From positions 1 to 36,740 of the forward strand of contig CALKDI010000106.1 of assembly GCA_938084065.1 (NCBI GenBank): a DNA stretch of 36,740 nucleotides. Direction: 5' to 3'. The notes under the pieces were generated by a model. That model had not been told where the DNA came from and made no database searches. It worked only from the letters and a program-made list of their open reading frames with translations. A program made the position numbers and the translations under genes. Source of the stretch: an uncultured Alphaproteobacteria bacterium (GTDB lineage Bacteria; Pseudomonadota; Alphaproteobacteria; Bin95). Shown here one piece after another: positions 1 through 36,740 of the stretch (positions within the stretch are counted from its first letter, which is position 1; the number at the start of each line of letters is the position of its first letter).

Positions 1-77
1 CGCCCTCCCTACGATCCTCCAACCCCGCGTTCTCATCTTGATTGACGCTGGATTCTCATCCTGTTTGTCGCGCTGCA
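1..77. mobile_element. possible insertion-sequence end interrupting cckA
   Basis: The first 77 bases do not continue the CckA receiver domain that reaches them from the right. They carry an 8-base direct repeat TTCTCATC at 30-37 and 53-60, 23 bases apart. The outer boundary on the plus strand would be ...CA at 76-77. Closely spaced terminal repeats and TG...CA ends are features of IS21-type elements, but the other end and any transposase lie outside the window. This is an inference from the break in homology plus the repeats. A chimeric or contig-edge artefact is the main alternative. Confidence 0.4.
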
Positions 78-1509
78 CTTCGTCCTCCACCAGGAGAATG
101 GAGCCATCACCGGTGAGGTCCGCGCGCTGCGGTAGAGCATCGGAGACTACGGCGGAGGCCGCATGCGCAGGCAGGTAGATGCTGAACATTGCGCCGCCTG
201 TTGGCAGGTTTTCTGCGTAGATAAAGCCATCGGTCTGCTTGACGATGCCGTAGACGGTTGAAAGACCCAGGCCGGTCCCCTCGCCGACCTTTTTGGTGGT
301 AAAGAAGGGCTCGAATATGCGGTCCAGATGAACTTTTGGAATGCCTAACCCTGTGTCCTGAACCTGGATTAACACCCAGTGCCCGGCTAGTAGTGGTGGG
401 TCGCGCAATTGTTGGCTGACCTGGCTGGGCAGCACATCGCTGCTGCGGATGACGAGCTTGCCATTGCCGTCCATCGCGTCGCGGCTGTTTACCGCCAGAT
501 TGATCAGCACCTGCTCCAGTTGTACCCGGTCGACCCGCACTGGCGAGACATCGGCGCCATGCTCCACCTCCAACGCAATGCCCGCGCCCAGTAGCCGATG
601 CAGCAGGTTGGAGAGGTCGGCGATGACATCGGCTAGGTTCATGACCCGCGGTTGTAATGTCTGCTGGCGTGAGAATGCCAGGAGTTGGCGTACCAGGTTG
701 GCCGCGCGGTTGGAATTCTGCTTTATCTGCATAATGTCGGCAAAAGACGGATCGCCTGGCTGGTGTCGCATCAAAAGCAGATCGCAAAATCCGATCATTG
801 CGGTTAGCAAATTGTTGAAATCATGAGCGATGCCGCCCGCCAACGTGCCGACGGCAAGCATTTTTTGTGATTGGGCGAATTGCAGTTCCAGTGTCTTTTG
901 GTGACTGGTATCGATCAGATAAACGATCGTGCGGCTATCGCCGGTAAACCGCACGTGCAGCGTGCCGCTCTGTTCTGCCGAGGTGCCAAAGGTCACCTCA
1001 TAACCTGCGGGGTGGCAGGGAGCGGTTAGGTCAGGCCATGCTTCGCTGTCCGCGCGTGCCAGTATTGTGGAAATGGACTGGCCGGCTATGTCTGGGCTTG
1101 CGGCGTCTCTGTCGAACAATTGTTGAAATGCTGGATTTGCACGCTCAACCCGGCCTTCGCAGTCGAGGATTGCGATGCCTACCGGACTGGATTCGAACAG
1201 AGCGGGTTGGTCGGAAATTTGATCCTCTGCCGGAGAGGTGGGCGTCGGCTGGTGCTCGGCTTGCGCTGTCGGTGGCTCTAGGATGGCGGTTGAGCGCCGG
1301 GGCTTTAACATGGACATCAAAATGGCAAAGCCACACAGGACCGGTATCGCCGCGCTCCATATTGGCGCTAGAACGTCTGCCGCGACTGTGATTGACAGGC
1401 TTGATGCCAGAACGGCGGTGGTTAGCAAGCAAATCAGCCGGAGCGGTTGGCTGCGCCTGATTTCCAGCCCCTCGGTGATGGGAGGCTGGGGCTCCGCGAT
1501 TGTGCGCAT
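1..1509 (-). CDS. cckA: CckA hybrid histidine kinase, 3' end interrupted / off the window
   Basis: CckA is the bifunctional kinase/phosphatase at the head of the CckA-ChpT-CtrA phosphorelay at the inner membrane. Reading from ATG at 1509, two hydrophobic N-terminal segments (about residues 20-70) precede a PAS domain beginning with PALFESSPVGIAILD. Next comes the HisKA block GGIAHDFNNLL, with the phospho-acceptor His near residue 229, followed by a strongly CckA-like stretch (DLLLMRHQPGD, NRAANLVRQLLAFSRQQTLQP). The HATPase boxes N (NLAVNSRDAM), G1 (DTGLGIP), F (FEPFFTTK) and G2 (GEGTGLGLSTVYG) are all visible. The receiver domain starts with SILLVEDE at about residue 477. It then runs into unrelated sequence (VQRDKQDENPASIK...) that stays open to base 1. 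The conserved phospho-acceptor Asp of the receiver is therefore not encoded here. Without it the protein could autophosphorylate but not relay normally. Confidence 0.9.
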   Translation of the reverse strand, partial: MRTIAEPQPPITEGLEIRRSQPLRLICLLTTAVLASSLSITVAADVLAPIWSAAIPVLCGFAILMSMLKPRRSTAILEPPTAQAEHQPTPTSPAEDQISDQPALFESSPVGIAILDCEGRVERANPAFQQLFDRDAASPDIAGQSISTILARADSEAWPDLTAPCHPAGYEVTFGTSAEQSGTLHVRFTGDSRTIVYLIDTSHQKTLELQFAQSQKMLAVGTLAGGIAHDFNNLLTAMIGFCDLLLMRHQPGDPSFADIMQIKQNSNRAANLVRQLLAFSRQQTLQPRVMNLADVIADLSNLLHRLLGAGIALEVEHGADVSPVRVDRVQLEQVLINLAVNSRDAMDGNGKLVIRSSDVLPSQVSQQLRDPPLLAGHWVLIQVQDTGLGIPKVHLDRIFEPFFTTKKVGEGTGLGLSTVYGIVKQTDGFIYAENLPTGGAMFSIYLPAHAASAVVSDALPQRADLTGDGSILLVEDEVQRDKQDENPASIKMRTRGWRIVGRA

Positions 1510-1566
1510 GGCAGAATCCTCAACCCGTTAGACAGATACGGTGTAACCACCGTAAACTTACCCGTT

Positions 1567-1585
1567 ATGGTTGACAATTTCTTAA
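1567..1585 (-). promoter_or_regulatory. CtrA box upstream of cckA
   Basis: On the minus strand the sequence reads TTAA-GAAATTG-TCAACCAT. This matches the CtrA consensus TTAA-N7-TTAACCAT except for one base. It lies about 58 bases upstream of the cckA ATG, in the 117-base gap between cckA and dksA, where a cckA promoter is expected. With ctrA 1.3 kb away, this suggests CtrA control of its own upstream kinase. Binding is inferred from the motif only. Confidence 0.55.
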
Positions 1586-1626
1586 CTTTAGCGCACGCAA
1601 AATGGCTTGGTTCGATAGAGTTTAGG

Positions 1627-2043
1627 TCATTCGTCGCGGTGGGAGCGTTCCATACGCTCGTGCCGTTCCTGGGCTTCGATGCTGAGGGTCGCAATTGGAC
1701 GTGCCATCAGGCGGCGGATGCCAATAGGTTGTGCGGTTTCCTCGCAATAGCCATAAGATCCGTCTTCAACACGGGTCAGCGCTTCGTTGATCTTGACGAT
1801 CAACTTGCGGGCACGGTCACGTGTGCGCAATTCCAGTGCACGATCAGTTTCCATCGATGCGCGGTCGGTCCAATCTGGTTGTGCCAAGTTGTCCGATTGT
1901 AACGCATGGAGTGTATGCTCTGCGTCGCCGATCAATTGGTCGCGCCATGTCAGCAATTGTTGACGAAAAAATTCCACCTGAAGTGGATTCATGAACTCTT
2001 CCTGCTCGGACGGTTGATAGTCCGGCGGTAGGTCGATTTTCAT
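1627..2043 (-). CDS. dksA: DksA-family RNA polymerase-binding regulator
   Basis: DksA-type proteins enter the RNA polymerase secondary channel and modulate transcription together with ppGpp. The 138-residue protein begins MKIDLPPDY. It has the N-terminal helix (NPLQVEFFRQQLLTWRDQL), a coiled-coil region, and a C-terminal block YGYCEET...GIRRLMARPIATLSIEAQERHER. Only the first of the four classical zinc-finger cysteines (C-x2-C ... C-x2-C) is kept. The others are replaced by Thr, Ser and Ala, as is common in alphaproteobacterial homologues. I chose ATG at 2043 because AGGGGAT precedes it. A longer start at 2070 (MHSRLGDGRM...) is less likely. It is transcribed toward cckA and divergently from sciP. 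Confidence 0.9.
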   Translation of the reverse strand: MKIDLPPDYQPSEQEEFMNPLQVEFFRQQLLTWRDQLIGDAEHTLHALQSDNLAQPDWTDRASMETDRALELRTRDRARKLIVKINEALTRVEDGSYGYCEETAQPIGIRRLMARPIATLSIEAQERHERMERSHRDE

Positions 2044-2336
2044 GCGGCCATCCCCTAGCCGAGAGTGCAAGTTGAGGCGGCTGTTAGCGCGTTACGGGCA
2101 GCAGGTCAATACTTTGGTCGAACGTTGCGGTCCGATTTTCCGCGACTTGGCAGGGGGGTGAGGCGTCTCAGTGGGGGTGAATTTTGCGCTTAGGAAATAT
2201 CGACAAACTATCGATTTCTAAGGTCAGAAAATTCGACTAATTCTATTAGGATTTCCGCAATGCTGGGACAGTATTGTTTATTTTGCGGAATGGAGAAGCC
2301 GGGGCGGCAGCCACCGTCAACTGAGTTAAATATACC

Positions 2337-2624
2337 ATGAATGAGAATTTGAGCGGTCACCACGCCCGTATCATTGGCCCGTCTGGCGCGCCATTGACGC
2401 TGGACAGCTTGCCACCAGCCAATACAAAGCGTTGGGTGATCCGACGTAAAGCGGAGGTCGTAGCGGCGGTTCGGGGAGGACTGCTATCGCGCACCGATGC
2501 CTGTGCCCGCTATGGCCTGAGCGACGAGGAGTTGCAGATATGGCAACGGCTTGTGGAGGCGCATGGGCTGATGGGGCTGCGAACGACGCGGGTGAATCAG
2601 TATCGAATTTCCGAGGATAGCTGA
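2337..2624 (+). CDS. sciP: SciP (DUF1153), CtrA-antagonist
   Basis: SciP is a small DNA-binding protein that represses CtrA-activated genes in Caulobacter and relatives. The 95-residue product has the family core almost unaltered: GAPLTLDSLPPANTKRWVIR, then RKAEVVAAVRGGLLS, a helix-turn-helix (DACARYGLSDEELQIWQ), and the terminal HGLMGLRTTRVNQYR. Its length is typical. It lies directly upstream of ctrA with a 199-base gap, so the regulator and its antagonist sit side by side. No strong Shine-Dalgarno is visible before ATG 2337, but no alternative start preserves the conserved N-terminus. The 293 bases between dksA and sciP hold the divergent promoters. I could not assign -35/-10 elements there with confidence. 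Confidence 0.93.
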   Translation: MNENLSGHHARIIGPSGAPLTLDSLPPANTKRWVIRRKAEVVAAVRGGLLSRTDACARYGLSDEELQIWQRLVEAHGLMGLRTTRVNQYRISEDS

Positions 2625-2631
2625 TCGATGA

Positions 2632-2652
2632 TACTCTACTATAAGTAGTGTA
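2632..2652. other. hairpin downstream of sciP
   Basis: TACTCTACT and AGTAGTGTA form a 9-base inverted repeat with one mismatch around the loop ATA, starting 7 bases after the sciP stop codon. It is AT-rich and lacks a clear U-tract (AAAATTCG follows). It may be a weak terminator or a regulatory hairpin between sciP and ctrA. Confidence 0.3.
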
Positions 2653-2801
2653 AAATTCGACGTAGCTCCAGCATGCCTGGTTTGCGGGCGGATTGCGAGT
2701 AGGCGATTTGAAGAACAGTATACTCAAAATACAACCAAAAATTTATTCCTTGTTAATTATGCACGGTTAGGGTGATATTGAGATTGACCGCTGCACAAAT
2801 C

Positions 2802-2806
2802 GATTC
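2802..2806. promoter_or_regulatory. GANTC (CcrM methylation) site in the ctrA leader
   Basis: GATTC lies 17 bases upstream of the ctrA ATG. GANTC is the target of the cell-cycle methyltransferase CcrM, and methylation state controls a ctrA promoter in Caulobacter. A single 4-base-specificity site can occur by chance, so the functional reading is an inference from context. Confidence 0.3.
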
Positions 2807-2823
2807 GAAATGAGGTTCGGCAT

Positions 2824-3552
2824 ATGCGAGTCCTAATCGTCGAAGACGACAGCGCCACGGCGCGAACAGTCGAGGCTATCCTAAAGGCAGAAGGCTTTGT
2901 CTGCGATACAACCGATCTGGGCGAAGATGGCCTCGAGATCGGGAAATTGTACGACTATGACCTGATCGTGTTGGATATCTTGTTGCCAGATATTGATGGC
3001 TATGAGGTGTTGCGCCGATTAAGGGCGGCGAAAGTTGAGACGCCGACATTGATTTTGTCCGGCCTCTCGGAGCCGGATAGCAAGATCAAGGGCTTTGGCA
3101 TTGGTGCCGATGATTATCTGACCAAGCCATTCGACCGGCGGGAGTTGGTGGCGCGCGTTCATGCCATTATCCGACGGGCGCGAGGCCATGCGGAATCGGT
3201 CATTCGCACCGGTCGGCTGGCGGTAAACCTGGATACCCGCACGGCGGAGGTAGACAACCAGCCGTTGCACCTGACGGGCAAGGAATACCAGATCCTGGAG
3301 CTACTATCGATCCGCAAAGGCACGACCCTGACCAAGGAGATGTTTTTGAACCATCTCTATGGCGGCATTGATGAACCGGAAGTGAAAATCATCGACGTGT
3401 TCATCTGCAAGCTGCGCAAGAAGCTGGGTATGGCGACCGGTGGCGACAATTACATCGAAACCGTGTGGGGCCGCGGCTACGTCTTGCGCGATCCACCGCC
3501 GCAGGTTGCCCAGGCCGATGCCGGCGAAGCGGCAACTCAAGCGGCGGCTTGA
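2824..3552 (+). CDS. ctrA: CtrA cell-cycle response regulator
   Basis: CtrA is the master OmpR-family transcription factor of the alphaproteobacterial cell cycle and is phosphorylated through CckA-ChpT. The receiver domain (residues 1-115) has the acidic pocket EDD at 7-9, phospho-acceptor D51 ([16 protein letters not shown]) and K in LTKPFDR. The winged-helix DNA-binding domain follows ([58 protein letters not shown]). Its 242 residues exceed the Caulobacter protein slightly because of an Ala-rich tail. The C-terminus ends in QAAA, compatible with the C-terminal alanines that mark CtrA for ClpXP turnover. GAGG eight bases before ATG serves as ribosome-binding site. Confidence 0.96.
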
Positions 3553-3569
3553 TCACGGACGGCGATTTG

Positions 3570-5627
3570 CTATCGGGCTTCTCGCCACCACGTAAACGTC
3601 AACAGAGCAGCGCTCAGCAGTAGCGACAGCCATGTGGGCAGTAGTGGGGTCTGTGTTAGCCCCACCACATTGTGAGCGCCGTTTTGTCGCAATCCCAGCC
3701 AGCCGCGTCCGGCGGCTAAGCGGTTCGGTTGAATCTGTCTCAAGGCTGGCAAACCATCCGCCAGCCAATGGGTGCTGCCGGCATGGGTAGCCACGGTCTC
3801 TGCGAGCGGGGCGGCGCTGGCGCGCGGGTCTTCCAGCTCGCGGGCGTCCAGCACACCAACCGGAACGACGACTGTGTGCTGTCCATCCTCGACCTGATAG
3901 AGGCCGTCCGCCGCAACCGTCAGGCTTGCGCCGAAACGGCCAGGCTCCAGAACCTCCAACGGCACCGGTAAGACCGCCCCATCAGGTCCAGTCACCCGGA
4001 TTATCGGTGGAGTCTCCAGCAGGCTGTGGCGGGAGATTGTTAAGCGACTGCCGTTGGCTTCGGCCAACAGCGCCTCCTCCTCCAGCTCTGGTTCTTTCAT
4101 CAGCCAATGGGCGAGGCGCCGCAGCAACTCGCCATGCGGCCCGCCACCCTCAAAGCCGCGCGCCCAGAGCCAGATGTGATCGGACAGGAATTGCGCGACG
4201 CGTCCCTGATTGCTGGGATTGCCGACTCGGTTGAGCACCAGTAGGGGAGAATTTTCCACTCCGGCCATTAGCACCTGTCCGTCGGTAACAGACGCCTCGA
4301 TCTGGCGAAACCATCGGCCCCACTCGTCCGTGCCGGCAAGGTTGCGGGTTACGGGATGGCGCTGGCCGAGGCTGGTGACCGTTGGCCGGAAGCCTTGCTC
4401 TATGATCCGTTGCGTCGGCGCGGTCGGCATGATGTCGCCGATCGGGCTGTTGTGGACGGAGGCATAGCGGTCAGCGTAGGTCGGGCCGACGGCCACCAGA
4501 ACAGCGCCGCCGTTGCGGGCGAAATCGGCGACATTCGTCAGATACGCAGGCGAGATCAGGCCGCGCAGGGTATAGCGGTCAAAGACGATCAGATCGAATT
4601 CGTCGAGCTTTTCCTGAAATAACTGCCGGACCGGAAACGCGATCAGCGACAATTCCTCAACCGGCGTCAGGTCCTGCTTGGTCGGTGGGCGCAGGATGGT
4701 GAAGTGGACGAGGTCGACCGAGGGATCGGACTTCAACAGATTGCGCCACACGCGGCCGCCCGCATGCGGCGAGCCAGAGATCAGCAGCACACGCAGCCGG
4801 TCGCGTACCGCATTGACCGAGGCGATCACACGGTTGTTCTGCCGGGTCAATTCGGCAGGCCCATCCGCAACGACGACCTCAACCAGGGCAGAGCCGGCGC
4901 GGACCAGAGGCACTTTGAGCAGCGCTGGCGTTCCGGTCTCAACCTGGGTGCGGAGAATATCCTGGCCATCGCGGCGCACGCGAATGTCGGCCAGGGCCGG
5001 GGGGTCGCTGACACCGAGGTCATCCACCTGCACGGTGAGCATCACATCTTCGCCAACAATGCCATAGCGTGGCGCTTGCTGGAGGCTCAAACGTCGGTCG
5101 CGTTCATTTTTTTGGCCGGTCAGCAGCAGGTGCAGCGGCCCGGTTGCCTCGTTATCGCCAGGCAAATCGTGCACCTGGCCATCGCTGAGGATGATTACCC
5201 CCGCCCGACGGCTGGGCGGCACATCGGCGACTGCGCGGCGCCAGGCTTCGAACAGGCGGGTGCCTGGCACGCGAGGATCGGGAGCGCCCGCTTCGACTTC
5301 TCGCCATTCCAGGTTGGGCAGGGCTTTGGCGGCGGCGCGCAATTCGGCCAATGCAGTGTCCCGTTGAGCCGCCCGCGCGCCTATCTTCTGACTGGGAGAT
5401 ACGTCGACGATGGCGATGGCAACGTCCCTGTGCGGCTCGCGTTGTTCCTCCAGCCATTGCGGGCGGGCCAAGGCCAGCAGCAAAAAGCCAAACGCCAATG
5501 CCCGCCACAGCGTACCGCGCGCGTGCCGCCAGCCCGAGAACGCGGTCAAAGCCGCCGCCGCCGCTGCTATCACGGCAATCGCCAGCCAGGGCACGAGCGG
5601 GGCGAAGGCAAAGCTCCAATCGGTCAT
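3570..5627 (-). CDS. GATase-like membrane protein of the MoxR operon
   Basis: This is the last gene of a four-gene minus-strand operon, starting 10 bases after the DUF4159 gene ends. The 685-residue protein has two N-terminal membrane segments (LVPWLAIAVIAAAAAALTAF and LWRALAFGFLLLALARP). A degenerate von Willebrand-like beginning follows (VAIAIVDVSPSQK ... AGVIILSDGQVHDL). A class-I glutamine-amidotransferase-like fold comes next (LRVLLISGSPHAGGRVWRNLL ... FDLIVFDRYTLRG ... FARNGGAVLVAVGP), and a last membrane helix (LPTWLSLLLSAALLTFTWW). The nucleophilic Cys of true amidotransferases is not evident, so it is probably non-enzymatic. Its exact role is unknown. By context it belongs to a MoxR-dependent envelope or chaperone complex. 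Confidence 0.8.
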   Translation of the reverse strand: MTDWSFAFAPLVPWLAIAVIAAAAAALTAFSGWRHARGTLWRALAFGFLLLALARPQWLEEQREPHRDVAIAIVDVSPSQKIGARAAQRDTALAELRAAAKALPNLEWREVEAGAPDPRVPGTRLFEAWRRAVADVPPSRRAGVIILSDGQVHDLPGDNEATGPLHLLLTGQKNERDRRLSLQQAPRYGIVGEDVMLTVQVDDLGVSDPPALADIRVRRDGQDILRTQVETGTPALLKVPLVRAGSALVEVVVADGPAELTRQNNRVIASVNAVRDRLRVLLISGSPHAGGRVWRNLLKSDPSVDLVHFTILRPPTKQDLTPVEELSLIAFPVRQLFQEKLDEFDLIVFDRYTLRGLISPAYLTNVADFARNGGAVLVAVGPTYADRYASVHNSPIGDIMPTAPTQRIIEQGFRPTVTSLGQRHPVTRNLAGTDEWGRWFRQIEASVTDGQVLMAGVENSPLLVLNRVGNPSNQGRVAQFLSDHIWLWARGFEGGGPHGELLRRLAHWLMKEPELEEEALLAEANGSRLTISRHSLLETPPIIRVTGPDGAVLPVPLEVLEPGRFGASLTVAADGLYQVEDGQHTVVVPVGVLDARELEDPRASAAPLAETVATHAGSTHWLADGLPALRQIQPNRLAAGRGWLGLRQNGAHNVVGLTQTPLLPTWLSLLLSAALLTFTWWREAR

Positions 5628-5637
5628 TGGGCGCGCC

Positions 5638-8346
5638 TCACTGGCCCAGCCTTTTGAGGATATCGGGAATGTGCACCTGATCGCCTTTGTAATTCCCGGT
5701 CAGCACATGCATCACCAGATTGACGCCAAAGCGGTAGGCGAACTCCCGCTGACGCTGGCCGCCTGGGTAGACCGGATAGATTGGCCGCCAGTCCGCATCC
5801 ATCGCCCAGGCTGCGGCCCAGTCATGCCGACCGATTAGGACGCTGGTAACGCCATCCCGACTGGCGGAGGCACCGGACTCAACCCAAAGCGGCGCGCCTT
5901 CCCAGCGACCTGGAAAGTCACTGAGCAGGTAGAAGGCGCGGGTCAGGACGTGATCGGGCCGAATAGGTTGCAGCGGCGGGATGCGCACGCCCTTCAGCAG
6001 AGATTGCAGACGAATGCTGCCTGGTCCATTGGGCCCGCCGGCATCCAGGTCGCGCGTGTCAAACAGAATGGTGCCGCCGTGCTCCAAAAACGCAGAGACT
6101 CGCTCTCGCGCAGCCGGAGAGAGATCGGGCTGTGAGGGCACGATGGGCCAGTACAACAGGGGAAAGAAGGCCAGTTCTGTGGTCTCAATCTGCACGGCGA
6201 CGGGCGTTGCTGGCTCGATAGAGGTGCGGGCCGCCAGAATGTGGCTCAATCCGGCAAGCCCGGCAGCGCTGATGCGGTCGACCGAGTCATCCCCGGTCAC
6301 CACATAGGCCAAATGGGTTTCGAACGTTGCCTGCAGCGCCTGGTCGTCGGCGGCGTCTGCCGGCGCAGGCGACAGAGCTTGCAGGCTTGCCAGGGCAGCG
6401 AGAAACACAGTCGTCATGCCGCCACGCAGTCTCAGATGGCCGCGCAGGGCAAGTGAGGCGACAGTATCGGCGAGCAACAGCACCAGTGCTGTTAGCAGCA
6501 ACCACGCGCTGATGTCCTGGCTGCGGCGTTCTCCGTAACTTTGGACGGTGACACCACTCGGCCATTCAGCAATCGGTGCTAATCCGTTATCGCCTAGTGC
6601 CGGCGCTAGGTTCCAGGCAAAACGCGATTGTTGAGCGCCGTAAAAGCCGGGCGGGTGTTGCGGGCCCAGTGGGGCTGTTGCGGGTGTTGGGCGCGGCGGT
6701 AGCGCACGCACCTGCGGTTCTGGGTCCTGCAGGTGGCCAAAGCCGTCCAACACTCTCTGCGGAGGCAATTGTTGGTCGCCGGTGGTGACTGCTGCCTCAC
6801 CATGGCCCAGACGTACCAGCCGGTCGAGCATCTGCAGGAACAGGCCGGATAGCGGCAGGCTAGACCAGTCCGCGTCTGGGCTGACGTGTACCAGGACGAT
6901 CCAGCCGTCTCCGCGCTTCTTGGCTGTTACCAGCGGTGTGCCATCGGCGAGCGAGGCCCAGGTCTTGTCGCGCAAATCTGGTGCCGGCTCTGCCAGAACC
7001 TGGCGGTTGACGGTAACATCGGTTGGGATTGAAAGGCCCCAGAAGGGTGAGTGTTCGGGGAAGGGCGCTAGCCCTTGCGGCGTTTCCCAGGAAAGCGCGC
7101 CGCCCAATGTGCGGCTGGCAGGGCGCAGGCGGACCGGCAACCACGCGTCTGGCTTCTCTGCCAATCCGGGGCTGGCGAAGCGCAGCAGTAGACCGCCTTT
7201 GGCCAGCCATGTCTCGATAGTGGCGGCGAGCCCTGGGGCCGGTTGTAACCGCTCGCGCATGACCAGAATGCTGGGGCTGGCCTCCAGCAGTGTGTCGAGA
7301 CTGCCATGTTGGAACGTGGCAATGTCCGTGAAGGCTGCGCGCAAGTAGTGGGCTGGGTCGAGCAAGGGGTGGCCGGCGCGGTCGCCGCCAGCATCGACCA
7401 AGCCAACCAGGCGCCGCTGCCAGCGGTCATCCAGCAGAACGGTGCCGCCTGCGCCAGCTTGACCCGCCAATCGCAGCCGTTCCACTTGGTTGATCAGGTC
7501 GCGGGGTAGGGTCCATTCGGTGGCGGCGTGCGCCTCGCCGTCGGCAAAGGTCAGGGTAGTCGCAGCCAGCACTCGGCCGTCTGCGGCGATGGCTTGAACC
7601 TGCGCGGACCGCGGCCCAATTGCGGTCGCTCGACGGGTTGAAACACGCAACCCTCGCCCGGTGGTCTCCGGCTCGGCCAACAGCAGCGGTGGTTGGTCCG
7701 GCACGAAAACGGTGAGCCGGCCCAGGCGTTGCAGCCGTTCGGCCATGGCCTGACGGCCCGGCGTTTCCAACCCATCCGAAAGCCAGACAGCTTCGGCAGG
7801 GCTTACGAGCGGTTCGATGGATTGCAGCAGGGCCTCTCGGTCGGTTGGCCAGGGTTGCGGGTTTAATGCTCCGGCCGTGGACCGCGCGACGGTGGCAGAC
7901 TGAACCGAAGCGGCGTCTTCCGCGGTGGCCTGCATGGCCGTCGGCAGCAGCATCACGGGTTGTTCTTGGCGATCTGCCTCATCGAGGATATTGGCGAGTG
8001 CCCGTTGGCGGGCCGGCCAATTGGTCGCCGACGCCCAGCTATTATCGACGACGATGACCACCGGCCCATTGCCCTGCAAACGCTGCTGTGGTGCTAGCAC
8101 CGGGTCGGCAAGCGCCAGGATCACCAATGCCGCCAGCAGCAGCCGCAATGCCAACAGCCACCACGGCATGCGGGCAGCGCTTTCCTCTCGCGCCAGCAGG
8201 CCGGCGAGTAGGGCGATGGCGGGAAAGGCCTGACGCCGCGGCGGTGGTGGGATCAGGCGCAGCAGCCACCATAGGCCAGGCAGCGCCAAAAGCGCAGCGA
8301 GGACCCAGGGTTGGGCGAAGCCGATCAGACCGCCAATCTCAAGCAT
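5638..8346 (-). CDS. BatA-like N-terminus / DUF4159 C-terminus membrane protein
   Basis: About 902 residues. The N-terminus (LIGFAQPWVLAALLALPGLW ... LLRLIPPPPRR ... MPWWLLALRLLLAALVILAL) is the double-membrane-spanning region found in BatA-type aerotolerance proteins. A divergent VWA-like domain follows (VVIVVDNSWAS), then a middle region, another membrane span (DISAWLLLTALVLLLADTVA) and a signal-like segment. The C-terminal DUF4159 domain begins near LQATFETHLAYVVTGD and includes FLEHGGTILFDTRD and PIYPVYPGG. I start it at ATG 8346 (MLEIGGLIGF), six bases after GAGG. An upstream TTG at 8358 is possible. The start region overlaps a 16-base tandem repeat. A general role in cell-envelope stress is inferred from the MoxR/DUF58 neighbours. 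Confidence 0.85.
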   Translation of the reverse strand: MLEIGGLIGFAQPWVLAALLALPGLWWLLRLIPPPPRRQAFPAIALLAGLLAREESAARMPWWLLALRLLLAALVILALADPVLAPQQRLQGNGPVVIVVDNSWASATNWPARQRALANILDEADRQEQPVMLLPTAMQATAEDAASVQSATVARSTAGALNPQPWPTDREALLQSIEPLVSPAEAVWLSDGLETPGRQAMAERLQRLGRLTVFVPDQPPLLLAEPETTGRGLRVSTRRATAIGPRSAQVQAIAADGRVLAATTLTFADGEAHAATEWTLPRDLINQVERLRLAGQAGAGGTVLLDDRWQRRLVGLVDAGGDRAGHPLLDPAHYLRAAFTDIATFQHGSLDTLLEASPSILVMRERLQPAPGLAATIETWLAKGGLLLRFASPGLAEKPDAWLPVRLRPASRTLGGALSWETPQGLAPFPEHSPFWGLSIPTDVTVNRQVLAEPAPDLRDKTWASLADGTPLVTAKKRGDGWIVLVHVSPDADWSSLPLSGLFLQMLDRLVRLGHGEAAVTTGDQQLPPQRVLDGFGHLQDPEPQVRALPPRPTPATAPLGPQHPPGFYGAQQSRFAWNLAPALGDNGLAPIAEWPSGVTVQSYGERRSQDISAWLLLTALVLLLADTVASLALRGHLRLRGGMTTVFLAALASLQALSPAPADAADDQALQATFETHLAYVVTGDDSVDRISAAGLAGLSHILAARTSIEPATPVAVQIETTELAFFPLLYWPIVPSQPDLSPAARERVSAFLEHGGTILFDTRDLDAGGPNGPGSIRLQSLLKGVRIPPLQPIRPDHVLTRAFYLLSDFPGRWEGAPLWVESGASASRDGVTSVLIGRHDWAAAWAMDADWRPIYPVYPGGQRQREFAYRFGVNLVMHVLTGNYKGDQVHIPDILKRLGQ

Positions 8347-8383
8347 GAACAACCTCAAGCATAACCAACCTCAAGCATAAACC
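8337..8383. repeat. three-copy 16-bp tandem repeat at the DUF58/DUF4159 junction
   Basis: Copies of CCTCAAGCATAACCAA occur at 8337-8352 (variant), 8353-8368 and 8369-8383 (last copy partial/variant). The array covers the end of the DUF58 gene, the intergenic gap and the beginning of the DUF4159 gene. On the coding strand each unit carries TTGAGG, so the repeat duplicates the ribosome-binding site and an ATG-like start region. Confidence 0.85.
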
Positions 8384-9282
8384 GTCCGCCGGTCCAGTGA
8401 GATCGCCTCGTAGAGCGACAGTAGCAATGGCAGAGGTGATTGGTCGGTCAGATGGCGGCGATAGCGCCAGCCGCGCCGCTGGCAGATGGTCTCCAACCCG
8501 CGGCAGTGGGCGGCAAAGCGTTCGGCATAGGCAACGTGCAAGTCTTCTGCGCGGCGGATCAGGTGTGGCGCTTCGCCTTCCATCCCCTCCAATATGACCC
8601 GCCCCTTGAGATCAAGTCGTTCCTCGCCGGGGTCAATCACCTGGATGATATGGCCGCGCGCACCGGGGCCGGACAACAGCGCCAGGTGCCGGTCCCATTG
8701 GTCGAGCGGAGCCCAGGTATCGCCAAACGCCAGGATGGCGGAATGCCGTGGCAGGCCAGCTGCTGGCGGCAGGCTCTGGTCCGCCTTTGGCTCCAACAGA
8801 TGCTGAATCAGGCGATCCAGCGCGCGTGGGCCGGTGCCGATGGTGATAGGGCCGCTGCGGGACAGCAGGCCAACCCGCTCACCGGAACGCAGCAATAGTG
8901 CTGCCGTCGCCAAAAGCAACACAATGGCCCGCTCCAGCTTGGCCGGGCGGTCGCTGGCGCCGGCAAATTGCATGGACGGCGATTGATCGAGCCATAGCCA
9001 AAAGCTTTCGGCGGTCTGCCATTCCTGCTCTCGTACAAAATGGCGGTCGCTGCGGGCGGAGCGCCGCCAGTCGATGGACCGCACGGCATCGCCGGCGCGG
9101 TAAGGCCGAAACTGCCAAAAGCTATCGCCCGCGCCCGGCCGGCGGCGTCCGTGTGTTCCCATCGACACCGTTGCCGCGATGCGTAAGGCCTGGGCGCGCA
9201 GGTCGGGCAAGCGCGCGGCCCAATCTTCAGCAGCGCGGCGCTGGCGCCTCAGGGGAACGGGCGTAGTGGCTGTAGCGATCAC
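8371..9282 (-). CDS. DUF58 domain protein
   Basis: DUF58 proteins are almost always encoded next to MoxR ATPases and are thought to be their partner or substrate. The 303-residue product has the family signature at residues 47-80 (RRRPGAGDSFWQFRPYRAGD, then SIDWRRSARSD). It continues with LWLDQSPSM, an MIDAS-like D-x-S-x-S start of a von Willebrand-type fold. There is no membrane helix apart from a hydrophobic VLLLATAALLL segment within the fold. It starts with GTG at 9282, and its GTGA overlaps the moxR stop codon by four bases, indicating translational coupling. Confidence 0.88.
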   Translation of the reverse strand: MIATATTPVPLRRQRRAAEDWAARLPDLRAQALRIAATVSMGTHGRRRPGAGDSFWQFRPYRAGDAVRSIDWRRSARSDRHFVREQEWQTAESFWLWLDQSPSMQFAGASDRPAKLERAIVLLLATAALLLRSGERVGLLSRSGPITIGTGPRALDRLIQHLLEPKADQSLPPAAGLPRHSAILAFGDTWAPLDQWDRHLALLSGPGARGHIIQVIDPGEERLDLKGRVILEGMEGEAPHLIRRAEDLHVAYAERFAAHCRGLETICQRRGWRYRRHLTDQSPLPLLLSLYEAISLDRRTVYA

Positions 9283-10283
9283 CGTATCTCCCGGACCAGG
9301 GCGTCAATGACATCTTTGGCGGTAACGCCCTCGGCCCGTGCGACATAGGTCAGCGCGATACGATGGCGCAGCACTGGCTCAGCCAAAGCGATGACATCGT
9401 CAAGGGATGGCGCATAGCGGCCTTGCAATAGGGCGCGGGCTCGGCTGGCCAACATCAGCGCCTGTGCTGCGCGCGGGCCTGGGCCCCATTCCAAATGTTG
9501 GACCGCCTCTGGTTTGGCCTCCGCCTCACCGGGGCGTCCGGCACGGACCAGCCGAAGGATGCCGTCTAGCACCTGCTCGCCCACCGGCAATTGCCGAACC
9601 AGTTGCTGGGCCGCGGCAAGCTCAGCAGCGGTCATAGTCGCGACCGGCGACGGCTGCTCCACGCCGGTTGTGACGGTCAGGATCTTGGCTTCGGTTGCGC
9701 GGTCGGGATAGGGCACGCGAATATCGAACAAGAAGCGATCCAACTGCGCTTCTGGCAGGGGATAGGTGCCTTCCTGCTCAATCGGGTTTTGCGTCGCCAG
9801 CACGGTAAACGGGCTGGGCAGCGGGCGATCTTCGCCGGCTACAGCGACGCGCCTTTCCTGCATGGCCTGCAACAGGGCGGATTGGGTGCGGGGGCTGGCG
9901 CGGTTGATCTCGTCGGCCATCAGCAATTGCGTAAAGATGGGCCCTTCGACAAAGCGGAAATGCCGGGAGCCGTCGTCCGCCATATCCAGAACCTCTGCGC
10001 CCAGGATATCGGCTGGCATCAGGTCAGGCGTGAACTGAATCCGTTTCGACTGAAGGCCAAAAATCTGCCCCAGTGTTTCTACCAGCCGGGTTTTGCCTAG
10101 GCCCGGAACGCCGACCAACAAGGCATGACCGCCAGACAGCAGCGCGATCAACACCTGGTCAATCACATCATCCTGACCAAAGAACACCTCGCCAATAGCC
10201 TGTCGTGCGGACGCCAGTTGTGCCGTCAGTGCATCCACAGACGCGATGACCTTGTCGGCGGTGGCCTCTGTACTGTCATCCAT
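9279..10283 (-). CDS. MoxR-family AAA+ ATPase
   Basis: This is a chaperone-like ATPase that heads the operon. The 334-residue protein starting MDDSTEATADK has Walker A GVPGLGKT (residues 58-65), Walker B LLMADE (120-125), sensor-1 ATQNP and the MoxR-specific GTYPLPEAQLDRFLF segment. The lid domain ends in VRHRIALTYVAR-like sequence. I chose ATG 10283 because the conserved family region starts shortly after it. The open frame extends upstream to 10373 without conserved sequence. The promoter should lie in 10284-10481, shared with the divergent DUF1285 gene. MoxR-DUF58-DUF4159-GATase is a recognised alphaproteobacterial arrangement. Its biochemical target is not established. Confidence 0.9.
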   Translation of the reverse strand: MDDSTEATADKVIASVDALTAQLASARQAIGEVFFGQDDVIDQVLIALLSGGHALLVGVPGLGKTRLVETLGQIFGLQSKRIQFTPDLMPADILGAEVLDMADDGSRHFRFVEGPIFTQLLMADEINRASPRTQSALLQAMQERRVAVAGEDRPLPSPFTVLATQNPIEQEGTYPLPEAQLDRFLFDIRVPYPDRATEAKILTVTTGVEQPSPVATMTAAELAAAQQLVRQLPVGEQVLDGILRLVRAGRPGEAEAKPEAVQHLEWGPGPRAAQALMLASRARALLQGRYAPSLDDVIALAEPVLRHRIALTYVARAEGVTAKDVIDALVREIR

Positions 10284-10442
10284 TCCGATTTCCGTTCCGC
10301 TCCAGAAGCCAAAGGCGCGAGTATGCCGGGATTGCCTGAGTCTGGCGAGTGGCGAGTCACTCTGTTGGCGCAATGGTGATCGCCCGCACTCGCACCGGCC
10401 TTCGCGCTAGAGCGGCTATGCCTTTCCGCACGCGGCGAACAT

Positions 10443-10454
10443 CCCTATATAGGG
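10443..10454. promoter_or_regulatory. CCCTATATAGGG palindrome in divergent promoter region
   Basis: A perfect 12-base palindrome lies between moxR and DUF1285, about 30 bases upstream of the DUF1285 start. Its CTATAT core could be the -10 element of the plus-strand operon. The symmetry could equally be an operator. No partner -35 is obvious. Confidence 0.35.
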
Positions 10455-10481
10455 GGCAGCCTCCCCACACAGAGAAGGGCG

Positions 10482-11036
10482 TTGTCGTTGAGCAAGCCCA
10501 CACCGGACCTATCCATGCTGAAAGGCAGTGCCCCGCCACCACGCCGTATCCCAACGGATGACCTGCCGTGCGGTGACTTTGGTATCCGAATCGCTAAAGA
10601 CGGCACGTGGTTTCACAACGGCCTGCCGTTCCAGCGGATGGCGTTGGTCAAGCTGTTTTCTACCATTATGCAGCGGGCGGAGAACGGCGATTATTTGCTG
10701 GTAACGCCGGTTGAGCGCGGCACGATAGACGTCGAAGATGCCCCATTTGTTGCCGTGGAAATGGATGTGGTCGGCCAGGGCAAGTCCCAGGTGCTGCGAT
10801 TCCGTACCAATATTGATGAATGGGTGACAGTGGATGCGGATCACCCGGTCTGGCTTGTTATCGGTTCATATAACGAAGAACCTCGGCCCTACATTATGGT
10901 GCGGCCCGGCCTGGAGGCGTTGATTGTGCGATCTGTGTTTTATGACCTGATTGAACTGGCAGCCGAACAGCCGGATGGCCGTTTGGCGGTCTGGTCCGGC
11001 GGTATTTTGCATCACTTGGGGCAGGCAGACGCGTGA
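10482..11036 (+). CDS. DUF1285 domain protein
   Basis: First gene of a plus-strand operon. The protein, about 183 residues, contains the DUF1285 features GDFGIRIAKDGTWFHNGLPF, MALVKLFSTIMQR, YLLVTPVERGTIDVEDAPFV and YIMVRPGLEALIVRSVFYDL. The family has a two-domain beta-rich fold of unknown function, with ligand binding suggested. The start is a TTG: either 10482 or, with better spacing (8 bases) from GAGAAGGG at 10472-10479, 10488. An ATG at 10515 would also keep the conserved core. The stop overlaps the next gene's GTG start by four bases. Confidence 0.85.
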   Translation: MSLSKPTPDLSMLKGSAPPPRRIPTDDLPCGDFGIRIAKDGTWFHNGLPFQRMALVKLFSTIMQRAENGDYLLVTPVERGTIDVEDAPFVAVEMDVVGQGKSQVLRFRTNIDEWVTVDADHPVWLVIGSYNEEPRPYIMVRPGLEALIVRSVFYDLIELAAEQPDGRLAVWSGGILHHLGQADA

Positions 11037-11680
11037 GACGGGATATCATTCTGGAACGCCTGGCAGCCGGCGGCTTGCCCGTAGGCTCTGAGGCCTCGCG
11101 GGCGGAGGCCACAACGGGCGCGCGCAGCGATTTCGACCTGCATCCGCACGGGCGCCCTGGCTATGTGGGTGAGCGGCGGCTGAAGCCAGCTGGCGTGCTA
11201 GTCGGTATCGTCAACCACGCGACAGGCCCGACCATCCTGCTAACCCAACGCACCGCCCATCTAAAAAAGCATGCGGGCCAGATCAGCTTCCCCGGCGGTG
11301 GCTGGGAGGAGCAGGACCCGCATTTGGAAGCCACGGCCCTGCGCGAAACTGAGGAAGAAATCGGCCTGCACCAGCGCCATATCGAGGTGCTGGGCCAGTT
11401 ATCGCTCTATGAAACATCGACGGCCTATGGCGTCACGCCAGTGGTGGGATGGGTTGAGCCGCCGTTCGAACTAACCGCCGATCCGTTCGAGGTGGCAGAG
11501 GTGTTCGAGGTACCGCTGGGCTGGATTATGGACCGCGATAACCACAAACAGGAAAGCCGGGTGCGGAACGGTCGCCGCAGCCATTATTACGTATTGCCCT
11601 ATGAAAACCGTTTCATCTGGGGCGCTACAGCCGGCATGCTCGTCAATCTGGTTGACGTGCTGACCGGCAAAACGGGGTAG
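11033..11680 (+). CDS. Nudix hydrolase, CoA diphosphatase type (NudL-like)
   Basis: Enzymes of this type cleave CoA and its thioesters to 3',5'-ADP and phosphopantetheine derivatives. The 215-residue protein carries the CoA-specific motif LLTQRTAHLKKHAGQISFPG followed by the Nudix box (GGGWEEQDPHLEATALRETE then EEIGL). The catalytic REx2EE residues are intact. Downstream are GVTPVVGWV and the Y-rich RFIWGATAGMLVNL segment typical of the family. Translation probably starts at GTG 11033, overlapping the DUF1285 stop (GTGA). Its coupling to a tRNA-processing enzyme downstream is conserved in related alphaproteobacteria but unexplained. Confidence 0.9.
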   Translation: MRRDIILERLAAGGLPVGSEASRAEATTGARSDFDLHPHGRPGYVGERRLKPAGVLVGIVNHATGPTILLTQRTAHLKKHAGQISFPGGGWEEQDPHLEATALRETEEEIGLHQRHIEVLGQLSLYETSTAYGVTPVVGWVEPPFELTADPFEVAEVFEVPLGWIMDRDNHKQESRVRNGRRSHYYVLPYENRFIWGATAGMLVNLVDVLTGKTG

Positions 11681-11686
11681 AGTGAT

Positions 11687-11947
11687 ATGAGCCGCGCGTT
11701 GTTGATGACTCTGCTGCCATTGTTGCTGCCGCTGGCAATCTATTTCGCCTGGCGCGTTGTCTACGGCAACGAACGTCTGCCGGAATGGGCACAGAACGTG
11801 CCATGGATCTCGCTCGGCATTATCGGATTGGTGCTGACGGCCCTGACATTGGGCACTTGGAGCTTGATGAATGGCGCCCCGCCGGGCAGCGAGTATGTCT
11901 CGCCGCACTATGAAGATGGCCGCTTTGTTCCGGGGCATTTTAAGTGA
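11687..11947 (+). CDS. DUF6111-like small membrane protein
   Basis: This 86-residue protein has two predicted membrane helices (LLMTLLPLLLPLAIYFAWRV and WISLGIIGLVLTALTLGTWS) and a short polar tail (GSEYVSPHYEDGRFVPGHFK). The HYEDGRxVPGHF tail is the recognisable family mark. It is located between the Nudix gene (6-base gap) and cca (GTGA overlap), so it is surely co-translated. Function unknown. Confidence 0.8.
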   Translation: MSRALLMTLLPLLLPLAIYFAWRVVYGNERLPEWAQNVPWISLGIIGLVLTALTLGTWSLMNGAPPGSEYVSPHYEDGRFVPGHFK

Positions 11948-13218
11948 CAGGTCAAATGCCAGAACCTTTCACTGAACCCTTGCTCCTGCAAACCGATGCC
12001 CCGGTCCGCACGTTACCGCATGTGCCATGGATGGATATCGCTGGCGTTCGGGCCGTGGTGTGGGCATTGGGGCGCGAGCACGTGCGCTTTGTCGGCGGCT
12101 GCGTGCGAGACCTGTTGCTGGGGCGGACCAGCCTCGACGTCGATATGGCAACGGACCTGCCGCCAACCGAAAGCCTGTTGCGGCTGACCAACGCTAGTAT
12201 CCGGGTCAAACCGATCGGCATTGAGCACGGCACTGTTATCGCCTTCACCAGCACCGGGCAATTCGAGATCACTACGCTTCGGCGGGATGTGGAGACCGAT
12301 GGCCGGCATGCGACCGTCGCCTTCACCGATGATTGGGTGGAGGACGCACAGCGACGCGACTTCACCATGAACGCCCTATCCGTCGATCCCGACGGCAACT
12401 TGTTCGACCCGTGCGGCGGCCTTACCGACCTGGAAGCGGGCCTGGTCCGGTTCATTGGCGATCCAGATCAGCGCATTGCAGAAGATGCGCTGCGCCTGCT
12501 GCGTTTCTTTCGCTTTTCCGCCTGGTATTCCCGCGCTGGGTTGGATCGGGAAGGTTTGGCTGCTGCTGCCTGTAACGCTGACAAGCTAGAAATTCTCTCT
12601 GGCGAGCGGTTGTCGGCGGAATTGCAACGGCTATTGCAAGCGCCAGACCCGACCGTGGCGGTTGAGGCCATGGGACGCCACAACATCTTGCAGGCACTAA
12701 CCTCGTTGGCCATCCAGCCCCGGCCATTGCGCCGGCTGGTGGCGCTGGAGCAATCGCACGGGATGCCGCCAGCGCCTCTAACCCGGCTGGCCGCTATGCT
12801 GCCAGGGGCTGAGACTGACTATACTGTTTTGGCAGAGCGGCTGCGGTTTTCCAAGGCAGAGACAGCCAAATTTAAGACCCTTGCCCGGCCTTTGCCGGAT
12901 TTAGGGGCGGATGCCGCCGGGATCAGGCGGGCCCTCTACAGCACCGGCGATCGGGATCGGTATCGCCAGCTTGCGCTGCTAGCGCTAGCTGACGGAGAAC
13001 CCGGGCATCTGGATCAGCGCTTGCAGATCGCGGCGGACTGGCCCTGGCCGAAATTCCCCGTCGGCGGGTTCGACCTGGTGGAGATCGGCGTTAAGCCAGG
13101 CCCGCATATCGGCCAAATTCTGCGTGTGGTCGAGGATTGGTGGATCCGTCGGGACTTTGCGCCAGATCGTGCCGCCTGTCTGGCCGCAGTGCAAAAATCG
13201 CTGGATCCCACAACATGA
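11944..13218 (+). CDS. cca: CCA tRNA nucleotidyltransferase
   Basis: Adds or repairs the 3'-terminal CCA of tRNAs (class II, poly(A) polymerase-like). The 424-residue protein has the nucleotidyltransferase signature VGGCVRDLLLGRTSLDVDMA with the two metal-binding Asp residues. The conserved RRDFTMNALSVD (motif B region), the amino-acid template region EDALRLLRFFRFSAW and the helical neck/body follow. No HD phosphohydrolase motif is evident. Translation starts at GTG 11944 within the DUF6111 stop codon. It is the last gene of the coupled operon. Confidence 0.93.
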   Translation: MTGQMPEPFTEPLLLQTDAPVRTLPHVPWMDIAGVRAVVWALGREHVRFVGGCVRDLLLGRTSLDVDMATDLPPTESLLRLTNASIRVKPIGIEHGTVIAFTSTGQFEITTLRRDVETDGRHATVAFTDDWVEDAQRRDFTMNALSVDPDGNLFDPCGGLTDLEAGLVRFIGDPDQRIAEDALRLLRFFRFSAWYSRAGLDREGLAAAACNADKLEILSGERLSAELQRLLQAPDPTVAVEAMGRHNILQALTSLAIQPRPLRRLVALEQSHGMPPAPLTRLAAMLPGAETDYTVLAERLRFSKAETAKFKTLARPLPDLGADAAGIRRALYSTGDRDRYRQLALLALADGEPGHLDQRLQIAADWPWPKFPVGGFDLVEIGVKPGPHIGQILRVVEDWWIRRDFAPDRAACLAAVQKSLDPTT

Positions 13219-13266
13219 TCCCCACCACATGAACCTGGACCGCTCTCATCAGGACAGATCTGCAAT

Positions 13267-13680
13267 ATGAGCCAAGGCCCCGATAAGATCACCGCGGAGT
13301 TGGTCGCCGCCAACGAAGCGTTTTACGACGCTTTTGATACCGGTGATATGGACGCCATGGCCGAGGTGTGGGCGGCTGAACTGCCGGTAGCCTGCATTCA
13401 TCCGGGCGGCGGCGCGATCACCGGCCGTGAAGAGGTCTTACAAAGCTGGCGGGAGATTTTGTCCGCGTCCGGCCGACCGGCCATCCAGTGCCTGGAGCCG
13501 GAACCGCTGGTCTTCAACGATTCCGGTCTGGTAATCTGCACAGAGGCACTGGCCGGTGGCCGTCTGGTAGCCAGCAACCTATTTGCGCTGGAGAACGGTG
13601 TCTGGCGCATGGTGCACCATCAGGCCGGCCCCATGAACACGCCTATGCCGCGCCGCAGCAGCGGCCCCAGCCTTCACTGA
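13267..13680 (+). CDS. NTF2-like / SnoaL-type (DUF4440) protein
   Basis: A 137-residue single-domain protein with the cone-shaped NTF2-like pattern: N-terminal helix (AANEAFYDAFDTGDMDAMAE), VWAAELPVACIHPGGGAITG, EEVLQSWREIL, and the terminal strands GRLVASNLFALENGVWRMVH followed by HQAG. Such proteins are small ligand-binding or isomerase-like folds. No substrate can be assigned. It sits 48 bases after cca and 34 bases before the alpha/beta hydrolase gene, likely co-transcribed with the latter. Confidence 0.8.
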   Translation: MSQGPDKITAELVAANEAFYDAFDTGDMDAMAEVWAAELPVACIHPGGGAITGREEVLQSWREILSASGRPAIQCLEPEPLVFNDSGLVICTEALAGGRLVASNLFALENGVWRMVHHQAGPMNTPMPRRSSGPSLH

Positions 13681-13714
13681 CAGTCCAACAATTCCAAAAC
13701 ACAGGAGACCCACC

Positions 13715-14509
13715 ATGGTTGAACACGCCGCCGTTAACGGCACGCGCATCGCCTACACGATTGATGGCCCAGCCAACGCACCAGTGCTCACCATGAGCCA
13801 CTCGTTGAGCGCTGACCACAGCATGTGGGACCCGCAAATGTCGGCATTGACCGATGCCTATCGCGTGGTGCGCTTTGATACCCGCGGCCATGGAGCCAGT
13901 GATGTGCCGGCTGGCGAATATACGTTGGATCAACTGGCCAGCGACGTTATCAGCCTGTGGGATCACCTGGGGATCGAGAGCACACACTATTGCGGCCTGT
14001 CCATGGGCGGCATGATCGGCCAAACCCTGGCGCTGAAAGCGCCGGAACGGCTACGCACCTTGGTGCTCTGCGATACGGCCAGCAGCTATCCGCCAGAAGC
14101 GCAGGCCATGTGGCAGGAGCGGATCGTGGCGGCCAAGGCCAATGGGTTGGCGGCTGGCCTTGATGGCACCATCGATCGCTGGTTCTCACCCGGTTTTGTC
14201 GCTCGTGCGCCGGCAGTGATTGCCGGTGTTCGCAAGATGATCGCGGCGACGCCAGTGGACGGCTATTGCGGCTGCGGGGCGGCTATCTCCCGTCTGGCGC
14301 TGACTGACCGCCTGGGCGAGATCAAAATTCCGACGCTGGTGATTTGCGGCGAGGATGATCCAGGAACGCCTCTGGCGATGTCTGAGGTCATCCGCGATGG
14401 CATAGCTGGGGCCGAGTTGGTGGTCCTGCCAGAGGCGCGTCACCTGTCGAATATGGAAGACGTCGCCGGGTTCAATGCTGCGTTACGCGGCTTCCTCGAC
14501 AAGCACTGA
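13715..14509 (+). CDS. alpha/beta hydrolase, 3-oxoadipate enol-lactonase-like
   Basis: 264 residues with a classical alpha/beta-hydrolase triad: Ser96 in GLSMGGM, Asp at 214/215 in GEDDPGTP, and His243 in EARHLS. The oxyanion region SHSLSADHSMWDPQ and FDTRGHGASD, plus the FNAALRGFL tail, match PcaD-type enol-lactonases of the beta-ketoadipate pathway. No other pca genes are nearby, so the substrate is uncertain. A strong AGGAG lies seven bases before ATG 13715. Confidence 0.85.
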   Translation: MVEHAAVNGTRIAYTIDGPANAPVLTMSHSLSADHSMWDPQMSALTDAYRVVRFDTRGHGASDVPAGEYTLDQLASDVISLWDHLGIESTHYCGLSMGGMIGQTLALKAPERLRTLVLCDTASSYPPEAQAMWQERIVAAKANGLAAGLDGTIDRWFSPGFVARAPAVIAGVRKMIAATPVDGYCGCGAAISRLALTDRLGEIKIPTLVICGEDDPGTPLAMSEVIRDGIAGAELVVLPEARHLSNMEDVAGFNAALRGFLDKH

Positions 14510-14519
14510 TGCCACGAGC

Positions 14520-14546
14520 CAAGCGCTCCACCGTCTGGGGCGCTTG
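14520..14546 (+). terminator. hairpin after the enol-lactonase-like gene
   Basis: CAAGCGCTCC and GGGGCGCTTG pair over ten bases (one G-U pair) around a 7-base loop, ten bases after the stop codon. The following CCTTAACAATG is a poor U-tract, so termination may be partial. The remainder of the gap up to tolQ at 14703 shows no further gene. Confidence 0.5.
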
Positions 14547-14702
14547 CCTTAACAATGCCGCAGGGCCGCATTATCTGCACCAATGCGCGTGCGAATCGGC
14601 GCATTTTGTGGCAATCACCCTCTGATCGCATTACCTGTGGCCTGCATCGGCGCGCGGTGGTGCGGTCGAACGACTTTTACCCAAGTTGGGATTGAATTGT
14701 AG

Positions 14703-15386
14703 ATGGATGGCTTCGGCAGCGTAGGCCACTTGTTGGCAGACTCGGATTTGGTCATCCGCGCGGTGCTCGCGATCCTGGTGATCCAGTCGATCTATATCTG
14801 GTACGCGGTGATTAAGTACGTGCTGATATCGCAACGGGTGGCGGCGCAATGCGTTGATCTGCGTGCTGCGGTAGACACAATGGATATTGCCGGCATTCGC
14901 ACGCAGTTGCAGCGTTTCTCTCACCTGCTGACGCGGGCCGGCAGTTCGTCGTTGGCGGAGGCCGAGAATCTGTCCGTGTCACCGCACGCGCTGGCGGAGG
15001 CTGCAGCGGCGAATGCCAACCATGCGTTGTTCGATGACGTCTGGAGCGAGGTGTACGAAGACCTGACCAAGGGTTGCCCGGGCCTGTCTACGATAGCCGC
15101 AACGGCGCCCTTTATTGGCCTGCTCGGAACTGTTTGGGGTATTTTGGTCGCGTTTTCGTCAATTCAAGCCGCAGAAACGATCACCTTCAGCGCCCTGGCA
15201 CCGGCCATCGGTGAGGCATTGTTTGCAACCATGGCGGGCCTGTTCGTGGCTATTCCGGCGGTTATTGCCAACAACACGGTGTCGACCCGCGCGCAGCGCC
15301 TGTCCCGCCGCTTTACCCAGGCCTTTACGGGGCTGGTCGGTGAAGTGGCACGCATGGGTCGCGCACCTGCCAAGACAGACTGGTAG
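14703..15386 (+). CDS. tolQ: TolQ/ExbB-family proton channel protein
   Basis: Forms the proton-motive-force-driven motor with TolR in the inner membrane. The 227-residue protein has an N-terminal membrane helix (AVLAILVIQSIYIWYAVIKY), a cytoplasmic loop, and the diagnostic MotA/TolQ/ExbB segment STIAATAPFIGLLGTVWGIL followed by IGEALFATMAGLFVAIPAVI. It diverges from typical TolQ and could also be called ExbB from sequence alone. The tolR-like and tolB genes downstream favour the Tol assignment. No ybgC-type thioesterase gene precedes it. Confidence 0.85.
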   Translation: MDGFGSVGHLLADSDLVIRAVLAILVIQSIYIWYAVIKYVLISQRVAAQCVDLRAAVDTMDIAGIRTQLQRFSHLLTRAGSSSLAEAENLSVSPHALAEAAAANANHALFDDVWSEVYEDLTKGCPGLSTIAATAPFIGLLGTVWGILVAFSSIQAAETITFSALAPAIGEALFATMAGLFVAIPAVIANNTVSTRAQRLSRRFTQAFTGLVGEVARMGRAPAKTDW

Positions 15387-15397
15387 CGGCAGCAATC

Positions 15398-15814
15398 ATG
15401 GCCCGTTATTCCCCGCGTTCCGGCCCGCAAAATCTGGTCTCGACCATCAACATCACACCGTTCGTCGACGTGTTGTTGGTGCTGTTGGCGCTGACCATCG
15501 TCTTTGCGTCAGACGCACCGGGCTCTAAGAACGCGGATACCGATCAGGTGGCCGGTGCGTTTGGGGCGGAATTTGACGAGAGTGAGACTGTGACGCTGGA
15601 GCTAGGCGATGACGGCACGATGGTTCTGGCGGGATTGGCCATAGAGCCAGCGGACCTGGCGCTGGCACTGGCGCAATTGCGGACCAATGCCGCCGGCGGC
15701 GTGGTGATCAACATCTCGGCTCACAATAACGTGAATTATACGTCGCTGTTCTCCGTGCTGCAGGTCGTCAACGCCTCTCAGGTAGCAGGCGTGACCTTCG
15801 CTATCGTTGAATAG
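15398..15814 (+). CDS. tolR: TolR/ExbD-family protein
   Basis: 138 residues: a single N-terminal anchor with the family signature STINITPFVDVLLVLLALTI, whose Asp is the proton-carrying residue. A periplasmic ExbD/TolR domain follows (ETVTLELGDDGTMVLAG ... VINISAHNNVNYTSLFSVLQ). It begins 11 bases after tolQ and ends two bases before the TolA-like gene, so the three are co-transcribed. Confidence 0.88.
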   Translation: MARYSPRSGPQNLVSTINITPFVDVLLVLLALTIVFASDAPGSKNADTDQVAGAFGAEFDESETVTLELGDDGTMVLAGLAIEPADLALALAQLRTNAAGGVVINISAHNNVNYTSLFSVLQVVNASQVAGVTFAIVE

Positions 15815-15816
15815 CA

Positions 15817-17346
15817 ATGAGCAGTATCACCGCCGATTTCAACCAAAGGGATGAGCTGCCGCTATTTCTGGCGCTGTTGCTGCACCTTTTGTTCGGCGCG
15901 GCAATCTATTGGTATGCGACGGCCACTCCATCGCAGCCGAAAATGATCAAGATCACGGACTTGCCATTGGCTATAGGCCAGATGCTAGCGCAACAGCAGC
16001 AGCCAGACGATCCACCGCCTGCGGCCAAGCGGATCACCGAGGCTGCGAAATCCGATCTGGCGACGGCGCAGACGGCCCAGCGCCAGCAGGCACAACCTAG
16101 CCTGCCGGCTCAACCCAGCGCCCGAGTACCGAATGCGGCAGCGACTACAGCCATCGCTCAGCCGCGACCCCAAACCCCGCAGTCGGTCACGCCGCGCCAA
16201 CCGCCGCCGCCGCCGACTGCGGCGTCCAACACATCCCGTGAGGCCAACAAACCTAGCACGAGCGTTGCCAGCGCCTCAGCGCCCGCGCTCCGACTGGTGA
16301 GCCCGACAGCCCGGGACAGTGCACCGCCTCCGCCAGTACGTGCTCCCGCCGCCAAGGTATCGACCTCAACGGCCGCGCCACCAGCGGTCGTGGAAAAACC
16401 GGCAGAGGCAGTGGCGCAACCGCCGGAACGTCCCGTTGATACCAGCGTGCCGCCGCCGCCAGCCAAGATCGCACTCGCCGAGCCGCCAAAGCTGGTGTCT
16501 GAACCGAAAGCCACGGCACCGGTTGAAGCCATAGCCGCTGCGCCAGTGAAGCCGCCTGTTGAGACTGTAGCCGCTAAGCCAGTGGAGCCGCCGGTAAAAA
16601 CCGTGCCGCCACCGACACCGCCGACCGCGGCGGTACCAAAGGCGGCTGCGGCTCCATCCATTCCGGCGATTGGTCCGACAGCCCGCATTGCTCTGCCACC
16701 CGCTGCGGCCCCGACACCCGAAACACCGGCTGTTGCGACAGCGCAGGCCACACCCGGCGCACCTGCAGCAAAGGCAGAAACCGACGCCCGCACGGCGGAG
16801 GTGTTGAGCGATACGCCTCTGCCGCCGCGCCGCAGCCCGCAACCGTACGTGCTTGAAAAGCCAACGTCTCCGGAACCTCCTCCGGCGCCAGCCCCGACCA
16901 AACCCAGTGGTCAGAGTGGGGGTAAGGATACTGGCTCAGCCCAAGCCAATGCCCTGTCCAAACTTGGCAAAATCGGCGGACTCGGGCGACGCGGGGCCGC
17001 AGACGGCACCGCGGACGGCAGTTCGACCGGAATCGTGGGCGGTCAGGAATCATTCGAGGCGCGTGGATCATCCCTGGCTCAGGCATGCCTGGACAAGGCG
17101 GGTACATTCCTGCCAATCGACAATTTCGCCGGCGTATTCCCGATGCGGCTCGATGCTATGGCGCGCAGGGTGACCATCACCAGCGCCCCGACGATGAGCC
17201 GTGGCTCTGTGCCAAACGCAACCCGCGGGCGCATCGAACGGGCGCTGAGTCAGTGCCCCGAATTTCAACGTTTCATGCTGACACAATCAAACCTGCGCGA
17301 GTTTAATTTCCTAATCACCACGTCCAGCCTCACCTCTGACCGGTAG
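15817..17346 (+). CDS. proline-rich TolA/TonB-like protein
   Basis: 509 residues at the tolA position. One N-terminal membrane helix (LPLFLALLLHLLFGAAIYWY) is followed by more than 300 residues of Pro/Ala/Thr/Val-rich sequence with PPPP-type and PVEPPVKT-like repeats. This resembles the rigid periplasm-spanning segment of TonB more than the Ala/Lys helix of TolA. The C-terminal ~100 residues (SLAQACLDKAGTFLPIDNFA ... ALSQCPEFQRFML) form a small domain with two cysteines that could make a disulfide. The position and topology indicate the energy-transducing arm of this Tol system. Sequence identity to TolA is not obvious. Confidence 0.7.
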   Translation: MSSITADFNQRDELPLFLALLLHLLFGAAIYWYATATPSQPKMIKITDLPLAIGQMLAQQQQPDDPPPAAKRITEAAKSDLATAQTAQRQQAQPSLPAQPSARVPNAAATTAIAQPRPQTPQSVTPRQPPPPPTAASNTSREANKPSTSVASASAPALRLVSPTARDSAPPPPVRAPAAKVSTSTAAPPAVVEKPAEAVAQPPERPVDTSVPPPPAKIALAEPPKLVSEPKATAPVEAIAAAPVKPPVETVAAKPVEPPVKTVPPPTPPTAAVPKAAAAPSIPAIGPTARIALPPAAAPTPETPAVATAQATPGAPAAKAETDARTAEVLSDTPLPPRRSPQPYVLEKPTSPEPPPAPAPTKPSGQSGGKDTGSAQANALSKLGKIGGLGRRGAADGTADGSSTGIVGGQESFEARGSSLAQACLDKAGTFLPIDNFAGVFPMRLDAMARRVTITSAPTMSRGSVPNATRGRIERALSQCPEFQRFMLTQSNLREFNFLITTSSLTSDR

Positions 17347-17358
17347 GAGAGACCGACT

Positions 17359-18678
17359 ATGCGAACCATCATGAGTAAAATTGCCTTAGCCCCGCTGGCC
17401 CTGTGCATGGCACTAACAGTGGGTTGCCTTACCCTATTCGCCATGAACACTGCTGCCTTGGCACAGGTTACGTTTAGCGTTGAAGGCAAGGGGGAAGGCA
17501 CGATCCGCATCGACTTATTGCTGAGCCCAGCTGCGGGTGTTGATCGTGGTGAGTTGCTGACGATGGGCCGTTTGGTGCAGCGAGACCTGCATTCCAGCGG
17601 TTTCTTCTCCCTGGCCATCCTGCCGCCCGGCGCATCGTCGTCCCAAAATGGTTGGCAGCAAACGGCAGACACAAGCACCTATCGCGTTGCGGTGACGGCG
17701 GAGGCCTCTGGCGCCGGCGGCCGGACCATCGGCGTCGACGTTGCACCCAGTGGCTCTTCCAGTCAGGGTCTGCGACGCAAATTTCAGGTATCCGAGAACG
17801 ATACGACCCTGATCGGGCACACGGTCAGTGACATTCTGTACGAATATTTTGTCGGTCGCGTCGGCTATTTCGCGACGAAGATTGCGTACGTTCGTCAGGT
17901 TAGCAAGGGTTCGCGGCAGCAGACGCAAATTGTTGCGGCCTATAGCGATGGCAGCGATCTGCGTGTTCTGGCTGAAAGCAGCGCGGAATTGGCCTCGCCG
18001 CATATTTCGGCTGATGGCAACACGCTTGTATACACCCGCTTCAGTGACAACCGCCCGCGCCTGTTCTTCCGCGATCTGCGCAGCAACCGCTCCGGCCCGA
18101 TTTTTCGCGATAAGGCGATCCGTTTCGGCCCGGATATCGCGCCGGATGGCAGTATTTTCTATACCAAAACTGTAAACGGCAACGCCGACATCTATCGCGC
18201 CCGTATTGGTTCCGCGCGAGAGACAAGGCTAACGCTAAGCCCATCGATTGAGACGGAATCCGCAGTCAGCCCGATTGGCGACAAGCTGGTCTATATCACA
18301 GATGCGCAGCGCGGTTTGAGATTGGTTATTCACGACTTGGCCAGCGGCTCAACCCGTATTCTGGGCAGTGGCGGCAACTACGGGTCCCCATCTTGGTCGC
18401 CGGATGGCAAAATGGTAGCCTTTACCAAGCAGGCGGGCGGCACGTTCAGCATCGGCTATCTTAATCTGGAAACAGGGGAGGAGCGTCTGGTCTCCACCTC
18501 CTATTTTGAGGAACACCCGACCTGGGCCAAGAACGGACGGGTCATTCTATTCGAACGGGGCGCACGGAATGGTCGTGGCAAAGGCAACTCGTTGTGGCAG
18601 GTTGATTTGGATAGCGGACGCCTTGCGCGCTTGCCGCTAAATACCTCGGCCTTTGACCCTGTATGGCTGTCGCAATAG
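17359..18678 (+). CDS. tolB: TolB-like periplasmic beta-propeller protein
   Basis: 439 residues with an N-terminal export signal (IALAPLALCMALTVGCLTLF ... NTAALAQ) and an alpha/beta domain (TIRIDLLLSP...VQRDLHSSGFFSL). A six-bladed beta propeller built of PD40-type repeats follows (SPHISADGNTLVYT, FGPDIAPDGSIFYTK, SPSWSPDGKMVAFT, HPTWAKNGRVILFE). It retains the TolB hallmark IAYVRQ at the propeller entry. Normally TolB binds the Pal lipoprotein, but no pal follows here. AGGAGAG eight bases before ATG 17359 supports that start. Similarity to standard TolB is modest, which suggests a diverged or second Tol locus. Confidence 0.85.
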   Translation: MRTIMSKIALAPLALCMALTVGCLTLFAMNTAALAQVTFSVEGKGEGTIRIDLLLSPAAGVDRGELLTMGRLVQRDLHSSGFFSLAILPPGASSSQNGWQQTADTSTYRVAVTAEASGAGGRTIGVDVAPSGSSSQGLRRKFQVSENDTTLIGHTVSDILYEYFVGRVGYFATKIAYVRQVSKGSRQQTQIVAAYSDGSDLRVLAESSAELASPHISADGNTLVYTRFSDNRPRLFFRDLRSNRSGPIFRDKAIRFGPDIAPDGSIFYTKTVNGNADIYRARIGSARETRLTLSPSIETESAVSPIGDKLVYITDAQRGLRLVIHDLASGSTRILGSGGNYGSPSWSPDGKMVAFTKQAGGTFSIGYLNLETGEERLVSTSYFEEHPTWAKNGRVILFERGARNGRGKGNSLWQVDLDSGRLARLPLNTSAFDPVWLSQ

Positions 18679-18681
18679 CCG

Positions 18682-19500
18682 ATGCGGATTGTCACTCTGT
18701 TACCCAGCGCTACCGATATGGTGGTTGCGTTAGGCGCGAGCGCGGACCTAGTCGGCGTCAGTCATAGCTGTGGGGCAAATTGGTCCCATCTGCCTGCGCT
18801 CACCAGCACGATAGTCGACACCAGCGCCAGCGCTGCTGCGATTGATGCACAGGTTAAGCAAGCTGCGGCACCGCTCTATCACCTGGATATCAAATTGCTG
18901 GAGGTGTTGGCACCGGACGTGATCGTCAGCCAGTCTCTGTGCGATGTGTGTGCGGTTGCGTCTGGCGATGTGGAGGCTGCGGTAGCAGGCCTGTCGTCCA
19001 GGCCCCTGCTGGTCAATTTGGCGCCGTTTCGCCTGGACGACGTCCCACAAGGCTTTGTCGATATTGGTGAGGCTATTGGCCGACCGACCGAAACTGCCGC
19101 ACTAGCGGATCGTTGGGCCACAAGCCTGGCGCAGTACCGGCAAGTGGCGAGCAAGCGCCTCAACCGGCCCCGGATCGCCTTCCTTGACTGGATCGATCCG
19201 CCGTTCGCCGCCGGCCATTGGATACCAGACATGCTGGATCTACTGGGTTGCGAAAGCGTGCTGGCACAACCCGGGGAGCCGTCGCACGAGGTTGATTGGG
19301 ATCGGGTGCGGACGGCTGCGCCCGATGCGATCTTCGCCGCTAGCTGCGGCCAGACAGCGGGCCGTGCTGAGGCCGATACGATACCGGCAGACCTGACTGT
19401 GACGCTGCTGGATGGCTATGAGCACTTCAGCCGCCCCAGCCCGGCATTGCTTGAAAGCTTTGCCGTTCTGGAGCAGGCATTGCACGCTAAAGGGCTTTAA
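18682..19500 (+). CDS. BtuF-like cobalamin-binding family protein
   Basis: 272 residues of the helical-backbone periplasmic-binding-protein class: MRIVTLLPSATDMVVALGAS, LIGVSHSC-like segment, LLEVLAPDVIVSQSLCDVCA, and a C-terminal lobe (FLDWIDPPFAAGHWIPDMLD, PDAIFAASCGQ). No signal peptide is visible, so it may be cytoplasmic. This is common for this ORF type, whose ligand is unproven. It begins 3 bases after tolB and therefore occupies the position expected for pal. Its product has no lipobox or OmpA-like domain. Confidence 0.8.
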   Translation: MRIVTLLPSATDMVVALGASADLVGVSHSCGANWSHLPALTSTIVDTSASAAAIDAQVKQAAAPLYHLDIKLLEVLAPDVIVSQSLCDVCAVASGDVEAAVAGLSSRPLLVNLAPFRLDDVPQGFVDIGEAIGRPTETAALADRWATSLAQYRQVASKRLNRPRIAFLDWIDPPFAAGHWIPDMLDLLGCESVLAQPGEPSHEVDWDRVRTAAPDAIFAASCGQTAGRAEADTIPADLTVTLLDGYEHFSRPSPALLESFAVLEQALHAKGL

Positions 19501-19509
19501 CCTTCAACT

Positions 19510-20175
19510 CTAGCCGACATGTTCGGCGAAGAATGCCAGGGTCCGGGCGCGGGCTTCGGCGGCGCAGTCAGCGTTGTAGTCGCCGCGATGATCACAGTTG
19601 AAACCATGGCCAGCCGGATAGACGAACACCTGTGCCTCTGGGTGGGCTTTGCGGATGGTCTCAACGTCGGCCATGGGGATGCCGTGGTCTTTCTCACCGA
19701 AATGCATCATCACTGGGTTCTGAGGCTTTTCGTCTTTGAACATCGCGATTTGGCCGCCGTAATAGCAAGAACTGGCCGCAACGCCGATGCGTGTTGCCAC
19801 TAGCCAGCAACAGGAACCGCCATAGCAATAACCGACGGAGCCGATCTTGCCATAGGGCTTCAAGGCATCAAAAGTCGCCTGCATATCCTTGACTGAGTCA
19901 TCCCATGCAACCGCCGCACGGGTGTCACGACCGCGGGCAATATCGTCTGGCGTGTAGCCTACATCGAAATTCTTTTCCGCCCGGTCGAACAGTGCCGGCG
20001 CCATCACGGCATAGCCCTCTGCGGCATAGCTGTCGGCAACCTCTTTCATGTGACTGTTCACGCCAAAAATCTCCTGAATGACCAGGATTGCGCCTTTTGG
20101 CGTGCCGGACGGCATGGCCTTGTAAACATCGAAGGTGTGGCCGTCAGCAGCGGTCAGTTGGATTGTTTCGCCCAT
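19510..20175 (-). CDS. dienelactone hydrolase family protein
   Basis: 221 residues. The DLH triad is Cys117 (GYCYGG), Asp163 (GEKDHGIP) and His190 (AGHGFNCDHRGDY), together with the LVIQEIFGVNSHMKEVADSY oxyanion region. Such enzymes hydrolyse dienelactone in chlorocatechol or related pathways, but most genomic homologues have unknown substrates. The start at ATG 20175 is supported by GAGGAGACGATCCG directly before it. The longer open frame to 20322 has no conserved sequence. It converges with the BtuF-like gene, nine bases apart. Confidence 0.9.
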   Translation of the reverse strand: MGETIQLTAADGHTFDVYKAMPSGTPKGAILVIQEIFGVNSHMKEVADSYAAEGYAVMAPALFDRAEKNFDVGYTPDDIARGRDTRAAVAWDDSVKDMQATFDALKPYGKIGSVGYCYGGSCCWLVATRIGVAASSCYYGGQIAMFKDEKPQNPVMMHFGEKDHGIPMADVETIRKAHPEAQVFVYPAGHGFNCDHRGDYNADCAAEARARTLAFFAEHVG

Positions 20176-20270
20176 CGGATCGTCTCCTCGCAAAGGAATT
20201 TGAAGGGCGCAGTCTACGCGTCTGCATCCGGCGCGCAACCAGGATGACCAGGCCCACCCGCAGATGGGCG

Positions 20271-21746
20271 CTATCTGGCTGATGCGACGATGATGCAATC
20301 CGTGCGGCGGTCTTTCAACCACTGGCAGGTTTTGGCTGCTGCCGCATGCGTGTCGAACCCGAACAGGCGTGCGCGGAAATAGGTGCCATGTTTGGCGTCG
20401 TTGTATTGGGCGACGATCGGGTTCGGCTCACCCAATTGGTTTGGCAGGCCTTTGATCACCTTGGCCAAACGCTTAGATGCCTCGCCCTTGCTGCGGAACG
20501 CGCCAATTTGAACGCCAAACCCGCCAGGCGCGCTCGACTGCACAACACCTGTCCGAGCCCGTGCTATGGCTGGCCGGCGTGGGGGAAGGGTGATGGACGA
20601 TAATGTTGTTGACGGTAGAGCGCGAGGCACCGGAACAACAGACATCAGTCGCGTATCGCGTTGAGCGGTGAGGTGTGTAGGGGGGCTGGGCAGAGGGGAG
20701 AAGCTGGCGACCAAACGCTCAACCGTGGCCTCACGCTTAGGATTGATGCGGGGGATAGGTGCCGCGGGTGCGACTGAAACCGCGGCGGAAAGAACCGGTT
20801 TGGTGCGTTGTCGATGCAGCCGCGGCCTTGGGACCGGCGGTGGCGCCTTCAGGCGAACGGGCAATCGTGTGGTGATATGCTTGCGATTGGGATCGTCCAG
20901 GCGTTCGAATGCCAAGTCTAGCGCCGCTTTCATGATTTTGCTGCGTTGCCGGGTCGAATCCCCGCCCAAGACGACGGCCACGACCCGTCGCTGATCACGC
21001 TTGACGGACGCTGCCAGGTTGAAGCCGGCTTTGTAAATATAACCGGTCTTCAGCCCATCCATGCCGGAATATGATTTTAGCATGGGGTTGTGATTGTTGT
21101 AGACGCGTTTTCCAAAGCGGAATTTTTTCTGACCGAAATACCGATAGTATTGCGGGTAATCCCGGATCAGTGCGACCGCCAGTATCGCCATATCTCTGGC
21201 CGTTGTGACCTGCTGTGAGTGATGCAGACCGGAGGCATTGCGGAAATTGGTGCGGCGCATCCCTAGCTTACGTGCGGTCTTGGTCATGAGGTTGGCAAAT
21301 TTGCCCTCGGTCCGACCCAAATGCTCCGCCACCGCCATGGCAATATCGTTGGCGGATTTTATTGCCAATGCCGGAATAGCATCCCGCACGGCAATGCGAC
21401 CGCCCGGGCCCAAGCCCAGTTTGGATGGTGGTTGTCTGGCGGCCCGGCGTGACAGTTTGATGCGGGTGTTCATTGTAACTTTGCCGCGATCCAACGCATC
21501 GAACAGAAGGTAAAGCGTCATCATTTTGGTGAGTGATGCTGGATGCCAAGACGTTTGACTGCGGACGGCGGTTAACACATCCCCGGTTTGCGCATCGACC
21601 GCGATTCTGGTGTCGCTGCGGGGGATCGCTTGCGCTGGCCTGCCGAGAGCTAGAAAAGACAGGATCAAAACGGCGGTCATCGCAGTGATTTGCCGCACTG
21701 TTACTCGCCAGATAGGTCTATTGATCAGTTGTCTTCGGGTCATTGA
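20271..21746 (-). CDS. D-alanyl-D-alanine carboxypeptidase with SPOR domain
   Basis: A penicillin-binding protein of the DacA type that trims peptidoglycan pentapeptides. From ATG 21746 the 491-residue protein has an export signal (QITAMTAVLILSFLALGRPA then QA). The active-site SxxK is SLTK (near residue 72), SxN is SAN, and KTG lies in DGLKTGYIYKAG. A basic Pro-rich linker leads to a C-terminal SPOR domain (GFGVQIGAFRSKGEASKRLA ... GTYFRARLFGF). SPOR binds denuded glycan at division sites. The frame reaches 21857, but the segment before MTRRQ has no signal-like features. The promoter region holds two GANTC sites and a CtrA half-site. Confidence 0.92.
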   Translation of the reverse strand, partial: SMTRRQLINRPIWRVTVRQITAMTAVLILSFLALGRPAQAIPRSDTRIAVDAQTGDVLTAVRSQTSWHPASLTKMMTLYLLFDALDRGKVTMNTRIKLSRRAARQPPSKLGLGPGGRIAVRDAIPALAIKSANDIAMAVAEHLGRTEGKFANLMTKTARKLGMRRTNFRNASGLHHSQQVTTARDMAILAVALIRDYPQYYRYFGQKKFRFGKRVYNNHNPMLKSYSGMDGLKTGYIYKAGFNLAASVKRDQRRVVAVVLGGDSTRQRSKIMKAALDLAFERLDDPNRKHITTRLPVRLKAPPPVPRPRLHRQRTKPVLSAAVSVAPAAPIPRINPKREATVERLVASFSPLPSPPTHLTAQRDTRLMSVVPVPRALPSTTLSSITLPPRRPAIARARTGVVQSSAPGGFGVQIGAFRSKGEASKRLAKVIKGLPNQLGEPNPIVAQYNDAKHGTYFRARLFGFDTHAAAAKTCQWLKDRRTDCIIVASAR

Positions 21747-21760
21747 TGCATCTACGTCAT

Positions 21761-21802
21761 GATTCGGACATTTTTGTCCAGCGATTCGGTTGAAATGGTT
21801 AA
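21761..21802 (-). promoter_or_regulatory. candidate cell-cycle control region upstream of the carboxypeptidase gene
   Basis: GATTC (GANTC) sites lie at 21761-21765 and 21783-21787. TTAACCAT, a perfect CtrA half-site on the minus strand, occupies 21795-21802. The second TTAA half is missing at the required spacing. This is suggestive only. Confidence 0.3.
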
Positions 21803-21871
21803 CGCCCAAGATAGGGCTGAGATCGAACACGAGTAGGGCGTCGCAGGAGGCGATCAAGCGGGCGGCGTTTT

Positions 21872-21892
21872 AAATGGTGCACTGCACCATTT
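21872..21892. promoter_or_regulatory. palindromic operator, probable PhaR site, upstream of phasin
   Basis: AAATGGTGC-ACT-GCACCATTT is a perfect 9-base inverted repeat containing TGCACTGCA. It ends six bases before the -35 element of the phasin promoter. PhaR repressors of alphaproteobacterial phasin genes bind TGC...GCA-rich palindromes. The run of T after it makes it look like a terminator on the plus strand, but no plus-strand gene precedes it, so an operator is the better reading. Confidence 0.5.
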
Positions 21893-21897
21893 TTTTC

Positions 21898-21926
21898 TTG
21901 CAACGCACCCGGACACAACCTAGATA
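21898..21926 (+). promoter_or_regulatory. sigma-70-type promoter of the phasin gene
   Basis: TTGCAA at 21898-21903 and TAGATA at 21921-21926 are separated by exactly 17 bases. The predicted start of transcription is near 21933, giving a leader of about 90 bases before the phasin ATG. Confidence 0.5.
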
Positions 21927-22024
21927 CTGGTCGTAGCAACACAGACGGCTGGCCAATCCGGCGCCGGACGTCCCAATTTGCGGCTGTAAAACGCCGCTTC
22001 GGTCTTCGAGAAGGATCCTCACCG

Positions 22025-22456
22025 ATGAATGACACAATGCAAAAGACCATGACGACCGCCGCAAACGAAGCCAAAGCCCAGTTTGAGTCCGCGACCAAGA
22101 TGTTTGAGTCGATGATGACCAACGAGGGTGCCCAAAAGGCCGCCGAGCAGGGCGCCGAGAACCTCCGCGCCGCTTCCGAGAGCGTGCAGGCGCTGATGGG
22201 CGATATGGAGCAGATCACGACTGGCTTGGCCCAGCATTTTGCTAAGACCATGACCCATGCTTTTGAGACCCAGGCGAAAATGTTGACCGCCGGTGGTTGG
22301 CAGCAGGCTGCTGAGCTCCAATATGCGTATCTGAACGAGAGCATGGACACCAGCTTCTCTGAGGTATCTCGCCTCGCTGATCGCAGCACTGCAATGCTGA
22401 CCAAGGCAACGCAGCCACTGCAAGCCCGCTTCGATACCATGACTAAGGCCGCCTAA
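22025..22456 (+). CDS. phasin family protein
   Basis: A 143-residue, Ala/Gln/Met-rich helical protein with no signal peptide. The phasin core (FESATKMFESMMTNEGAQKA ... GWQQAAELQYAYLNESMD) coats polyhydroxyalkanoate granules and limits their coalescence. GAGAAGGATCC precedes ATG 22025. It has its own promoter, a likely PhaR operator upstream, and a strong terminator downstream, so it forms a monocistronic unit. Confidence 0.88.
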   Translation: MNDTMQKTMTTAANEAKAQFESATKMFESMMTNEGAQKAAEQGAENLRAASESVQALMGDMEQITTGLAQHFAKTMTHAFETQAKMLTAGGWQQAAELQYAYLNESMDTSFSEVSRLADRSTAMLTKATQPLQARFDTMTKAA

Positions 22457-22480
22457 GCCTTACGTCACAATCGAACTGGC

Positions 22481-22498
22481 ACCGCGCTTCGGCGCGGT
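22481..22498 (+). other. GC-rich hairpin after phasin
   Basis: ACCGCGC-TTCG-GCGCGGT, a 7-base stem closed by a stable UUCG tetraloop. It lies between the phasin stop and the terminator and probably protects the mRNA 3' end or assists termination. Confidence 0.5.
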
Positions 22499-22502
22499 CA
22501 GC

Positions 22503-22533
22503 AAGGCGGCAGTGTTTCACTGCCGCCTTTTTT
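22503..22533 (+). terminator. rho-independent terminator of phasin
   Basis: AAGGCGGCAGTG-TTT-CACTGCCGCCTT forms a perfect 12-base stem, followed by TTTT. It is a strong intrinsic terminator 47 bases after the phasin stop codon. Confidence 0.85.
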
Positions 22534-22700
22534 CGTCCTGTGATCCGCTGTAATCCGGCGGTGTGCGACGCTGGGTGAAACGGAAAGGTAAGGTATAGGC
22601 AGAAAATTTGGCGTATGCTCAACGGAACCTGTTGACCGCACCCAACGTGCCGACGCAACATTATCAGCAGCACAACGCTATGAGGAGAACGGCGCAGACC

Positions 22701-23027
22701 ATGAGCGAAGACAACCACAATGACGACGGTGACACGTCGACCGGCGTCGTGGTCAAGACCCGGCCCAAGGTCAAAAAGCCGTCGATGTACAAAGTGCTGA
22801 TGCTGAATGACGACTACACGCCGATGGAGTTTGTTGTTCTGGTGTTAGAACAGCATTTTCACAAAACCCGCGCTGAGGCGACGGAGGTCATGTTGCACGT
22901 TCACCGCCGCGGCGTCGGGATTTGTGGTGTCTATACATATGAGGTAGCCGAAACAAAAATCGCCCAAGTGGTCGATTTTGCACGCAAACACGATCACCCG
23001 TTGCAGCTCACGCTTGAAAAGGATTAG
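22701..23027 (+). CDS. clpS: ClpS adaptor
   Basis: ClpS delivers N-degron substrates to ClpAP. From ATG 22701 it is 108 residues. A flexible acidic N-terminus ([11 protein letters not shown]) leads to the folded core with the ClpA-contact and N-degron pocket residues: [40 protein letters not shown], and the terminal [17 protein letters not shown] at 22682-22687 favours this start, though the spacing (13 bases) is long. The frame extends to 22608 with in-frame ATGs at 22680 and 22608 that lack ribosome-binding sites. It sits four bases before clpA. Confidence 0.93.
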
Positions 23028-23031
23028 GCGC

Positions 23032-25413
23032 TTGCTCTCTCCAGATCTCGAGAAGACCCTCCACCGCGCCCTTGCCCATGCTCGCGAACATCAACACGAA
23101 TTCGCGACCTTGGAGCACTTGTTGCTGGCGCTGATCGAAGACGAAGACGCTATTGGCGTGATGAACGCGTGTGGCGTTAAGATTGAGGTCCTGCTCAAAA
23201 CGCTGACCGAATACGTGGAAAACGACCTGACGGCCCTGGTGACCCCGGTGCCAGAAGAGCCAAAGCCTACGGCAGGGTTCCAGCGGGTTTTGCAGCGGGC
23301 CGCCATCCATGTGCAATCGTCTGGTCGTGACCAAGTCTCCGGTGCGAACGTGCTGGTTGCATTGTTCAGCGAGCGAGAGAGCCACGCGGTTTATTTCTTG
23401 CAGGCGCACGATATGTCGCGCCTGGATGCGGTCAACTTTATCTCGCACGGTATTGCCAAATCGCCGGGCAAGACGGAACGACGCAATGTGCGCGGTACGC
23501 CGGATGCCAATATCCAGCCGCAGAACAATGGCGAGCCGAATCGCAGCCGCCGCGGCAAACGCGGCGAGCAAGAGCGGGAACGGGGCGAAAAGGAAGAGAA
23601 TGCCGGCGCACTGGAGAGCTATTGCGTCAACCTTAACGAAAAAGCCAAGTCCGGCAAAATCGATCCGCTGATTGGCCGTGAGGCGGAGGTTGAGCGGACC
23701 ATCCAAATTCTCTGTCGCCGCACCAAGAATAACCCGCTCTATGTTGGCGATCCCGGCGTTGGCAAAACCGCTATCGCCGAGGGCCTCGCCCGCAAGATCG
23801 TGCAGGAAGAGGTGCCGGAGGTGCTGAACGGTTGCGTCATTTGGTCGCTGGATATGGGCTCGCTGCTGGCCGGCACCCGCTATCGCGGTGACTTTGAGGA
23901 GCGGCTCAAGGCCATATTGAACGAGCTGGAGGCCTTGGATGGTACGGGCATCCTGTTCATCGACGAAATCCACACGGTCATTGGCGCCGGTGCAACCTCC
24001 GGCGGGTCAATGGATGCATCCAACCTGCTGAAGCCGGCACTGGCCAGCGGCACGCTACGCTGCATCGGATCGACCACCTACAAGGAATACCGCACCTATT
24101 TTGAAAAGGATCGGGCGCTGGTGCGCCGGTTCCAGAAGATCGATGTGCATGAGCCAAGCCTGGCCGATACAGTGAAGATCATGATGGGCCTGAAGCCTTA
24201 TTATGAGGAGCACCACAAGGTCCGCTACACCGTCGATGCGATCAAAACCGCGGTGGAGCTGTCTGCGCGCTATATCAACGACCGCAAACTGCCAGACAAG
24301 GCCATCGATGTGATCGACGAGGTTGGCGCGGCACAGATGCTGGTGGCGCCTTCCAAGCGCAAAAAGACCATTGGCGTGCGCGATGTGGAGGCCGTCGTGG
24401 CCAAAATCGCTCGCATTCCGCCCAAGCAGGTTAGCCGCGACGACCGCGAGTCTCTGCGCAGCCTTGGTGACGAGCTGAAGGCCGTGGTCTTTGGCCAGGA
24501 CGATGCGCTCGACGCGTTGGCTAGCGCCGTCAAACTGTCTCGTGCAGGCCTGCGGGCGCAGGAGAAGCCGATCGGCTCCTACCTGTTCAGCGGCCCAACC
24601 GGCGTCGGCAAGACCGAGGCTGCGCGCCAGCTCGCCAATTGCCTGGGTATTGAGCTAGTGCGGTTCGACATGTCGGAATACATGGAGCGCCACTCGGTAA
24701 GCCGCCTGATCGGCGCGCCGCCGGGCTATGTCGGCTTTGACCAAGGTGGCATGCTGACCGATGCCGTCGACAAAAACCCGCATATCGTGCTGTTGCTGGA
24801 TGAGATCGAGAAGGCGCATCCGGATGTCTACAACATCCTGTTGCAGATTATGGACCACGGCAAACTGACCGATCACAACGGCAAGAGCGTTGATTTCCGC
24901 AACGTCATCCTGATCATGACTACCAATGCTGGTGCCGCGGATCTGGCGAAATCCGCCATGGGTTTCGGCCCGGTTACGCGCGATGGCGAGGATCAAGAAG
25001 CGATCAACCGGATGTTCTCACCGGAATTCCGCAATCGCCTGGATGCTATCGTGCCCTTCGGCAATCTGCCGCCGCAGGTCGTGGGCCGTGTCGTCGACAA
25101 GTTCGTGCTGGAGCTGGAGGCGCAGCTGGCCGACCGCAACGTCACCATCGAACTGTCGGAGGCCGCGCGCAGCTGGCTGGCGAAGAAGGGCTACAGCCCG
25201 GATTACGGCGCCCGTCCGTTGGCACGCGTCATTCAGGAGCATATAAAGAAGCCGCTGGCGGAAGAATTGCTGTTCGGTAAGCTTGCGAAAGGCGGCGTCG
25301 TCCGGATCGATGTCAACGATACGAATGAGTTGATCTTCACCTATCCGGAAGACGATGACGGACTGGATGACCCAGCCAACGGCGACAAAGCGACGGAGGA
25401 ACCCGCCGCCTGA
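23032..25413 (+). CDS. clpA: ClpA, ATP-dependent Clp protease ATP-binding subunit
   Basis: A two-ring AAA+ unfoldase that feeds ClpP. The family N-terminus [20 protein letters not shown] is preceded by TTG at 23032, which follows AAGGA by nine bases, so I start the 793-residue protein there and not at the ATG at 22978. The Clp-N repeat domain (1-145) is followed by a charged linker ([18 protein letters not shown]). D1 has Walker A GDPGVGKT (~240) and LFIDEIHT. D2 has Walker A GPTGVGKT (~521) and [13 protein letters not shown]. No ClpB-type long middle coiled coil is present. MGFGP in D2 corresponds to the ClpP-docking loop. The acidic C-tail is short. Confidence 0.95.
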
Positions 25414-25497
25414 TCCAGGCTGCGACACTTCCACACGTGGAATGGCGGCTGGCCGAGTTCATATTGCAATGCAGCATAAATGAACGGAGCCACCGCA

Positions 25498-26109
25498 ATG
25501 ACCTATCGTGCAACGCAGTTTGACCTGGGGCCAGACAGCCTGACCAAGTTCGGCGAGGATATGACCCGCCGTATGCAAGACACAATGGTCGATGCCCAGG
25601 AGACTCTGAGCAAAACCCTCAGCAAAACTATGGAAAGCGGAAATCCTATGGATGTCTGGTCGCTGCAGGCGGCCTTTGGCATGCGCACAGCGCAGCGCTG
25701 GATGGATTTATCAGGCTTTGGTGTTGGCTCTGATGTGCCGTCACCCCAACCGGAATCCACGCCTTCAGCTGCCGCACCTTCGCCGGCTTCTCCAGCGGCA
25801 GAACCTGAGTGTACAGCGGAACCTGATATCGCAGCCGATCCGGTGGCGATTGTGGACGATGAGGTTGCCGTCGTGCCAGCAGTGTCAGACGAAATTGCTG
25901 CGCCTGCGAAGGATGATTTGCAGCGAATTCGTGGCATCGGGCCGGCTATTGCGGCAAAGCTCGAACTACAGGGCATCACCGATTTCGCACAGCTGGCAAG
26001 GCTTACAACCGATGAGGTTGCTGCGATTGACGCTGCCATGAACCTCAAAGGCCGCATTGAGCGGGATGAGTGGGTCGCTCAAGCCGCTGCGCTGGCAGCG
26101 AAGGCGTAG
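25498..26109 (+). CDS. phasin-like protein with C-terminal helix-hairpin-helix domain
   Basis: 203 residues. The N-terminal third (FDLGPDSLTKFGEDMTRRMQ ... VWSLQAAFGMRTAQRWMDLS) has phasin-like amphipathic helices. A low-complexity Ala/Pro/Ser and then Val/Asp-rich linker follows (about 80-140). The C-terminal domain (DLQRIRGIGPAIAAKLELQG, ITDFAQLARLTTDEVAAID, ending LKGRIERDEWVAQAA) is a helix-hairpin-helix fold of the kind seen at the C-terminus of some alphaproteobacterial PHA or ribosomal proteins. HhH domains usually bind DNA, so it could link granules to the nucleoid. GGAG at 25485-25488 supports ATG 25498 over 25480. Confidence 0.75.
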   Translation: MTYRATQFDLGPDSLTKFGEDMTRRMQDTMVDAQETLSKTLSKTMESGNPMDVWSLQAAFGMRTAQRWMDLSGFGVGSDVPSPQPESTPSAAAPSPASPAAEPECTAEPDIAADPVAIVDDEVAVVPAVSDEIAAPAKDDLQRIRGIGPAIAAKLELQGITDFAQLARLTTDEVAAIDAAMNLKGRIERDEWVAQAAALAAKA

Positions 26110-26166
26110 GACCGCCCGCCTTCAAGAATTGTCCGGAGATCGCGCAATTCAAACAGGATAATATTC

Positions 26167-26197
26167 AACAGGCCCCGGAATAAATCCGGGGCCTGTT
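26167..26197. terminator. bidirectional terminator between convergent genes
   Basis: AACAGGCCCCGGA and TCCGGGGCCTGTT form a perfect 13-base stem around ATAAA. The hairpin lies between the convergent HhH-phasin and indolepyruvate oxidoreductase genes, 58 and 15 bases from their stop codons. The T-tracts are short on both sides. Confidence 0.75.
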
Positions 26198-26211
26198 GTC
26201 GTTTCTAGACC

Positions 26212-29200
26212 CTATTCCGCCGCCATTGCCGTCGCGGCGGACGGGTTGCGGAAGTTCAACCACAGCGCTTCCTCGTTCGCCTTCGCATCGGCCAGGTGTT
26301 TCACCTTCACATGGCCATAGCCGCGGATATGCTCCGGAATGCTGGCGATCTCGACCGCATAGCGATGGTTGTCGCTGGAGAGGCTGGTCAGCAGATCGCC
26401 GACAGTCTTCTCGTAGTCGCGGATCAACTGGCGCTCCATCTTGCGCTCTTCAGTGCGACCGAACACATCCAACGGCGTGCCTCGCACACCGCGCATTTTG
26501 GCGAGCCAGCCGAACTTTTTCATCATGCTAGGACCGTAGGTCTTTTTCTGCGGCTCGCCAGTCACAGGATCGACCTTGGAGAGCATTGGCGGTGCCAGGT
26601 TGAATTCCAGCGTGTAATCGCCTTCGAACTGCGCCTCCAGCCCGGCCAGGAATTCCGGCCGGGAGTAGAGCCGCGCCACCTCATACTCATCCTTGTAGGC
26701 CATCAGCTTGAAGTAGTAGCGCGCCACGGCCTCGCTCAGCTTCTCGCCCAGGCCCTTCTCGGCCTCTGCAGCCCGCACCTTCTCCACCAGGTTCTGATAG
26801 CGCTTGGCATAGCGGGCGTTCTGGTAGTCGGTCAGGAAGGCGATGCGCTTGGCGACAACCTCATCCAGGGTTTGCGCGATGTCTGCCTGGCCAGTGGCTT
26901 TCTTCTCGCCGCCCAGCACATCCATAACCATGCTCAGGTTAGCAGCGCCTGCGCGGCCCCAATTGAACGAGCGTTTGTTCGACTCGATGGCCACCTCATT
27001 CAGCTCAATGGCGCGCATGATCGCCTCGGCTGACACCGGGATCATGCCCTTCTGGAAGGCATAGCCCAGCATGAACATGTTGGTGGCAATGCTGTCGCCC
27101 ATCAGGCGGGTGGCGATGTCGGTGGCGTCGAGGAAATCAACGCCTTCCTCGCCGGTTGCACTGGTGATGCGGCCCTTGATCTCCTCGGTGGGGAATTTGA
27201 AATCTGGGTCGCGGGTGAAATCACCGGTGAACTGGCGATAGCTGTTGACTACCGCCTTGCTGCCACGGGTCAGCTTCGACACCGTATCAGCCTGCCCAGA
27301 CGTCACCAGATCACAACCGATCAGCGAGCGCGCGCCGCCGCTGGCGATGCGAACCGCATGCAATTCCTCTGGCGTGTTGGCAATGCGCAGATGGCTCCAG
27401 ACGGCACCGCCCTTCTGTGCCAGCCCAGTCATGTCCATCACGGTCGAGGCTTTGCCCTCGATATGGGCGGCCATGGACAGCAGAGCACCGATGGTAATGA
27501 CGCCAGTGCCACCAATGCCGGTGATCATGATGCCGAAGGGTTTCTCCAGCGTCGGGATGTCCGGCACGGGGAACAGGTGCGGCGGCTCTTGGCCCTCAAC
27601 ACCTTTCGACTTGCGCGGCTTGCCACCCTTGACCGTCACAAACGACGGGCAGAAGCCGTTCACGCACGAGAAATCTTTGTTGCAAGACGATTGGTCGATC
27701 TTGCGCTTGCGGCCAAACTCCGTGTCGATTGGCGCGACAGAGACACAGTTCGACTTGACGCCGCAATCGCCACAGCCCTCGCACACAGCCTCGTTGATGA
27801 AGATGCGCTTGTCCGGATCGGGGAACAGGCCCCGCTTGCGCCGCCGGCGTTTTTCCGCCGCACAAGTCTGGATGTAGATGAGGCAGGTAACGCCCGCGAC
27901 CTCGCGCAACTCCCGCTGCACCTTGTCCAGCTCGGCACGCTCGAAGGTTTTGGTGCCCGGTGGCCAGGTGGCGTTTTCCGGCAGGTCTTCTTTCTCGTCA
28001 TAGACGATAGTGACGCGCTTCACGCCTTCCGACCAGACCTGGTGTGCCATCTGCACGGGGTCGAGCGGCCCGTCATGGCTCTGCCCGCCGGTCATCGCGA
28101 CGGCGTCATTGTATAGGATTTTGTAGGTCATGTTCGTGCCGGCAGAAACTGCCGCACGGATGGCCAACAGGCCGGAATGGTAATACGTGCCGTCGCCCAG
28201 GTTTTGGAAAATATGCGGCGTATCGACGAACGGCGCTTGCCCGGTCCAGTTAACGCCCTCTGCGCCCATGTGGGTAAAGCCGGCGGTGGAGCGATCCATC
28301 CACATGGCCATGTAATGGCAGCCAATGCCAGCGCCGGCACGTGAGCCCTCCGGCACCTTGGTTGACGTGTTGTGCGGGCAGCCAGAGCAGAAATACGGGG
28401 TCCGCACCATACTGGGCGGTTGGTTGCCGCCGGTGCTGGCGGTCAGCGCATCCATGCCGGCCAGCCGCTCGCCGATGCGGGCGCGTAGCTCGCTGGGGAT
28501 CTGGTCGTTGTCCAGCAGGCGGGCGATCACGCGGGCGATCATGCCGGGGGTCAGTTCGCCATTGGACTGCAATAGCGGTGCGCCGGAGCGATCTGTCTTG
28601 CCTAGGATTTCCGGGCGGCGGTCGGCAGGTACGCTGTAGAGCGCATCCTTCAACTGCCATTCCATCAGCGAACGTTTTTCCTCGACCACGAGCAGGGTTT
28701 CCAAGCCTTCGGCGAATGCCTTGGCGCCTTCGGTCTCAAGCGGCCAGGTCATTGCGACCTTGTAGACGGCGAGGCCAATGCTGGCCGCCGTAGCCTCATC
28801 AATACCCAGGTCGTCCAGTGCCTGACGCACGTCCAAGTACGATTTTCCGGTGGTGACGATGCCGATGCGTCGCTGCGGCCCGCTCCAGATCACGCGGTCC
28901 AGGCGGTTGGCGCGGGCATAGGCCAGGGCTGCGGGCAGTTTATACTTGTGCAGAATTTCCTCAAGCATGAGGAACTCCGCCACGATCAGCTTGGAATTCA
29001 ACCCGCCTTCCGGCATCTCAAAGTCGGTCGGAATGATGGGCTTTACCCGGTTCGGATCGACCGAGACCGTCGCCGCACTATCCACCGTCTCGCCAATGCA
29101 TTTGAAGCCGGTCCACAGGCCGGAAAAGCGGCTCATAGCAAAACCGTGCAGACCCAGATCCAGGAATTCCTGCACGCCTGAGGGAGCGATTACCGGGATA

Positions 29201-29727
29201 TAAGCATCGACGAACGCATATTCGCTCTGATGCGCGCTGGTAGAGGATTTGGCCATGTGATCGTCGCCAGCAAACGCCAGCACGCCACCATTCTTTAGCG
29301 TGCCAGCCGCGTTCGCGTGTTTGAAGGCATCACCGGAGCGATCGACGCCCGGGCCCTTGCCATACCAAATGCCAAAGACGCCATCATGCTTGCCATCACC
29401 ATACAGGCCCGATTGCTGCGAGCCCCACACTGCCGTTGCCGCCAGATCCTCGTTCACGCCTGGGCGGAACAGGATTTGGTTTTCTTTCAGCAGCTTGTGC
29501 GATTTGGCCAATTGTTGATCATAGGCGCCCAGCGGTGATCCGCGATAGCCAGTGATAAAGCCAGCCGTGTTCAGCCCCGCGGCCTTATCCCGACGGTGCT
29601 GATCCATCGGCAGCCGCACCAGCGCTTGCGTGCCGGTCATGAATACCAGCCCATCTTCGGCGGTGTATTTGTCGTCGAGGGATACGTCGTTCAGCTTTGG
29701 CGCAGTCGCGCTGCCAGTATCGGCCAT
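26212..29727 (-). CDS. indolepyruvate ferredoxin oxidoreductase (fused alpha/beta/gamma)
   Basis: Oxidatively decarboxylates aryl 2-oxo acids such as indolepyruvate, using TPP, CoA and ferredoxin. About 1171 residues from ATG 29727 (MADTGSATAPK), which follows GAGGAC. The N-terminal pyruvate:ferredoxin oxidoreductase domain has GYRGSPLGAYDQQL. The TPP-binding domain has YFCSGCPHNTSTKVPEGSRA and GIGCHYMA. A four-Cys iron-sulfur motif, VCEGCGDCGVKSNC, lies near residue 647, with a second cluster in SCNKDFSCVNGFCPS. The gamma domain has MITGIGGTGVITIGALLSMA. A C-terminal DUF6537 region completes it. All Cys ligands appear present. It is divergent from an LLM oxidoreductase, with a palindromic operator between. 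Confidence 0.93.
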   Translation of the reverse strand: MADTGSATAPKLNDVSLDDKYTAEDGLVFMTGTQALVRLPMDQHRRDKAAGLNTAGFITGYRGSPLGAYDQQLAKSHKLLKENQILFRPGVNEDLAATAVWGSQQSGLYGDGKHDGVFGIWYGKGPGVDRSGDAFKHANAAGTLKNGGVLAFAGDDHMAKSSTSAHQSEYAFVDAYIPVIAPSGVQEFLDLGLHGFAMSRFSGLWTGFKCIGETVDSAATVSVDPNRVKPIIPTDFEMPEGGLNSKLIVAEFLMLEEILHKYKLPAALAYARANRLDRVIWSGPQRRIGIVTTGKSYLDVRQALDDLGIDEATAASIGLAVYKVAMTWPLETEGAKAFAEGLETLLVVEEKRSLMEWQLKDALYSVPADRRPEILGKTDRSGAPLLQSNGELTPGMIARVIARLLDNDQIPSELRARIGERLAGMDALTASTGGNQPPSMVRTPYFCSGCPHNTSTKVPEGSRAGAGIGCHYMAMWMDRSTAGFTHMGAEGVNWTGQAPFVDTPHIFQNLGDGTYYHSGLLAIRAAVSAGTNMTYKILYNDAVAMTGGQSHDGPLDPVQMAHQVWSEGVKRVTIVYDEKEDLPENATWPPGTKTFERAELDKVQRELREVAGVTCLIYIQTCAAEKRRRRKRGLFPDPDKRIFINEAVCEGCGDCGVKSNCVSVAPIDTEFGRKRKIDQSSCNKDFSCVNGFCPSFVTVKGGKPRKSKGVEGQEPPHLFPVPDIPTLEKPFGIMITGIGGTGVITIGALLSMAAHIEGKASTVMDMTGLAQKGGAVWSHLRIANTPEELHAVRIASGGARSLIGCDLVTSGQADTVSKLTRGSKAVVNSYRQFTGDFTRDPDFKFPTEEIKGRITSATGEEGVDFLDATDIATRLMGDSIATNMFMLGYAFQKGMIPVSAEAIMRAIELNEVAIESNKRSFNWGRAGAANLSMVMDVLGGEKKATGQADIAQTLDEVVAKRIAFLTDYQNARYAKRYQNLVEKVRAAEAEKGLGEKLSEAVARYYFKLMAYKDEYEVARLYSRPEFLAGLEAQFEGDYTLEFNLAPPMLSKVDPVTGEPQKKTYGPSMMKKFGWLAKMRGVRGTPLDVFGRTEERKMERQLIRDYEKTVGDLLTSLSSDNHRYAVEIASIPEHIRGYGHVKVKHLADAKANEEALWLNFRNPSAATAMAAE

Positions 29728-29748
29728 GGTGGTCCTCGTCGGTCGCGA

Positions 29749-29765
29749 ATGGTGAATTTCACCAT
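29749..29765. promoter_or_regulatory. 17-bp perfect palindrome in the divergent IOR/LLM promoter
   Basis: ATGGTGAA-T-TTCACCAT lies 21 bases upstream of the indolepyruvate oxidoreductase start. On the minus strand it directly follows a TATATA-like -10 element (about 29767-29772). This is the geometry of a repressor operator overlapping the transcription start. The regulator is not identifiable here. Confidence 0.6.
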
Positions 29766-29831
29766 CATATATAGGCAATTCGAACTGGTGAGGGTACCGT
29801 TGATTCCAACAAACCTGATGAGGACACGCCC

Positions 29832-30701
29832 ATGAAGTTCGGACTACGCTACTGCAACACCGGAAAATACACCGATCCCGCCAAAGCCGTGGAGCTGGTC
29901 CAGGCCGGCGAGGCCGCTGGTTTCGAGAGCGCCTGGACGGTTGAGCATACCATTGTTCCGGAAGGCTATGAGAGCAGTTATCCCTATTCTGAGTCCGGCA
30001 AAATGCCAGGCATTGACTCGGCCACTGACCTGCCAGATCCGCTGATTTGGATGGCCTACATGGCCTCGGTCACGTCCAAGATTAAACTTGCAACCGGCAT
30101 CCTCATCCTCTCCCAGCACTCGCCAGTGGTCTGCGCCAAGCAGGTGGCAACGCTGGATTCTATGAGCGGTGGCCGCGTGCTGCTCGGCATCGGCGTTGGC
30201 TGGCTACGTGAAGAGTTCGAGATCATCGGTGCGAACTTCGAAGAGCGCGGCCCGCGCTGTGACGACTATATGAAGGCGATGCGCGCGCTCTGGCAGATGG
30301 AGCGGCCAAGTTATGACGGCCAATTCGTCAAGTTCGACGGCGCCTATTGCCGGCCGAAGCCCGCGAACGGCACGGTGCCGCTGATCGTCGGCGGCCATTC
30401 CAAAGCCGCCGCGCGACGCGCAGGGCGTCTCGGCGACGGTTTCTTCCCCGCCCGAGGCAATCCGCAGGAATTGTTCCAATTGGCCCGCGACACAGCGGTA
30501 GAGCATGGCCGCGACCCGGCGGCGATCGAGTTTACGGCCAGCCTGCCAGACGACCTCGATGAGATTCCAGCATTGGCCGCTTCCGGCGTGCAGCGCATCC
30601 TTGTGCCAGTCACTGGCGCTGCCGGCCTCGCCAACCGCATCCGCGGGCCAGAGGATGTGGGGCAATGGTCTGACCTGATCGAAAAATACGCCGATCTCTA
30701 A
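29832..30701 (+). CDS. LLM-class (luciferase-like) F420/flavin-dependent oxidoreductase
   Basis: 289 residues, TIM-barrel luciferase-like fold of the TIGR03619 type. N-terminal MKFGLRYCNTGKYTDPAKAV and GFESAWTVEHTIVP precede the core KIKLATGILILSQHSPVVCA, AKQVATLDSMSGGRVLLGIG and GVGWLREEF. PLIVGGHSKAAARRAGRLGD is the cofactor phosphate-binding region. Whether it uses F420 or FMN cannot be told from sequence. GAGGA precedes ATG by eight bases. It probably shares the palindromic operator with the divergent indolepyruvate oxidoreductase, but no pathway link is established. Confidence 0.85.
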   Translation: MKFGLRYCNTGKYTDPAKAVELVQAGEAAGFESAWTVEHTIVPEGYESSYPYSESGKMPGIDSATDLPDPLIWMAYMASVTSKIKLATGILILSQHSPVVCAKQVATLDSMSGGRVLLGIGVGWLREEFEIIGANFEERGPRCDDYMKAMRALWQMERPSYDGQFVKFDGAYCRPKPANGTVPLIVGGHSKAAARRAGRLGDGFFPARGNPQELFQLARDTAVEHGRDPAAIEFTASLPDDLDEIPALAASGVQRILVPVTGAAGLANRIRGPEDVGQWSDLIEKYADL

Positions 30702-30825
30702 GCCCTAGGTCTCAGTCAAAGCGTTCGTCCATCTTCGACGAATGTCCAGATGCGCCAGGTGCCGGGTTTCCGCTAGATTGTATGCGGTTTCCCGGCACGG
30801 CTTTCGAGAGAGAGCAAGGACGCAT

Positions 30826-31068
30826 ATGACAAAGCAACTCCTGCATCTGGTGTTTGGCGGTCGGCTGCAAGACCCGCACAGCCGTACATTCGAAGATGTC
30901 GAAGGCCTGGATATCGTCGGCATGTTCCCCGATTACGCCAGCGCCCACAAAGCTTGGCGCGGCAAGGCCCAAGCCACCATCGACGACGCTGAAATGCGCT
31001 ACTTCATCGTGCACTTGCACCGCCTGTTTGATCCGGCCACGGACGAGCATCCCATCGCGGGGCAATGA
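30826..31068 (+). CDS. DUF4170 domain protein
   Basis: An 80-residue protein recognisable by LLHLVFGGRLQDPHSRTFED, DIVGMFPDYASAHKAWRGKA and the C-terminal DAEMRYFIVHLHRLFDP. DUF4170 proteins are small, cytosolic and of unknown function in alphaproteobacteria. AAGGA at 30817-30820 region supports ATG 30826. An in-frame upstream start at 30742 lacks conserved sequence. It is a single gene with 124 bases of leader after the LLM gene. Confidence 0.85.
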   Translation: MTKQLLHLVFGGRLQDPHSRTFEDVEGLDIVGMFPDYASAHKAWRGKAQATIDDAEMRYFIVHLHRLFDPATDEHPIAGQ

Positions 31069-31103
31069 TGCTCGTTGCCGTGCGCTAGTCATCCGACGCT
31101 ACA

Positions 31104-31128
31104 GCCATCATATCTAAGATACGATGGC
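31104..31128. other. 11-bp imperfect inverted repeat downstream of DUF4170
   Basis: GCCATCATATC-TAA-GATACGATGGC has one mismatched pair and lies 36 bases after the DUF4170 stop codon. No T-tract follows (ATGCCGGCG), so it may be an operator or a weak terminator. Confidence 0.35.
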
Positions 31129-31134
31129 ATGCCG

Positions 31135-31440
31135 GCGTGGAAGAGAGACGTCCATTATGATTTAATAGAATTTTCAAATTTCGACGTACAATACTATCAA
31201 AAAAATCCAGGAAAGGCACTGCCGAAATTTTTCGTATCCATACAAAAATACCACATTGAAATATTTTACACTGTTAACCATCTTTTACAAAATTGCGCCA
31301 CAATTCTCTTTTTTCTATATAAATTCTTTTAAACATCTATTTGATTCAATTCAAACATCAAATTTGGCACGTTTTATGCATCAGTCGGCTAACAAGTGAC
31401 AATAATGTTCGTTTGCGTCGTAGATCAACTTTGACAAAAG
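31135..31440. promoter_or_regulatory. AT-rich regulatory island upstream of the PEP-CTERM gene
   Basis: About 300 bases with visibly high AT content (poly-A/poly-T runs) inside an otherwise GC-rich window. It contains two TTTTACA direct repeats at 31264-31270 and 31283-31289 and TTAACCAT (CtrA half-site) at 31274-31281. The sigma-54 promoter lies near its right end. I see no convincing gene in it. It probably holds the activator binding sites for the PEP-CTERM gene. Confidence 0.5.
31365..31380 (+). promoter_or_regulatory. sigma-54 (-24/-12) promoter of the PEP-CTERM gene
   Basis: TGGCACG-TTTT-ATGCA has the invariant GG at 31366-31367 and GC at 31378-31379, separated by exactly ten bases. 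It matches the consensus TGGCACG-N4-TTGCA with one substitution. Predicted transcription starts near 31391, giving a leader of about 60 bases. PEP-CTERM genes in other bacteria are controlled by RpoN with the PrsK/PrsR two-component system. Confidence 0.75.
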
Positions 31441-31451
31441 GTGAGAAATCG

Positions 31452-32588
31452 ATGCAATTACTCAGATATGTTTCGACTGGCGCAATGGTCGCCGGTTTAG
31501 CCCTGGCAATGGCGCAGCCTGCGTCGGCCGGGCCGTTTGTGCCCGGGTTTACAGTACTGCCCTCCGGTCCACCACCGGTAGTCCTGCCGCCGCCGGATCC
31601 GGTGCCCAGCAAGGAATACTCGAACGGCAATTGCGAGGTTGGCGCACCGGCAGGCCCGATACCGCCGGCGGGTGCGTGTCCTAACGGCACCCTAGGCGAT
31701 CGCAGCGCAACAGGTCCTGCAGTGGCTGACCCCGGGCAGGTGATCGGCTGGGATGGGCAAAGGCCGGGCGGAGTTGCGGACTGGACCGATTTTTCCGGTA
31801 CAGTTTCCGGTCTGAATGACAACCAGATGCAGATTGATGGCCTGGCCAACAACAACGACGTCTTTTGGGGCGGGGTTGTCGGTGATACCGTCCATATGCT
31901 GTTTTCGACCGATGCGGATCATCGTATTTTTTGGGAAACACCGGGCGCTCCGATGCACGGAGTCTGGGCCGATGGGCAACCGCCTTATAGCCCCGGTGTT
32001 AATGGCGGCAATGACATAGACCAGCATGGCGTCAATGATGTCGATGGCTTGGAGATTTGGGGCCCACGCAGACCGGAAGCGCCGGATGCCGACCGCTTCT
32101 CTCTGGAGAGCGGCACCCATACCGGCACTGCCGATCCGCTGGGCATTTCGGTCTGGGCATCGCCAGGGCCAGGGGCTCCGGCAGCGCCGTTTTGGTCTAC
32201 TGCTGAAATTGCGGCGGCTATTCTCGCCGCCAGCGGAGAGGAGATCAACGAGGCTATGATCGATTTGGACGCGATGATGGTGTCCGGCAACAATCTGTTG
32301 TTCAGTGTCGATCCGGTCGACGATATTCTGGATGGCGGTGAGATCTTTGTCGCATTCCGTGCTGGCGGGTTCGGGAGCTTCGGTGCTGCGGGTGACACCG
32401 CGCATTATCTGTTCCATGGCGGCCATCTGTGGAACACCGAATTCGAGGTGATGGCCACCTACAACACCGCATCCGAAAACATCAACGCCCTAGAAGCGGC
32501 CAACATCCCTGAGCCTGCGACCTGGGGCATTGCAGTGTTGGGCCTTGCTGGTATCGGTATGGCCCGCCGGTGGCAACGGAGCGGCTGA
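31452..32588 (+). CDS. PEP-CTERM sorting-domain extracellular protein
   Basis: 378 residues. N-terminal signal peptide MQLLRYVSTGAMVAGLALAM...QPASA is followed by a Pro-rich segment, two cysteines (NCEVG...ACPNG) and a large Asp/Gly-rich region. The C-terminal PEP-CTERM tripartite signal consists of the motif IPEPATW, a hydrophobic helix (GIAVLGLAGIGMA) and a basic end (RRWQRSG). An exosortase elsewhere in the genome is expected to cleave it. AAGGTGAG precedes ATG 31452. An upstream in-frame start at 31341 would precede the sigma-54 transcription start, so it is rejected. Its function is presumably surface or exopolysaccharide-associated. The central domain is not recognised. Confidence 0.88.
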   Translation: MQLLRYVSTGAMVAGLALAMAQPASAGPFVPGFTVLPSGPPPVVLPPPDPVPSKEYSNGNCEVGAPAGPIPPAGACPNGTLGDRSATGPAVADPGQVIGWDGQRPGGVADWTDFSGTVSGLNDNQMQIDGLANNNDVFWGGVVGDTVHMLFSTDADHRIFWETPGAPMHGVWADGQPPYSPGVNGGNDIDQHGVNDVDGLEIWGPRRPEAPDADRFSLESGTHTGTADPLGISVWASPGPGAPAAPFWSTAEIAAAILAASGEEINEAMIDLDAMMVSGNNLLFSVDPVDDILDGGEIFVAFRAGGFGSFGAAGDTAHYLFHGGHLWNTEFEVMATYNTASENINALEAANIPEPATWGIAVLGLAGIGMARRWQRSG

Positions 32589-32627
32589 TCAACGCTTTCG
32601 CTGCTACCACATAAGCGCGAACCAACT

Positions 32628-32655
32628 GCGGCCGTCCTTGGGCGGTCGCCTTTTT
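32628..32655 (+). terminator. rho-independent terminator of the PEP-CTERM gene
   Basis: GCGGCCGTC and GGCGGTCGC pair over nine bases (two G-U pairs) around CTTG and are followed by C and five T. It lies 39 bases after the stop codon and isolates the PEP-CTERM gene from the sulfatase gene. Confidence 0.7.
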
Positions 32656-32734
32656 GGGTTGGAGATCGCGGCTGGGCGCGAATAGGGTAGGGTCGTTGCT
32701 GACATCTTGCCGCCATCCCGCCGGAGCCCGCCCC

Positions 32735-34174
32735 ATGAAACCGCAAAACCTTCTCTTCATCATGTCGGACGAGCATGATCCGCGTCACATGGGCTGCTAT
32801 GGCAGTTCCGTCGTCCAGACACCCAATTTGGATAAGCTCGCGGCCCGCGGCACACGCTTCACCAGCGCCTATACCTCCTGCCCGATCTGCGTGCCGGCCA
32901 GGGCGAGCTGGGCGACGGGCCAGTATGTGCATCGCATCGGCTATTGGGACAACGCCATGGGCTATGACGGCGCCATTCCAGGCTGGGGCCACAAGCTGCA
33001 GGACGCCGGCGTTCGGGTCGAGAGCATTGGCAAGCTACACTACACAACATCCGACGCCCCCACCGGCTTCGACAAGCAGACCGACCCGATGCACATTTTC
33101 CAGGGCATTGGTCAGGTTTGGGGCTCAATCCGCGATCCGCTGCCGTCCGGGCGCACCCATAAGATGATCAAGGAAATCGGCGCGGGCGAGAGCAGCTATA
33201 ACCGCTACGACAAGGCCGTTGCCGATCAAGCGGTCGAATGGCTGCGCGACGCCGCAGCAAACCACCCCAAGGATGAGCCGTTTGTGCTCTACCTGGGCTT
33301 TGTCGCGCCGCACTTCCCGTTCATCGTGCCGCAGGAATTCTACGATCTCTATCCGCTGGACCAGATCAAATTGCCGACCAAGCTACATCCGTCCACCGGC
33401 TACCAACGCCATCCATGGATGCAGGACCAGGCAGAGTACGCACAGAACGACGACCCATTAACTGACGACGATCGCCGCGCTTGTATCGCCGCCTATTACG
33501 GCCTCTGCACCTATCTGGACCACCACATCGGTCGCGTGCTGGATGTGCTGGAAGAGACCGACCTCGGCCAGTCAACCCGCGTCCTTTACACCTCTGACCA
33601 TGGCGAAAATCTCGGCGTGCGTGGCACCTGGGGCAAGTCGAATATGTACCAGGAGGCCACTCGTATTCCACTGATTCTGGCCGGGCCAGATGTGCCGGAG
33701 GGTCAGGTGTGCGAGACCGCGGCCAACTTCGTCGATTACTACCACACCATCCTGGACGCCGCCGGCCAGCCGGCTGTGACAGACGCTGACCACCCGGGCG
33801 CCTCACTCTGGTCGATTGCCAATGCGCCGGACGACCTGAGCCGCACCAGCTTCAGCGAGTACCATGCGGTCGGCGCTCCCTCCGGTGCGTTCATGCTGCG
33901 GCGTGGCCAATGGAAATATCATTATTATGTCGGTTATGCGCCGGAGCTGTTCGATCTGGCGAGCGACCCGGAAGAGACGACTGACCTCGCCGGCGATCCG
34001 GCCCATGCCTCGACCCTGGCAGAGATGGAGGCCGCTATGCGCGCCATCGTCGACCCAGAGGCCGCACACGCCCAGGCCCTCTCCGACCAAGCCGCTCTGA
34101 TCGAGCGCTTCGGAGGCCGAGACGCCGCCCTTGGCCTTGGCACACCAGGGGCAACGCCGCCGCCTGTGGCGTGA
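32735..34174 (+). CDS. sulfatase-family hydrolase (choline-sulfatase/arylsulfatase-like)
   Basis: 479 residues of the alkaline-phosphatase superfamily. The N-terminal metal site is IMSDEHDPRHMG (Asp12). The sulfatase core motif is CVPAR (C52-x-P-x-R), where Cys would be converted to formylglycine. The canonical Ser is replaced by Ala, as in many bacterial homologues. GKLHYTT and YTSDHGENLG (Asp-His metal ligands) are present, and YELFDLASDP-like sequence appears near the C-terminus (APELFDLASDPEETTDLAGD). There is no signal peptide, so it is cytoplasmic. Substrates could be sulfate or phosphonate esters. GGAG about eight bases before ATG 32735 supports the start. An LLM oxidoreductase gene follows 54 bases downstream. 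Confidence 0.9.
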   Translation: MKPQNLLFIMSDEHDPRHMGCYGSSVVQTPNLDKLAARGTRFTSAYTSCPICVPARASWATGQYVHRIGYWDNAMGYDGAIPGWGHKLQDAGVRVESIGKLHYTTSDAPTGFDKQTDPMHIFQGIGQVWGSIRDPLPSGRTHKMIKEIGAGESSYNRYDKAVADQAVEWLRDAAANHPKDEPFVLYLGFVAPHFPFIVPQEFYDLYPLDQIKLPTKLHPSTGYQRHPWMQDQAEYAQNDDPLTDDDRRACIAAYYGLCTYLDHHIGRVLDVLEETDLGQSTRVLYTSDHGENLGVRGTWGKSNMYQEATRIPLILAGPDVPEGQVCETAANFVDYYHTILDAAGQPAVTDADHPGASLWSIANAPDDLSRTSFSEYHAVGAPSGAFMLRRGQWKYHYYVGYAPELFDLASDPEETTDLAGDPAHASTLAEMEAAMRAIVDPEAAHAQALSDQAALIERFGGRDAALGLGTPGATPPPVA

Positions 34175-34228
34175 GCGGGCCAGTCGCGCTAAACTGCTGC
34201 CAATCAATACGCGAAGAGGAAACTTCAG

Positions 34229-35074
34229 ATGCATTTCGGCGCCTCCATGTTCTGCACCGACTATTCAATGGCCCCGGTCGAGCTAGCGCCGGAGCTGGAA
34301 AACCGAGGCTTTGAGTCTTTTTGGGCGCCGGAGCATTCGCACATTCCGCTAAGCCGCAAGTCGCCTTGGGGCGGTGGACCAGAATTGCCCAAGCATTATT
34401 ACGACGTCATCGACCCGTTCGTGGGCCTCGCCACCGCCGCTGTCGCGACCAAGACCCTGAAGCTAGCCACCGGCGTTTGCCTGATCATCCAGCGCGACCC
34501 GATCCAATTGGCCAAGGAAGTGGCGACGCTGGACCTGCTGTCCGGCGGCCGCTTCCTGTTCGGCATCGGCGCCGGCTGGAACCGGGAGGAAATGGCCGAC
34601 CACGGCACCGATCCCAAGACCCGCGTCAAGTTGATGGCCGAACGCGTGGCCATGCTCAAAGCCATCTGGACTGAGACCAAGCCGGAGTTCCAGGGTGAGT
34701 TCCAAAGCTTTGAGCCGATGATGACCTGGCCAAAGCCAGTGCAGAAGCCGCACCCGCCCATCCTGGTCGGTGGCGCCATGCCCCACGCTGCCCGCCGCGC
34801 CATTGCCTACGGTGACGGCTGGATTCCGCTGGGGGGTCGCGGCTCCGACATATTGGAGCAACTGCCTCGCTTCCGCCAGATGGCGGCAGAGGCCGGGCGC
34901 GATGCCGAAAGCCTGCCGGTGTCTGTCTTTGGCGCCAGCATGGATGGCGATGAACTGAAGCGTTTCCGGGACGCGGGCATACAGCGCGTGGTGTTTTCGC
35001 TGCAATCCGCTAAGTCGGAGGAAATTCTGCCGGTGCTCGATCAGATCACCGCGCTAAAAGACAGCCTGGGTTAG
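34229..35074 (+). CDS. LLM-class F420/flavin-dependent oxidoreductase
   Basis: 281 residues, the same TIGR03619-type luciferase-like family as the gene at 29832 but clearly a different paralogue. Signatures are GFESFWAPEHSHIP, LKLATGVCLIIQRDPIQLAK, EVATLDLLSGGRFLFGIGAG, AGWNREEMADHG and PPILVGGAMPHAARRAIAYG. GAGGAAA precedes ATG 34229. It lies 54 bases after the sulfatase gene and probably forms an operon with it, so a desulfonation or sulfate-ester catabolic role is possible but not shown. Its 3' side is interrupted by the IS4-family element 37 bases after the stop. Confidence 0.85.
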   Translation: MHFGASMFCTDYSMAPVELAPELENRGFESFWAPEHSHIPLSRKSPWGGGPELPKHYYDVIDPFVGLATAAVATKTLKLATGVCLIIQRDPIQLAKEVATLDLLSGGRFLFGIGAGWNREEMADHGTDPKTRVKLMAERVAMLKAIWTETKPEFQGEFQSFEPMMTWPKPVQKPHPPILVGGAMPHAARRAIAYGDGWIPLGGRGSDILEQLPRFRQMAAEAGRDAESLPVSVFGASMDGDELKRFRDAGIQRVVFSLQSAKSEEILPVLDQITALKDSLG

Positions 35075-35111
35075 GCTCAGGACAAAAGGAGAGTAAGCCC
35101 TCAGCCGGCAC

Positions 35112-36252
35112 CACGGTACACGACGCTATTGCGGTGAGGGTTGAGATGGATTCGAATTTGAAGATTCTTCGGCAAAAGGATCTTCGCGATGTTCGGCTTC
35201 CTTCTCCCCCCCTCTGATCGAGACGCTGGCAGTTTTGCTTGTGGGCCTTGCTAACGGACGGACTGTGAACCTCAGCCATCTGGCGAGCCAGTTTCCCGGT
35301 GGTGCGACGCACGCCTCAAACTATCGGCGTCTGCAACGGTTCTTTCAGTTCGAGCGATTGGATGTAGACATGTCGGTGCGATTGATCGTGCGCATGCTGA
35401 AGCTCGACGGGCCAAAGCTGCTGGCCCTCGACCGGACCAACTGGAAGCTTGGCCAGGGGGATGTGAACATTCTGGTTCTGGCAATGGTGACGCGACGGTT
35501 CCGGGTGCCACTGATATGGACGCTGTTGGATCATGGAGGAACGTCTGACACGGGCCAACGCATCGCGCTGATGGAGCGTTATCTCCGTCTGTTCGGGGCC
35601 TCCTCCATCAAGGCGCTGCTGGCCGACCGGGAATTCATTGGAGCTGAATGGATGAAATTTCTCAATAAAAACAAGATCCCGTTCGCCATTCGCCTGAAGG
35701 AGAACATGCAGGTCCACCTTGAGGATGGAAGCTCGCGCCAGTTCCGGACACTCTTGCGTAAGCGTCGCCGCGGCGCATGGGCCGGCTGGCTGAACGACAT
35801 GCAGACATCGTCTGCCAACCGGCTCCGTTTTGCTGCAAAGCGTCTCAAGGATGGCGAGTTACTCATCGTCGCCACCAATCTTGATGACGGCGGGCGTGGC
35901 CTCAATCTCTACCGCAAGAGATGGGGGATCGAATGTTTGTTTGCAGACGCCAAGACCCGTGGCCTCAATATCGAGGACACCCACATCACGGATACCGGCA
36001 AGCTCGCCACCCTCATGGTCGTCGTCGCACTCGCCGTCACATGGGCCTACCGCTGCGCGACACGCACCATGGGTCGAAAGGCCATCCCGCGGAAGACCCA
36101 TGGCAGGCGCGAGAAATCCTGGTTCCGCATCGGCCTCGACGCACTGCGAAACTGGATCATCCACAAACCAGAATGCGCCGTTCATGCATGGACCAAAACA
36201 TGCCCACGAAGACCCCTAACGCTGATCCAATCAGCATGAGTCGTGTACCGTG
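35112..36252 (+). mobile_element. IS4-family insertion sequence with 13-bp terminal inverted repeats
   Basis: CACGGTACACGAC at 35112-35124 and its exact reverse complement at 36240-36252 bracket a single transposase gene, giving an element of about 1.14 kb. Immediately outside, CGGCAC occurs on the left (35106-35111) and, three bases further out, on the right (36256-36261). No clean target duplication can therefore be declared. The true ends may extend a few bases beyond the repeats. Confidence 0.85.
35235..36239 (+). CDS. IS4-family transposase (frameshifted near its start)
   Basis: DDE transposase with Asp in LLALDRTNWKLG, Asp in ALLADREFIGAEW, and the IS4-type YREK signature in YRKRWGIECLFADAK, where Y-x2-R-x3-E-x6-K fits exactly. 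The open frame begins with TTG 35235 or GTG 35241, neither well supported. A better start is ATG 35189, preceded by AAAAGGATC. Its frame (MFGFLLPP...) is displaced by one base after a run of seven C at 35206-35212. With six C it would read directly into IETLAVLLVGLANGRTVNLS. The copy is therefore either inactivated or expressed by +1 frameshifting. Its TGA stop overlaps the ATG of the next gene. Confidence 0.88.
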   Translation: MLVGLANGRTVNLSHLASQFPGGATHASNYRRLQRFFQFERLDVDMSVRLIVRMLKLDGPKLLALDRTNWKLGQGDVNILVLAMVTRRFRVPLIWTLLDHGGTSDTGQRIALMERYLRLFGASSIKALLADREFIGAEWMKFLNKNKIPFAIRLKENMQVHLEDGSSRQFRTLLRKRRRGAWAGWLNDMQTSSANRLRFAAKRLKDGELLIVATNLDDGGRGLNLYRKRWGIECLFADAKTRGLNIEDTHITDTGKLATLMVVVALAVTWAYRCATRTMGRKAIPRKTHGRREKSWFRIGLDALRNWIIHKPECAVHAWTKTCPRRPLTLIQSA

Positions 36253-36691
36253 GCGCGGCACACTGGTTTTGGCTCTGTTGGCGGCACTATCGCTTTCTGC
36301 TTGCGACACGCTGGGCATCAACGACGCCACAGAATACGTGGGCGACGTCTTTACGAGCGATTCCCCTCGGCCAGTCGGCGGAGCAGGCAAATCTGGCTCA
36401 TCGAGCCCTGTAGGCACAGCGCCAACCGCGGCTCCGGCAACGCCTGCCACGTTTAGCGGACCGCCTGTGGTTGCTCCGCCCGGACCAGTGGCGCCACCAC
36501 CGATGTTGCCGGCGGTTAGCATTCCGCCCACAGCTGCACCCGCCGCAAATCCCCAACGCGCGACGAAGCCTACCATCCAACGATCCCGAGCGGCGCCGAC
36601 ACGTGCGGCCCGTGCTCAGCCCGCGCCGGCAACCACGCCCGCGCTTTCTCCCGCCCCCGCGACTTCATCGGATACGCACGAGACCGTGTGA
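36236..36691 (+). CDS. small Pro/Ala-rich lipoprotein with IS-derived start
   Basis: 151 residues: MSRVPWRG, a hydrophobic stretch (TLVLALLAALS) and the lipobox LSAC at about residues 22-25, then DTLGINDATEYVGDVFTSDS and a long Ala/Pro/Thr-rich, presumably disordered tail. Signal peptidase II processing and outer-membrane anchoring are expected. The first six codons (MSRVPW) are largely encoded inside the right inverted repeat of the IS4-family element, and ATG overlaps the transposase stop (ATGA). The gene probably lost its original start and acquired one from the insertion. I do not recognise the family. Confidence 0.7.
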   Translation: MSRVPWRGTLVLALLAALSLSACDTLGINDATEYVGDVFTSDSPRPVGGAGKSGSSSPVGTAPTAAPATPATFSGPPVVAPPGPVAPPPMLPAVSIPPTAAPAANPQRATKPTIQRSRAAPTRAARAQPAPATTPALSPAPATSSDTHETV

Positions 36692-36740
36692 AAACTCAAT
36701 CGGGATTCCCTGACGGATCCGGTCGTGGTACTTTTGGCCA

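Follow-up and report, generated by a model that had tools for sequence, protein, structure and literature searches.

A candidate sigma-54-type PEP-CTERM box in an uncultured alphaproteobacterium whose assembly yields no exosortase, PrsK or PrsR

INTRODUCTION

A PEP-CTERM gene that carries a two-part, sigma-54-type control region, in a genome assembly where the usual exosortase and activator genes are not found, raises the question of what switches such a gene on and what processes its product. The switch itself has been known for the PEP-CTERM class since 2006, when Haft et al. described a two-part box before proteobacterial PEP-CTERM genes (PMC1569441). Motif 1 of this box is 17 nt long, has TTTACA at its end, and is repeated in some cases, for example in Rhodospirillum rubrum; a spacer of 62.8 +/- 10.6 nt (range 32-92) separates it from the sigma-54 motif 2, which lies on average 71 nt from the start codon (PMC1569441). 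The box was found on 99 of 167 PEP-CTERM genes, PrsR was proposed as the activator at motif 1, and two genomic regularities were reported: exosortase and PEP-CTERM genes co-occur almost without exception, and the exosortase, prsK, prsR and polysaccharide genes are usually clustered (PMC1569441). Here, we examine one such gene in a 36,740-nucleotide stretch of DNA (the window), contig C106 in the 4.02-Mb assembly of an uncultured alphaproteobacterium (399 contigs, 93.9% complete, 0.8% contamination).

RESULTS

The gene (31452-32588, + strand), defined by translation and by profile and relative searches, encodes a protein of 378 aa and is preceded by a directly read ribosome-binding site, AAAGGTGAG (31437-31445, +). 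Its predicted signal peptide of 26 aa (31452-31529, +), read by eye as MQLLRYVSTGAMVAGLALAMAQPASA/GP, has a typical-looking end (...PASA/GP). The PEP-CTERM tail PEPATWGIAVLGLAGIGMARRW (32505-32570, +; residues 352-373) matched the PF07589 profile at 23.1 bits, over the cut-off of 20.7, and the older TIGR02595 model gave 12.1 bits, under its cut-off of 16. Hence, the PEP-CTERM tail claimed in a preliminary description of the locus holds by profile, and the signal peptide claimed there looks probable by eye. A terminator-like stem-loop with a T-rich tail follows at 32628-32656 (+; stem at 32628-32649 by hairpin reading), so the gene looks like a single-gene unit. No relatives of the protein body were found in a pattern scan of 84,980 genomes, which detects close relatives only, or in the family's 13 other genomes, plasmids, viral contigs and PDB sequences; AlphaFold, run on the single sequence, returned a mean pLDDT of 33. 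Elsewhere in the window lie a large oxidoreductase gene (26212-29778), whose closest match, at 66% on the amino acid level, is from an uncultured alphaproteobacterium, and an operon-like run (3570-10373) of genes for a MoxR-type ATPase, a DUF58 protein, a BatA/DUF4159 protein and a 684-aa protein without a Pfam match.

Upstream, 383 non-coding bases (31069-31451, +) separate the gene from a small gene that ends at 31068. By base composition, this intergenic region is 64% AT, rising to approximately 70% within 31140-31390, and the 250 bases from 31161 are the AT peak of the whole window (70.8%, against a window mean of 39.6% and sd of 5.0%). It holds two candidate PrsR sites, CATTGAAATATTTTACA (31254-31270, +) and, 19 bases further on, GTTAACCATCTTTTACA (31273-31289, +), identified by pattern comparison with the published motif 1 (PMC1569441), the likeness being judged on the TTTACA end alone of the 17-nt motif. 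On the + strand of the whole window, TTTTACA occurs only within these sites, at 31264 and 31283, and two copies in one shuffled intergenic region were infrequent (P = 0.006). The AT-rich upstream DNA with repeated TTTTACA, pointed out previously, is thus confirmed, and its apparent match to motif 1 strengthens the reading of this region as a PEP-CTERM box.

The second part of the putative box is the -24/-12 element TGGCACGTTTTATGCA (31365-31380, +), recognized by direct reading, pattern scan and shuffling, in which GG (31366-31367) and GC (31378-31379) are spaced by N10. It lies 75 nt beyond the 3'-most motif 1 copy and ends 71 nt ahead of the ATG at 31452, distances that both fit the published values (PMC1569441), and its position places the predicted transcription start near 31391. 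The window has no other exact match to TGGCACRN5TGCW. When the 383-base region was Markov-shuffled 20,000 times, the full consensus, TGGCAC-N6-TGCW, had a probability of 0.00035 (0.035%) and the composite of TTTACA, spacer and sigma-54 element one of 0.00015 (0.015%), whereas the bare GG-N10-GC had one of 0.30; the significance therefore rests on the flanking consensus and not on GG/GC alone. With that proviso, the near-perfect element described before is real.

Across the 4.02 Mb, TTTACA-N62-92-TGGC-N8-TGCW had five matches and its reversed control 1+1 (one per strand), an enrichment that is partly circular because the pattern was devised after both of the genes concerned had been seen. Specifically, two of the five stand directly before PEP-CTERM genes (the present gene and one on C286), with the sigma-54 part starting approximately 90 bases ahead, and the remaining three lie inside open frames. 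Independent support comes from the agreement of motif, order and distances with the published description, as far as pattern comparison can tell. A chance match of the sigma-54 element was rejected on the shuffled-copy probabilities together with these genome-wide composite counts.

The genome contains 13 PEP-CTERM tails over the Pfam cut-off, to which TIGR02595 adds one (C340) and a tail just under the Pfam cut-off another (C272), for a set of approximately 15. In an all-against-all comparison, the similarity among these 15 proteins was almost wholly in the tail, with little or none outside it, which we take to indicate a common sorting signal; the tails themselves vary (PEP, SEP, DEP, VPGPA). 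The search for other genes under the same promoter led to the gene on C286, and among PEP-CTERM genes with enough readable upstream DNA, only that one and the present gene carry the box. Two others, on C41 and C179, lack the sigma-54 box and have in common a 28-base near-palindrome, TGTCCAwTTTT...ATTGGACA, approximately 95-131 bases before their starts (C41:3418-3445 and C179:4566-4593). A search of the 4 Mb allowing up to three mismatches gave no further copy, and the palindrome is a candidate operator of another regulator. With the box on one pair of genes and the palindrome on another, the PEP-CTERM genes here probably answer to two or more controls. Separately, three PEP-CTERM contigs carry a repeat of 116-139 bases (98-100% identical; C286:1-139, C260:1087-1225, C340:1-116), which may be the terminus of a mobile element; in two cases it precedes a PEP-CTERM gene, and in the third it is at the contig end. 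The PEP-CTERM contigs retrieved have similar G+C contents (57-62%), which do not suggest a foreign contig while still being compatible with one.

The preliminary description had further pointed to an exosortase/PrsK-PrsR-RpoN system, a proposal that is borne out in part when the genome is searched with profiles and protein sequences. Specifically, rpoN is present (PF04552, E 1.4e-63, contig C234), but exosortase, PrsK and PrsR were not found in the assembly: PF09721 had 0 matches, the XrtA-EpsI protein of a classmate genome (G014) used as query had none, no protein passed the PrsR cut-off of 502.6 bits, and the best PrsK match reached 79 bits against a cut-off of 300. The PrsR and PrsK models suit this class, as they score approximately 160-440 bits over their cut-offs in two classmates, G014 and G070. 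The best PrsR-model matches here were NtrX (344 bits; C152) and NtrC (325-334 bits; C68), and both were ruled out as PrsR, each being assigned by its own model above that model's cut-off. A third sigma-54 activator, of 651 aa, is encoded on C183 next to an ABC transporter gene. This activator gene (GAF-type or similar; L153:5307-7262) is divergent from the transporter gene, at whose start there is a consensus sigma-54 site (C183:11180-11195; L153:5181-5196).

The XrtA-type polysaccharide operon was likewise not found in the assembly, where the proteins tested gave partial similarities only, namely glycosyltransferase and polysaccharide deacetylase-like matches on separate contigs. One TIGR03087-like glycosyltransferase gene lies close to the end of its contig (C85:25966-26940); it was rejected as a remnant of the operon, with 196.6 bits against a cut-off of 316.65 and the other XrtA operon genes not found. 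The lack of an exosortase or prsR, which had been named beforehand as evidence against the proposed system, is thus what the assembly gives, but at 93.9% completeness in 399 contigs it does not settle the question.

Among 77 sampled genomes, PF09721 found an exosortase in 11, all of them classmates outside the family, in a search that picked up matches as weak as E = 1e-16 and also an archaeal exosortase. The 13 other family genomes had no exosortase and no PEP-CTERM match, so either this lineage acquired the system or the other ones lost it. The alphaproteobacterial assignment of the host stands. The suggestion that such systems are less commonly reported in Alphaproteobacteria is weak, given those 11 genomes and the 2006 listing of R. 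rubrum (with prsK, prsR, prsT and exosortase) and Acidiphilium cryptum (with 14 PEP-CTERM genes).

In G014, TTTACA-63 nt-TTGGCATGGGATATGCA stands ahead of a PEP-CTERM gene on contig C23, near XrtA, PrsT and XrtA polysaccharide operon genes, and PrsK (741 bits) and PrsR (713 bits) follow approximately 9 kb further along. This promoter and its neighbors indicate that this class genuinely has elements of this type and that their usual partners are known.

DISCUSSION

Our results probably describe a standard PEP-CTERM gene controlled by PrsR and RpoN, in an assembly from which the XrtA/prs locus is missing. The DNA itself shows the gene, its tail and the two-part element, and the genome has rpoN, whereas we infer the activator, the exosortase and what becomes of the protein. 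The protein would be secreted and made on demand. A PrsR-type activator would occupy the two TTTTACA-ended sites, which lie some 75-95 bases before the -24/-12 element, and by looping of the AT-rich DNA in between it could drive RpoN-RNA polymerase from a start near 31391. The signal peptide would then export the protein, the hydrophobic/basic tail would hold it in the inner membrane, and an exosortase would cut at the PEP site, after which the protein may associate with exopolysaccharide.

Gaps in the assembly best account for the absence of partners, a preference that we infer from gene arrangement. PEP-CTERM genes are scattered and therefore survive gaps, whereas their partners are clustered (PMC1569441; G014), so that the loss or mis-binning of one stretch might be enough to take out every one of them. 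As prsK, prsR, exosortase and XrtA polysaccharide genes are normally close neighbors, the activator and exosortase genes are probably on the part that is missing, approximately 6% of the genome. Further, the boxes and many substrates are intact, which speaks for a system that functions.

The same evidence bears on the alternative that the partners are truly lost or absent, with NtrC, NtrX or the GAF-type activator of C183 driving the gene and the tail serving as a plain membrane anchor or being the target of an unrelated protease. In a 93.9% complete genome every expected partner is missing together, no exosortase was seen in the family, three other sigma-54 activators are at hand, and Chlorobium tepidum was listed in 2006 with PEP-CTERM but without EpsH. 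We nevertheless consider this unlikely, in view of the approximately 15 PEP-CTERM genes and two intact boxes that have been kept, the near-constant co-occurrence with exosortase (PMC1569441), and the clustering that lets one gap remove every partner. Somewhat less likely again is a more radical version, in which approximately 15 PEP-CTERM proteins, including two under the box, form a working set that the lineage keeps without exosortase or PrsR, a different enzyme and activator having taken over and a second regulator acting at the palindrome before two further genes. A genuine absence of exosortase and PrsR would be an exception to one of the strictest gene co-occurrence rules for protein sorting in bacteria, and one would then have to ask what processes the PEP-CTERM tails.

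Exosortase families are diverse, and a divergent or new exosortase with a PrsR-like activator might score below the models used. The varied tails and the TIGR03087-like glycosyltransferase on C85 are in line with such partners. This is improbable to a still greater degree, as PF09721 recovered exosortases in 11 of the 77 genomes, some through weak matches, and an archaeal one, and the PrsR and PrsK of classmates scored far over their cut-offs, where the best matches here were NtrX and NtrC. Least credible of all is that the sigma-54-like element arose by chance and a sigma-70-type promoter drives the gene: promoter-like words are plentiful in AT-rich DNA, a weak sigma-70-like pair (31265-31293) overlaps the first TTTACA, and GG-N10-GC alone is common by chance, but the probabilities for the full element and the composite, and the same composite ahead of the C286 PEP-CTERM gene and of one in G014, favor sigma-54 over that weak pair.

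We prefer the missing-locus reading. The gene adds a clear example from the Alphaproteobacteria to the PEP-CTERM box of 2006, and none of the 13 other sampled genomes of its family shows the system. As in the published system (PMC1569441), a single gene lies behind a long intergenic region that has a repeated, TTTACA-ended motif 1, a spacer within the range, and a sigma-54 motif 2 placed 71 nt before the start codon. Unlike that system, PrsK and PrsR were not found in the assembly, and the box is on a minority of the PEP-CTERM genes rather than on 99/167. The G014 locus shares the two-part promoter before a PEP-CTERM gene and differs in having its XrtA, polysaccharide, PrsT, PrsK and PrsR genes complete and nearby. 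Finally, pepA of Aquincola tertiaricarbonis belongs to another organism, with a known prsT, prsK, prsR and exopolysaccharide cluster (PMC9850573), and resembles the present gene in its promoter. It is likewise a PEP-CTERM gene, an enhancer-like sequence lies upstream, and its promoter, with a TGGCAC -24 element (TGGCAC/CTGCTT) and a mapped start, is RpoN1-dependent by experiment (PMC9850573).
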